DNA of 64,000 nucleotides, from the NCBI RefSeq assembly GCF_026914265.1, contig NC_069129.1:12306269-12370268 (forward strand), in the 5' to 3' direction. Positions within the stretch are counted from its first letter, which is position 1; each line of letters opens with the position of its first letter. The position numbers were made by a program, and so were the translations under genes. The notes under the pieces are model-generated. The model was given only the letters and a program-made list of their open reading frames with translations, was not told the DNA's origin and searched no databases. Positions 1 through 64,000 of this stretch are shown here, piece after piece. Source of the stretch: Mya arenaria. Lineage: Eukaryota; Mollusca; Bivalvia; Myida; Myidae.

Positions 1-1004
1 TGGGTCATATTGTTCTTTAGGACCACCATTTTTTGTATTCCCACTTGGAAACCTTGGGGTGATCCTCTTTGTCATTCAATCATTCTAGAACTCCTCAAAA
101 TCGTCATAAAAACTCCACCAAATAATGCAAATGTCATAGTTTGTGATTTCTATCGATGTTTTAATATGTCTTCTGTTTGTATCAAACAAATTCACATAAA
201 CTTCGTCATTATAACCATCCCAATATCACTATCGTCACTGTGGTCGAGAGTCCTATCCATTTCAACCAAAATTTGCATCAAAATCGCAATAAAAAGCTTA
301 AATTTAACTCGATTTTTGAGTTTTAAAATTATTTCTTCATTAAAATTTTCTGCGCATCTATCTGCGCATAACATCCGGTCATTCCGGAAAACGTATAAAC
401 CGGAAACAATACAGTCAAAACGAAAGTAAATAAAGTGAAAGTTCAGTACGTCAAAAACTACACCTTTTGGTGTATCCCGCATGTAAAGGGTAACTACACC
501 AAAAGGTGTATCCCGAATGAAATGGGTTAAAAGGCGAAAATTTATTTCACGTGCGAACGTTCTTCGGGCCACAAAGTAATAATCGAAAATCGGCCCGGGC
601 CGCAAAACTGATAATCGCTGAGTCATGCAAATAATCACGAAATCCCTGTACAAATGTGTTACTATATATAGTAACATATGTATTAATCTATGATATGCAC
701 ATGTATAGGAAGGCTCATATCTCTGGCTTTAATAATAGTTGGGTTACGCTCCTTGTTCGATTGAAAAATCAAGAACAGACGAGCATTGATAATTGTTCTG
801 CGGCACTTTTGTTTACATTTTATTTTGGCTACAATGACTACAGCAATAAAATGTATATAGAGATTGAGAAAAATCAACGTTTAAATCAGCCTTTAACACT
901 GCAAAGTGTAACTAAAGGTGTAAACAAATGATTTGATAAGTCATGTTGAACTGATGCAACCATAATTCGTCTTCTATATAAATAAATATAATTCTCCATT
1001 TCAG
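1..1004. other. Non-coding; presumed ANO10 intron
   Basis: No convincing exon seen. The open frames here are short and on both strands. The stretch ends at a splice acceptor (polypyrimidine tract, then CAG at about 1002-1004) that opens the first visible ANO10 exon, so it is most simply an intron of that gene. It holds a pair of 16-bp palindromes (459-474 and 495-510), described separately. Confidence 0.5.
459..510. repeat. Paired perfect 16-bp palindromes
   Basis: TACACCTTTTGGTGTA at 459-474 and TACACCAAAAGGTGTA at 495-510 are each perfect inverted repeats. Both are preceded by AC and followed by TCCCG, and they sit 36 bp apart. The central four bases are swapped TTTT/AAAA. They could be remnants of mobile-element ends or paired protein-binding sites; nothing else in the sequence decides between these. 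Confidence 0.6.
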
Positions 1005-4000
1005 AGAAGATTCAGCACTATTTTGGTGAGAAGATCGCCCTGTATTTTGCCTTTCTGGGTTTCTACACAGTGGCCCTTATCCCTCCAGCTATATTGGGCG
1101 TGCTATACTGGATTACCTCATGGCAAAACCTCTACAGGTATGGATTATGTCACTTATGTGTATGTGAAAAGAATAGACTCATGTACCATTCTGTAATGTT
1201 AAAAATAGTTTAAGATAATTGACATGGGTATATGCACTAATTGGGATGTCATACCCACGATAGCGAATGTCATAAACCATGTGACGTAGAAGACGGAAAT
1301 CACGTGCCCAGGTCAGACGATTTAGGACGATCACAGTTTCAGATTTTTTAAAAATAAAAAATTAGGAATTTAAGTACCCACGAAAATGTAAATTTTTAGA
1401 AAACCACAAAATTTCATGCCAACGAATATAAATGATTTCACAGTACTGCAATAGGTAGAAAATCAGTGATATGATCATTCAGAAATGCCATAATATTTAA
1501 TAGTGCTGTTATGAATTGCACCAAATATATTTTTTTTAAATAATGTTTGGCCTAAATCCAGTGTTGTTAACAAAAGTGTATGAAATAATGAATGATAGCT
1601 ATTTTGACAAGCTACATGGACATTTAAAAAAGGTAAATTCTAACTTTCCATTTATATCTGAATCCAGGGAGGCGCTGTTTGCAGTGTTCAACTTAGTCTG
1701 GGCGACAATATTCCTGGAAGCATGGAAGCGTTACTGTGCCGAGCTTGCCTTTAAATGGGGCTGTATGGACTTTGTCTCCACCAACTCTGAAGAGCCCAGG
1801 GCAAACTACCACGGGCGAATGGGTAAAAACCCTGTGACAGGAAAACCTGAACCTGTTTTCCCGAAATCTCAACAGTATATGAGATTTTACGGCGTAACTG
1901 TGCCTGTCTTGTGCTTGTGTCTTACTGTAGCGTTCTATGCTATGCTGGGCTACTTCTGGCTTCAGGTAAGACCATGTATACTTTTTTCCAGACAAGTGTT
2001 TCCAGTTATGTAACCACGGATGGAAAAAATGAACTTTCACCCCAGTGGAAAATAAGTCACCCACAACAACATGGCAGTTAAAATTTAAAAAATCAAATAA
2101 AAGCTATTGAAAAAAATAACATTTCAAAATTGTTCAAACTCTGTAAGCCTTGTTCCCATCTTCCGCCCATGCCCTTGTGTTGGATTTTTCCACCTGTATC
2201 AGAGAAACGCATGAAAGATACTATATATAGTCATTGTAATGCTCAATACATTTCCATGCTGGTGAATATCATTGTCGGTTGTCATAATTATCTTCCAAAT
2301 ATGTGTGTATGATGGAAGGGCTCTTTGTTCTAAAAATTTTTGTAATTGTTGAATCTAAAACACTGCTATAAATACCAATGCTTCATTGAAATACAGTACA
2401 TTCTATAAACAATTAGAAATGTTTAACATAATTATAATTTAATTTTTACTTAAATAGTATTTCAAATAGTGAAGTAGGTTTCAAGTAACATTAGTCAATA
2501 GAAGCTGATTTAATGCTTTCACCCTTGAACTACTGTGAAAACAAAAACAAATATAGATGTGGCAATTTGTTATAAATGTTGGCATCTTAGGCAAAGGTTG
2601 ACAAGTGGTACCTGGAGGATAAGAGCTGGCTGAACCTGTTTGACACTTTCATGCCGACCGTCGTGTACGCCATCGTCATCGCCATACTCAACGCTATCTA
2701 CAGGAAAGTTGCCGTCCGCTTAAACGAGTTTGGTACGTAATTAGTTATTAATGTAATCGAATATAGATGCAGTTAAACAATGTAAGGCTATCAGAGCTAC
2801 TTGTCCGCAGATGTTCGCATCGTGAAAAAGATATATGATCTCAGAGTTTACAGTCTTTCAGCCAATACTCAGTTGTAGCTGACATTGTGTTTAATGTTGG
2901 ATAAACATAATTGATTATCAAATCGAAATGTACAACCATAATTGATTGTGGAATTAGAAATAATCAGAAGAGTATTTCCATACTTAATATTGGTATGAAT
3001 ATGAGCCACATCACGCGTGTATATCAATTTCTTCCAGACTTCTTTCTTATAAAGGTTTGTCATTGGTGCATCATTTTCTCGACGATTTATGACCATTGGT
3101 CATGAAATGTTTCCATAGCAACCATGGATTTTGTGCCGACTAATTTTGACTGCGTTTAAAATGGCCAAATGTATTAAAGATACAAAAAATATTCAACATT
3201 TTTATCTTAATTTATTTTCCTTAAAAATTCTTTGTTAAGAAAATAATTTAAATAAGCTAGTCGTATTATTGATACGTTAATTTTGCACATCATTTGAATG
3301 ATGTGCTTTTGTAATGACGTCATGTGAATGATTCAAAATGCACAATACACGGTCTCACTTGAAAACACGTATCTTACACAATTTAAGTGATATCATCATG
3401 AATTTTTCATAATTTCTTCCTGAAATATCACTTCATTCAAATACCTTAAAACATAATAATAGCATATATATGTCCGAAGGCACAAAATCGCGTGATGCGG
3501 CTCATATCATTAATGTTAACTTCTATCAAAATTGGCCCAACATATTAAATGACAAAGGAATAAAAAAAGATAATTGTTGTGTGTACATTTGTAGGACCTA
3601 ACACCTACAATATATTGTTTCATGCCTCAACATACGATATTATAACATATATTTCATGGTTTTTAAGTAAAACAAAAAAATTGATCAAAAAAAAAAGAGG
3701 AAAGAAATTATCAAAATCGATTATCAGCAATGTTCAGGCCATTGACGCTTATTCAATTATGTTGATCATTAAGCCATCTTAAATTGTTTCTATGCCATAG
3801 TTTGATTTTTACTTTTAATATTTTAAATGAAATGAAAATTACAAGAGTTGACCAGGCTTTTTTTTTATAGTGGATAGAACACCTTAAACCTTAAATTATC
3901 GTACTTCTCTTGCAGAAAATCACCGGCTACAGACATCTTATGATAACAACATGATATTGAAGCTCATTATGGTACGTTTTTTTGGTAATGAAACTATGAA

Positions 4001-7000
4001 CACGTAGTATAGGAAAAAATCTCCGAGAAGTCCCAGTTTGGTGGGTTGGTGGAGCGGCAGGCGGTGTGGAAAGGCTTTCAAGCTTTCAAATGTGAAATTT
4101 GTGGTATTTAAACGTCTTTAAAAATTCAGAGAAGTATTGAGAGGGAAAGGTACTAATTTACTTCCCAAACTGTTTAAGAAGAAAACCAAAAAAAATCTTT
4201 TACCTTTCACTTTTTAATAATGTAAAATCCTATAAGAGACTTATTGTTTCTTTTAATCGAGAAAGTTCATTGATTCAAATAAGGAAAATTGAGAGAATCT
4301 GATACTTTTCTTGGCTAGGTTTAATAAAAGGTATTGATTTATCCTGCGATGTGAAAATTTCCAAGAACTATTAATATGAGAATTAGAGAATATAAATAAT
4401 TACAGGCATAAGTTCAATATTTTAATTCCTTGAGGGATCATATGAAATAATAAAGCGTGTACTTGTGCATAATTTTCTTTGATCACAAATATTAACCTAG
4501 CACTATATTCAATTTTTTTATTATTAACAAATGTATGATAAAATTGACTTAACGTATTAATTAAAATCAATGTCAATTGAAAAATCGTGCGATAAATATA
4601 TTGCTTCAACATAGTTGTGATATCATTTCATCTTTTTTAACAAACCATCGTGGACCGTAATTGACAGTTTTTATGCAGCAAAGGAATTAATCCTAGAATA
4701 AAACAGTTCTGCTATTTTCATGTTGGATCTTGTATGCAATTGTCAATGTATGGTTCTTAGCATTGACCCTGATTCTGTTCAGGATACCTTCCTGAAACTT
4801 GGAACTTATTAGAGGTAATAACAGAAATGTCGCACTACACAGTGTGTGTATACCACGTGATAAATTATGTCATATATGCTACGTCGGAAGGCAACATTTT
4901 GCTTAAAATAAAGACTTTAATCAAAGATAACTTTTCTTGTATAACACCTTTTTAATGAAACAAAGGGCAGTCTATGCCCCTTTAAGAGCCCCACATTTTT
5001 TTTATCACCGAAATTTGATAAAGTCATTAGTTTCATCAAACACTTGGACAAACCTGTTTCCAAAATCCGTTTTGACAGTGCTCTGTCAGATGGCCGTATT
5101 GTAAAAAGGTTTGCCAAAGTGTTTAAAGAAACTAAACTCTCAGTTAAACTCTGGTAAAAGACCGAAGGCGCAGCTCCGTAAGTGGTGTAGACTGCGCTAT
5201 CTTTCATTTAAACTGATAAAGAAATAGTGAAGTTATCTTTGTTTAAAGTATTTTTTCAAATCAAAATATTGCCTTCCGACATAGCATTTATGACGCAATA
5301 TATCACGTGGTATACACACACTGCTACAGTGGTTATATTAACAGTTGCTTTACGCCTCTTGACAAGCTTCTTCTACATATGGTTCTCTGCATGTACTATG
5401 ACACCTTACAATTGCTAAATTAACAGTTGCATTATGCCTCTTGATCAATTTTGGGGAAGAACAGACCAATGATTATCCCTACATCCGGTTCTCTGGTTCT
5501 CTTTTCCAGTTTGAGTTCATCAACTGCTTTATGTCGTTGTTTTACGTGGCGTTCTACCTCCAAGACATGAGACTGCTCAAATCTGTGAGTACTTGGTCTG
5601 AATTCTTTGCATGAGTTAAATTATCATGACCATGTTATTGACACTTCACATCCTCTTACCAAATAGAACCTCTGTGTGATATGCAAATAAATGGTTCATT
5701 AATTTAAATGGTTCCTCAATTGCAGTTTCCAGCCTCTGTCTTGTTTTAGTTAATAAGCATCAATAAACATTTTAATCTAGCTTTACCCCTTAATTTCTAG
5801 CACTTGGCAGCTCTGCTGATCACAACCCAACTGCTTGGGCAGATACAGGAATCGATCTTGCCATTCTTGTTTCACCGACGTCGTGCTAATCGTCTCGATA
5901 AGGCTATGAGTAAATTTGACACCTTGCAAAAGGTGGAGTTTTACAATGGCGAGGTTTCCACCGACCTGCAGAAGCAAGTCAGCATCGAAAGCACAATGGA
6001 TGTGTACAATGTGAGTAAATATTTAAATGAAAGGTAATAACACGAACATGCTTGTGCAGTGGTTTGTAACCCCCAGTGCCCCTTTCCCTAACTGAGGTGT
6101 TTCAGGCTTTCCAGTGGCCCTCAAATTCATTTTAAATCCGAAAGAAATTAAGCTTTAATAAATTTCCTAAAGAAAAGGTTAAAAAATATAACCTAAAAAA
6201 GCCCTATTTTTTCAATAAAATCCTTTTTATTTCTCCCAACAATATTTCTTTTCTTTTTTTCAGAGTTCTTTTTAAAACAAATTGCTTTTCATACAGTTTA
6301 CCAGTGGATCACTAGCTTCAGTTTGAAACTGGCAGTGACTGGTGTACCAAAGATTTGTTTTTTTTAGAACACAGCCAAGGCAAGCTGAAGTCCATTTAGA
6401 CTCAAGTATATGGGCATAGAATTCAAAATGTTTTAGGTGCTTTCCTGAAAGGGGAGTTTGTCCTTAAATAGTCCATATGCTTCAGTAATCTAAAATTTCT
6501 AATTTTATAAGCTCAGAACTGCCCCAAAACAAGCCCTTTTTAATTTTACAGAAGCTGAACCATTTTTTTTTTAAGCCACAAATTGTTAACGACAGAACTT
6601 TTCTTTAGGGTACCCTAGATGACTACCTGGAGATGTTTCTGCAGTTTGGTTATGTATTTCTCTTCTCATCCGTGTTTCCACTGGCCGCAGTTTGGGCCCT
6701 CCTTAACAACTTTACGGAGATACGCTCCGACGCCTTCAAGATGTGTCGCGTCTTTCAACGGCCATTTGCTGAATCGGCTTCTAATATCGGGGCTTGGCAG
6801 GTTTGTAAGATACTATGAAAGTGTAAAGTTGGTTCTTGTTTATGAAACAATGCCATACATTGAAAGCATATATATTATAAGAAACTCAGACTTTAAAATA
6901 AATATGGCTCTTTTGTATATGTGTTTTTGAAAAAAGTTTCAGAAATGCAATTGTAAAAGTTTAAACCCATTTTTAAAACTTTCAAAAATAGAGCTAATGA

Positions 7001-10000
7001 TGTCTGTCCTTAATTGAGTCAATCAAGCCTTCAGTACGAGGTTATTTCTGGTAAATATATAAAGACTTTGATACCTTTTGCCTATATATTACAGATCGCA
7101 TTTGAAGTGGTTAGTGTAATGGCTGTAATGACAAACTGTGCGCTGATCGGCATGAACCCAGAAGTACAGAAGCTTCTGCCTAGCGATATCACAGCCGTCA
7201 ATATTGTGATTGTCTTCGTTGCCATCGAGGTAAGTAAAGGTTTTGCCTAGCGATATCACAGCCGTCAATATTGTGATTGTCTTCGTTGCCATCGAGGTAA
7301 GTAAAGGTTTTGCAAGGATGTAACTCGATTTATTGATTTAAAACTATTTTGAAAAACCCCTTTTTCAGGTTTAGAAATCTTCATTAAGTTATCAAGTTAT
7401 CCGAGTTTCAAACACTTACAGCCAAGTTTTTGATTAGGAAATACATAGTTAGGTCATAAAAGAATATGAAAAGTGTTTTTTCTAGATCATTGATGTTATG
7501 ATTATTTTCTGATGTTACATGTGCCCCTTAAAAAAATATTTCATATTAGACTGAATACATATTGAAAACAGATAGAACTCATAATCTCTGTTCTAGCATC
7601 TGCTGCTAGCTGTGAGAGTTAGTGTCGCCTACTTTATCCCCGATGTGCCAGGCTGGGTGGAGATTGAGATGGCCAAAATAGCATACCAGTCTAAACTTGC
7701 TCTTCAAAAGGAGGTAAAGATCTACTTACAAGCAAAAATTGTATCTACACTAGTGTGGTGTAAAATATAATGTCATGCAAAATTTATATCATAATTTCTC
7801 AAATTGGCTGAAGAATATACACTCTAAAATGAAACAGAATGTAGAAATTTTAGCAGTTGAAACAAAAATTCCATTTAATTATGACGAGAAAGGGTCATCT
7901 TTCCCAAAATGCCCAAAGAAATCTGTGGACTAATTTACTGGATAAGTTGCACAGGCGAACGGTAAAAAAAGTATAAATTTGAAGCACATTTTTCAAAAAT
8001 TCTACCAACTTGCAATTGAGTAAATGATTTCCTTGAGGTTTTAATCTTTAACTCCAATGTTAAGTTCACTTTTATGCTCCAAATTCCATGGAGCTGAATT
8101 TGAAGTAATTCACATTTACTCAGTACTTCTTTCGATATATTCAACCCTGTTTTTCAATCAAACCTTTATTGTAGACAAAGGTTGGTGTTAAGAAGACTGG
8201 GGTTGGTATTTTGTGTGTTCTTGTTATATTTTTACTCTGACAGAATCCTTGATTACTCTTTTTAGCCTGTTTTTCGGCTTAGATTTAGAATTGAAACAAA
8301 TGATATATTGAAGATAAAGGAAATGTCACATGGTTTTTAGCTCTACTGGCCAAAGGCCAGAAGAGCTTATGCGATGGTAATGTGTACGTAGTATGTGCAT
8401 CCGTGCGTCCGTGCGGTCGTGCGTCTGTAAACAATTGCTTGTGAACATGATACAGTCTTCAGTTTTGATTGTATCTCGATGAAACTTGTACAGTATCTAG
8501 ATATCCATTAGAGCTCGGTTTCTTTTGAAAACCAGCCAGATCCGACCATGCATGCCTAGATTATGGCCCTTGATAGTATAAAAAAATGCTATTGTGTAAA
8601 CAATTGGTTGTGAACACGATACAGTCTTCAGTTTTGATTATATCTCGATGAAACTTGTACAGTATCTAGATATCCATTAAAGCTTGGTTCCTTTCGAAAA
8701 CCAGCAAGATCCGCCCATGAATGCCTAGATTATGGGCCATGAAAGTTTTAAAGAAATGCTTTCTATTTTTAGCCAGGTCTGCATGAGCGAATTCTATTTT
8801 TAGCCAAGTTTACATGTATATATTAATTCAAGTCTAGAGTTAAGGGAGACAATTTGCAAGTCTAGGATTTTGAGAGACAATTTGCTTTTTGCTTCTGCAG
8901 TTGATTTTGTGAATTACTCTGCCTTGTTCTTGTTGAAAGCCCAAAGGCCATTTTTTAGCTTTAAGTTCTGTAGTTTGCGCATTCATCTTAACAAAATTGG
9001 TTGTGAATGTTTAAGTTATGCACCTGGTGTCATTACTGGCCACACCCAGGGTTCACAGGTTTGGTAAACATAAATCTGGAAAGGTTTAAAAATCTTTTTG
9101 TGTGTTCGTGCATCCATCTCAGCACAATTGATTGTGAATGTTTGTTCAAATTGATCAATGTTGTCCTAGGATGCCCTTGACTTTGACCTTTTGACCAACT
9201 TTTTTTAACTTTTAAAACTACAGAAAATTTTACTATGAGTACAGTTTTGAAAGCATTTTTTTTGACAGATGACTTTTACTTGGCACATATTAAAATAGTT
9301 CATGCAACTAATCTGCTTACAATACTTTCTGGGCTCAGATGTTGAACGTGCTACGTTTTCAGGTAACCCAAACACAAAACATCAACTATATGTCTGTTGC
9401 CTTTTACCCATACATACATGCTCTGGATTGATATGACCACAAAAGCCATGCCAGTAGAGCATAGGCCCTTTTGGGCCTCTTGTTCATGTCCCCCTTCAAA
9501 TAGAACTTCAATGTAATGGGTAATAAAATTCATATAGCCTCACATGAGGTCAAAACTTTACGACAGTCAAAAACTAATCCGCAATAAGCATAATTTTTCT
9601 TGCTAATTTGTTCTTTAAAGGAAATGTCCATGTATTGGGACCTTTGGTTTTGTTGGCTTTGGCAATGTCAGGTTTAAGTTTTGACCTATACCATACTATG
9701 GTACTCAAAACATGTTCAAGATATCCACATGAAACTATGTGCATATGGTGCCATCAACATTAAGCACATGTGTAACAAAACACACAACTCTGTAAATGAT
9801 GATAGTTGGTTGACACAATATTGGAAACCTGCCTACAGTACAGTGCTCTCATCACTTGACCAAGTGAAACATGTATTTCCTGGAAACAGTTCTAGCTTAA
9901 GTAGCTCAAGTGTTATAATGTCTTCTCCCATAGTTGTAGAGACATTTTGAGTTAATGTTGGCAGTCTAGATGGATTTCACAATGTTTGTCCGTGCATAAT

Positions 10001-12910
10001 CTCCAAAACTGCTGGACAGATTTTTATAAAACTTTACAGGAATGATAAGTACCAACTCAAGTTGGTCATTAACATCAGTGTTTCCTGCTCAGGAATGATA
10101 ATTATGGACCTTTGAATTTTTTTACATATAGTCACTAGTTTGTCCGAAATCTCCAAAACTATACAAGGGATTTTGATGAAACTTCACAGGAATGATAAGT
10201 ACCAAACCTAGTTGTAAATAAACATTGGCATTGACCTTGTTGTGTCTGTTTTAAGAGAGTTATAGCCCATTGCTTTTACATACAGTGAAAATAGAGGTCA
10301 TTGTCTGCAGTAATATCCAGAACATGATCAAATGGATTACTTTCTTTGGCACAATAACTCGTACAAAAATAGTTCTCAAATTGCTTTCAAAATGGTGGAC
10401 TGGCGGCCATGTTTGGCTGTGTCAAAATTTGTGGAGCAGCTTACCTCTACACTTTATGCTGCATCTTTCTGATACTTCACAGAAATAATTAACATGAGCT
10501 GGTGTATGACATTTGAGTTTGCCTTAACAATTTCAATCATCATTCCCTACCATCCTCTGATTCATAATTCAGGTAATATTTTTAATATATGTTGGGAGAA
10601 TTTTATATTCGCAATGGGCAAACATGTTTTAGTATCTTATTGTAGGTTAAGACTAAAAAGTTATCACTCATTGTACATGTTTTGATTTGTTTTTGTTTAA
10701 CCAGTCTATAATATAGCATTTGGTTTGTTTTTGTTTAACCAGGCTATAATATAGCATTTGGTTTGTTTTTCTTTAACCAGTCTATAATATAGCATTTTGT
10801 TTTGTTTTTTTCTTTTCTAAATATATTGTACCTTCAATAAACACAATTATGTCTTGTTTTCCTTGAATCTAACTTTCAGCGATCTAACCATTTGTAGCTT
10901 GTAAGTAATCACTGTTCTTATTTCTTTTTCTTCCGTTTTTTCTTCTTTCCTTTGTTTTTTTGCTAAGGATGTTTTTTTTACAGAGAGCATTTCTATTTGT
11001 AAATTATACAAATATACATATTTTTTTTAAAGAAAACATTTATATACATATATTTTACATAGAAGAATATTTTTTGGTAGAAAACATTCCTAATAGTAAA
11101 TTATACAGTCATATAAAGATATTTTTTATTCCTGAGAACATTTTTATTTGTAAATATAGTTTGTTCATGTTACATAGAAAATATCCATTCCTTTAACAAA
11201 CCAATGTAGTGTTGTATTATGAAGTAGTGACTGCTTTAAGTATTTTTGGCCAAACTTGAATATGTGAAATATTTTAGGAATATTAATTCATTTAAAATTT
11301 ATTCAAAGAGAGTTTGAATTTTTGGTTCTGTATTTCTTAGTTATTTCAATTTAATTTGCTATTTTGTGTCTCTTTATGGCGCTTTACGACATTGCTAATT
11401 TTTTAACAAAAGATTGTCTGAGGTCAATAATCAGTATACATGGACCATAGTTGATTTTATTTCATATTCAATGTACATGCACCTTATATTACTCACGTTT
11501 TATATAATGCACCTTAATTGATATAAAGCCATTGCAATATAAGTGGTAAAAACACGTCAAACCTCCCTTTTATCCAAATCTATTGCATAGTGGACAGGTA
11601 TGCAGAGAATGGGTGATGATCAGCTTATCTCTCGTAGAAAAGACGATCATTCTGCTTATCTGTCTATGTGGAATGACACTGCCTAGGTTATGATCTGTAT
11701 CATGTTTAGTTTAAAGATGCACTCTTACTCCCAAATAAGATTTACCACAATTAATAATATTGTTTTGATATTCAAAAAGGATGAATACATGTCGAAAACA
11801 ATGGTTCTTATGAAGGATACCTAGTTGAATTTGAAAGAAATGAGCATAAAACATGGAATTTCTACCATATAAAACTATAGTAGACCACAGTAAATCGTTT
11901 AGCTTTCACCAATCATTTAATATTTTTGCACTTTCTGCTATTAAATTACAGTTACAATCTTGTTATCAGTAATTAATATTTTCCATAAATGCATTATTTG
12001 GTAAGTAGTTTGAGGTTAATCATTCAAAATTGATGTTTGATAGACATGTGTATGTATTGATTTTGAATAAGAGTGTCACTTTAAGTTAAGCATAACTTAT
12101 TTCATGAAAGTACATTGAAACACTATATAATTATTATAGAAATGTCATCGTATGGATCATAGGATGGCGGAGATAGCTCAAACCTATATTATTACCCCAT
12201 TTTAGTGCTAGGATTTTTTTTTATTTAAACCTTAGTGAAGGTCATGAACTCTTTATTTCATTGACCACTGATGTAAAATTCATAAGTACCAAGGCTCTCA
12301 AGTAAAGTCAAGTCCATGCATTGCAGTCATCGAAATTAGACTTTTGGATGAACTAGCCCCAAATTCTTATAATTATAATAGTATTGTTTGGCATCAAATT
12401 TTTGAACAAGCCCTGCTATATAAAATTAAAAATTTGAGCAAACCTGAAAGATATTTTATCAGTGCAGGGCTTGCAGGCTTGTGTTAATTTCGACCACTGG
12501 CATTGATATGATTGTATGAAGAGATAGTAATGTTAAGAATTTTGTATGTTATATGCAATGGCCTAAATGCTTGATGTAAAGGCACAACATTTTATATAAT
12601 TCATGCTCAATGTGCATGCACTAATGTTCACCGCAACTGTATGCAAACCTGATACTCTCTTATTTGTTATTGTGAACTATGTTTGTTTTTGCATGTTTTA
12701 TTTTGGTTATAAATGTTCTGATAATTTAATGTAGTATTACGTAACTACATTTTAAACACACTGCTCATTATTTCTGACCTCAAGTTCAGTTTTACTAATA
12801 TTGCTTTATATGCAACAGGACAAATATTTCACATATTTCTTTACTTTCTGTTTCAGCAACTTGCAAGAAATCTGCAAAAGAAGCGCCATGAAGTAACCAG
12901 CACCCTATAG
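1005..12910 (+). CDS. Anoctamin-10 (TMEM16K), 3' part, ten exons
   Basis: Member of the anoctamin/TMEM16 membrane family; the closest family is ANO10, known in vertebrates as an endoplasmic-reticulum calcium-dependent lipid scramblase. Exons with consensus splice sites and in-frame joins: 1005-1137, 1668-1965, 2591-2732, 3916-3971, 5510-5584, 5801-6010, 6609-6800, 7095-7229, 7597-7713, 12857-12910 (stop TAG). The first exon carries [20 protein letters not shown], a transmembrane segment. Exon 2 has the EEPR and membrane segments typical of ANO8/10. Later exons read [57 protein letters not shown] and [10 protein letters not shown], which match the ANO10 C-terminal half closely. The N-terminal cytosolic part lies upstream of the window. 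Introns carry several mobile-element fragments, and the last intron is over 5 kb. A 67-bp tandem duplication spans the donor of exon 8. Assignment to ANO10 rather than ANO8 is by recalled similarity, not by search. Confidence 0.93.
1221..1446 (+). repeat. Partial copy of the 13.7-14.5 kb MITE-like element
   Basis: From GACATGGGTATATGC to the end TGATTTCACAGTAC this matches 14289-14525 over its length with scattered differences, including the shared GTGACGTAGAAGACGGAAAT block. It represents the right half of that element only; I see no matching left end. It lies inside an ANO10 intron. Confidence 0.75.
2733..3915. other. ANO10 intron, no gene seen
   Basis: AT-rich intron sequence. It contains a palindromic CRE-like ATGACGTCAT at 3314-3323 and a short inverted motif near 3285-3305, but no coherent reading frame or complete repeat that I recognise. 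Confidence 0.5.
4840..5323. mobile_element. MITE with ~90-bp TIRs and CTACA flanks
   Basis: A 484-bp palindromic element in the ANO10 intron. The left end CAGTGTGTGTATACCACGTG (from 4840) is matched inverted by the right end finishing at 5323. The inverted match continues, with gaps, through GGAAGGCAA and AAAGATAACTT to about 4930 and 5226. The element is flanked by CTACA at 4835-4839 and 5324-5328, a probable 5-bp target duplication; a TA duplication one base away is an alternative reading. There is no coding capacity, so it is non-autonomous. Superfamily not assigned. Confidence 0.75.
7177..7310 (+). repeat. 67-bp tandem duplication over an ANO10 exon/intron junction
   Basis: Two essentially identical copies, 7177-7243 and 7244-7310, each holding the last 53 bases of ANO10 exon 8, the GTAAGT donor and a few intron bases. 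Only the first donor keeps the reading frame. Using the second would add 67 nt and reach TAG within seven codons of the first junction. It could be a recent slippage or an assembly artefact. Confidence 0.9.
8338..9486. repeat. Dispersed hairpin-ended repeat with internal direct repeats
   Basis: Begins with CTCTACTGGCCAAAGGCCAG and ends in a hairpin AGGCCCTTTTGGGCCT preceded, on the reverse strand, by the same CTCTACTGGC word, so the ends are weakly inverted. Inside, 8429-8577 is repeated at 8599-8745 (about 150 bp, high identity, starting AACAATTG and including CTTGTACAGTATCTAGATAT). The left part has CGTGCGTCCGTGCGGTCGTG words. I take it as a non-autonomous dispersed repeat in the last ANO10 intron; class unknown. 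Confidence 0.6.
9990..10270. repeat. Degenerate tandem pair of a dispersed repeat
   Basis: The segment around TCTCCAAAACTGCTGGACAG with AACTTTACAGGAATGATAAG (10000-10080) recurs about 130 bp later (10140-10215) as TCTCCAAAACTATACAAGGG with AACTTCACAGGAATGATAAG. Each is followed by text about a fifth to a third diverged. It lies in the last ANO10 intron and has no coding content that I can support. Confidence 0.5.
10680..10805. repeat. Three-copy ~38-bp tandem repeat
   Basis: Three near-identical units of about 38 bp built on TTTGTTTTTGTTTAACCAG followed by TCTATAATATAGCATT. The third ends degenerate. This is an ordinary intronic microsatellite-scale array. Confidence 0.7.
10806..11710. other. 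ANO10 intron, low-complexity AT-rich
   Basis: T-rich and AT-rich sequence with loosely repeated TATACATATTTT words between about 10960 and 11190. No gene or bounded element seen. Confidence 0.5.
11711..12085. mobile_element. MITE-like repeat with short TIRs
   Basis: The left end TTAAAGATGCACTCTTACTC is echoed inverted by the right end, where the forward strand reads GAGTGTCACTTTAAG. Total length is about 375 bp with no coding capacity. This terminal motif is one I associate with abundant mollusc repeats, from memory only. It lies in the last ANO10 intron. Confidence 0.55.
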
Positions 12911-15615
12911 CAACCCTGTGACATCTGGGATACAGAATTGTGTGACATCAATGTTTAACACTATACCAGCAAAAAATAACATTTTTGAGGGCAATTACAA
13001 AGTATTACTCGATATAAAATAGGAGACTGTTTTACCGACACTAACTAAGGAAGTTGTTACTTTATATTTACAGGATGTATTTACTTTGTTATAGTTTTGT
13101 CATTGCAACAATATATTTCCCAGTTGTTTTACCACTGCCTTAATTCTAATGTTTTGTTGTTGTAAAAAGTGGTTAAAAAGAAAGAAGCATTCATTAGAAT
13201 CCATTTTTTTGTGGGTTGTTACACAGTTAATGTTATATATAGATCTGATTTGTTACAAAATCTATTTGCAATATGTAATTTTACACATAGGTCTTTAATT
13301 TACATGACTCTTTATATTAGCTATGCTAAAGGTGATTAAGGTATTTTGTTCGATTATATGTTTAAATGTTTTATAGGTCAGAGATTATTATATTGGGGGG
13401 GGGGGGGGGTTATAGTCCTTTTTGTTTTTGCAGCCTGTTGCATTTTGAACTAATGACCACAGTAAAGACAAAAAACAACAACTTTTTTTGCAATAACAGC
13501 TAACAACAGTATCTGCCATAAGTGTCTATTAAACCAATCTATTGCCTTTTTAACTGTCTTTCTACGAAGAGAAGCCCTTGTGTTGTTACTGACTCGAATG
13601 TGTTTCTATTTTTATTTTTTAACAATATTTTACATTTTCACTCATCTAGAGCTGCTTTAAAACTGTAGTTGACCAGTGCATGTCACATTTTAAAGATTTG
13701 TTGATTCTTTCCTGTGAAGATGAATACTGTGAAATCATTAATGTTCGTGGGGCATTAATGTTCGTGGTTTTCGTGGGTTGGGTGATCCACGAATTCAAGA
13801 TCCCACGAAATATAAACCCTTTATTCATTTTTTTCAATTGCCTTGTTACGTACATACTCTAGTATATTCTTTACAGAGAGCGCAGTATACAGTGTTAAAA
13901 CCTGTCTCACTATATAACTTACGATCATTATTCTGTTAATATATTATAACTGCCTTTAACATATAATCAACCAAATCAATTAAATGTGTTTTATGCAGCA
14001 AATGACAGTTATAAGCACGTGTTTAAACGTGTGCTGTTAATGAAAATCTCCAAGTTTACAAGATGTGCGTGATGAGTGTCCATACTCGATTTTTTTATTT
14101 AATAAAATAATTAATCGATAACTAGTATATTGAAGGTTACTAAGCACCGAACGTGACAATATACGCACCTTTTCGGTGTTTTCACAGTTTGCAAAATTCT
14201 TATTTGGCATTCAATGGCTTCCCCTATCTGTATTTATGATCAGGTACATCTTCTTTTATTACCTTTATTCCCAATTAAATCGATAAGTGACATGGGTATA
14301 TGCGCTAATTGGCATGTCGTACCACATTAGTGAGTGTCATAAACCGAGTGACGTAGAAGACGGAAATCACGCGTGGATATTATGCAGACGATCTAGGACG
14401 ATCGCATCTTCGATTTTTATTTTTTTCAAAAATGAAAATCCACGAATTCAAGTACCCACGAAATTGTTTTTTTTCGGCAAACCACGAAATTTCATGCCCA
14501 CGAACATTAATGATTTCACAGTATTGTTTTATATCTTACATGACTACACACATAACCAGTGTTTATCTTATTTTAGAAGATTCATGCATGTTGTAATGTA
14601 TGTGATGATTTGTGATATCAGAAATACGCCAAATTTAAAGTAATACTCAAGAGTAAGCATACATCATTTTAATTTGTAACTCATTGCACTGTATCAAAGC
14701 ATATAGTTACCTCGGAAGTATTCATGAACATTTTTCCATCACTACCATATTTAAGCTTAAGGCCAGAATTTTGAAAATACAACAATAACTTGATCTCCTC
14801 TGTCGGAATTTGTTATCCTAACTAGATTTTGTGGCACTGTTTAAACTGTTTCTACCCTTCATAAACTTTCTTGACATATAGTGTAGAGTAGTGAAAAATC
14901 TAGACATCACTGTTATGTTGAATGGAAGCTTTTAATTTCACTATCAAAATAATATTTAAGTTGTTTGTTGGTGGTTTGTAAGACGAGTTAAAATCAACAT
15001 TGTTTTGGTGCTGTGGTCTCTTCAGTTGTATTCAAACAAACATAGCATATTCAAACCTATGATTCTGTTCCAATTATATTACATATCTTGGTTGAATTTG
15101 TTTTGATTTTCATTCTTTATATTTTTTTGGTTTGAACAAATTTACTTATATAAATATATCAATTATTTGTGCAATATTTACTGAATGTATTCATAGTCTT
15201 GTTCTGCATTTCTTGGTTACATTTCTTGTCAATGTTTTACATTTAATAAAGCAGTCAAAGCATTTACGGTAAACAAGGAAACAAATTAATCTACGGTACA
15301 AAATGAAAGCTTACCGTATTTGACAAAATAAATTTAAAGACAATTTAAACTACTATTGTGTTGGTTAAGGCACATACTGTTTAACATTACTGATAGAATA
15401 GTCTTACCCATATAATCCAATAGAGTCTGTAGTGTATTCAAACATGAACAAATAATATTTTTTTAATGTTCAGCCATGCTGTGTTAATTAGTTTTAAATA
15501 TTGTTTACATTAAATATTATAGATTGATATATTTTTAATTATTCTATTAAACCAATTTTACCAAACTGTAATCACACTTATGTTATGAAATAAATCTTAT
15601 AAATGTTTAAAAGGG
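12911..15615 (+). other. ANO10 3' UTR and poly(A) region
   Basis: After the stop at 12908-12910 there is no further coding exon. AATAAA hexamers occur at 15245-15250 and 15589-15594. The second is followed about 20 bases later by a GT-rich stretch (GGGTGTGGTCTTCTC), giving a plausible cleavage site near 15610, so the 3' UTR would be about 2.7 kb. Earlier weaker signals exist (for example AATAAA near 14100). The UTR would then contain the 803-bp MITE at 13723-14525. There is a run of 15 G at 13395-13409. Confidence 0.5.
13723..14525. mobile_element. 803-bp palindromic MITE
   Basis: Terminal inverted repeats of about 29 bp, near perfect: the left starts AATACTGTGAAATCATTAAT at 13723 and the right is its inverse ending at 14525. 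Subterminal parts are also partly inverted (GTGGGATCTTGAATTCGTGG-like words on both sides). The right 240 bp recurs at 1221-1446. No transposase is encoded. The ends do not show a target duplication that I can define with confidence. Confidence 0.75.
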
Positions 15616-15717
15616 TGTGGTCTTCTCTTTATTCATCCTTGAACTATTTATTCAATTAATGGCAATGTCCTCTTGGTTGTATCCAATCTTCCTAACAGAT
15701 TCCTTGGTCCACGGTAC

Positions 15718-16456
15718 ACTTACAACTGAAACCATAACTGTAGTTACAAATGTTAGACAAGGTCATGGTCACAACTGAAACCGTAACTGTAGTTACAAAA
15801 GTTAGACAAGGTCATGGTCACAACTGAAACCGTAACTGTAGTTACAGAAGGTGGACAAGGTCATGGTCACAACTGAAACCGTAACTGTAGTTACAAATGT
15901 TAGACAAGGTCATGGTCACAACTGAAACCATAACTGTAGTTACAGAAGGTGGACAAGGTCATGGTCACAACTAAAACCATAACTGTAGTTACAAATGTTA
16001 GACAAGGTCATGGTCACAACTGAAACCATAACTGTAGTTACAAATGTTAGACAAGGTCATGGTCACAACTGAAACCATAACTGTAGTTACAAAAGTTAGA
16101 CAAGGTCATGGTCACAACTGAAACCATAACTGTAGTTACAAAAGTTAGACAAGGTCATGGTCACAACTAAAACCATAACTGTAGTTACAAAAGTTAGACA
16201 AGGTCATGGTCGCAACTGAAACCATAACTGTAGTTACAAAAGTTAGACAAGGTCATGGTCACAACTGAAACCATAACTGTAGTTACAAAAGTTAGACAAG
16301 GTCATGGTCACAACTGAAACCGTAACTGTAGTTACAGAAGGTGGACAAGGTCATGGTCACAACTGAAACCGTAACTGTAGTTACAAAAGTTAGACAAGGT
16401 CATGGTCACAACTGAAACCGTAACTGTAGTTACAGAAGGTGGACAAGGTCATGGTC
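15718..16456. repeat. 49-bp minisatellite, ~15 copies
   Basis: Head-to-tail 49-bp units containing AACTGAAACC, TAACTGTAGTTACA and GACAAGGTCATGGTCAC. The array has three recurring variant types at the GTTAGACAA position (ACAAATGTTAG, ACAAAAGTTAG, ACAGAAGGTGG), interspersed rather than blocked. TAACTGTAGTTA is itself a palindrome in each unit. It starts about 100 bp past the presumed ANO10 poly(A) site. Confidence 0.95.
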
Positions 16457-16619
16457 ATTTTGGTCTTTTTTAGCTGGTCTGTTTTTTGAAGAAAGGTTGC
16501 AGTTTCGTCACAGCAGCCTTCAGGTGTGGTTGTTGGAATCAGTGACTTGCAGAAACTTACCTTTAGCTAGGACAAAACCATCTTTTCTCTGTGTGCATAT
16601 ATGAATCATTCTATTATAT

Positions 16620-18200
16620 TTAAAAATCTTCAGTGTGACCTTGAACTCTAAGGTAAGGTCGTCAGGGTCTTGCCCGTGACACATCACCGACATGGAAAAA
16701 CAGACTAAGGGACGGACGGTTCAATTTTAATTATTTTTAAAATTACAGCTAAATTACTTGTGTCTGGGCTGTAACTTTCTTTTGTATGGACAGATTTTAA
16801 AATAACTTGCCACATGTGTTTGACATACCAAGACAACGTGTCTCTACCTTCAAGGTCAAGGTCACACTTAGGTGTCTATTCACAATGGAATGCTTCATAT
16901 AAGGACATAGAGTATAGGTTGTCAAGTCCGGGCTGTAACTTTTTCTTGTATGGACAGATTTTAAAATAACTTGCCACATGTGTTTGACATACCAAGACCA
17001 CAGTGGCTTGATGACAAAGACTCATTTAAGTCACAAAAAATAATTTCAACCAGCCAAAATTATATTTTATACATACTTGAACATGTATATTTTCAATATA
17101 ATACATTGCCATAAACATAACATGAAATTTGACAAAATTCAAAAATACCCTATACTGTAACATGAAACATTCAAGCCACTGTGACCAAGACGACGTGTCA
17201 CGTGCAAGACCCATGTCTCTACCTCTTAGGTCAAGGTCACACTTAGTGTTTATTCACAATGGAATGCTGCATATATAAGGACATAGAGTAAAGGTTGTAG
17301 TGTCTGGGCTGTAACTTTCTCTTGAATGGACAGATTTACAATAACTTGCCACATGTATTTGACATACCAAAACGACGTGTCGCGTGCAAGACCCGTGTCC
17401 CTCCCTCTAAGGTCAAGGTAACACTTAGGTGTTTATTCACAATGGAATGCTGCATATAAGGACACAGAGTATAGGTTGTCATGTACGGACTGTAACTTTC
17501 TCTTGTATGAACATATTTTGAAATAACTTGCCACATGTGGTTGATATATCAAGACAATGTGTCGCGTGCACAACCCGTGTCCCTACCTGAAAGGTCAAGG
17601 TCACACTTAGTGTTTATTCACAATGGAATGCTGCATATAAGGACACAGAGTATAGGTTGTCGTGTACGGACTGTATCTTTCTCTTGTATGGACATATTTT
17701 AAAATAACTTGCCACATGTGTTCGACATATCAAGGTGACGTGTCGCGTGCAAGACAGGTGTCCCTACCTCAAAGGTCAAGGTCACACTTAGGTGTCTATT
17801 CACATTGGAATGTGTCTATTCACAATGGAATGCTGCATATAAGGACATAGTGTATAGGTTGTCGTGTCCGGGATGTTACTTTTTCTTGTATAGACAGATT
17901 TTAAAATAACTTGCCACATTTGCTTGACATACCAAGACGACGTGATACGTGCAAGACCCATGTCCCTACCTCTAAGGTTAAAGATACACTTAGATGTTTA
18001 TTCACAATGGAATGCTGAATATGAGGACATAAGAGTGTAGGTTCTCAATCATGGGTGGTATTTTCTTATGTTCAGAGGCAATTTAAAATAACTTGACATG
18101 TGAATTTGACACGTAAAGGCAAGATCAACTTTTTATGTACTGACCTTGTTCATAGGTCAATGTCACATTCTGGGGCATTTATCACATACTGTGACAGCTC
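16620..18200. repeat. ~182-bp satellite array, seven diverging units
   Basis: Units of 165-203 bp carry AACTTGCCACATGTG, GACATACCAAGAC, GTGTCGCGTGCAAGAC, AAGGTCAAGGTCACACTTAG and TTCACAATGGAATGC. Copies of AACTTGCCAC lie near 16806, 16968, 17344, 17526, 17708 and 17911, with a decayed one near 18090. The long gap between the second and third is explained by the MITE at 16999-17183. Both edges degrade gradually. No coding potential. Confidence 0.9.
16999..17183. mobile_element. 185-bp hAT-type MITE in the satellite
   Basis: Terminal inverted repeat CACAGTGGCTTGA at 16999 and its inverse ending at 17183, with an AT-rich core. It is flanked by a perfect 8-bp direct repeat ACCAAGAC (16991-16998 and 17184-17191). 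Neighbouring satellite units without the insert carry one copy of that site, so this is a clean insertion. An 8-bp target duplication and short TIRs starting CA-G fit the hAT superfamily. Non-autonomous. Confidence 0.88.
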
Positions 18201-21200
18201 TTGTTCATCTTCCTTTCAGGTTCATAAAACAACTTAAATAATTTCAAAAAAATGTAGCCAAAGGGAAATATGCATAAGCTGTGCACAAGAACCTAAATCC
18301 TAGCTTCAGTCAAAGCTGAATTATCTCACCCTTTCACTGTTTCTGCATAAAGTAATGATGAAAAAGTGGGGGGGGGGGGGGGGGCGGCTGTGGTTACAAT
18401 TGACTGATGCATAACTGCTTCTTTTCCAATTTGTACTTTTCTTCTTAATTATTTGTCTCCTCTTTTATTCCGAAAATGATATAAATGATTTCAAATTCAC
18501 TTGACACTAATCCTCCTCAAGTTAAACTTAAGTTTCCATGATAGTGCTTCTGTCGAAAACCAACTCAATTGCCATATGTGTAGGTGAGAGTTTATAAGAT
18601 GAACTTGAAAAGTCATACTTTCCAATTTGCACTTTTTGTACCCCCTGTCAGGAAACATATAACTTCCAACAATAGCCTTGTTTAGGCCATATTATGCTTA
18701 TTAACATTGGTACCAAGTTCACAGTTCATAGGCTAACATTACTCAAGTCAGAAAGCATACAAGGTCAATATGGGGCTTTTTGATAATTCAAGGGCCATTA
18801 CTGTGGCTGGTTACCAAATTCTCTTGCATTAGCCGATGAAAAATGTTGACTAAATTTGAAGACATCATATGGTGGGTATACAAAATGCATGAATAAACCC
18901 TTTACCTAGTTTTTAACTGGCAAGATTCCAACACCAAAAAGTTTCATTTTTAGTGATATACAATATATTACAAAGAAAATGCTGTAATTCTAAAGTTTTT
19001 ATTTTCATTTTTCTATAACAAATTTATACATAATTCACCACAATACTTAAAATATTAAGTATAAACAGAATATTAGTTTTTTATTACATGCATTATAAAT
19101 AAATACTGCAATGTAAGTATGGTTACAAATTTTACACATTTGTTAACTTATACCGGTATATTGATTGGCAATGATTGCATAATTCTATATACATACTATT
19201 GCATAAATTTAAAAAACTTTTAACAAATTTGCATTTCATTGACTCGGGGTATCAAACATAGAAATAACCAAAATACAGTTTATATTATAACAACATTTTA
19301 AACAGATGGCAGAGTTGAAGACTACGAATGGAAATGTAACATTGACAATAGGAGCAACAATAATGATTAACAAATTTACCTATTTGACTAGAAGATTTAA
19401 TTTTGATGCCCTGTAACCCACACAATTTTGGCATCATTTGAAAGGGTATTACTTGCAGATAACTACCGTAATGTGAAAGACTGAAATTGCTCTTTATGTA
19501 TAAAGTTATTACAGTCTGAATAACCGCTCCTTTTTCCATCGAAATGGGACGTGAAATGACATATTTTGCACATTTTCAATACTGAAAAAGCTTGTTTGAC
19601 AAAAAAATTCAGGTCTATCATTTATATATTGTTTTTCTGCACCTAAAACCCTTTCAAATGATAACAAAGTTATACGGGGTAATAAGGGGTCACCACACAT
19701 CCAAAGATTAAATAATTATGTATCATATACCTTAACAATGTTATGGCATTGTACATAAAGCAAAATGTAAAACATATAATAATAATAATTGATAGTTTTG
19801 CCAATTAAATAGAATCCGATAAAATTCTCACCTCCAAATTTCAGGATTTAGAACTTAACTTTTGATAAATTCAAGATTTCACACTCACACGTTCACAATT
19901 TCAAATTAATTTACCTAAGTGTTTTTGTTTTATTTTGAAATATTTACTTAACTCTGAAAGTTTCATCACTACACTTGTGATCTGCATTACCTCTTGCATC
20001 TTTAATGACAATTGTTTCAGCTCTATAAACATGAGCACATGATAGAATATTTCACCTTTGAAAGTTGTCAAAGATGCCATTAACAATGTTGAAGTTAACA
20101 AATGTCTGAGCAATCCGCCCATAATGTCATACATTGTTTATAAAAAATAGACTGCACTTCACTTACAAGTTCAGTATGACTATGAGGCTTAATGTTCAGA
20201 TTTATTAAAGAAAACGGCCCATAATGGGCATCAGTTTTTTATCAACGTAAAAAAATGAAACATTATTAATACAACAAAGTTTAGACAATCAGGCTGGAAT
20301 ACACAGTTGCATCGATTTAATTATTAAAAGAAAAAAAACAACAGATGGAGACAGAATTAACAAAAGTTTCAGATGGATGATATAAAGCATATAAAGCATT
20401 CCATATTCAAGCAACAAAACATTCACATGGATTGGTATTAAATATAATATATAATTTTGTGTAAAGCATAAAAAATGAGGTGAACTAGGGACCTTTAAGA
20501 CAGCAGGTCATCACAACAGACTGATTTGTAAGTTTTTGTGAGACATAATCTCTGGCAACAAAAATCAAAACCAAGAGAGCTGTGGAGAGAATGCTAACGC
20601 TCATCTGTTGTTGTGTTTTTTTAGTCCATATAAGTGTGTTACTCAACAAATGTCAATGACAGAGTTGTGGCCGTTGTTTTAAATGAGCACACTGTGAACT
20701 CCATGAGAATCTCATTTGAATTAAGCTTGTATCAATGACTATCTGAATCGGCTATGCGGCTCTAGAACCCTCTTGGGAATTGCGACATTGCGAAATCGCT
20801 AAAAAATATTGACAGAAAAGACGTCGCGAAAATATGTAACATTTCTAAGTAATCGGACTTTTGAACAGGTCTTTTATTTTTTCGGGGGGGGGAGGGGGTC
20901 ACCGGGTCAAGACCGATTGTCGCCGGGTCCGGACCAATTGAGGTTCCAAAGTTTTAGAAGCCCTGGTGCACAGTGTCATATAAAAAGCACCTATTTCACA
21001 GACAGTGTAATGCAGACCACATTTTTAGGGCATAAAATTCAGAGAAAATGCAGCTTCTGTAAAATTGCATCGGTATGGGTACTGCTTAAAAAAGTAAGTA
21101 TAAAGTGATTTTCTTTACATCAAATATTATACAACATATTGTATATTATAATTTGTATGACAAATGAGAGAAACAATTAATTTGTTCAGTCTTGCATATA

Positions 21201-22085
21201 TAATATATAATACACACATAAAGAAAACTAGAAACACAACTTATATTAAAATATATAATTATGTTACCCAGGTTTCATATTCATATTTTATTAAGTTAAT
21301 CCCTTAAGGAAAAGGGCAGGTTTATTTAACATGTGAACTCGAGTGTGACTGAGTGGTCAGTTGTGTTGTATATGTATTGTGCTGTCCACTGTCTTCATGG
21401 GTATGTGTTTACAAGAACTGGTTTTTCAACTAATTTATTTTTATTAATTGACACTAACATTTTTGCATATTTCCCGCTCTTATTTTCACAAATCACTCGA
21501 GTCAGGTTTTGAGGTGTCAACATCTCAATGATAACTTTTCCATATTTTATTCCACTGCCCTGTAAGTTTTTGCTTTACAGTACTTTGTTTTATTGGAGTT
21601 GTATTGTAATTGCATTTGAATCTATCTCGTGCTTGATGTATTAGATACCGTAATTATTTATATTATCTGAATTGTGTAATTTATTACCTCTCCGGTATTA
21701 AGAAGTTAATTGGATTATTTTGTATATTTTAGGATTTTGTCAAAGTCAAACCTTTGGAGTTTAAATAAAGTGTAAACCAGAAACCGTAATCTTGCTTATA
21801 AATACTAAGAGACAGGGCACGGGTAACATATATATAAATATTGCAATAATGTTTCAACCAAAATGTAGGACCTGTGGTGATAGATATAAATATCTTACTA
21901 GGCACATTTTTGAATGTTAAAATAAACTCATCTGAAGTACATGAAACACTCCACTTGCAGATTTATCATGTCCAATATTTATTTTCTTGCAAAACATGTG
22001 CTGTGTGGATCAAAAAAAAGAGAAGCTCTCAGAACATGTACTTCAGTTATTTAATTATAAATATACACAATTTAATACGCCGGAG
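18201..22085. other. Long gene-free stretch
   Basis: No coding region, RNA gene or bounded element that I can support in nearly 4 kb of AT-rich DNA. It holds a run of 17 G (18368-18384) and a G-rich patch at 20884-20900. The reverse complement of 20885-20966 begins CAGGGCTTCTAAAAC; the same kind of end (CAGGGCTTCTCAAAA, reverse strand) occurs at 36697-36716, suggesting solitary transposon termini. Open frames are short and lack recognisable motifs. Confidence 0.45.
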
Positions 22086-22092
22086 TCAACAA

Positions 22093-23207
22093 TGCCGGGT
22101 CGAGGACTTCCTAGAGAGAAAAAATAGAGGGTAGAAGAGCAAGAAATTGTGTGAGAAGATGTGCAGCCACGTGCACTGCAACAAAGGCAGCTGCCACAGA
22201 TCCCCCTTCATTGCAGGCACTGCAGATCCCCCAGGCACCACAGATACCCCTGGCACCGCAGGTACCCCTGGCACCGCAGATCCTCCTGGCAACGAAGATC
22301 CCACTGGCACCACAGATACCACTGGCACCACAGATACCCCTGGCACCACAGATACCCCTGGCACCGCAGATACCACTGGCACCACAGATACCCCTGGAAC
22401 CGCAGATACCCCTGGCACTACAGATACCCCTGGCACTACAGATACCCCTGGCACTACAGATACCCCTGGCACTACAGATACCCCTGGCACCGCAGATACC
22501 ACTGGCACCACAGATACCCCTGGAACCGCAGATACCCCTGCTAAACGTGGATGGAAACAATGAGGGTAATATTATTGATTTTCAAGATATAATTGCTCGG
22601 TCCCAGGTTTTGCCCCCTTTACCTTCTTAAAATCATAGCTCTATAGATACTGAGTGTGGCTTGGCAAGGTCTGATCAAGATGGAACCAATCCCCTGGGCA
22701 AACTTGGTGATGGTGACATGGACATATATAGGTTGCCGAATGATGATTTGTCAACACATGTATCAACGAAATTGAAACAGCAAATCATGAAGGGGGATAT
22801 ATAAATTTGGCCTTTCTTTTAAAAGGGGCAATAGAATTGAATGACATGTGCAAAAGTTTGATATCGACAATATCACTAGTTGGCTCCAATGAGTCCAAAC
22901 CAATAGAGTGTAAGGAAAAATTACAATCTATTGAAAAATGGACAGATGTGTTTTTGGTTTACATGTCTATTTAATTATCTTGAAATGCAACCTCAAAAAA
23001 CAAATGAAATCTTCAATACATGCTCAACATTAGAGAGGGTGCCTCATGCCAGGGCGACTTTGCATGGCGCGCATATGACGAGCAATTCAGGTTACGACAG
23101 GCCAAAGCTCCGTCATCATGCTCCTTAATAAATAATGATCTGTGGTGGCGTTGTATGTTAGTACGTGACACATGCCAGGGAAATCAAATGCAGCCACCGC
23201 AACAGTA
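22093..23207 (+). pseudogene. Retroelement ORF1 (gag-like), degraded, DIRS/Ngaro type suspected
   Basis: Starts MPGRGLPRE at 22093, soon broken by a stop, then runs through a proline-rich 18-bp array into decayed sequence. The recognisable part is 22920-23200, spread over frames: a segment with KWTDVFL and SIYLEM, then AWRAYDEQFRLRQA and LINNDLWW. The order W-T-x-x-F ... YDEQFRLR ... LW is one I know from the capsid-like ORF1 of tyrosine-recombinase retroelements of invertebrates. That is family knowledge from memory and unverified. At least three stops or frameshifts make it non-functional. Companion pieces at 31552-35967 and 43934-44297 share its style. Confidence 0.5.
22230..22545 (+). repeat. 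18-bp tandem repeat, Pro-rich in one frame
   Basis: About 17 copies of an 18-bp unit related to GGCACCACAGATACCCCT. Because the unit is a multiple of three and lacks stops in several frames, it reads APQIPL repeats in one frame, GTTDTP in another and HRYPWH in a third, with long open frames on both strands. None of these frames is supported as a separate gene. Confidence 0.9.
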
Positions 23208-23869
23208 ATTAACTCTCAGTTGACATACAAAACAGGGCTAAGATGTTTGATTGCTTAAGAGATAAATATAGCATCATAAAAAGTTGGCTAATTTCAGACC
23301 AAACTGCAGCTTTATTTATTGCTTTCTATTTTGAGACTAGTCTGATATCAAACTCTTATCAGCACATACATTTCAGGGGAAATTACTTCCAAAATCTGAA
23401 CGAGATGAAAGTTAAAAAGACCTGTTCATAGTTGAAAAAAAAAAACACTAGAAGGTTGCCATCGTTCAAAGAAAGTCTGCTGATACAAGACAACCACTCA
23501 CAAAGCCAGTACTCTCAAAAAACGGTCCCCCTTCAGAAAATATTTCGCCAAAAGAAGCCAATAGCCCATGTCCATTCAAAGTCATATCTTTTTTTATAGC
23601 ACTCCGTCCGCAGGTGAAAGGTCCGTTTTTCTGGCACCATACAGCTGTAACACACCCACAGTTCAATGCAGTATTAATTACATAAAGGTATCATACTGAC
23701 AAAATATGCATCTCAAACTTTTAAGAACCATAGTTTTCGTATTGGCAGAGCAACTGATTTGCCTGGGCTGGGTATCAAGTATCAAGTATTATGCAATTTG
23801 GGCGTTGGAAGTCAAATGCTTATAAAATATATGTTCGATGATTTCACATGACTTTAATCTAATTTACAG
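23208..23869. other. No gene seen
   Basis: Sequence between the ORF1 remnant and the SGNH-like remnant, probably the eroded body of the same retroelement. I find no family motif in any frame. Short reverse-strand open frames are not supported. Confidence 0.4.
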
Positions 23870-24216
23870 ATGTTTGAATATGGGGAGATGCCAGGAAACC
23901 AGCCAGGCGCCATCTAGCCTGGGTTTGAACACATCGGTGGCCTTGCTGTGTTTCAATGGGGCAAAGTTTTAGACAGAAGATAGAAACAAATGTACTTTTC
24001 ATGAAAAATCTCAGAGATATGTCTTCATCTGGGTGGGAATGACCTGGTTGGCGGTCATTTAGGTGGCTTGTTTGCCTTTTTAAGACGGGAAGTTGGTTAC
24101 TTGCGAGCGGCCATCCCAGATGCAACACTCCTCTGGTATAACATTTTGCCAAGGTTGGTGTGGCCACAGGGCCCACCCTTGGACAATAGAAGAAAGCAGG
24201 TTAACCGCTTTGACTA
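23870..24216 (+). pseudogene. SGNH-hydrolase-like fragment (retroelement-borne)
   Basis: The clear part is 24020-24216. It reads HLGGNDLVGG, the block III G-x-N-D of SGNH/GDSL hydrolases, followed by LRREVGYLRAAIPDATLLWY, NILPRLVWP and NRRKQVNRFD, the usual arrangement after block III, and ends at a TAG. Upstream frames (23890-23990) give weaker family-like text with stops. The block I serine region is not recognisable and the C-terminal D-x-x-H is missing, so it cannot be active. SGNH hydrolases are known passengers of Ngaro-type and some LINE retroelements. Confidence 0.6.
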
Positions 24217-24245
24217 GGTGGAGGTTCGTCACACAGGGCAGGTGG

Positions 24246-24440
24246 GTTTTAAAACTTCCCATGGATCCAGTAACTTCTCCCGCTATCCTAATTCATCATA
24301 CTCATAATGATCACTGGGTCTCAACTACTGTACATAACGGAAATATTTATTTGCTTGACAGTTTGGGTAACAAGCGCAAAGATGAGTCTTATACTAGATG
24401 GCTAAAATATTCAGTTGTCACACATTTAAGGGAGAAATAA
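24246..24440 (+). pseudogene. Ulp1-like (C48) cysteine-protease fragment
   Basis: In the frame of 24093-24440 the segment reads MDPVTSPAILIHHT, then HNDHWVSTT, GNIYLLDSL and YTRWLKY. A histidine followed by W (DHWV) and, about 15 residues on, an aspartate in a YLLDSL strand is the His/Asp part of Ulp1/SUMO-protease-like folds carried by several transposable elements. The catalytic Cys part would lie downstream and is not seen; the frame closes at TAA. It abuts the SGNH-like piece in a different frame. Family assignment is by motif only. Confidence 0.4.
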
Positions 24441-24734
24441 AGATGGAATAAATGTATTAATTCCAGACATTATGTAGCAAAACTAGAGATTGCTTTTTTG
24501 AAAAAGCGCTTGTCTCCCCTATTGTGTGGTCGTAGCTGAGAAAAAATAAATGATGGACATGAAATTTGTAACTTTGGACTGGAGACAAACCAACAGTGAA
24601 GTTTGGTTTATTCGATTATATTAAATAGTGAAGAGAAGAAAGTGTTGTTGATTAATCATGGAAAATGTAAACGAAGTTTGCATTGTATGAAGTTCCTGGG
24701 CGCAAGCGTTATTCAATTATTGATCGGAAACCAT

Positions 24735-25882
24735 TTTTCAGCTCACAGTCATCGTGACCATGACCTTTTACCTACTGATCACAACATCAATAGGGATCAT
24801 CTACATAACCAACTTGCATACCAAGTATTAAGTTCTTGGGTGCAAGTGTTCTTTAGTTACTGAGCGGTAACCATTTCTTTAACTCAAGGTCATGGCAACC
24901 TTGACCTTTGACCTACTGATCTCAAAATCAATAGGGGTCATCTACTAGTCATGACCGACTAGCGTACCAAGAATGAAGTTCCTGGGTACAAGCGTTCTTA
25001 AGTTATTGAGCAGAAACCATTTTTAAGCTTAAGGTCACCGCCAACGTATCATTTTTTACCTGAAGGTAACCTTGACCTTTGACCTTTTGATCTGAAAATC
25101 AATAGGGGTCATCTTCTAGTCATGAACAACTAGCTTACCAAGTATGAAGTTCCTGAAACCAAAGGATCTTTAGTTATTGAGCGGAAACTTTTTCTTCACT
25201 TCAAGGTCATGGCAACCTTGACCTTTGACCTAGTGATCTCAAAATCAATATGGGTCATCTTCTAGTCATGACCAACTAGCATACCAAGTATGAAATTCCT
25301 GGTTGCAAGCGTTCTCTAGTTATTGAGCGGAAACAGTTTCTTCACCTCAAGGTCACGGTGACCTTGACCATTGACCTACTGATCTCAAAATCAATAAGAG
25401 TCATCTACTAGTCATGAACAACTATGAAGTTCCTGGGTACAAGCTTTCTTTAGTTATTGAGCAGAAACCATTTTTAAGCTTAAGGTCACTGCCAACATAA
25501 CATTTTTTACCTGAAGGTAACCTTGACCTTTTACCTTTTGATCTCAAAATCAATAGGAGTCATCTAATAGTCATGAACAACTAGCATACCAAGTATGAAG
25601 TTCCTGGACCCAAAGGATCTTTAGTTATTGAGTGGAAACCGTTTCTTCACCTCAAGGTCACGTTGACCCTGATCTTTTACCTAGTGACCCCAAATTCAAT
25701 AGGGGTCATCTTCTAGTCATGACCAACTAGCATACCAAGTATGAAGTTCCTGGGTCTAAGAGTTCTATAGTTATTGGGCGGAAACGAAGTGTGACGTACT
25801 GACTGACTGACTGACAGACTGATGGACTGACTGACGGACAGGGCAAAAACAATATGTCTCCCCATGAATGGGGGGAGACATA
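24735..25882. repeat. Tandem ~150-175-bp repeat ending in a GACN run and hairpin
   Basis: About seven diverging units built on CCTTGACCTTTGACCTACTG, AAAATCAATAGGGGTCATCT, TAGTCATGACCAACTAGC and AAGTATGAAGTTCCTGG. They are followed by (GACT)n-like sequence, GACGGACAGGGCAAAAACAA and the stem-loop TATGTCTCCCC/GGGGAGACATA at 25853-25882. The same terminus recurs at 26549-26577. It is polar, with repeats upstream and hairpin at the 3' end, and non-coding. Confidence 0.85.
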
Positions 25883-25889
25883 AAGATAT

Positions 25890-26577
25890 TACACGCAAAT
25901 GATTTTTACATGGAAGGTCACCACGACCTTGACTATTGACCTTGTTACCCCCAAAACAATTGGGATCATCTAGACATCATGACCAACCTCACTTCAAAGT
26001 TTGGTGAACCTAGATCAAAGCATTCTCCTGATATTGCACGGAAATATTTTTTTACATTAGAGGTCACAGCGACGTTGACCTTTGACCTTGTGACCCCCCA
26101 AAATATAGGAGTTTTCTAAACCTCATGATCAACCTCCCTACCAAGTTTGGTGAACCTAGGTCAAACCATTCTCAAGATATTGAGCGGAAATGTTTTTTAC
26201 ATTGGGGGTCGCCGCGACCTTGACCTTTGACCTAGTGACCCCAAAAACAATAGGGATCTTCTACACCTCATGAACAACCTCCCTACCAAGTTTGGTGAAC
26301 CTAGGTCAAACCGTTCTCAAGATTTTGAGCAGAAATGTTTTTTATATTGGGGGTCGCCGCGACCTTGACCTTTGACCTAGTGACCCCAAAAACAATAGGG
26401 ATCCTCTACACCTCACGACCAACCTCCCTACCAAGTTTGGTGATCCTAAGTCATGCGGTTTTCCAGTTATCGATCGGAAACGAAGTGTGACATACGGACG
26501 GACTGACGGACTGACGGACTACCGGACTGACGGACAGGGCAAAAACAATATGTCTCCCCCAGAGAGGGGGAGACATA
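25890..26577. repeat. Second copy of the hairpin-ended repeat
   Basis: Four units of about 145-150 bp (GACCTTGACCTTTGACCTAG, AAAAACAATAGGGATC, CCTCCCTACCAAGTTTGGTG) lead into GACGGACTGACGGACTACCG and GACGGACAGGGCAAAAACAA, then the stem-loop at 26549-26577 (TATGTCTCCCCC paired with GGGGGAGACATA). Same polarity and terminus as the preceding element but with diverged internal units. Confidence 0.85.
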
Positions 26578-27000
26578 ATAACAGTAAAGACGGTGGACTA
26601 TATGCCGATGCTTTCAGCCAAACAGCTTATTGCAACTGTCAAGCATATACGTACATGAGGTCTTTGTTAATAAATATAACAAAAAAGTGTCAAATATGCT
26701 ATGATTAACTATGGACGTTTTTGAAAGTTCAGCAAAATCCAATGGTTTTTCTTTGAATGACATCCCAATGACAGAACCAGATATAACAAATACTTTGTTT
26801 GGTCTCTGTTCTGGTATATGTCCATAGCCTTTGTCTACACCCATATGTCCAACGTGGATATTTGTCAACATAATCTGTCTAAAGGATTTCAGTACGACAA
26901 TCCCATCACCTTGAAAGGAAATGTAAAAAGATATTTATATTAATTCTTTGATCGAATCCAACTTTATTCAACAAAGTATTCCTCAGACTGTTTTAGCATT
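26578..27000. other. No supported gene
   Basis: A reverse-strand open frame at 26614-26871 contains HVGHMGVDKGY, faintly like the zinc-binding part of retroelement integrases, but it is short and otherwise unrecognisable. I do not annotate it as a gene. The stretch may be retroelement debris upstream of the gag-like copies. Confidence 0.3.
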
Positions 27001-27360
27001 ATGGACTTGCTAAAACATGGACTTAACAGGTGTAACACAACCCATTATGGAATGGGACAGTTCGAATCTTCCAGAGGTGTGGAAAAAAAATTAAACAGCA
27101 CATACATTTGATTTTTACGGGTCCATTAAAAGACAAGGATGTGGAAGCGCACATGAGCTATCTTTAACAATTCGATAGGAACAACAGGGTGTAGTGTCTA
27201 CAATACTTGGTCTTTTACGAATGAAGAGAAGAAAAGCATCGCCATTCATTTTACTAAGTTCAAAGAATATGTGCAAAAACTGAATCCTATTTTTGCCAGA
27301 TTCAAGTTAAACAATGAAGTACAAAGGAGACAAAAAAGGAATTGTAAACAATATTTTTAT
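27001..27360 (+). pseudogene. Retrotransposon gag-like fragment, copy 1
   Basis: Degenerate copy of the sequence at 27421-27612, starting ATGGACTTGC and running through several stops. Recognisable text includes HLIFTGPLKDKD and, spread over frames to 27330, an NPIFA-x-FKLNNEV-like end. This is the order expected of the capsid-like part of an LTR-retrotransposon Gag (short N-terminal helix, then a W/F-rich dimer region). Both copies are preceded by the same TTGATCGAATC and AACAAAGTAT words, so a segment of at least 250 bp is duplicated head to tail. Confidence 0.4.
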
Positions 27361-27420
27361 TAATTCTTTGATCGAATCAGACTTTTTTTAACAAAGTATC
27401 CATAGGACTGTTTTAGCATC

Positions 27421-27612
27421 ATGGACTTTTCATGTGTACCACAACCCGTTATAGAATGGAACAATTCAAATCTTCCAGAGGCGTGGCAAAAATTTGAAAA
27501 GCATTTAAATTTGATTTTTATGGGTCCATTAAAAGACAAGGATGAGGAAGGGCACAGTAGCTATCTTTTACAATTCCATAAATTCTTTTATATATTTATC
27601 CCACTTCTGACT
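27421..27612 (+). pseudogene. Retrotransposon gag-like fragment, copy 2
   Basis: Opens MDFSCVPQPVIEWNNSNLPE, then AWQKFEKHLNLIFMG and PLKDKDEEGHSSYLLQ, before the frame is lost. The pattern P-x-x-x-W-x-x-x-N-L-x-E-x-W-x-x-F is what I know from Gag proteins of invertebrate LTR elements. It is truncated at about 64 residues where a full Gag would have several hundred, so it is non-functional. It is better preserved than copy 1. Confidence 0.45.
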
Positions 27613-27929
27613 TGATATGGTATACCAGTGACCACTGTCACTGTTTCGCCGTGAGTCTCACAATTTTGCAATAAAATCACAGTCTCACACTGACTATTTA
27701 ATTTCTCACGCATTTGAATTATAACAGAATTCACGCAAATAAATACAATAGTTTTATGAATAAATCGTTAAAAAACAAATGTTTATGTTTACATTGCGCA
27801 CACAATTGGTTTGAATGGGCAGTAATCGTCTGCTTCTTAAATGATCTGGTTCAAGTCTGTTCAGAAAATCATACTTTAAAAGCTATTTATAAAGTGGTTT
27901 ATATTTGCAAGACATTGGAGATGATACAC

Positions 27930-28258
27930 ATCTTGGGTCTGTTATTTGGCGGCAGTAGGAATACATCTGCAGAACGTTTCATCGGTTAATAGTCTCAATT
28001 CTTTGTAAGTTAGAACTAAAGCTTTCCAATGTATTGGCATTGGGAGAAATACGATTGGATCATACTGAACCAGAAGAGAAGTGGGAGAGCAAGAAGAAGA
28101 TATAAGTAGACAGCATTCGATATCGGGAGTCCGGTAGTTTGAGACTCATTAGGTTCATATTACCAGATTTTGCGTCTAGGCAGTCTGTCTGCCAGACTCC
28201 TTAATTTCAAAACTAATGTACACAAATTTTATCTGAAGTTAAAAGCATCCGAAAGCTT
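27930..28258. repeat. ~330-bp dispersed repeat, copy A
   Basis: Matches 48766-49095 in the same orientation with only scattered changes (for example GGCAGTAGGAATACATCTGC, CGTTTCATCGGTTAATAG, TTTTGCGTCTAGGCAGTCTG). Copy A is followed at 28264 by a TIR element; copy B is not. Neither has an open frame over its length. Function or element class unknown. Confidence 0.85.
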
Positions 28259-28265
28259 GTAAGTA

Positions 28266-29630
28266 CCGTAAATGACTGGGTATTAGACGCACTTTTTTCC
28301 CTCAGATTTTGATGCAAAAAATGCCTGCGTATAATACCCAGTAACAATTTTTTGAACTTTTTTTCTGAGGTCAATTTCAAGCCGAGAGTTTGTTTAGACT
28401 TATGTAGAAAGGGATGTTACTCGCGTCATATTGATCGAGTATATACGGGTTAAAACGGCAGTTGAAGATCGGGATACGGTATATCGTAAGACGTTTTTAA
28501 TTTCAACAAAAATATTTTTTGACCGTAATTCACGTAAGAGTTCGGACACTCTAAATATTTGGACACCCATAATTATTTCCCAAAATAATTTATTTTGCGT
28601 ACCTAATTTTCGGACACCCAAAGGACATCAATCATAACTTTCATAGTTACCAAGTTTCACAGACGAAGATTATTGATTTTTATCTTTACAATGCCTGGCT
28701 AGATTACCTAACCGTATACACCACTGTGACAATTTAATTAGTTACTACCCATCCTAAACGATTTATTGCCTGTTGAAAAGGAAGTGTGATATATTTATTT
28801 GAGGATTAAACAAACAACAAGGGCAATCAAGGGATTAAGAAAACATCGACATGACATGTTTGTAAAACGATCTGCCAATAAGCTTTCAAACTTGTACCAC
28901 ACTTATAGACTAAATGAAGCAATAATCGTACAGTTATACATTAATCCTGCATAGCAATGTCCATGCTCTCCACGAGATCCTCGTGGGTATAACTGTAAGT
29001 TGTGTGACGTCACACAGTGTGACTCTTTGATCTGAAGCCGATAGAATGTGTTTATTCAGTTCAGTGCATGTATAAAATGGTGTTTTAATTAACTTCATGA
29101 AGGATTTACACTTATAGGCGTAATAAATAAGTTTATGACCATTGATTACTACGGATAAAGTGGTAAAAAGCAAACATGAAGAAAAAAGGCAGGTTAAACA
29201 AACATGTAAATAAAATGTAAAAATGATAATTTTCTATGTATTCGGAGAGCGAAAAAAAGAATTAATTTATGGTGTCCGAACTCTTGTGAATTACGGTATT
29301 CAATATTATTTTGAATAATAAATTGAATTAAACAATAATCAAACTTACATATAAAAAAGCAAAGTTGGGCACTGTCAAAATATTTTTTGCATAACATAAC
29401 TTTTCATTCTCGACAGTATGGTTTTAAAGATAACCATCGCCATTTTCACGAAAAAAATAATTTTTGTCACTGTCAACAAACATGGTGGCTGAAAATGCCG
29501 GACGATTTTGACATTTTTTCTATGCGTCTTTTAACCAAAAACATAGATTAAAAGTTTTTTTCTCGGATTTTTCACAGTTTTTTTTCCTGCGTCTAATACC
29601 CCCTATCGTCTTATACCCAGTCATTTACGG
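28266..29630. mobile_element. 1.37-kb TIR element flanked by TA
   Basis: Left end CCGTAAATGACTGGGTAT and its exact inverse at the right end (forward strand ATACCCAGTCATTTACGG, ending 29630). Both sides are flanked by TA (28264-28265, 29631-29632), consistent with a TA target duplication of Tc1/mariner-like elements. Inner copies of the GCGTCTAATACCC word lie on both sides. No transposase frame is found. A second TIR pair (28523-29296) is nested inside. A perfect palindrome GTGTGACGTCACAC lies at 29002-29015. Confidence 0.8.
28523..29296. mobile_element. Nested 774-bp TIR element
   Basis: Left end CCGTAATTCACGTAAGAGTT and then CGGACAC, right end the inverse (forward GTGTCCGAACTCTTGTGAATTACGG). 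The pair differs by about three bases over 26. It lies wholly inside the 28266-29630 element and shares the opening CCGTAA with it. TA flanks the right side only. No coding capacity is seen. It could be the true core of one composite element instead of a later insertion. Confidence 0.7.
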
Positions 29631-29633
29631 TAT

Positions 29634-30432
29634 TCATTTTGCAACTTGTCGGTTTCAGCTTGCTCCGAAGTTATAGCAGAGCTTAATCAAAGCGGGACAA
29701 AAGCAAAGATGTGGTATAGAGTATTTAAAGCTGATGGTGTCAAGGCCAGTTCACGGGCTTTATCAAGGAAAAGGTCTGAAACATTTCTAAAAGGAGGATG
29801 GCAAAACAAGCCGCTGAAGACTTTGCAAACGCTTTTGCCGAAAACATGTGAAGGACAAGTATAATACAAGCTGATGGATACTTAAATTTGTTATATGACA
29901 GTGATTTTGGATTTATTTCCGTGTGTATTTGAGCATGCTTGTTTGTTGTGTGTTGTGGAATGGCCTATGTTGTATGTTTATGATGCGTAATTGTTACAGA
30001 TGATGTTGCTCTAATGATAAAAATAAAACATTTTGTAAGCTACATTGTTACCGCCGCCCCCAATGGCAGCTGTATAGATGTTTATATTCTCGAGAAAGTT
30101 GAATCATGTGGTATATTACTAGACTGTATGTTCATGTGTACATAAATCATTAGCCTCATTTTGGATGCACAGCAGTGAAACTTTTCAGAGAAGTTTTACA
30201 AATTTATTTTAACAATATACCTTTTTATTCATTAGTAACTCCGCTATATTGTCAGTTATTCACTACGTCTATGTTTCTGTTCTCCTTATTTTCCATGTCC
30301 ATGACGCGTTGATTTACCAAAGGATAATTTTTTATTCTTATCTACTGACGATATCTTGACCTACTTTTCTTGTTGTGACATTTGAGCTTCATTAAATTTA
30401 TTTTATGTAATACGACAATGTCTTTTATCCTA
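29634..30432. other. Probable retroelement debris, unassigned
   Basis: The open frame 29646-29864 (AELNQSGTKAKMWYRVFKAD and on) resembles no family I can name. The rest is AT-rich with an AATAAA-like signal near 30020. Its position directly upstream of an SGNH-like fragment suggests it is part of the same element. Confidence 0.3.
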
Positions 30433-31153
30433 ATGATGGCAGGCGTTTTGATTATAGGCCATTCATTTACAAGACGCCTCTTCCTGGTGTGTCCAAAGTG
30501 GGCCGCCCAATATGAACATTGATTCCAGCGGATTGCAGGTTTTTTGGCACGGACAGCATGGAGCCACCATTGTACAACCCAATCATTCTAAATCCCTGTG
30601 GAGGGAACTACATATGGCTACTGACTTTGATGCTGCAATGACTTTTATAGATATCTGTAGCAACAACCTTTGCAATCCAATTGCTATTCCATCTTTAGTA
30701 GCTAATGCTATTATTTCTTTTGCACAGAATCTCATTATCTCTGTTATCTCATCAAAGATCGCAGGTAATTTTCATTGTACTGTTTGTGACAGAGATTATA
30801 GTTGTGCCAAAGAAGGGGAAACCAATTTTAAGGGACATGTTGCAATGAAATCTCATGTTGATAGAGCACCATCATTAAAAATGCAACCTAAATTGAACTT
30901 TTTATCCAAAGAGGACCCTATCATGTTTAAAGTTTCCCGGGCAGAGGTGTTGATGACAAACTTTAAAGTTGAACATAACCTGCCGATTGCGGATGCAGAT
31001 AAGTGTGGACCTCTGTTTAAAAGCATGTCCCCAGATTCTGAAGTAGCAAAAAACCAGTGTGCCAAAACAAAAAACTTTTTTTATTTCAAAGGGAGCATTC
31101 AACCAGTTCAACAACTTCGCAAAATTCATTTAAAAAATAAATACTATGCATAA
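30433..31153 (+). pseudogene. SGNH-like fragment joined to a hAT-type N-terminal fragment
   Basis: From ATG at 30436 one frame reads MAGVLIIGHSFTRRL, the block I Gly-His-Ser of an SGNH hydrolase, then stops. The next frame (from 30512) continues the fold with QVFWHGQHGATI (block II-like) and FDAAMTFIDI, then CSNNLCNP, a damaged block III where G-G-N-D would be expected. After about 30745 the same open frame changes character: FHCTVCDRDYSCAKE, HVAMKSHVD and EVLMTNFKVEHNLPIADADK, which I recognise as the N-terminal zinc-finger and helical part common in a group of hAT transposases. The open frame thus crosses what looks like an element-element junction. One frameshift and the missing remainder of both parts mark it as defunct. 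Confidence 0.55.
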
Positions 31154-31551
31154 AAAAAAAGGAATATTGAGCATGGAAAAAGAAATGAATTTTATAAACA
31201 TATAAAAGTATATGTATTGTGATTTAAATTGTTTATTTCTGCCTTGAGAGCGACTATGCTATTCGAGTAGTGAGTGGTGACAGTCTTAAAGTACAAGAGA
31301 TATGATATATATATATCTCTTTGCCTATTTTTATTATTAATTTTTGTTTGCTGTCTACGACACAGCCTTTCTGTATCATTTATACTTCAATTTTGGTTGT
31401 CCTGCTTCTTAAAGGCATACTTCTTTATGGTGCTCATCCCTCTTTTTAACTTTGTTTATGGATTGAGGGATATATTACATAACACGCACATGTTCCCTTA
31501 CTGTGCAGTGTTTTTTTATAGCATACATTACTTAATTTTTGCTATTTGCAG
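31154..31551. other. Spacer upstream of ORF1, no gene seen
   Basis: AT-rich. The hydrophobic open frame at 31274-31555 is probably chance, since it is T-rich sequence read through. It ends in a polypyrimidine stretch and CAG directly before the ATG at 31552, a layout matched at 43934. Confidence 0.4.
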
Positions 31552-31935
31552 ATGAGGCCGAAGCGGTCAGCTTCGTCAACTACGGCATCATGTTCGTCCT
31601 GCCATGCCTCGCCTGCTCCAATTAACAAGTCAGCCACAAGTACAAGTGGCAATCCGGTTGAGGTGCCCCCTCGAAAGAAATCCCGACCGCAGATTTCCCA
31701 TCAGGTTGCCACAAGAAAAACCGTAGGTCACAGGCGGGCCAACACTACTGGTAGTGGTCAGTCCAGAGTTACCCATACAAATCACGAGGAGCACCTGGAA
31801 GGTAGTACACATGGGCAAATGGATCCTGAGGCACCTGCTATCCACCCCATACCACCCAACAATTTCGTGTCAATATCCCCGGATGACAGTGATGATTCTG
31901 GTAGTGATCTATCTTTCGAAGAAGATAGTACTTTG
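31552..31935 (+). pseudogene. Retroelement ORF1, 5' part (interrupted by hAT)
   Basis: Opens MRPKRSASSTTASCSSCHAS directly after a CAG acceptor-like site, then is basic and Ser/Pro-rich with NPVEVPPRKKSRP and an acidic SPDDSDDSGSDLSFEED tail. It is cut at CTTTG (31931-31935) by a hAT insertion and resumes at 35572. Composition and position suggest the variable N-terminal arm of a retroelement ORF1. A similar start (MKPTKKRKRANSTPACACC) occurs at 43934, also downstream of an SGNH-like gene. Confidence 0.5.
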
Positions 31936-32131
31936 CAGGCGCGTAGCTGCCTTTACGCCAAGACGCCCGGGCGTGCACATTATTTTCACGAGTTTACTTT
32001 TATTGAATAAATAAAAGTATTTTTTTTTTAATAATTTAAACGAAAAAAGTGTGTAATACTTAAAGTAAAACGGCACATCAGGTCAATTACACGCCACTCT
32101 GGGTGACCCGGTCGATAACTGTGTCATACTA

Positions 32132-32178
32132 TGACGTCACAACTAGTATGTCATCCACTACATATGAAAGTGACGTCA
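32132..32178 (+). promoter_or_regulatory. Two CRE-type TGACGTCA sites
   Basis: Perfect 8-bp palindromes TGACGTCA at 32132-32139 and 32171-32178, 39 bp apart, about 60-100 bp upstream of the hAT transposase ATG. These are consensus CREB/ATF sites and probably lie in the element's promoter. Only the sequence match is observed; use is inferred. Confidence 0.55.
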
Positions 32179-32234
32179 ATATATTTTTAATATTTTATTA
32201 ATTCATGGCGGTCGTCCTCGGGCTGTTGTAAAAA

Positions 32235-35200
32235 ATGAAAAAAACAAAACCTATGACACTGGACAAAATGTTCAAGCGGATGTTTGAAACCGCGACAGCG
32301 ACTGCGTGCCCAGAAGCAACCGGCACGGCACCTTCGGAGCATGCAAACAGCATGGACCTAGATCTATCTGCCACAGAATCTGACAGCACCAAACCTGGAC
32401 AGGCTCAGCCAGTTAAGTCTACCCACAGTGGTCCTTCATATCCTGATATAGCTACTGCGGCAAGTGGAGAACTTGAAGCAAAGTGGAAATGGTCGATATT
32501 GAAAGACACATGGACTGACTGCCATATGTTCAACTTTCCCTCAAGGTAGGTTGTGTTGTCTTTTGAATGCAAAAAAATACAATTAAGTGACACGCAGATT
32601 TAAAAATCCCCAACTCAAGTAAAAATTTAAAATGCAAATTTCCAGTTTATTTTCAATTATACTTCATTGCAACATGGCATGCTTGTGTAAAACGTTGTTT
32701 AACATTTGAGCATACACAATTTCATTGAAGTGTTGTGGGTAAAAACCGAGAAATCTGCCTTTGAATTTATCACTCTAATTTGAGATTTTCCTAAGAAGCT
32801 TTATGAATACGCCCCCAGTCTGACAGACCTTTAAATCTCGATCACGTCGTCGATATTAGTTAAGTATGTAACATATATGTTTAGTCATGCTTTTTACCCT
32901 TAGCCGGGCGGCTACGAAAATTGTCGTCTGCTAAAAATATCGTCTACTTCAATTTTAAATATCGTCCGATTTTCTTCAAATTTGGTATACCCTTTTTCTA
33001 GTATTAAAAAAAACTTGGATCCAGATGAGATACTCGGCGTCTGGTCTGGATTCAAGCTGTTTGAGTAAGCATGAATAGTCGCGAATAGCAGGTACAGGGT
33101 TAGGTAAACAAAATAGTGTAGACCCTAGTTGCATTATATTTTAAACATTTATAGGTTATGGTAGTTGCATCAAAAAAGAGCTTTGGTAAATTTATAATAC
33201 AATTTACCGGACACTTCTTGGTGAAAACTGTTCCTTGATAGAAGTCAGAACCAGGTCAACTAATACATCTTTTGTTTTCTCTTTTGTAGAAGCATCCATG
33301 GGAAAATGAGAAAGCTGTCATCAAGCTGGTTGACAGACCACCCCTGGCTCAGATACTCGATTTCTACAGATGCCTTATTCTGCGCCCCCTGTTTCGTATT
33401 TGGACGGAAAGATGCGAAGGAGAAAACTTTCATCAGTACACCAGTGAAGGATTGGTCCAACCTAGCCAAGTACGTCAAGAGGCACGAATTAGCAGAGTCA
33501 AACCATCACAATGTTACAGCTATGGCGGAACATTTTCTTGATATACAATCAGGTAAGATGGAACCCATCACAAGTTCTGTATCGGACAGTCACAGACGCC
33601 TAGTGGAGCAGAACCGCCATATTCTCAGGAAAATTATAGAAGTAATCGTCCTTTGTGGTAAGCAAAATATCGCTATCAGAGGTAATACAGAAGAACGAAG
33701 CAATTTTTTAGCCATACTGCATTCAAAGGCAGCAGATGACCCTATCCTAGCACAGCATCTAAATGTTCCAGAAAATCGTAGGGCAACATACACATCGCCC
33801 GACATACAGAATGAACTGATCTGTTTGTGTGCTGAGCAGATACAGATCGAAATTGTGCAGGCATGCAATGATGCAGTCTGTTTCGCTCTTATAGCCGATG
33901 AGTCGACCGACAAGTCAACAAAAGAACAGGTGTCCGTGTGTCTGCGATTTGTCCAACGTGGAAGCGGTTCCCAGCAATTTAGAGTCCGTGAAGATTTTCT
34001 TGGATTTGTTCAAGCAAGTAGAACAACTGGCGAGGTACTTGCAGAACTACTCTTGACCTCTCTTGAAAATCATGGAATCGAAGTAGATAAGATGCGGTCT
34101 CAGGCTTATGATGGTGCCGCAAATATGTCTGGAAAGCACAGGGGCGTACAGGCACGAATTCGTCAACGGGTGCCGTCTGCGCTGTATGTACACTGTAGAG
34201 CCCACTGCCTCAACCTAGCAGTTATGCATAGCAGCAAGGACCCATGCATAAGGTCAGTGATGACAACTGTGCAAGAGGTAGGGTTTGCATTTGATTATTC
34301 GGCCAAAAGACTAAACTTCTTTGTTGATGAACTTGCTGCTGACCAAGACGCACAGGAAAAGCTGAAGAAACGCACCAAACTGAGAACTCTGTGTGAAACT
34401 AGGTGGACTAGCCGAGCCGATGCCCTCTCAACGTTCAAGTCAGCATACAGCGTTGTTGTTCATGCCCTTGAACAGCTACAGGAGGATGGCGATGACAAGG
34501 CAGGCCAACACTTGGCGTCGATCATGAAGTTTGACTTCATAATCGGACTGGTCGTTGCTGAGCACGTTATGCAAAGTACAGTTCCGTTGTCTTATCTTCT
34601 TCAGGCAGTCGACTGCGATTTGCTTGAGGCAACGCGAGAAAGTCAAACCCTCATCCGCCAGTTTCAAAACGAAAGGGCAGACCCTAATGTCTGGGAAGCA
34701 TTGTTTCAGAGCGCTAAAGATATTGCAGCAGAATTTGAGATTGAACCTTCAATGCCCCGTCTTGCTCAACGCCAACGAAACCGGGCAAACCCACCGGCCA
34801 ATGATCCACAACAGTATTGGCAGCGAGCTCTCTACTTCCCTTTCTTGGACCATTTGTGTCAAGAACTTAGCGACAGATTGATTGTGGCCGAGGAAAGATT
34901 CCGTGCACAGTACTTGATTCCATCCAAGTTGAACCTTTGCACAGACGGAATGGTGGATCTCATTTTTGCGGGGTATTCGGTGGACCTACCTCAGGGAAAC
35001 CAGTCATTCCATAACGAGGTTAGGCGGTGGAAGGCTAGATGGCAATTGATGGATGAAAATGACAAACCAAGCACATTGGGTGAAACTGTAGCATCAACCA
35101 ATCCGGATCTTTACAAGGGAGTTTATACAGTACTCACCATTCTTCTGACCATGCCGGCATCATCTGCTACTGCTGAACGGAGCTTTAGCGTTATGCGCAG

Positions 35201-35348
35201 GGTGAAAACCTACCTGAGGTCGACGATGCGGACAGAGCGCATGACAGGACTTGCCCTGATGCACGTATATCGGGATGTTAACATTGACATTGACCAGGTA
35301 GTGTCTAAATTCGCTGGAAGCAAAAGCCGAAGGCTTGACTTTGTTTAA
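32235..35348 (+). CDS. hAT transposase, ZMYM1/DUF4371-like, two exons
   Basis: Exon 1 32235-32545, intron 32546-33289 (GTAGGT...TTTTGTAG), exon 2 33290-35348; the join keeps the frame and gives about 789 aa. Exon 1 starts MKKTKPMTLDKMFKRMFE and ends in FNFPSR. Exon 2 continues the TTF-type zinc finger (SSWLTDHPWLRYS, ALFCAPCFVFG). The RNase H-like core shows IADESTD with the first Asp near residue 307, then AYDGAANMSG (second Asp near 378). The hAT dimerisation region NPDLYKGVYTVLTILLTMPA and ATAERSFS carries the catalytic Glu near residue 733. It would excise and insert this element. There is no stop or frameshift, and an AATAAATAAA poly(A) signal lies at 35363. The start was chosen as the first ATG with good coding composition after the CRE sites. 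Family known from many animal hAT genes; an exapted host gene is unlikely because TIRs and target duplication are present. Confidence 0.9.
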
Positions 35349-35571
35349 TGAATGTGTTCACAAATAAATAAATCAGATGTGAAAAGAGAAATTTGTTTCA
35401 GTATTTTAAGGCAATAATACGTTTCCAAAATGCGTCAGATGTCACCATTTACATTCAACAGTTTCAAAAAATTCCGGGGGGGCATGCCCCCAGACCCCCC
35501 TAGCACTTCGGCGGCTTCGCCGCCTCAATGGGCGTCCACATTGATTTTGATCCAGCTACGCGCCTGCTTTG

Positions 35572-35967
35572 GATGGTCCGATAGCCCACCACGCCCAGGA
35601 CATAATGGGAGGTAATGGCCTCCAATGAGCCTATTTCTACACCGATTGCCGTGCAAGTTAAAAAGTTCATCCAGAGGAAGATTATACAAAATGGATTTGT
35701 TGACTTTGCGCTGTTGTTGCCACTCCAACATGTGGACTCCAACAGCAAATTCACCTTACAATTCGATAGGTTTTCACAAGTCAGTCTTGTTCCTTCACAT
35801 AGGCCGAAGAAGAACACATCTATCGAGATGTGGACTTCAGCTTTTCAATATCTGGCGGTCTTTCCTTGTGGTGGTCAGATATGGAAAAATAACTTAAATC
35901 TTACGGCATTTTATAATAAATGCCCTTATTTCAATTCAACCATGTGTTGTAATTATTTCCATACATA
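35572..35967 (+). pseudogene. Retroelement ORF1, 3' part after the hAT insertion
   Basis: Removing the hAT element and one CTTTG rejoins the upstream frame, which then runs only to a TGA near 35630. The recognisable domain is in the next frame from about 35612: PISTPIAVQVKKFIQRKI, NGFVDFALLLPL, then SIEMWTSAFQYLAVFP. The I-x-x-x-F-V-D-F-x-x-L-L ... W-T-x-A-F pattern agrees with the ORF1 piece at 22.9 kb. A frameshift and loss of everything after the WTSAF helix show it is dead, as it may already have been when the hAT element landed. Confidence 0.5.
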
Positions 35968-36772
35968 GTGAAACCAGGTTGTCCATTACTCCGGAAACAA
36001 TAGAACATAAACATTTTTGCGCAAAATTACCATTTTTAAGAATCAGTGTAAACATTCCAGATCAGTAGACGCTTTATTTTTTTTAACAAGCATTCCCGTC
36101 ACTCAATAAATTATGCAGCTTCCAGCAGACGCAAGAAATTTTATACAAGGTTATCAATCAAAAATAAAAAGGAAGAATTACTGAAATGTGCATTAATATG
36201 TAGCCCTTCATTAAGAATGACTCTGTGTATTTACAGAGGAGAACTGATTTATTATAATGAAAGTTATCAACCACTTCTGGTACACACGAGTGTGTTTTGG
36301 GACTGTTTCAAAATGTTCATGAACTGTCAAATATTGTATTAGACAGGTATTATCTGTCATCTGGACATGCTCTGCTGATATTCAAAGAATAAATAATTAT
36401 TTTTTTCCCATTTTACTATTTTTTTGTTGGCAGACTAAGCAATACGATGTGGGAAAACAATCATTCAGGATGCACAGAGCTGCTATGATTGGACAAAACA
36501 ATCTAGCATGAAAAATATGGCCGTCCAATTTGTTTCACAAACACACTTCAAAGAACAAGACACAATCAACTCGAGGAAAGTGCTGAAGCCTGTTAAGGGA
36601 ACTATGAAAATACATGATTCATCATAATTATGGTAGTTCTCTATCAAGTTTGTTTAAATTGTGCCACTAGAGTAAATTTTTAATGTGCGACCAGTCTGAT
36701 TTTGAGAAGCCCTGGTGAAAACCATTTTCTATTTTTCATTGCAAAAATACCTATCAACTTCTATATTTCAGG
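35968..36772. other. No gene seen
   Basis: AT-rich intergenic sequence with no long frame. The stretch 36690-36716 read in reverse is CAGGGCTTCTCAAAATCAGA, similar to a terminus at 20945-20966, possibly a solitary hAT-like end. Confidence 0.4.
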
Positions 36773-36950
36773 GAAATCAAGAGCACAGGGTCCTCCTCCA
36801 GTTCAGGTCCCTCCAGTTTGGGACCTGTCCAGTTGGGACACCTCCAGTTTGGATCCCTTCATTGGAACCCCTCCAGTTTAGGGACCCCTCCAGTTGGGAC
36901 AACTCCAGTTGATGACACTCCAGTCGAGACCCCTCCAGTGTTGATGACCA
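36773..36950 (+). other. Possible exon made of degenerate 18-bp repeats
   Basis: Bounded by an acceptor-like TATATTTCAG and a donor-like CCAG/GTATAT. One frame (beginning g|GAA ATC AAG) is open throughout and reads low-complexity Ser/Pro/Gly text ending GTPPVGTTPVDDTPVETPPV. The DNA is a decayed tandem repeat of CTCCAGTTGGGACACC-like units. Phase does not join simply to the next candidate exon. It is either an exon born from a repeat or a chance frame. Confidence 0.25.
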
Positions 36951-37493
36951 GGTATATGCAAAGGCAGTGTTATTAGAACTGACTACCAGCCATGATAAGA
37001 TTTAAGATTTATTCATGTCAATCTGGACTACCTCGCAAATATTGGCCAATGCAGAAAAATGTTCATATGTTGCTCTTAGATCAGGCCACACCAAATAAAT
37101 AACTTTGTCATCAGATTTCCCGCACCTATTTCTTCAGAAAAGCAAAAAAAAATAATATTTTTTTAATCACTTGCGCCCGCACCATATAAAAAAATATAGT
37201 TATTTTCTTTACGAGCGTTAATTTGTTTAGTAGAATGTAGCCTTTTCCCTTATAACTGCGTTTTACGATCGTAACAATTATCAAAGCACCAGCTCAATCG
37301 TGCAGCCGCTCTATAATTAAAGTCAGTGAATGATATAGACCTGGATACAAGCGTCTAGATAATCGAGACTAAATTGACAGTTTCACTTCCTGATTCGTGA
37401 AAATTACGTCAACAAATGACAATTTTACCACCATTTAAATTTTGATTAAATTTTGGACAAATGTTTTTGTTTTAATTTAGCTCCCGCTAAAAG

Positions 37494-40400
37494 TAAGCGT
37501 ATAATTTATATACTGGGCATGAAGTGCTGAATTTCATCGTGAATGACAGTGATTATCCAAAGTTTGAAATTGGTTCGGACATGTTTGACGGGAATTCGGA
37601 TAACCGTTACAGTGAAAAGACAGTTTCAAATCGGTCATCTTTACCTACTTCACCTGTCCAGGTAAAAACTTCAGGTGTGTATTTTAAATTATTTGTTACC
37701 GTATTATATCATGTATAGGACGCTAGCATTGATAGGACGCAGGCAAAAAAAAACGTTGAGAAAACGGGTAAAACCCCTTAATATATAAGATAGGACGCAG
37801 CGGAAAAATGTCAAAATCGGAGCCGAAAAATTGAGGTTGGTAAAGTATTTATAACATATATTGAAGTAAAAAAACAAACAAAAATTGTATAAAAGGCATA
37901 TTTTGGTAAGTGTCTAGTGTATTTCGATAATAATCGTCGTATTTCGGTAATTAAACGTACACAACAATGATATATGTCTTGACATTTTAAGAACATTCAC
38001 GCATAATATAAGACTTATACAAATGCTGTTCTAATACTAGTTCTGACTGACAGTCAACCGTTGCAACCGTTGCATCTCCGGACATGCCCTCTGAATGACA
38101 GTCAACCGTTGCAACCGTTGCAAAACTGTGTATTGTCAAAACTAATGATTGTTTTGATAAGGCTTGTCGCTGCGCGGATTAAAGCATGTCAGCATAATTA
38201 TTGCGTGTCGGTAATTAGCCTTGCCAGCAGAAGGCACCTCGGGTAAAGTGCGAACAAACAACAATACGGTATTACCATCGCAATAGTTCGTTCTATTGAT
38301 GTTTTTCTAATGACAGACAGCGGGTGTTTTTCACACCTTCGCACATTTGAAAAGATTTGATAGTGACAATAATGCTACTTTGCGTTATGCACATTCCTTT
38401 ATTATTTTTTTAAAACAGTAACATACAACAAAATGTTTTGTAAAATATCGAAACATTAAAATCATGAACAACGATTAATTGATAAATACCTCCTTTCCCG
38501 ATTTTCCGTTGCCGTTATAACTCAATCCAGTTAAAGTGCTGACTCACATCGAGTGTTTGTGAGTAGCGTCCCTTTTGTAAAAAAGTAAACACTCGTGTTT
38601 GTTTTCAATTTATTTTTCAATAAATCATTTTAAAGTAAACTTTCAATATATTTCTGCGTGTGTTAACTTGCATGATTTAACCTATGTCAGTTGTTCACTT
38701 CGGTGACGCAGTACAGATACTTACTATTACCGCGTTCTTCCCCGGTCCGATATTTTCGACCTGAAATGGACTTGGAAAAAAACAGATGAAATTCTAATAG
38801 CATAGAAAGGACGCAGGCATTTTTTAAGACGATAATTGAGGGTAAAAAAGTGCGTCCTATGCATGATATAATACGGTATTTTGCTGTTAATATAGCAAAT
38901 ATGATGTATTTTTTGTATTATTTGTTGCCTTCAAAAATATACAATTAATGATTTACACATGTTTGTTTTTTATTTTGCTACAGATCAGAGTATTATAAGT
39001 GTTAATCGAATTTATATGCAATGCATGTACAGTAATAGAAAAATAAAGTTTGGCCAAAAAACGAGCACCACTTTTCTTGTGTTATCATCAAACTGTTTCA
39101 GTAATGCATACTACATTATACTACAATGAACATTAATGTATAATATTGCTTATTAAAATTTCAGATTCCTCAGATGCATCGGATCATGAAATTCCTGTTC
39201 CACTGAGGGCATGCTCGTGGTGGAGGCCTTGGTCGATGAGTCAATGTTCGTTGACAGTAGGGTGACGCTAAAAATTAACCTGACTAACATTCCTATGTGC
39301 TTCATGCAATCCCATGAGTTTTACCATTCACAAAAAACATCAAACAAGCCGGATTGTAGTGTTGGGAATCGGTTGCAATTTAACTATCGATGATCGGTAC
39401 CACTCAAGTAACCTATTATCGATAGTACAATCGGTTTTTAAAATACTAGATAGTACCTGAGTTGTAGTTTTATTCATGTACAGTATTAAACTCTTAATCA
39501 TTTATGCATATACCTTATGTCTATGATTGAAGTTATTAAGTGTTGTTGTATAAAAAATAGTTCATTGTCTTGCTTATTGTGGCTTTCATCAGCCTTTTTG
39601 TTAAAGATAACATCTGAACACTTACTAATATATATATATATATTTTTTTCGATAATCGATTATAACTAAATACTATCGATTGTCGCCGATTTGAGGCCCA
39701 ACCAATCGATTTTCGATTATAATCGATCATCGGAGCATCACTACCGGATTGTGTATATTTTGTAAATATTAGTCAAAATGGATAAAAAATAATGGTGTCA
39801 GACTGTGTGATTGAAAAAAGGTATTAATCACACTTTGTGTAGCGAATTAATTTTTTGTAGATTTTTAGATGTTCATGTGTATATTTAAACTATATATGGA
39901 AATCATTCAAGTGTTAAATATTTATGCTGATTGGATTTTGTCTATGAAAAAATATTGCATATTCTTGTATTTTCTTGAAATATTTTTTTGCTATATAAGA
40001 AAATTGACACAATCAGTATTTGCAGTACAAAATAAGTAAAAGTGTCTTTTGTATTTCTATTACTTGTCCAAATTTGAACAAGATATCTAAAAAAATTAAG
40101 GAAAATCTGCAAGTTTAAAAAAGATAGTCGTTAAATTCTGAGAAAGCCTAAAATCAAACTGGCGCTGGCTGGAATTTTCTGTGACATAATTGGTGCTGAA
40201 ATGGTTTACAATACGGTGTAGGATTTTTGTAAATTCTCTTCCAGAACTAAGATGGCTACCAAGGCCTATCGTGTAGTCATGGCAAGAGTGATAGCTGTAG
40301 TTTATATTTGATTGCAAATGCCTATATTTATTTTTCAAGTCACCTTGTCTAGTCATTTCCATGGCATGAGATATGACAATGTATTTTAAAAGAGAATTGT

Positions 40401-41612
40401 TTTTAACCCAGTTTTCCTAAGGAAAAGTGGAAAACCTAGTTAATAGATTTGGAAATGCCATTGGGCAGGCAGGTGGCTGTGACCATTGGCGCTTGTGTCC
40501 AGGTCTTTACTTAGCCATGCATAGGGTATTTTGAAAATAAAAAAAATTCAAAAAGGTTTGAAAAACTGGAAAACTGGTTTTGAGTTATCTCATTTATTAA
40601 ATATCTTAAAGAAATACATTTGCTTGATCTCAAATAGCATTTGTTTGATCTCAAAACTAATATTTGTATAGAATTGTCTTTTAGTGTTATCATTCTTTCA
40701 CTGGATGTTATTCTTGTACTGTTAACAAAATCATTGTTTAGTTAATAAGTGAATAAACATCATAACAGTAACAAAGATCAAGGACATTGGTGTATTCTAG
40801 TGAATATTTGTGCTTAAGTAAATACATTACTTTTTCAGCAGCTGAACATGATGATTCAACGGACTCATCTGATTCTACAATTCTCAGAAAAAAGGTCAAA
40901 AGAAAATATGGTGGGTTATATTTTTTTCCAAGAGCAATAACCTTTACTTATTACATGTACTGGTTGTATTGTATCAAGTCTCTACAATTCAATTCAATCA
41001 ACATCCTTTACTTGACTGATTCATGTTGAAAAGCAGTCAGTAGTTTGAGGCTTGACCGAGGCTATTGCTTGTTAATAACCATAAAATAAATAGGTGAACA
41101 AAAAACGTAACTGCCATAACATTATCCAGGTTAGCATAACAAAGGCACAAAGCACCAGCCCATGCTATCACTCGCCATGATTAGCTTTTCATTTGCTAGA
41201 TGTCTATGCTAAGGAATACAGTTAAAATCTTCTGTATTAGGAAGTACAAATGTTTTGTATTTTCAAATGTTCAGGAAGTCATATTGACAAAAGAATAATA
41301 AATGTTGAACTCAACAATGGCTTCCATAATTTTTAGGGTTATTGTGTTAAATTTTGCAGAGAAAACGGAGAAGAAGACACATGGTCTGTCGAGGAAAAGC
41401 TCCTATTAAAACCACTGATTCAACTTTCTTTGAGATCCGGCAAACCACCAGTGAAGGGGGATGTAACTTTACTTCAGAGAAGATATACAGCTTTGGCGTC
41501 ACTGCCTTGGGTGAAGATTAAGCATCAAATATGGGCAATAGCCCAGGCTGAAAAGAACAAAACTAAAAAGATCATGAAAGCACTAAAACTATATATATCC
41601 TCTGGAGGGTAG
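37494..41612 (+). CDS. Tentative spliced gene of unknown function, 3' exons
   Basis: Four segments join in one frame at plausible splice sites, except for one join. Segment 1 is about 37494-37674 (reads FEIGSDMFDGNSDNRYSEK, ends GTC CAG GTA AAA ACT TCA G / GTGTGT). Segment 2 starts 39165 after TTTCAG (SDSSDASDHEIPVPLRA). Segment 3 is 40839-40910 after TTTTTCAG (AEHDDSTDSSDSTILRKK, then KVKRKY) and segment 4 is 41362-41612, using the second AG of GCAGAG (ENGEEDTWSVEEKLLLKPLI, then PPVKGDVTLL, LPWVKIKHQIWAIAQAEK and a TAG stop). The 3' end of segment 2 has no clear donor in phase, and its 5' start is unknown. Ser/Asp-rich linkers followed by a basic W-containing helical domain suggest a SANT/Myb-like DNA-binding tail, known to me from transposon-linked proteins. 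It is interrupted by TIR elements at 37699-38876 and 39357-39743. Confidence 0.35.
37699..38876. mobile_element. 1.18-kb TIR element flanked by TA
   Basis: Ends CCGTATTATATCATGTATAG/GACGC (left) and the inverse with one change (right). TA stands on each side (37697-37698, 38877-38878), as for the 28.3-kb element. Inside, a 26-bp word containing GACAGTCAACCGTTGCAACC is directly repeated at about 38049 and 38098. The stretch 38041-38245 matches the inverse of about 53530-53690 in another element. No protein is encoded. It lies in an intron of the tentative gene. Confidence 0.8.
38041..38245 (-). repeat. Segment shared with the 53.5-kb insertion
   Basis: Words such as GTGTATTGTCAAAACT, TGATTGTTTTGATAAGG, GCGCGGATTAAAGCATGTC and GCCTTGCCAGC appear here and, on the opposite strand, at 53530-53690, with roughly 85-90% agreement by eye. 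Two TIR elements with unlike termini therefore carry a common internal module. Confidence 0.75.
39357..39743. mobile_element. 387-bp hAT-type MITE with perfect 8-bp target duplication
   Basis: Left end TAGTGTTGGGAATCGG, right end the inverse of TAGTGATGCTCCGATG: imperfect short TIRs sharing TAGTG. It is flanked by CCGGATTG at 39349-39356 and 39744-39751. Much of the interior is made of AATCGATTATAATCG-type palindromes. Eight-base duplications fit hAT. Non-autonomous. Confidence 0.88.
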
Positions 41613-42147
41613 TATTGTAACAGGGCGTCTGCCTATTAGTAAAGTAGCTTAAAAAGAGCATTCAAATATTGGTTAAAATTAAAAAATAACCAAGGTTCTT
41701 TGGTTTTTAATGCATATGCTGATAATTTTTATGTGAACAATGAAAAATCGTCGGCCTCAAAGATAAAAGTAGTTCCCTTTAATAACCTTGGATTCGGTGA
41801 TATGTTTGATCAGCAACTGCTTAATCATAATTTGATCCATTAGTTAAACAATGTATCCATGATCAATATGTCCAACACTGGGCCTCACAACTTCATGACA
41901 TTATTATTGTAAATGCAGAAGTGAGTTTAAATATGTCACTGTACATAGATATTGTCAGAAATTATGATAAACACAGAACTTGAACATGTTTCAGATTAAG
42001 CTTGCATAATCTTGAAATAGAACTAGGTAGACATAATATTGTTAGAGACCTTTAAGATATTGTCATATGTGTTGTAAGAATGTAGTATCATTTTCTGATG
42101 TGTAGTACACAATATAATTTCATTAGATCCAAAACCTTTTCAAGAAG
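41613..42147. other. Retroelement-like debris, no gene
   Basis: Short in-frame pieces at 41640-41840 (for example VPFNNLGFGDMFDQQLLNHN in one frame) look like eroded coding sequence, but I recognise no family. The rest is AT-rich. Confidence 0.3.
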
Positions 42148-42377
42148 ATATATGAAATTTTATGGAAAACATAAAATCATTTATAAACTTGAACAAATGA
42201 ACTATTAGTTGTGTGTCACCTTTTTAACCGTTATGGTATTTTCTTAGCATTGTTTATTATTTTTAACCAATTATTTGACTAGATCACTTGACACGCCTAA
42301 GCCAATGACATTGTTCTTGGCCATTCTCAGATATTTTTCGGCGTGGGCGATTGCCTCGCCAAACTTAATAATTTTTT
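42148..42377 (+). repeat. ~230-bp direct repeat, left copy
   Basis: Matches 44404-44640 in direct orientation with few differences (GAACTATTAGTTGTGTGTCACC-type core; AAGCCAATGACATTGTTCTT). The copies flank an SGNH gene remnant and an ORF1-like start. They do not begin TG and end CA, so simple LTRs are less likely than the direct repeats of a tyrosine-recombinase (Ngaro-type) element. Confidence 0.85.
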
Positions 42378-42510
42378 TATTATTTGTGCAGTGATTCCAG
42401 GAATTCAAGGTTATTCCTTTGTGACATTCATTACCTCAGTACTTTATTTGTTATATGGACGAATGATAACGGGGCGGCGACCTTAAAACAGGTGTTATTT
42501 CGGGTGCAAA

Positions 42511-43188
42511 GTGGACATAATACAACAATTTCTTTCACACAACGGCGCTCTCGCACGCTCTCGCATTTCCTTTGTGATTGGACGAGATGCAAGATGGCGG
42601 CGCCCATCTCAGAAAATTGTAAAATACAATCTTGGGACATTCCTACGTCTTCAGAATTTCATTCGTCGGTCGAGCACGTTGCAGTTTCACTTCGGCTTAC
42701 AGGGTTCTCCACTGATTCAATATACAGGCGCCACTGTGTCCACCTTACGTCATCATTTGGACACAGTTTCGGATTTCGGACCGAATATTCTCGTTCTTGT
42801 TATCGGAAAAAACGACGTGTATTCCAACAATGTGTCTCCACTGACGGTTGCAGCGAACATTACCAACTTAGTGGACACGTTATTGTTTGTTCACCATATC
42901 CCAAAATTGATAGTTCTGCATATGCTTCACAGACAACCATGTCTCGTGCATACCAGATTTCCAGTTGACATACATTGGTTCAATGGGAGAGTTGACAACC
43001 TTAACATGCTGCTGCTGGACAGGCTCAACAACACCAAACACTGCCGTTCCTATTTATGGCGGTTGAAGGGTTTCTGGTCTGATTATGCCCCGGATGGCTG
43101 TCAACTGTCTCATGACGGTCAGCTTCGCTTTGTTAGCAATATCAGAGCTGCTGTGGTCGCTGCCCTGCGAAAGTCCATCACTCATTGA
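42511..43188 (+). pseudogene. SGNH-hydrolase-like gene of a retroelement, disabled
   Basis: The main frame carries FIRRSSTLQFHFGL, QYTGATVSTLRHHLDTV (block II), FGPNILVLVIGKNDV (block III G-x-N-D), then a conserved helical stretch with HIPKLIVLHMLHRQP, WFNGRVDNLNMLLLDRLNN and GFWSDYAPDGCQLSHDGQ. The nucleophile block Gly-His-Ser-Tyr-Val is present at 42635-42649 but in another frame, so a frameshift lies near 42655. The usual D-G-x-H-L is DGCQL here, so the catalytic histidine is replaced by Gln. It cannot be an active esterase. Upstream residues of the open frame have no family support. The gene sits between 230-bp direct repeats and is followed by an ORF1-like start at 43934. Confidence 0.7.
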
Positions 43189-43339
43189 TATACCAGATAC
43201 GTATCTGCTTGTTTGATCCTTTTTCTTTGTTTACGTTGTTACAATTGGTGCCTTGCTTACCTCACTTTGCCAGTGGTTACGTGCACTTTATTCTGACCAA
43301 CTGCAGCCCAGTTGTCGTGCATTTTACCATTACATCTTC

Positions 43340-43740
43340 ACATCGTCACGAACCATTTCTTTATATATATGCATATGGCTTAGTTTTCGTGCATATTTTT
43401 ATACTTATTTGTATATTTGCTGGTATTGAACGTACATGGTTAGTTTACGTGCTTATTACTATGCTCCCTTCTGTATGGTTGACTCACATATGGTTTAGTT
43501 TTCATGTGATGCTCTAACCCCCCCCCCCCCCCCCCACTTTTTGCTCACATATGGCTTAGTTTTCATGCAACGCGTTATCCCCTTTCTTTTGGTTGGTACG
43601 GTTTATTTCCATGCCAGCTATCCAATGTTACTTTTGCTCGCATATGGCTTAGTTTTCATGCAATGCGTTATACACTCATTTTGCTTCCATGCCACGCTTA
43701 CGTTCGCATATGGCTTAGTTTACATGCGAGTTTTTTCCTG
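43340..43740 (+). repeat. Irregularly spaced 21-bp repeat and poly-C run
   Basis: CATATGGCTTAGTTTTCATG or close variants occur near 43372, 43488, 43549, 43641 and 43707 at uneven spacing (60-115 bp). A run of 18 C lies at 43518-43535. This is the spacer between the SGNH remnant and the ORF1-like start. Confidence 0.8.
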
Positions 43741-43933
43741 TGTCTGTTGTGATTCTTTACCTTTGTCATATATTACAACCGAATCTTTTGATGATTGGGT
43801 AACTGTTAAACCTGAATTTGTTAGTAATCTTATAATTTCTTTACTCAGGTTTTATCATATTTCTAATTTTATTGGGTAGCCGTCATTGTTTTGTTCAATT
43901 TTATATTACAACTTATAGGGTGTACTTTTTCAG

Positions 43934-44297
43934 ATGAAGCCCACAAAGAAACGTAAACGGGCCAATTCTACACCTGCCTGTGCATGCTGCGCCACAGCGA
44001 CTTGACTACAAGGAGTCCAGGACACTGCACCGTTGGTGGCTTCGCCTCTCTTGGGCTCATCTGACCATCCGAAAACAATCAAAACAGGGGAAATCCAGGA
44101 AAAGAACTGCTGCTCCGACTCAGCCTCTTCAGAGGTCTGACGCTAATGGACCCAACCTCCCACTCACCCCCCAATTGGACACTGTTGACAATCCAATGGA
44201 CCTACCATTTACTACTACTTCTCCTCCAGTGGACTACGACTCTGAACTTCCACTCCAACAGTGTAGGATTCTCCTGTTGGCGGTTTTATCCACCTAG
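43934..44297 (+). pseudogene. Retroelement ORF1 5' fragment
   Basis: ATG directly after TTTTTCAG; reads MKPTKKRKRANSTPACACC, then TGA at codon 24, with later pieces in other frames (RKRTAAPTQPLQRSDANGPN). The start resembles MRPKRSASSTTASCSSC at 31552, including the acceptor-like CAG before ATG. It ends near an AATAAA at 44305 and the right direct repeat. The body of ORF1 is missing. Confidence 0.45.
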
Positions 44298-44403
44298 CAT
44301 TTTGAATAAATGCCCTTTTTTCATTCAATCAACATGTTTGTTTTTCCCTTCGTCCATACAAGTTCGCCTTAGACTGGTTTTCGTTCTACCTAACCTTGGT
44401 CAA

Positions 44404-44640
44404 TATATAAATGAAATTTTGTGGAAAAACATAAAATCATTTATAAACTTGAACAAATCAACTATTAGTTGTGTGTCACCTTTTTAACCGTTATGGTATT
44501 TTCTTAGCATTGTTTATTATTTTTAACCAATCATTTGACTAGATTTAATCACGTGACATGCCTAAGCCAATGACATTGTTCTTGACCATTGTCAGATATT
44601 TTTCGGCATGGGCGATTGCCTCGCCAAACTTAATAAATTT
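44404..44640 (+). repeat. ~230-bp direct repeat, right copy
   Basis: Partner of 42148-42377, with small indels (it has an extra TTTAATCACG block). Together they bracket about 2.0 kb, too little for a complete retroelement, so the reverse transcriptase and recombinase have been lost or never belonged to this copy. Confidence 0.85.
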
Positions 44641-45049
44641 TTGATTACCTCCTCCTCCCCTGAGAATATTCTTATTTCATATTATTTACATTTTTTCCTG
44701 TTCATGATTTCTATGTGTAACTTTTATTTCCTTTATGTAAAAATTACATGTTTATGTATATTAGTTCTTAACACTTTTATGGGGCGGTAGTAGTAATAGT
44801 TAGAGCATAATAAGCATATGTTTTGGTTGCCTATCTTTCGGTTGTATCTCTAAGTACGCTGAACGTCAGGTCGGTGACCCCGTTAGGTCGGTGACCACTA
44901 AATCACGTAAACAAGTACATCGATCAAATTTAATAGTTTAGTTAGGACGGCGAAACGTGTCCTCGAGCAATTAAAATTAGGTAAACGACCCGATCCATCA
45001 AATTTAATAGTTTTGTTATGACAGTGTTAACATTCCAACTGCCGTTCGA
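44641..45049. other. No gene; short direct repeats before the PC4-like gene
   Basis: AT-rich up to about 44860, then GTCGGTGACCCCGTTAGGTC-type 22-bp near repeats (44870-44900) and a twice-present ATCAAATTTAATAGTTT word (44932, 44997). These may be upstream elements of the next gene; no motif is firmly identified. Confidence 0.35.
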
Positions 45050-46345
45050 GGGTGGCCAAGACGCTATTTAACCCGGCCAATTTTGCAGTGTTGATCATTC
45101 AAAAAATCTAACTCTTGAATCGGACTTGCAGCATCCGCTTCTTTATCGAAGGTAGGTGTTTATATTATATGTTTAAAATGTTAACAGTATACAACGTAAC
45201 TAAGTATGGTAATGGTTTAATGTTGTTGTTTTTTTTATTAAACTGAAAATTACTTATTTATTACAACATATTTTATTTCTTTACAGAAAATAACGCGAAA
45301 AAATGTTTTCTGTCATGAGTTTGAAGTGTGTAAAAGCGTTTATACATTTAATGAAAATATTTACGAAAAAAAAAAATTTGCCTTGCAGATGACAAAACGA
45401 CCGCTAGAAGACATCGACTCGGCTATAAAACTTAAAACATTGAAATTGGACGACAACTATGAGGTCAAAGAGGATTCGATTTTCGTATCGTCCAGCCTCA
45501 CCGCCGACGTGTCTGCCTCTCTTGTATTCGACTATGTGTTGTCAAAATTCGTTATCGAGCTGAGAAAAAACAAAAACGAAAAGGGAAACCAGCGTATGCT
45601 TATCAGAACGCAACATACAGGGCTTGATAGATAAACTGCCAATGGCAATAAAAATTGCCGAAAAATATCAACAACGTCAGACATCGAGGTCGTTGGATAT
45701 ACCCTTCGAAATTCCAGGGGAAGGGACAAACGAAATGACGTTAATGATGAGCGTTAAAGAAAATAATTTCTGAAAGACAAGAAAGTTTCAAATAGATATT
45801 CGCAAATGTTCGATGATTGGCGACACGATCCGTTACACCAAGGACGGTGTAAGACTGGACCTGGACGAAGCCAATTTAGTTTTTGACGAGCTCAAAAAAT
45901 ATATTGAAAAAATTAGAGGAGCGGTCAAGAATTCCCAACAGCTACTTAATATGGCGTATTGTTCGTTGGCTGTTCAGATGATAGAGGTGATTCACTAGGG
46001 GACGGAGTGCAACGGCTGCGCCACCGAACACCCTAGTCAGCGTGAACACATGGGGACTGGGGGCTGTATGCTGGAATGGTCGGATAAAGTCCAGCAATCC
46101 TGGTTTACAGTTCAAGCAATGATTGAGGCACCAAGATTGGTAGCCGTCTGCCAATCTGCCAGTTTCGCCTCCCATCCGTGAACGGGTTAGTGTCGTCTTC
46201 TATATTTTCGATTTCTCTTCTCAGCATTGACGAACTACAGCGGAAGGTAGAAGATCGCTCGAGCCTGGAAGGCGACGAAATGTATATTGCCTGCAAAGAC
46301 GCGGTGGGCGAAATCACGTTGCTCCCACTCGAAAACAAGTAGAAT
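45050..46345 (+). pseudogene. PC4-like (transcriptional coactivator p15-like) gene, frameshifted
   Basis: A GC-balanced patch with gene-like layout: possible TATA-like CTATTTAACC near 45062, a 5' exon with donor GAAG/GTAGGT at 45151, an acceptor CTTTACAG at 45286, then coding text in successive frames. Pieces: TKRPLEDIDSAIKLKTLKLD (45390-45633), QGLIDKLPMAIKIAEKYQQR (45600-45770), FQIDIRKCSMIGDTIRYTKD with GVRLDLDEANLVFDELKKYI (45789-45998), then ECNGCATEHPSQREHMGTGG and WSDKVQQSWFTVQ (46000-46179), then SIDELQRKVEDRSSLEGDE (46200-46342). The third piece has the I-D-I-R ... T-K-x-G-V-x-L ... L-K-x-Y-I order of PC4 domains; the fourth, a C-x2-C ... H ... H ... C, looks zinc-binding. AATAAA lies at 46463 and 46510. 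At least three frame changes mark a pseudogene, unless the sequence has indel errors. I cannot say whether it is host- or element-derived. Confidence 0.45.
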
Positions 46346-46634
46346 CTATTTATGTTATGCATGTTTCATAATACGAGTTATATATTCAGTTGTATAATAC
46401 TATTATGTATGCTTGCTATTGAAATTGAATATAATATTTTTGAGGTAACGGAAATGTTTTACTGAATAAATGTGCATTGTTTAAGAATAATATATTTGTA
46501 TTATGTTCAAATAAAACTTGTGTTGTATAACCATCTTGTTGATTTGTCCTGCTTTTCGATTTATTGTGCATGGTTCTGCAGCTGCTATAATAGCAAGTGT
46601 CATCCAGTGAAAGGGATTTAACTTGGATTACCAT

Positions 46635-48246
46635 CACTGTCAAGAAACTGTTTAGATCTCAGAGAAAATTGTCCATAAACGTAGCATTATCAAACTGTAC
46701 CATCACTGTCAAGAAACTGTTTAGATCTCTGAGAAAATTGTACATAAACGTAGCATTATCAAACTGTACCATCATTGTCAAGAAACTGTTTAGATCTCAG
46801 AGAAAATTGTCCATAAACGTAGCATTATCAAACTGTACCATCATTGTCAAGAAACTGTTTAGATCTCAGAGAAAATTGTCCATAAACGTAGCATTATCAA
46901 ACTGTACCATCATTGTCAAGAAACTGTTTAGATCTCAGAGAAAATTGTCCATAAACGTAGCATTATCAAACTGTACCATCATTGTCAAGAAACTGTTTAG
47001 ATCTCAGAGAAAATTGTCCATAAACGTAGCATTATCAAACTGTACCATCACTGTCAAGAAACTGTTTAGATCTCCGAGAAAATTGTACATAAACGTAGCA
47101 TTATCAAACTGTACCATCACTGTCAAGAAACTGTTTAGATCTCCGAGAAAATTGTCCATAAACGTAGCATTATCAAACTGTACCATCACTGTCAAGAACC
47201 TGTTTAGATCTCCGAGAAAATTGTACATAAACGTAGCATTATCAAACTGTACCATCACTGTCAAGAAACTGTTTAGATCTCAGAGAAAATTGTCCATAAA
47301 CGTAGCATTATCAAACTGTACCATCACTGTCAAGAAACTGTTTAGATCTCAGAGAAAATTGTACATAAACGTAGCATTATCAAACTGTACCATCATTGTC
47401 AAGAAACTGTTTAGATCTCCAAGTAAATTGTACATAAACTTAGCATTATCAAACTGTACCATCACTGTCAAGAAACTGTTTAGATCTCAGAGAAAATTGT
47501 CCATAAACGTATTATTATCAAACTGTACCATCACTGTTAAGAAACTGTTTAGATCTCCAAGTAAATTGTACATAAACTTAGCATTATCAAACTGTACCAT
47601 CACTGTTAAGAAACTGTTTAGATCTCCGAGAACATTGTACATAAACGTAGCATTATCAAACTGTACCATCACTGTCAAGAAACTGTTTAGATCTCAGAGA
47701 ACATTGTACATAAACGTAGCATTATCAAACTGTACCATCATTGTCAAGAAACTGTTTAGATCTCCGAGAAAATTGTCCATAAACGTAGCATTATCAAACT
47801 GTACCATCACTGTCAAGAAACTGTTTAGATCTCCGAGAAAATTGTCCATAAACGTAGCATTATCAAACTGTACCATCATTGTCAAGAAACTGTTTAGATC
47901 TCCAAGTAAATTGTACATAAACTTAGCATTATCAAACTGTACCATCACTGTCAAGAAACTGTTTAGATCTCCGAGAAAATTGTACATAAACGTAGCATTA
48001 TCAAACTGTACCATCATTGTCAAGAAACTGTTTAGATCTCAGAGAACATTGTCCATAAACGTAGCATTATCAAACTGTACCATCACTGTTAAGAAACTGT
48101 TTAGATCTCCAAGTAAATTGTACATAAACTTAGCATTATCAAACTGTACCATCACTGTCAAGAAACTGTTTAGATCTCAGAGAACATTGTCCATAAACGT
48201 AGCATTATCAAATTGTACCATCATTGTCAAGAAACTGTTTAGATCT
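46635..48246 (+). repeat. 69-bp minisatellite, 23 full copies
   Basis: Twenty-three full units and a partial one. Each unit has AAGAAACTGTTTAGATCTC, AAATTGTCCATAAACGTAGC and ATTATCAAACTGTACCATCA. Copies differ at a few shared positions (TCAGAG/TCCGAG/TCCAAG, TCC/TAC before ATAAAC, ACTGTC/ATTGTC/ACTGTT). The unit is 23 codons, so one frame is open for 560 codons, and the opposite strand is open as well in parts. I treat it as a minisatellite: no start context, no other domain, and the frame is a by-product of unit length. Confidence 0.95.
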
Positions 48247-48765
48247 TTAGGAATGTTCCAATTACAGACAAAAAAATAGTGCTTGGAATCATGGAAAGAA
48301 ATTGAAAATTGGGATAGTCCCAAATATCTTTAGCCCAAATAATTCCTGGGCATTGGAGAATTGAGTTTGAACTCATACAAACTCTGTTATACAGACCTTT
48401 TTATAGAAGAACACCATTTTTATAGAAGAAAACCAGACACCATGAAAGTTACTTTTGCTAGAGAAAAGAGAACAGTTCAGCCTACAAACACAAACATAGC
48501 TTCAGTTCAACCAATATCTAAACCTTGATCCACAGTACAGCTAAAAACTGCTCCTTTACACAATTTCTTCCAGTATCAACCAAAACTGAGGCCATGGTCA
48601 GCCATTTTCATTTAGACCACATATTGTATAGACTAAATTTAAATAAGTTCAACTCAACAAAAGATCTGTTAAATGCATCTGCGGAAACAATTACATGAAA
48701 TGAGGTGGAAGTGGTAGGTGAAATAGCCAATTTCTGTGATCCCATTCACTTTTCTGTAGATGACA

Positions 48766-49095
48766 CACATTTTGGGTCTGATTTTTTAGCGGCAGTAGGA
48801 ATACATCTGCAGAACGTTTCATCGGTTAATAGACTCAATTCTTTGTAAGTTAGAACTAAAGCTTTCCAATGTATTGGCATTGGGAGAAATAGGATTGGAT
48901 CATACTGAACCAGTGGAGAAGTGGGAGAGCAAGAAGAATATATAAGTGGACAGCATACAACACCGGGAGTCAGGTAGTCTGAGACTCATTAGGTTTGGAC
49001 AACCAGATTTTGCGTCTAGGCAGTCTGTCTGCCTGACTCTAATAATTTCAAAACTAATGTACACAAATTGTATCTGAAGTTTAAAAGCATTCAAA
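48766..49095. repeat. ~330-bp dispersed repeat, copy B
   Basis: Same orientation and near-full-length match to 27930-28258. Ends are at GACACACATTTTGGGTCTG on the left and AAAAGCATTC on the right. Some 480 bp of sequence between the minisatellite and this repeat (48280-48760) shows scattered coding-like pieces without a recognisable family. Confidence 0.85.
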
Positions 49096-49221
49096 AGTTC
49101 ATTTCACAACTCATGAGATCTGTATTATTTCACACTTTTACAGAGTGAATGACATCACAGACTGGTTTTCAGGTATCATTTAGGTTTGTGATATTGTCCC
49201 TAAATTTGATTTTATAACCCT

Positions 49222-49498
49222 TTGAATGATGTTTCAAAAAAAACATCCTCGTCATTTTTAGATGTCAACAACCTTGTCGCTGAAGTTAACTTAAACAGTA
49301 AAATGGAAAGATTTCCGATCGGATTTTCGCCACCGCCTGCAAAAAAGAGCAAAACCGAAAAAGATAAACAGAAAGATTATGAAATTAGTAGGGAAAGAAC
49401 ATTTCAACAAACATGGTTGAAACAATTAACCTGGATTCCTGTGATTCTTCATATTTGGGATGAAATCAAAGAACCTGGAGAACTATACCAAAGATGTT
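49222..49498 (+). pseudogene. hAT-type transposase N-terminal fragment
   Basis: Reads MERFPIGFSPPPAKKSKTEK, then SRERTFQQTWLKQLTWI, which resembles the basic linker plus R-x-F-Q-x-x-W-L-x-x-F-x-W opening of the zinc finger in ZNF862/KIAA1586-like hAT proteins. The frame is lost after about 90 residues and no core follows. It lies just outside the left end of the large TIR element at 49578. Confidence 0.35.
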
Positions 49499-49577
49499 AA
49501 GATATCATCAGGACTAGTGGTAACACTGCCATAAATCAACCTTTTCATTTACATTTCTTCAGTGGATATTTGAATTT

Positions 49578-49710
49578 CCCAATTTAGTCCAGTCAGTATA
49601 TACTTCAACCTCAAACTAATTGCAACAGAAACAATTTTTCGAGAAATGAATGCTAAAATGATTAAACAACAACATATAAAAAATCGACTAAAATCTATTG
49701 TGGCAAAATG
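49578..49710 (+). repeat. Left terminal inverted repeat of the large element
   Basis: Inverse partner of 57130-57266. The outermost 20 bases are nearly identical apart from one indel (CCCAAT-TTAGTCC against CCCAAAATTAGTCC). An 11-base insertion in the right arm follows, then CAACCTCAAACTAATTGCAA against CAACCTCAAACAAATTGCAA. Inner parts are looser. Confidence 0.75.
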
Positions 49711-50722
49711 GAGAAAATCAAGAATGAAAATCGATATGTTTCCCCTGGATACAGTGACATGATTAGCTCACCATACAGTGTAAAGCGTCTGGTTGATTTG
49801 ATCAAGGTTGTGTGCTAGTGTTTATTCCAATGTGGAAAAACGGATACATACTTGGAACAAGGTAAGGTTCTTATCAGTTTTCATTGTATTTTATAATTAA
49901 TCAATGATAAACGATTCATTTCTGCAAGATAGATATAAGCAGACATATTTAAACTGTCTGAATTAAAAGTGTCATGAGTTTCCGCGGTTTGGAATCAACA
50001 AATAGAAACCAATAATAATTAATTAAATTTCGGAGTTTTTAATATACAGAGAGTTCTGCTTATATATATTTAAACTTAGTTTTGTAAACAAATGACAAGG
50101 TTATGATTAAAAATAAAAAAAATAAAGGAAATTACTAAATGTGACTTTGCTCGATTTTTTAAAGTACGGAAGGCTATTTGTGCCATCTTTTTTAAGAAAT
50201 GATTGTAAAGAAGGGAATAATTTAAGTTTTTAGATATGATTAGTTTCTTAGCAAGTACATAGCTGTTATATTGTTATAATATGATACGTTTGGATCAGAA
50301 ATAATTTATTTTGAAGGTTCTGTCTGCTTGCCTGTCTGACATTGAACATTTTTACAGAGTTTGAACTTTGAGCAAACATATTTTGAACTACAAATTATGC
50401 ATGCCTCGTCTATTCCTTTGTTTATTTATTGAACATTTAAATTTTCATTGCCGATACAATTGTCTCACCTGCATCTGATTCAAAACTGTTCTGATCAGTG
50501 TATTAATTGAATAATTTTAATTTTGTATAATTGTCAAAAATCTTGAATCATTATCAGATGGCGAAAAATTCGGCGTCGAATCTTGATCCAATTATTTTTG
50601 TAATTGTCATAATAGTCATGAGGAGTAGATCGAGTAAGGTTATGTGGATGTGTAGATCTATATATTAGATTTATTTAAATTATTATTCAATAAAACTAAA
50701 TTAAATTGTTTATTTATTTCAG
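49711..50722. other. 5' non-coding region of the large element
   Basis: AT-rich, no gene seen. A possible donor AAG/GTAAGG at 49860-49865 and an acceptor TTTATTTCAG ending at 50722, exactly before the ATG, suggest a leader intron of about 0.86 kb. The first exon would then sit just inside the left TIR. Confidence 0.4.
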
Positions 50723-52228
50723 ATGGGTGATGTTAAAGAAACATGTGTCATCTGTAAAACCATCTTCAAAGATGACGATTTAAAAGCGAAGCTGGGAACG
50801 AAGGGCAGTGATGGCATTAATAGGGCCAGTGCAGATCGTGCGGACAGTTTGATAACTTATCCTGGTGAATCAGTACACATAGATTGTCGCAAAAAATACT
50901 GCAACCCCATAAACATTAAGTACGACAAAAAATCAAAAGATGAGCTTTCTTCACCCCCGAGAGAACTTAGATCATGCAATGAACTATTCAGTTTCAAAGA
51001 GCATTGCTTATTCTGTGGTAAAACAGCAAAACTGTGTGGGAGAAAACGTGGACCTGATGTGTACCCTGTCAGAACTTTAGACTTTCAACTTCAAATTAAC
51101 AGTATATGCACCAAACGAGCAGATGAATGGGCTAACACAATCAGGAGTCGCCTAAAAACTGTAAACGATTTGCCTGCAGCAGACGCTCTGTACCACCAAA
51201 CATGCAGCGTGAATTTCAGGACAATGAAAGCCATGCCTGCAACATATCTTCAAGATTCGTCTGCAGAAAAACGATTTAGGGGGCGACCTGTTTCGTTGAA
51301 TACACAGAGTGCATTTCACTCTGTAATCAAATATTTAGAGGACAATGACAACGAGCAGATAACAATGACAGATCTTGCGGCAAAGATGAAGGAAACGTGC
51401 GGCGATGAAGCATTCGGTACTGTCCATTTGAAGCAGAAACTAAGGGAACACTTTGGGGATTCTATAATCATTACTGATTTGAGTGGGAAAAGAAATGTGG
51501 TGACTCTGAGGCATACAGCATCTTCAATTCTGCATGACTTTTACAAACAGCAAGATAACAATGGCAGTGAGGAAAAGAAAAGGTCTATAATAGAAACTGC
51601 TGCTAAGTTAATCAGAAGTGACATTAAAGCATTAGACAGCAACAAATCTGAATATCCCTCTCCTACTGACATATCTTCTACTGAAAAAAACATAGAGTAT
51701 TTACCAGAAAGCCTTCGAATATTGTTACAAGCAATACTGAGTGAAAAAAAGCCAAAAACTGCATCAATAGGACAGGCTATTATACAAGCTACACGGCCAC
51801 GTGTCATCATACCACCTCTTCAGCTAGGTTTAGGGATCCAGTTGCATCACCAATTTGGTTCCAAGTTTTTGATAGACATATTGAACAGTTTAGGGTTTTG
51901 TGTGTCATATACTGAGGTCCAGAAGTTTGAATCAAGTGCAGCTGTATCTAAAGGGACAGATATTCCTGCATTCGTCCCTGGTAGTTTTGTTCAGTACGTG
52001 GCCGACAATGTTGACCACAACATTAGAACAATAGATGGCCACGGAACCTTTCATGGGATGGGCATCATAGCATGTGTGACCCCTGCTACGTCTTCCATTG
52101 TTCCGATCCAAAGAAGAACAGTTGGGAAGGAGGACATATGCAAAGCTGGAGAAATTAGAATGTCATACTACAAGCCAAACGAAGTCAATGACATATGCAG
52201 AAATACAACAAACAAAGTCCATAGATAA
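50723..52228 (+). CDS. Giant element protein, N-terminal part (zinc modules + central domain start)
   Basis: ATG directly after a CAG acceptor. Two zinc-binding modules: C8-x2-C11 with H52-x2-C55 and C60, then C95-x2-C98 with H158-x2-C161 (YHQTC followed by NFR). From about residue 190 there is a conserved-looking helical domain (FHSVIKYLEDNDNE, MTDLAAKMKETCGD). Near 425-450 comes FVQYVADNVDHNIRTIDGHG and TFHGMGIIACV, whose D-N-x-D-H-N pattern could be the first acidic site of an RNase H-like fold (inference). The family frame leaves this ORF at about 52180-52200 and continues in the next frame; the last 12 or so residues are therefore out of frame. I know this protein type only as large unannotated families in bivalves, corals and fish; no function is established to my knowledge. 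Confidence 0.75.
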   Translation: MGDVKETCVICKTIFKDDDLKAKLGTKGSDGINRASADRADSLITYPGESVHIDCRKKYCNPINIKYDKKSKDELSSPPRELRSCNELFSFKEHCLFCGKTAKLCGRKRGPDVYPVRTLDFQLQINSICTKRADEWANTIRSRLKTVNDLPAADALYHQTCSVNFRTMKAMPATYLQDSSAEKRFRGRPVSLNTQSAFHSVIKYLEDNDNEQITMTDLAAKMKETCGDEAFGTVHLKQKLREHFGDSIIITDLSGKRNVVTLRHTASSILHDFYKQQDNNGSEEKKRSIIETAAKLIRSDIKALDSNKSEYPSPTDISSTEKNIEYLPESLRILLQAILSEKKPKTASIGQAIIQATRPRVIIPPLQLGLGIQLHHQFGSKFLIDILNSLGFCVSYTEVQKFESSAAVSKGTDIPAFVPGSFVQYVADNVDHNIRTIDGHGTFHGMGIIACVTPATSSIVPIQRRTVGKEDICKAGEIRMSYYKPNEVNDICRNTTNKVHR

Positions 52229-53510
52229 CACTTTGAAGCTAGATCTGCTTGTTAAAGTGACAGCGCCAATTAGACCACACAGACCTGTGTGGTCTGGACT
52301 GATGCAAATGTTACAGAAAGGAGAGTATCCAGGAAAAGCCTCAGTTATTTTCATGCCAATGATCGATTTGGATCCAGGAGACTTATCATGCATCTACACA
52401 ACCCTACTGTTTGTGGAAAATCATGCAACTAGGTACGCAGTCACGCCCATACTCACCTTTGATCAGCCCTTATACTGGAAGGCATTTAATGTTATACTCA
52501 ATGAAGCTGCAGATAGCCCTCTTCACAAAGTTGTATTGAGATTAGGCGGTTTCCATACAATCATGAGCTTTTTAGGAAGCATTGGCCATTTGATGCAAGG
52601 TTCAGGGCTAAATGAAGTGTTGGAAACAGTGTATGCATCAAACGCTGTGATGCATATCGCTACAGGAAAGGCAGTTGCAAGAGGTATCAGAGGACACCTT
52701 CTGGTTGAAAATGCACTTATGTCAATATTAGTCTCAGAAGTGTTTGGTCTGAACATTTCAGAGTGTAGCACCAATGAAAATAACTCAACTCATGGTGAGG
52801 ACAATGAGGATGAACACCTACAGCTAAAAGATGACAACACTCCATTGCCAGATAGTATGATCGGTGACATTGGAAAATTGTATGATGACTTTACAGACGG
52901 AAAATCAAATATGTCAGATATTACGCAATCCGAGTTACTGGATAACGCTTGTACAAAACTTGACGAAACCAAAGATGAAATGAGAAAATTCAGAACAGCA
53001 GCTCTTTGGTTGCAATACATGGAAATGGTTCACATCCTACAATCATTTGTAAAAGCGGAGCGAACTGGTGATTGGCTTCTTCACCTTGACACAGTTTCTC
53101 GAATGCTTCCTTACTTTGCAGCAGCAGGACACAACCTGTATCTCAAATCTGCATATGTGTACCTACAGACTATGCAAACTCTCGAAAAGACTAACACAGA
53201 TGTGTATGAACATTTCAAAACTGGTCATCATGTAGTGCGTAGAAGTGATAGGTTCTGGGCGGGACTTTCAACAGACCTTGTAATCGAACAAGTGTTGATG
53301 AGAAGTGTGAAGACTAATGGAGGCCTAACAAGAGGAAAGGGCATGACTGAATGTCAACGAGCACTATGGTTACTTTCTCTACCTGCCTGTGCAGAGTTCA
53401 ACAAAAGTATGCAAGAGTTCAGTGGAGTTACATATCATACAAGTGAGCAGCACAAGGAATGTGGTCAGGCAAGGATTGCGAAGGACACAAAAGACAGTCA
53501 AACCATCCTG
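52190..53510 (+). CDS. Giant element protein, central part
   Basis: Continues the preceding protein after a single frameshift, in the frame of 52098-53609, without any stop for 440 codons. Landmarks: KVTAPIRPHRPVWSGLMQML, SVIFMPMIDLDPGDLSCIY, TPILTFDQPLYWKAFNVIL, then LRLGGFHTIMSFLGSIGHLM and NAVMHIATGKAVARGIRGHL. A highly acidic linker follows (52790-52990, EDNEDEHLQLKDDN), then MEMVHILQSFVKAERTGDWL and AAAGHNLYLKSAYVYL. The D in TFDQPLYWKA, the GGFH motif and later Glu residues are candidates for a nuclease/transposase active site, by pattern only. It stops at ATC CTG (53505-53510), where a 1132-bp element is inserted; residues beyond 53510 in this open frame belong to the insertion. Confidence 0.75.
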
Positions 53511-54642
53511 CAGGGTTTCCGCCAGCCCTTTATGGCTTGTCGGGCCCGACGTGCCTTCCGCTGGCAAGGCCAATTACCGACATGCGTTAATTATGCCGAC
53601 ATGCTTTAATCCGCGTAGCGACAATCCTTATCAAAACAATCATCAGTTTTGACAATACACGATTTTGTTGCGATTGCAACGGTTGACTGACAGCCAGAAG
53701 GCGTGTCGGGATTATTACGACATTTGTATCAGCCATTCAGGATCGACGACAGCATGAAGGCGTGTCGGTGAGGTTCCTCCAAACTCCTCCTATTCTTTAT
53801 CAGAATGGGAATGTGTGGAAAAACACCACTGTCGTAATTGCGACCTTCATCCCTATAATCATCTATGAACGCATAGTAAACAATAAGTGTTAATTGATTT
53901 CGGTAACATAAATCATGTGTCGTTTTATTTTGTTTCTTAATCCCGAGTCCGTTTGTTAACCAATTATTAAATTATAATTGAGAACCGTGTTAAGATATCT
54001 GTGTTATTAACAAGGGTTATGCTATGTCGTTGTAATTAATTTGAGTCGCGTTCCCGTCTTTAGTTTAAAAGTGTAAAGTTATATTTTGTGTTGCTTATTA
54101 TTAACCTTTGATTATTTTATCGTTCTTTTAATTTATTTAGAAAAAGATAAATAAATCTGAAAATACACATTACATTCCCTTTAAGTTATTATTTAGCCAA
54201 CCCGGCTTTAAAAATATTAGCTGTTGCAGCTTTAAATACGAATACACGAGCAGTCGCTTTGCTCCGGGCTCTTTTGTGTTCCGGCATGCAGCGTGCTTTA
54301 CACGTTTTGCTGTGACGTCAACGGTGTCAATATAAATAATACCCGCACTTAACGAAACATGAGTAGATCAATATCGTCGATATTGTATTGTCGGAAAACT
54401 TGAGAAATACCAATAATCAAGGAAGAGAAACCATTAAACCTTTTCACAAATAATTTTAATGTTAATCGGACTTTAGTTGGTAATTCTAAATCATGGGAAC
54501 ATAACTGTAAACTTGTTTAAAATGCAGGAAATTGCACCATTTTGGATACGAAAATATAAAAAAAATCGACGTCAGGAGGGGACACCCCTCCCAAACCCTC
54601 CCCTTCCGACATGCCTTATGAAATTCCTGGCGGAAACCCTGA
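53511..54642. mobile_element. 1132-bp TIR element inserted in the giant gene
   Basis: Ends CAGGGTTTCCGCCAG (53511) and the inverse GGCGGAAACCCTGA (to 54642). A subterminal ATAAGGCATGTCGG-like word is present on both sides. It is flanked by ATCCTG at 53505-53510 and 54643-54648, a 6-bp target duplication. The host frame reads ATC CTG on both sides in the same codon phase, so excision with loss of one copy would restore it. No transposase. It contains TGACGTCA (54313-54320) 10 bases before TATAAATA (54331-54338), and about 160-200 bp shared in inverse orientation with 38041-38245. A CAGGG terminus and short duplication suggest a hAT relative. Confidence 0.88.
54313..54338 (+). promoter_or_regulatory. 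CRE site plus TATA box inside the 1132-bp insertion
   Basis: Perfect TGACGTCA at 54313-54320 and TATAAATA at 54331-54338, the spacing and order of a simple RNA polymerase II promoter pointing right, toward the downstream half of the giant gene. Motif match only. Confidence 0.4.
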
Positions 54643-56289
54643 ATCCTGGATTTTCTTCTTGAAAGAAGTCCTTTCACACGTGATTCAAAGCTCAGAAACA
54701 TTGAAACTGGCGTTGAAGCAGATTCATCTGTGGATGTTGAAAATTCATCAGAGATTGGCAACAAAGTTATCGCATCAATGGCTGGAAAATGTGTGCTGGA
54801 TCATACGTTTAAGAAAAAGCAACAGGCTGTTGTACTTACCACAAAACCACTCGTCAAATTGTCAGGTGATGAAACCATTCAAGTTGATCCCCAGCTTTTG
54901 TTTCAACGTCTTATCACAGTAGCACTTAGACAGGATGATGACATATCCCACTATTTTGAATATGAATTGAGTAGTGTTCCGTCAACCTTGTTTGATGCAT
55001 GTGGTTTTCCAAAACAACCACAAAAGGCTACTTTAGCTGATGCAATATGGTCTTTGGGAAACTGCAGTGGGGAAGAATCTGATCATCAGCAATATCAGTA
55101 TGTTTTGGATGGGGGATCTTTGATTCACCGGTTACCATGGACACAAGGTGCTACATTTGCAGACATTTGCAATGCATATACAGAATATATATCAAAGCAG
55201 TACAATCAACCAATTGTAGTTTTCGATGGATACATGGCTGGGCCCTCGATTAAAGACGTTGCCCATATCAGACGTTCACATGGAGTCACAAGTACCAATG
55301 TTGATTTCAAAGGCACAACACCATTCAGGGGAAAGAAAGACAAGTTTCTGTCAAATCCAGAAAACAAGCAGCGATTCATCAACCTGCTTGGTACCCACCT
55401 CTCACAGCATGATTGTACCGTGTTACATGCACCAGATGATGCAGATGTTCTCATTGTCAAAACCACAATTGAATGTTCTGAGACATGCAAAACAGTCTTG
55501 ATAGGAGAAGATACCGATCTTCTTGTATTACTGTGCTTCTATGCAAGCCATGACAGCTTCAACATACTTTTCAGATCTGGCTCTAAGAAGCATGCGGGGA
55601 AATCTTTTAAGACGTGGGACATACAAAAAACACAAGAACTAATCGGAGACAATGTATGCAAAATGCTGCCTTTTATTCATGCATATACTGGTTGTGACTC
55701 TACTTCTAAAATCCAGGGAATCGGTAAAGGGGCAGCACTTAAGCGGTTCAAGACAGATAGCCAAATGCTGACATATGCGAAGGTTTTCAATGCCAAGAGT
55801 GACAAATCTGAAGTTCAGAAAGCAGGTGAAAATGTGATGGTTGCTCTTTTTGGCGGTCATGAGACCGAAGGATTAGACCTCCTTAGATTTAGAAAGTTCG
55901 CCAGAAAAGTAGCAATCGGCACTACATGTGTTCAAGTACACTCAATTCCACCTACATCAGCAGCAGTGAAGTTCCACTCTTTGCGGGTATACTACCAGGT
56001 CCAGTGCTGGACTACAGACGCCGATGATATGCTGCCAACAGATTGGGGATGGCATGTCAGGAACCAGATGCTGTATCCAATAAAAACAGACATATCATCA
56101 GCGCCAGAGAGCCTATTGAAAATCATCAAGTGTAACTGTAAAAGTAACTGTGACTCTAAAAGGTGCACCTGCAGAAAACATGGACTAGACTGTTCTGTGG
56201 GTTGTGGGGAATGCAAGGGCATTCAGTGTTCAAATGTACACAGCCCGACAGAACCGGATATGGTGGATGACGCCTACATCGATGAATAG
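54643..56289 (+). CDS. Giant element protein, C-terminal part: PIN-like nuclease + CXC domain
   Basis: Resumes at the duplicated ATC CTG and runs 548 codons to TAG. It opens DFLLERSPFTRDSKLRNIET and a helical stretch. A FEN1/XPG-like PIN domain follows: IVVFDG (Asp codon at 55225), APDDADVLIV (55435-55446), GEDTDLLVLL (Asp codons 55510 and 55516), and HAYTGCDSTSKIQGIGKGAA (Asp at 55695) with a helix-hairpin-helix-like G-I-G-K-G. These acidic residues are in the order used for metal binding by structure-specific nucleases. The C-terminus (56131-56235) is a tesmin/TSO1-type CXC domain, CNCKSNCDSKRCTCRK then GCGECKGIQCSN, a cysteine-rich zinc and DNA-binding fold. The last residues are acidic. 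Expected role: DNA-bound nuclease acting in the element's own mobility; this is inference. No stops or frameshifts in this part. Confidence 0.82.
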   Translation: MLDFLLERSPFTRDSKLRNIETGVEADSSVDVENSSEIGNKVIASMAGKCVLDHTFKKKQQAVVLTTKPLVKLSGDETIQVDPQLLFQRLITVALRQDDDISHYFEYELSSVPSTLFDACGFPKQPQKATLADAIWSLGNCSGEESDHQQYQYVLDGGSLIHRLPWTQGATFADICNAYTEYISKQYNQPIVVFDGYMAGPSIKDVAHIRRSHGVTSTNVDFKGTTPFRGKKDKFLSNPENKQRFINLLGTHLSQHDCTVLHAPDDADVLIVKTTIECSETCKTVLIGEDTDLLVLLCFYASHDSFNILFRSGSKKHAGKSFKTWDIQKTQELIGDNVCKMLPFIHAYTGCDSTSKIQGIGKGAALKRFKTDSQMLTYAKVFNAKSDKSEVQKAGENVMVALFGGHETEGLDLLRFRKFARKVAIGTTCVQVHSIPPTSAAVKFHSLRVYYQVQCWTTDADDMLPTDWGWHVRNQMLYPIKTDISSAPESLLKIIKCNCKSNCDSKRCTCRKHGLDCSVGCGECKGIQCSNVHSPTEPDMVDDAYIDE

Positions 56290-57129
56290 GTATAATGGTG
56301 ATTTAGGCAGGGTTAAGGCATGTACTTTAAAACACTCTAGGTGCAAAGTACATACAACTTATCATACTACAAGGTTACACCTAATAGTTAAATACTGTCA
56401 TCTGTAAAAACTCTCCTCTGTTTCAACTTCACCAGATTCACAAAAATATAGTAAAGCTATACATCTATATGTGCAAATATCAATTAGCATTGATCCGGTC
56501 CAACCCTTGAGTAACTCTGCTACTGTTCTAGATCCAAATGTTCGATAGTTGGTTCATGTAGATCTATAGCTGAATAAGAAATTAGTGCTTTATTCTCCTC
56601 TGTTTGAACTTCACCAGATTCACTAAAATATAAGAAAACTTTAAATCTATATGTGCAAGTATCAATCGGCATGGATCCGGTCTAACCCTTGATTAACTAT
56701 GCGACTGCTCTAGATCCACCTGTTCGATAGTTGGTTCATATAGATCTATAGCTGATTAAGAAATTAATGCTTTGATGAAACATCAAGACTTACATTGGTT
56801 TATAGTTATACAAGTATTACAGAATTGTTTGATGTATAAATCTAATTATGCACTGTAGAAATATGATGTGAACCGTATGCCTTGGGAAATGGTGGGTGGG
56901 GTAAATACCCCCCTTAAATTCTATAAAAAATGCTTGAGTATTGGATAAAATGGATATAAACAAGCTTTTTTATTTACTTTACATATTATTTAAAGTCATA
57001 TTATCAATAGCCATGTAAAATAATATTTTCTTTATGCATTGTATAATTTTACATGGATAATGGTAATTTACTGGCTTTTTTCGTGTTGTTTTGGGTCATC
57101 ATAGAAATATTAAAAAAAAATAAAGTTCG
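56290..57129. other. 3' non-coding region of the large element with a ~185-bp duplication
   Basis: Holds two tandem copies of about 185 bp (roughly 56410-56595 and 56596-56772), both with CTCCTCTGTTT-AACTTCACCAGATTCAC, TCTATATGTGCAA, GATCCGGTC and TAGTTGGTTCAT. The rest is AT-rich. No gene seen. Confidence 0.75.
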
Positions 57130-57266
57130 CCTTTATAGATTTTACTAGATTTTTTTGTGGTAGTCTGGATATCATTAGGCTTTTGAAATCGTTAAAAATC
57201 ATTTCTGTTGCAATTTGTTTGAGGTTGACCTAAAAATGCTCACTTACTGACTGGACTAATTTTGGG
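57130..57266 (-). repeat. Right terminal inverted repeat of the large element
   Basis: Inverse partner of 49578-49710; the outer edge is GGG at 57264-57266. See the left repeat for matching words. Confidence 0.75.
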
Positions 57267-58085
57267 TTTCTTGGAATGGTCCGGTCCTTTGACAATAAAC
57301 AAAAAGTAGCACCGCAGAAAGTCCCATCAGATAGGTTATTAATTGAAACTGATTCCCCATACCTGAAATTGCTAAAGGCTGCAAATATGAATAATCCCTA
57401 GTTTATTGGGGATGTAGCTGCATAAATGGCCTAATGCCGAAACTCAACAGTAAAAGACATCTGTAGCATAACAAGGAAAATCCTTATATAATTATGTTTA
57501 TATATGTTTTATTTTTAGTTTACCTAAATGTGCCATGAAACAGGGTTTATGTTTAAAAATTTGGCAACTGAGTTAAAAATGTCATATAAATATTTATTTA
57601 AAAAGGCAGTTTCAAATTTAGAAATTAGTAATTTCAGGACAGTACTGATGAAACCTTACAACAGTACTGACTGTACTGTGAAGTGTGATTTAGTTTTAAT
57701 GACATAAAACGATTGGTGTATTGAATGCAGCAGAGTTAGAGCACTGCTGAGAAATAGGGAATATTGACAGAAAGCAGCTAAATCTTCAATAAGGAAACCA
57801 TTCACACATTTTAACTATAAACATTCAAATATGGGCAAAATAAAGTTGATGATGAAAATAAATGTGCAGAAAAATGAAACAAAAAACCTCAAGTCAGAAG
57901 TCAAGAAAGTTAAAAAGACAGCTAACAAAAAATCCAGGTTGAGGGACAGACCTTAAGTGAGGTTGTTGAGTCATTTGAACTTTGTGATCTGATGGCTACA
58001 TGTGATACAAAAGTAAATCAGCATACCCAGATGAAAATTCATTTCAGAGGTTCAAAACATTCTGGCAACAGTGGAAGAAATCAAC
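57267..58085. other. No supported gene
   Basis: AT-rich. A short lysine-rich frame at 57829-57950 (MGKIKLMMKINVQKN and on) could be the coiled-coil part of the transposase that follows, but this is weak. Confidence 0.3.
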
Positions 58086-58830
58086 AAGTAAAAACAATGG
58101 CATCAGATGGCATCCAATGATCATTCGATGGTGCCTATATTTGCAGCACACATCAAACAAAAGCTATAAGGCTTTGCGCCAAAGCGGATTCATTAAAATG
58201 CCAAGCTCACACACACTGTTCGATAATTCACACTTCACAAAGAGTACAAACGGCATAACAGCAGAAACTGTAAAGCTTTTAAAAGAAAGAAACGGAAAAA
58301 AAATGGACCATATTTAGAGGAATTGAAATCTTGGGTTGGTTTTATTAGTTGATGAGATCAGAATTTAAGGCAGATCTTGTGTACAATACACATTCTGGTG
58401 AACTGAATGGCTTTGTGGATTTGGACTCGGTTGGTAATGATGTTCTAAACCTAGAATATCAATTGAAATAGACAGACAGACAATAAGCAAAAATACATGT
58501 TAGTTGTTCGTTGGTGGACTCACTAATCTCAAATTTCATTTAGCTGGATATGCCACCAAAAGTATTACAGCAGACTACTTATATCCATTTATTTGATAAG
58601 CAGTGTGGTATGTAGAAAAGTGTGCTAAAATAAAAGTACTATGCCTTACATGTGACAGGCTTCATCTAATAGTAAGTTTTTAAGGCTGCATAATTTTGAA
58701 GGAAATGACAAAACCTACTACACAGTAAATCCCCATGATTACAAAAGAAAGATATTCTTCATATCAGATCCCCCACACCTGCTGAAAACAACTAGAAACT
58801 GCTTCAGCATTCCTTTTTATTGGTACCAAG
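58086..58830 (+). pseudogene. P-element/THAP9-like transposase remnant
   Basis: Pieces in family order across frames: RWHPMIIRWCLYL and LRQSGFIKMPSSHTLFDNSH (58100-58314); VDEIRI, then ADLVYNTHSGELNGFVDLDS (58350-58440); GLTNLKFHLAGYATKSITAD and YLYPFIW (58513-58600); then a segment like K-x-L-C-L-T-C-D (58640-58665); then IFFISDPPHLLKTTRNCFS in the frame near 58750-58815. These match the RNase H-like core of THAP9/P-element transposases: D-E-x-x-I for the first acid, T-C-D for the second, and the S-D-x-P-H-L-x-K-T-x-R-N motif. At least four stops or frame changes; no THAP zinc finger is seen upstream. Inactive. Confidence 0.7.
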
Positions 58831-58949
58831 AATGTTTCATTCTCTACCTAAGTTATTAAAAAACTAAGAAGCAAAATAATACATAAGCAACAGTAATTGC
58901 ACTTGTAGTTTTTTTGGTTATGAATAACATGTGATATTTACACATAAGG

Positions 58950-60267
58950 TTGACCCAAGTCCTGTAACAAAGATGCAACACCTGTTCGGGAACAGAAAAA
59001 AGAAGGTCGAGTCAGTCAACGCAACGAGTCGCGATCCCCTGCCATGTGAAGAACAGCTGAAGGCCCTGTATGCCGCATGTCAAAATGCATCATTTTTCAA
59101 CCTGATACCAAGTGTTGTCCCAAACCAAAAACTTGCACCACCAATCAGAGAAGATCCACTTCCACTGCTTCCCATGAACTTGTACAATAAAAACAATGAA
59201 AACCTCCCTGAAAATGAACTCCGATCTAAGGCACAAGACATTATTTCTTCTACTAAAGTTACATCTGATCAAGAGATTACTCTATTTAACAAGACAAAAG
59301 GACAGTTCACCTCTCCTTTGTGGTATAATCATAGAAAGAAAGAATAACAGCAACAAAGGCTCATGATATTCTTACTCTTAAAAACTCTACATTGGAGAAG
59401 AACATTATAAGATTTATTTATCTTTCGTTCTCATCCGTTTCATAAAATTTGTACTTGTATTTGATTTACATTGTATTTGACATGTATTGATGAATAAAAT
59501 ATGTTTAAACTAAAAACTCTACATGCCCAGATAACTTGGCGATGCGTGTTGCTGGATACAAATCATATGACCTCAGCAAGAAGGATTGCGTAAAGTGGGG
59601 ACTTGACAATGAATCCAGTGCAAGTGACATGTACCAACAGCATGTTAAGTCTCAACATTCAAACTTTGGTTGTTCTCAGTCTGGATTTTTGGTGAGTGAA
59701 ACTAGCCCATACTTGGGAGCAACAGCTGACGGCGTTGTAAGTTGTGTCTGCTGTGGGATTGGCACACTGGAGATCAAATGTCCATTTAAGCATAAATCTG
59801 TAATGACACTAGAAGCTGCTAAATGAAAAGAATTCTGCCTTGATGAGAACTTAAAACTTAAACAAAAGCACAGATACTATACTCAAGTGCAGTTCCAGAT
59901 GCTGGTTTATGGTGTCCAGTATTGTGACTTTGTAGTTCTGACTCAGCCTTCTGGGACACCCAGTCTTGTAATCATTAGAGTTCAAAGATACAGTCAATTC
60001 ATTGACAACCTTGAAAAGAAGTGTAATGCTTTTTTGTCTCACCACCTCCTCCCTGAATTTATGACATCAAAGCTGAGAAACAAACAAGTAGTGAACACGC
60101 CAACTGAAGATGTACAGACTTGGTGCATATGTGAGGAACGTGAGTATGGGAAAATGATCCTGTGCTCCAACGAGGACTGCCAGATTGGCTGCCAGTGTCA
60201 TTATGGTTGTGTCAATGTGAAAAGGAAACCAAGGGGTAGATGGTTATGCCCAAGGTGTAAGAAATAG
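58950..60267 (+). pseudogene. YqaJ-type exonuclease with C-terminal PHD finger, disabled
   Basis: N-terminal arm VDPSPVTKMQHLFGNRKKK, then the YqaJ (lambda exonuclease) fold: SPLWYNHRK, a frame change at about 59332-59345 into RITATKAHDILTL, then (after an 118-bp insertion) MRVAGYKSYDLSKKDCVKWG with GLDNESSASDMY, LGATADGVV (Asp codon 59728), TLEIKCPFKHKS (Glu 59770, Lys 59776), giving the D-x(n)-E-x-K of the nuclease. TGA at 59824 interrupts before YYTQVQFQMLVYG, which carries the last conserved Gln/Tyr region. The tail 60121-60267 is a C4HC3 PHD finger (WCICEERE, MILCSNEDC, CHYGCV, GRWLCPRCKK). Such YqaJ-PHD genes accompany the DDE transposase of ISL2EU elements; a DDE fragment follows at 60589. 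A recombination nuclease was the presumed role. Three lesions make it a pseudogene. Confidence 0.82.
59393..59510 (+). mobile_element. 118-bp insertion with 14-bp target duplication
   Basis: Flanked by TAAAAACTCTACAT at 59379-59392 and 59511-59524, exact. It splits the YqaJ frame between LTLKNS and the following codons; deleting the insert and one flank restores colinearity. The insert ends GATGAATAAAATATGTTTAAAC, with an AATAAA hexamer 13 bases from its 3' edge, like the last 118 bases of a 3' UTR. A 14-bp duplication is the size made by LINE-type target-primed reverse transcription. No poly(A) tail is seen. Confidence 0.8.
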
Positions 60268-60588
60268 AAACTGGTGGTCAGTGATGTGGTGACACCTTAA
60301 AAGACATAGTACTATGGTGTAGGACGCCAAGTTTATGAAAGTGCAAGCTTATCATTTTGTCAATGCTGAGATACTTACATTTATGAATATATTGAAATTT
60401 ATGTTTGTTTTGAAACTTATTTGGTCTTTGAGTTTGTTTACAGTCAATTGACGGCAGCTGTATTCCTAAACAAATGGTTTATAAAGGCAGCCTCTTTATT
60501 TTGATTCATTTTATTTGCATGTAAGTAAATAAAGAACTGACTATGCCAGGCCTAATAACATTTATTAACTTTATATGATACAACTTTC

Positions 60589-60767
60589 CAGCTCTGGCCA
60601 AAAAGTTGACCTTCCTCATTCACTGGCCTGAACGAGAAGAAGTTATGAGTTCCCGACCGCAGTGTTTCAAAGAGACCTATCCGAAATGTGTCTCTATAAT
60701 TGATTGCACAGAGGTTTCCATTGCTGCGCCAGCTGACTTTAAAGCAAGAAACGCGACAAGTTTCTAG
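60589..60767 (+). pseudogene. ISL2EU/Harbinger-type DDE transposase fragment (DDE_Tnp_4)
   Basis: One open segment: LTFLIHWPEREEVMSSRPQC, FKETYPKCVSIIDCTEVSIA, APADFKARNATSF, then TAG. L-x-F-L-x-x-W-P-x-R-E ... F ... C-V-x-I-I-D-C-T-E is the region around the first catalytic Asp (in IIDC) of the DDE_Tnp_4 family. About 60 of an expected 350-400 residues remain. Its place 320 bp after the YqaJ-PHD remnant, on the same strand, fits an ISL2EU-type two-gene element. Confidence 0.72.
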
Positions 60768-60946
60768 TGAGCATCAATATCAGCATCAAACATCTATGTC
60801 AGACAGAAACTGAATTACTGCATTTTCAGTAACATATGATCATATGTCAGTTTCACATTCTAATGCAGCATTAATACATTATAAATTGTATTTAATTTAT
60901 GATTGTTCATTTATGAAAATGCATCAAAACCTAACCTGATTTTGCT

Positions 60947-62356
60947 TTGAACAGATTAAAGATGCAGGTTCAAATTCAGAGTATCTTTAAGTCATCAAAG
61001 GTAAGTATCTGGCCGATATTCCTAGCATTTAATGAGTTGCCTAACACTGAACGTTTTTTGCAGGAAAATCTTCTGTTTGCTGGCTTATGGTTTGGAAAGT
61101 CTAAGCCATCTATGGCATTTTTCTTAAAGCCTTTTCATGACACACTTACATCATTTTTTCATACTGGTTTTTCAATATTGTGTAATCACTGTTCAAAGTA
61201 TTTGAATATTCGTGGACTGTTAATGTGTGGAACATGTGACTTGCCAGCAAAGTGTTTGGTTTTAAACATGACTCAGTTTAATGGTCAGTATGGCGGTGCA
61301 TCATGTTTGCAATCAGGGACTGTGTTGGCTGTAGGTAAAAGGACATGCAAGAACATTCCCATTTATTGGGGAAAACTTTGATGGTCCAACTAGGTCTCAT
61401 AGTGATTTTATAAAACATGGAGAAGAGGCATTGCTTAGGAATAAGACAGTGTTTAGGGCCTTTATGGTGGGGCAATATATGTCCAGATATCATTAAAGGA
61501 AATGCTATAGACTACATGCACTGTGTGTTATTAAGATTTGTTTGAAGACTGCTTGTGCTATGGTTTGACCCCAAGTTTAGTGCTATGCCATTTTCAATGT
61601 CAAGTGTTGTGTCCCTCGTTGACAGTAATTAAGCAAGAATTAAACCGCTATACTTTATAAAATGTCATCTTAGTAATATCAAGGAACATTCCAGCCACTG
61701 GAAAGCTTCAGAGTACAGAGCTTGGCTATTCTATTATTTTATACCACTACTCTATGGAGTCATAAGAACTGATTTTTTTCACCATTACCTTTTACATGTA
61801 CTTGTTGAAGCCATATTTATATATTTTAATTCAGATTAATATAATAACTAAGCAACTGGAATATGCAGAAGATATGATTATTGAATTTTGTGGAATGTAT
61901 GCCAGCCTGTATGGAGATCAGCATATGTCAGCTAACATTCATCAGCTTCTCTATCTTGGGGACACTGTTCAACAGTTGGGCCCTTTGTGGGTTTACTCTT
62001 GTTTCTCCTTTGAAAGTGTAAATGGAAAACTTGTTAATTTATTTCATGGAACACAAAACCCTGTTATTTCAATTGCAAATGCTATTTCATCAATGCTCAA
62101 AATTCCAGCCTTGTCTGATAAACTTAATGTTGGATCTCCTGCATATAATTTCTTCACCAAGTTAACTGGAGTGAACCATCATTTAAAGGTGACAGAGACT
62201 ATATTTAATGGTGGTATAAAATTATCAAACCTTGATGTTAAGTTTTTTAATGTTGTTGGTCAGTGTGTGGGTTTAGCAGTTGGAAAGTGCTATTTATTTC
62301 AAAGACTGTTTAACGGGACGTTATTTCACTGTAATATGTACCATACTCATTATTGA
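60947..62356 (+). pseudogene. CACTA/EnSpm Tnp2-type transposase remnant
   Basis: First part (60947-61378): SIWPIFLAFNELPNTERF, NLLFAGLWFGKSKPSMAFFL, then CDLPAKCLVLNMTQFNGQYG and CLQSG, the classic Tnp2 series (N-E-L-P, G-L-W-x-G-x-x-K-P, D-x-P-A-x, F-N-G-x-x-G-C). The middle (61379-61830) is in several frames with stops, still showing NAIDYMHCVLL (61509-61541) and SHWKASEYRAWL (about 61693-61728). The last part (61838-62354) reads YAEDMIIEFCGMYASLYGDQ, HMSANIHQLLYLGDTVQQLG, PLWVYSCFSFESVNG, i.e. the DUF4218-like tail, then a C-terminal region ending FHCNMYHTHY. An AG acceptor stands before the last part. Multiple stops: inactive. No CACTA termini found. Confidence 0.75.
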
Positions 62357-62984
62357 AATTCTTGCACTGTTGTCTTTAATAAAAATGGTGAAAGGAAATG
62401 TGAGAAAGAATTGTTCTACCTGAAAGTGTATCCAATCTGCAATTGAATGGGATCAGAATGTTCAGGCAGTGTCAAATTTGTATCGTTAATTCAAGTAATG
62501 ACCTTAGATGATGTTTGTTCTTATGTTAGCCAAGACCGTATTAAAGCAGGACTAAATCATGTTTTAACTGGCAGAATGTCGCCTTACTTGATTGTTATCA
62601 ATATAGAAGGCATTGTCAGTTTAGGTGTATGTGTATAACTAACCCCTGGGAATATGTGTGTTACTCTGCCTCTAAACAATGTAGAGGGAGAATAAGGGAT
62701 TTCCACAGGCAAAAAAATGCAAATGAATTGTCTATAACAAAAAATAATGTTAGAAATTATTTTTGCACCAATGGCGTTGCAATAATTTTCAAATATTTGG
62801 ACAATTGATTTCCATAATGTTTGATATCATTATTGGTATCATATGGATTTGATATGTTTATGAATATACATTTGTAATTAGTAATTTAATATCTTAAATT
62901 TGATATTAGTCAAAAATGAAATGATTCATTCTATAATATTAGATATGGAATATTTACAGTTGTTCAGAAGCAACTAGACAAAGC
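62357..62984. other. No gene seen
   Basis: AT-rich sequence after the Tnp2 remnant. The open frame 62447-62638 has no recognisable motif, though it may continue the eroded element. Confidence 0.4.
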
Positions 62985-63550
62985 TGTATAATTTTTGCCT
63001 ATTTTAACTTATTCAGGGGCCATAATTGGAGACATGATCATGTGATTCCAACCACAATCACAGGGGCAAATGTTCTCACCATGGCTAAAAGTTTGAAAAA
63101 GATTCATTCAAAAATGACGAAGGAGTAGGACGAACAAAACTAATTTTACCCAATTTAACTCATTAAGGGGCCACAACTCCACTCAGGATCATGTGACTCC
63201 CACCAAATTCATGGAGGCAAAGGTTTACATCATGGCCATTAATATTTGAAAGTTTGAAAAAGATTTGCTCAATAGCTTCAAAGAAGAATCCTGGACAAAG
63301 CTAATTTTGCCCAATTTAACTCATTAAGGGGCCACAACTCCACTCAGGATCATGCGACTCTGACCAAATCCACGGAGGCACAGGTTTACATCATGGTCAT
63401 TAATATTTGAAAGTTTGAAAAAGATTTGTTCAATAACGACAAAGATGAATCCCGGACAAAAAAAAACGGACGGACAGACGGACAGACAGACAGACAGACG
63501 GACAACCCGATTCCAGTATACCCCCCCCAAACTTTGTTTTGGGGGGTATA
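62985..63550. repeat. Tandem ~155-bp repeat ending in GACA run and G/C hairpin
   Basis: Three diverging units of 150-160 bp (CAATTTAACTCATTAAGGGG, CCACAACTCCACTCAGGATC, TTTGAAAGTTTGAAAAAGAT), then (GACA/GACG)n at 63470-63500 and the stem-loop TATACCCCCC/GGGGGGTATA at 63517-63550. Same architecture as the elements ending at 25882 and 26577, with different internal sequence. Confidence 0.85.
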
Positions 63551-64000
63551 AAAACAACCAACCATGATAACGTTGTTACAACAAGAAGAAGAAGAACAAC
63601 AACAACCTACAGTAGATATGATGATGCAAACGGATGAACCAATGGTAAAGCATACTATAGAGTCAGATCAAATACTTTATGGATGCGTACAAGCTAAAAG
63701 CCACTGCTGAGAAATACAGATATCTTCTTGTCGATCTTTCTACGCATTCCGACTCAGTATATTAACTTCAAACACACTCTGTGTTTATATCTGAAGAAAA
63801 ATGTGTACTATTTTGAATTTTAAAGAAAGCATAAGACATTTATATATAATATTGTAACTGATAAATTGTGTTGATGTCTAAAGGAAAGATTTGTGCCTTT
63901 GTGTGGATTTTTTAGTAATTTTCTAAATAAATGTGAATTTATTCATGTAAACATGTTAAGATTTGACCATTTTATATCTAATTTTTTTTACAATAGTGAT
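63551..64000. other. No gene seen
   Basis: AT-rich intergenic sequence; a short GAAGAAGAACAACAACAAC microsatellite-like run lies near 63585-63605. Nothing else supported. Confidence 0.4.

Follow-up and report, generated by a model that had tools for sequence, protein, structure and literature searches.

We analysed a 64,000-nucleotide stretch of the genome of the soft-shell clam Mya arenaria (the window), part of which is occupied by a DNA element with terminal inverted repeats and one large multi-domain gene (Table 1). The two repeats pair over about 115-125 bp with gaps. Their local alignment score of 67 was reached by none of 4956 random pairs of 140-bp pieces from the window, for which the top score was 54. 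An earlier note on this DNA had placed repeats of about 130 bp at edges 49578 and 57266. The repeats are real, though imperfect, but both edges were rejected because copies of the element diverge at 49585 and 57258/57259. The note had named edges of aligned copies departing from these two positions as grounds against its reading, and this applies in part: the copies do have common edges and 3-bp duplications, but at other positions. The extra bases outside 49585 and 57258 represent the 3-bp duplication plus a chance symmetry of the flanks.

Table 1. Features of the element, in window positions.
Feature	Position	Strand	Basis or remarks
Whole transposon	49585..57258	+	7,674 bp, or 6,542 bp minus the nested insertion; edges common to sister copies
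Target site duplication ATT, left	49582..49584		flank comparison
Target site duplication ATT, right	57259..57261		flank comparison
5' terminal inverted repeat	49585..49698	+	imperfect, 14 perfect terminal bases; local alignment
Possible short first coding exon	49708..49791	+	match to the gene model MAR_032399 (P0121) of the C10 copy
Transposase gene, broken here	50723..56289	+	frames 50705-52225, 52080-53606 and 54643-56286
Putative zinc module 1 (CxxC ... HxxC)	50744..50887	+	column conservation 46/46, 48/48, 54/54 and 54/54 among rows carrying a letter
Putative zinc module 2 (CxxC ... C ... HxxC)	51005..51205	+	column conservation 55/55, 54/54, 54/56, 56/56 and 55/56 among rows carrying a letter
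Predicted DDE transposase core	52004..53288	+	structure model of the C10 region, structural matches
Predicted triad codons D, D and E	52004-52006, 52461-52463, 53286-53288	+	codons checked
Nested insertion, foreign to the transposon	53511..54642		1,132 bp, ends CAGGGTTTCCGCCAG / CTGGCGGAAACCCTG, ATCCTG on both sides
XPG/FEN1/EXO1-type nuclease domain	55021..56040	+	fold and acidic active-site positions
CXC cysteine-rich region	56131..56229	+	alignment A2, 48 rows: seven cysteines invariant, two nearly so
3' terminal inverted repeat	57135..57258	-	imperfect; local alignment

The 5' end of the element (49585-49900) was searched against the Mya arenaria genome (18 contigs, 1.216 Gb). Three genomic places were found, with all three candidates scored and very common words skipped. 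These define family A, which comprises the window copy and copies on contigs C10 (L039; deposited protein MAR_032399) and C12 (L040; MAR_014737). The window copy could be aligned with C10 from both ends and with C12 from the 5' end. All three copies start with TAGTCCAGTCAGTA straight after dissimilar flanks and share the 5' edge; the 3' edge is common to the window and C10 copies, which both terminate in TACTGACTGGACTA. The window copy lies between two ATT triplets and the C10 copy between two AGA triplets.

When the window flanks were joined via a single ATT, they aligned through the junction with all five fetched copies of a dispersed repeat (L004-L008) at 76-77% identity. At least 37 matches to the left part of this repeat were listed. 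These repeats exceed the joined flanks by six bases near the junction, and the window's repeat further lacks 25 bases ahead of the junction, so that the ancestral target cannot be read exactly. Once the element and one AGA are removed from the C10 locus, the junction is spanned by an open frame no shorter than 395 codons. The host repeat around the window copy occupies about 49433-49584 and 57262-57460; by eye, its translation resembles what we take to be a TatD-type DNase motif.

The three family A copies are nearly identical and differently damaged. Differences over the shared parts amounted to 16 of 6525, 12 of 4799 and 21 of 4810 aligned bases, and such small numbers point to recent movement. 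The window copy carries a frameshift near 52.18 kb, where it lacks 11 bp that C10 and C12 both have, and the nested 1,132-bp insertion is missing from both sisters. Reading the stretch at 53.5-54.6 kb as an intron was rejected, since two sisters lack it and it has inverted ends of its own. C10 carries an insertion of 326 bp, and its reading is changed at the CXC end; stops and an altered frame mark C12. The 4.2 kb beyond the break in C12 did not contain the 3' part of that copy, which fits either loss or a larger insertion. In its broken state, the window copy is probably no longer autonomous. Inside the element and downstream of the transposase gene, a 182-bp unit is tandemly duplicated (56412-56773), its two copies being 88% identical.

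The earlier note had described a single intronless gene of about 1,475 codons. Owing to the frameshift and the nested insertion, the window contains three frames and no single one of that length; the figure itself agrees with the relatives, 81 of the 120 listed measuring 1,420-1,530 amino acids. At its 5' end, the gene may well not be free of introns. MAR_032399 (P0121), itself a model prediction, opens with exactly the 28 residues encoded by the upstream segment in Table 1 and continues with residues from 50723, so a 5' coding exon is possible.

Several protein modules proposed in the note were borne out. The two N-terminal zinc modules have conserved Cys/His columns, and this pattern suggests that they bind zinc. 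The C-terminal region contains a FEN1/XPG-like domain, in fold and in acidic positions, followed by the CXC cysteine pattern, in keeping with the name Tesmin/TSO1-like CXC that a source database gives to some relatives. The central domain, for which an RNase H fold had been suggested as a check, is predicted to be such a fold in the form of a DDE transposase core. Its presumed active-site residues D32, D188 and E463 (C10 frame, numbered from L039:3658) are D, D and E in all 58 rows of alignment A1. The best solved structural matches of the predicted C10 core include the P element, Transib, Hermes and RAG1. In a Foldseek comparison with the PDB, the core model had no match at E <= 0.001, and DDE recombinases came top in a second comparison only.

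The predicted clam core shares with the P element, hAT (Hermes) and Transib/RAG1 transposases an RNase H core and a helical insertion preceding the last acidic residue, but the resemblance is at the level of fold only, with 6-10% identity. To our knowledge, none of these transposases contains an XPG nuclease. The C-terminal domain has the fold and acidic active-site positions of EXO1, FEN1 and XPG; those enzymes, however, are host DNA-repair nucleases and not transposases, and the best EXO1 and FEN1 rows are only 14-15% identical. In this recently active but now broken cut-and-paste element, the protein joins a predicted standard transposase core to a nuclease of the DNA-repair type.

Relatives of the protein are numerous in databases. 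At E <= 0.001, the C-terminal part retrieved 792 proteins and the 1,075-aa C10 frame 911. Mytilus, Mercenaria, Argopecten, Patella, Littorina, Porites and Montipora are named among the matches listed, as are Actinostola, Holothuria, Nymphon, Aldrovandia and Myxine. The note's statement that such proteins abound in molluscs, cnidarians and fish agrees with the named organisms, which include molluscs, corals and an anemone as well as a bony fish and a hagfish. The nuclease part gave at least 96 matches in the Mya genome (83 of 466 candidates scored); these are pieces, so one copy may account for several. NCBIfam gave no match in four relatives. A scan of viral contigs with alignment A1 yielded 34 pattern-matching stretches, none confirmed by tblastn, and an Rfam scan of the window detected no family at gathering score.

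The same anatomy was observed in other Mya families. Family B (L046, L047), recovered only over the part that matches from about residue 730 onwards, has termini TAGTCAAGG / TAGTCCAGG and duplications ATA and TTA. Family C (L048, L049 with L050, L051) has the terminus TAGTCGGGAGTCC on each side, TTA and CAA as its duplications, and stop-to-stop frames of 1,621 and 1,620 codons (L048, L049). Its protein aligns with a Mercenaria relative at about 26% identity over the relative's residues 284-1466 with the order kept, and L048 and L049, on C14 and C4, are about 99.4% identical over 7.8 kb. Family C represents another lineage, more distant from family A but with its domains in the same order, and it was likely mobile in recent times. 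In all, 3-bp duplications (ATT, AGA, ATA, TTA, TTA and CAA) were present in six of the six copies that could be read at both ends, compared with chance equality of 3-mers in 2.0% of random pairs from the window. This count leaves out four loci whose two ends were not both read: the C12 copy; L044, a locus with 48-bp inverted repeats around the gene whose 5' edge adjoins a CCAT microsatellite, making the duplication unreadable; L045, obtained at its 3' terminus alone; and a C13 copy of family C, fetched at the 3' edge only. Nine further fetched loci match the end sequences of the element with loosely agreeing edges: TAGTCCAATCA in L017 (the same place as L045), TAATCCAATCA in L030-L033 (two places, overlapping fetches) and TAGGC-like in L019, L036 and L037; L021 has no clear edge.

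The nuclease of AcademX transposons is XPG-like, and hAT elements make 8-bp target duplications, against 3 bp in the clam element. The group of jumping genes to which the element belongs has most likely been described before, as Academ. In the available text of PMC10045372, AcademX duplications are 3 or 4 bp and AcademH duplications 9 or 10 bp, tied to a nuclease and a helicase, respectively. The name Academ is absent from the available text of PMC3706591, and Academ and XPG are both absent as whole words from PMC5718144. A predicted DDE core, a nuclease, 3-bp target duplications and terminal inverted repeats were all found here; AcademH, judged from its descriptions to be of the same superfamily, differs in its helicase and its longer duplications, and no helicase family appeared among the Pfam hits of the 11 sequences scanned. 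Since every lineage feature that could be tested here was present, AcademX is favoured, and the clam stretch is very probably a young, now inactive DNA transposon copy of the AcademX lineage of the Academ superfamily. This placement is by printed lineage features. It would give a name to a protein that the earlier note could assign to no transposase class; that note's reading as a DNA transposon with terminal inverted repeats and one gene for a large multi-domain protein is supported.

Other readings have some evidence on their side. The zinc-zinc-DDE-XPG-CXC family with 5'-TAGTC ends and 3-bp duplications could be an animal DDE superfamily separate from Academ, its XPG nuclease acquired independently and captured for end processing. 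Zinc modules and a CXC tail are unmentioned in the available parts of the Academ and AcademX descriptions, the comparison with Academ covered printed features, and Pfam put an Academ label on none of the 11 sequences. According to the available text of PMC10294476, Academ expanded in bivalves, with other molluscs nearly without it; the gastropod and coral relatives fit this imperfectly, which slightly lowers our confidence in AcademX and raises it for a separate superfamily. Yet the reported expansion is in bivalves, as is the present host, and transposase, nuclease and 3-bp duplications coincide with the AcademX features printed in the available text of PMC10045372. We consider a separate superfamily improbable.

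The role of the protein in moving the ends is a prediction, and the large gene might be passenger cargo, its ends moved by another transposase. The invariant D, D and E of a predicted DDE-type core and the persistence of the gene with the same type of ends in three families make this very unlikely. Another reading, in which the FEN1-like domain belongs to a host gene or gene family that came to lie between inverted repeats by chance, is hardly credible. Its relatives are indeed filed as uncharacterised, hypothetical or CXC proteins, but three near-identical copies at different places share one 5' end, two of them also share the 3' end and have duplications of 3 bp, the target repeats exist in uninterrupted form, and the anatomy recurs in two further families. 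Shared edges and target duplications contradict a host gene.

For the AcademX-like element, the cut-and-paste-like anatomy, 3-bp target duplications and near-identical copies provide the observed basis of a possible mechanism. The large protein would bind the transposon ends via its N-terminal zinc modules, perhaps also via the CXC region, and pair them. The predicted DDE active site would then cut and join the ends across a 3-bp stagger, and the XPG-type nuclease may act on 5' strands or flaps, cutting or trimming them at the ends or at the gaps. The anatomy of this clam family is clean, with exact ends, duplications of 3 bp, target repeats known in uninterrupted form and near-identical sisters, and the results suggest that many animal database proteins labelled uncharacterised or 'Tesmin/TSO1-like CXC' are transposases.

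The window contains further features outside the element. A 225-aa frame at 42511-43188 weakly matches GDSL lipase (E 2.1e-05, under the Pfam cut-off). A 680-aa open frame at 33306-35348, with DUF4371 and hAT dimerisation domains, is a hAT-type transposase gene. At 46629-48246, a 69-bp tandem repeat is present in 23.4 copies with 95% match, and one of its frames is open, giving a repetitive ORF of 560 amino acids.
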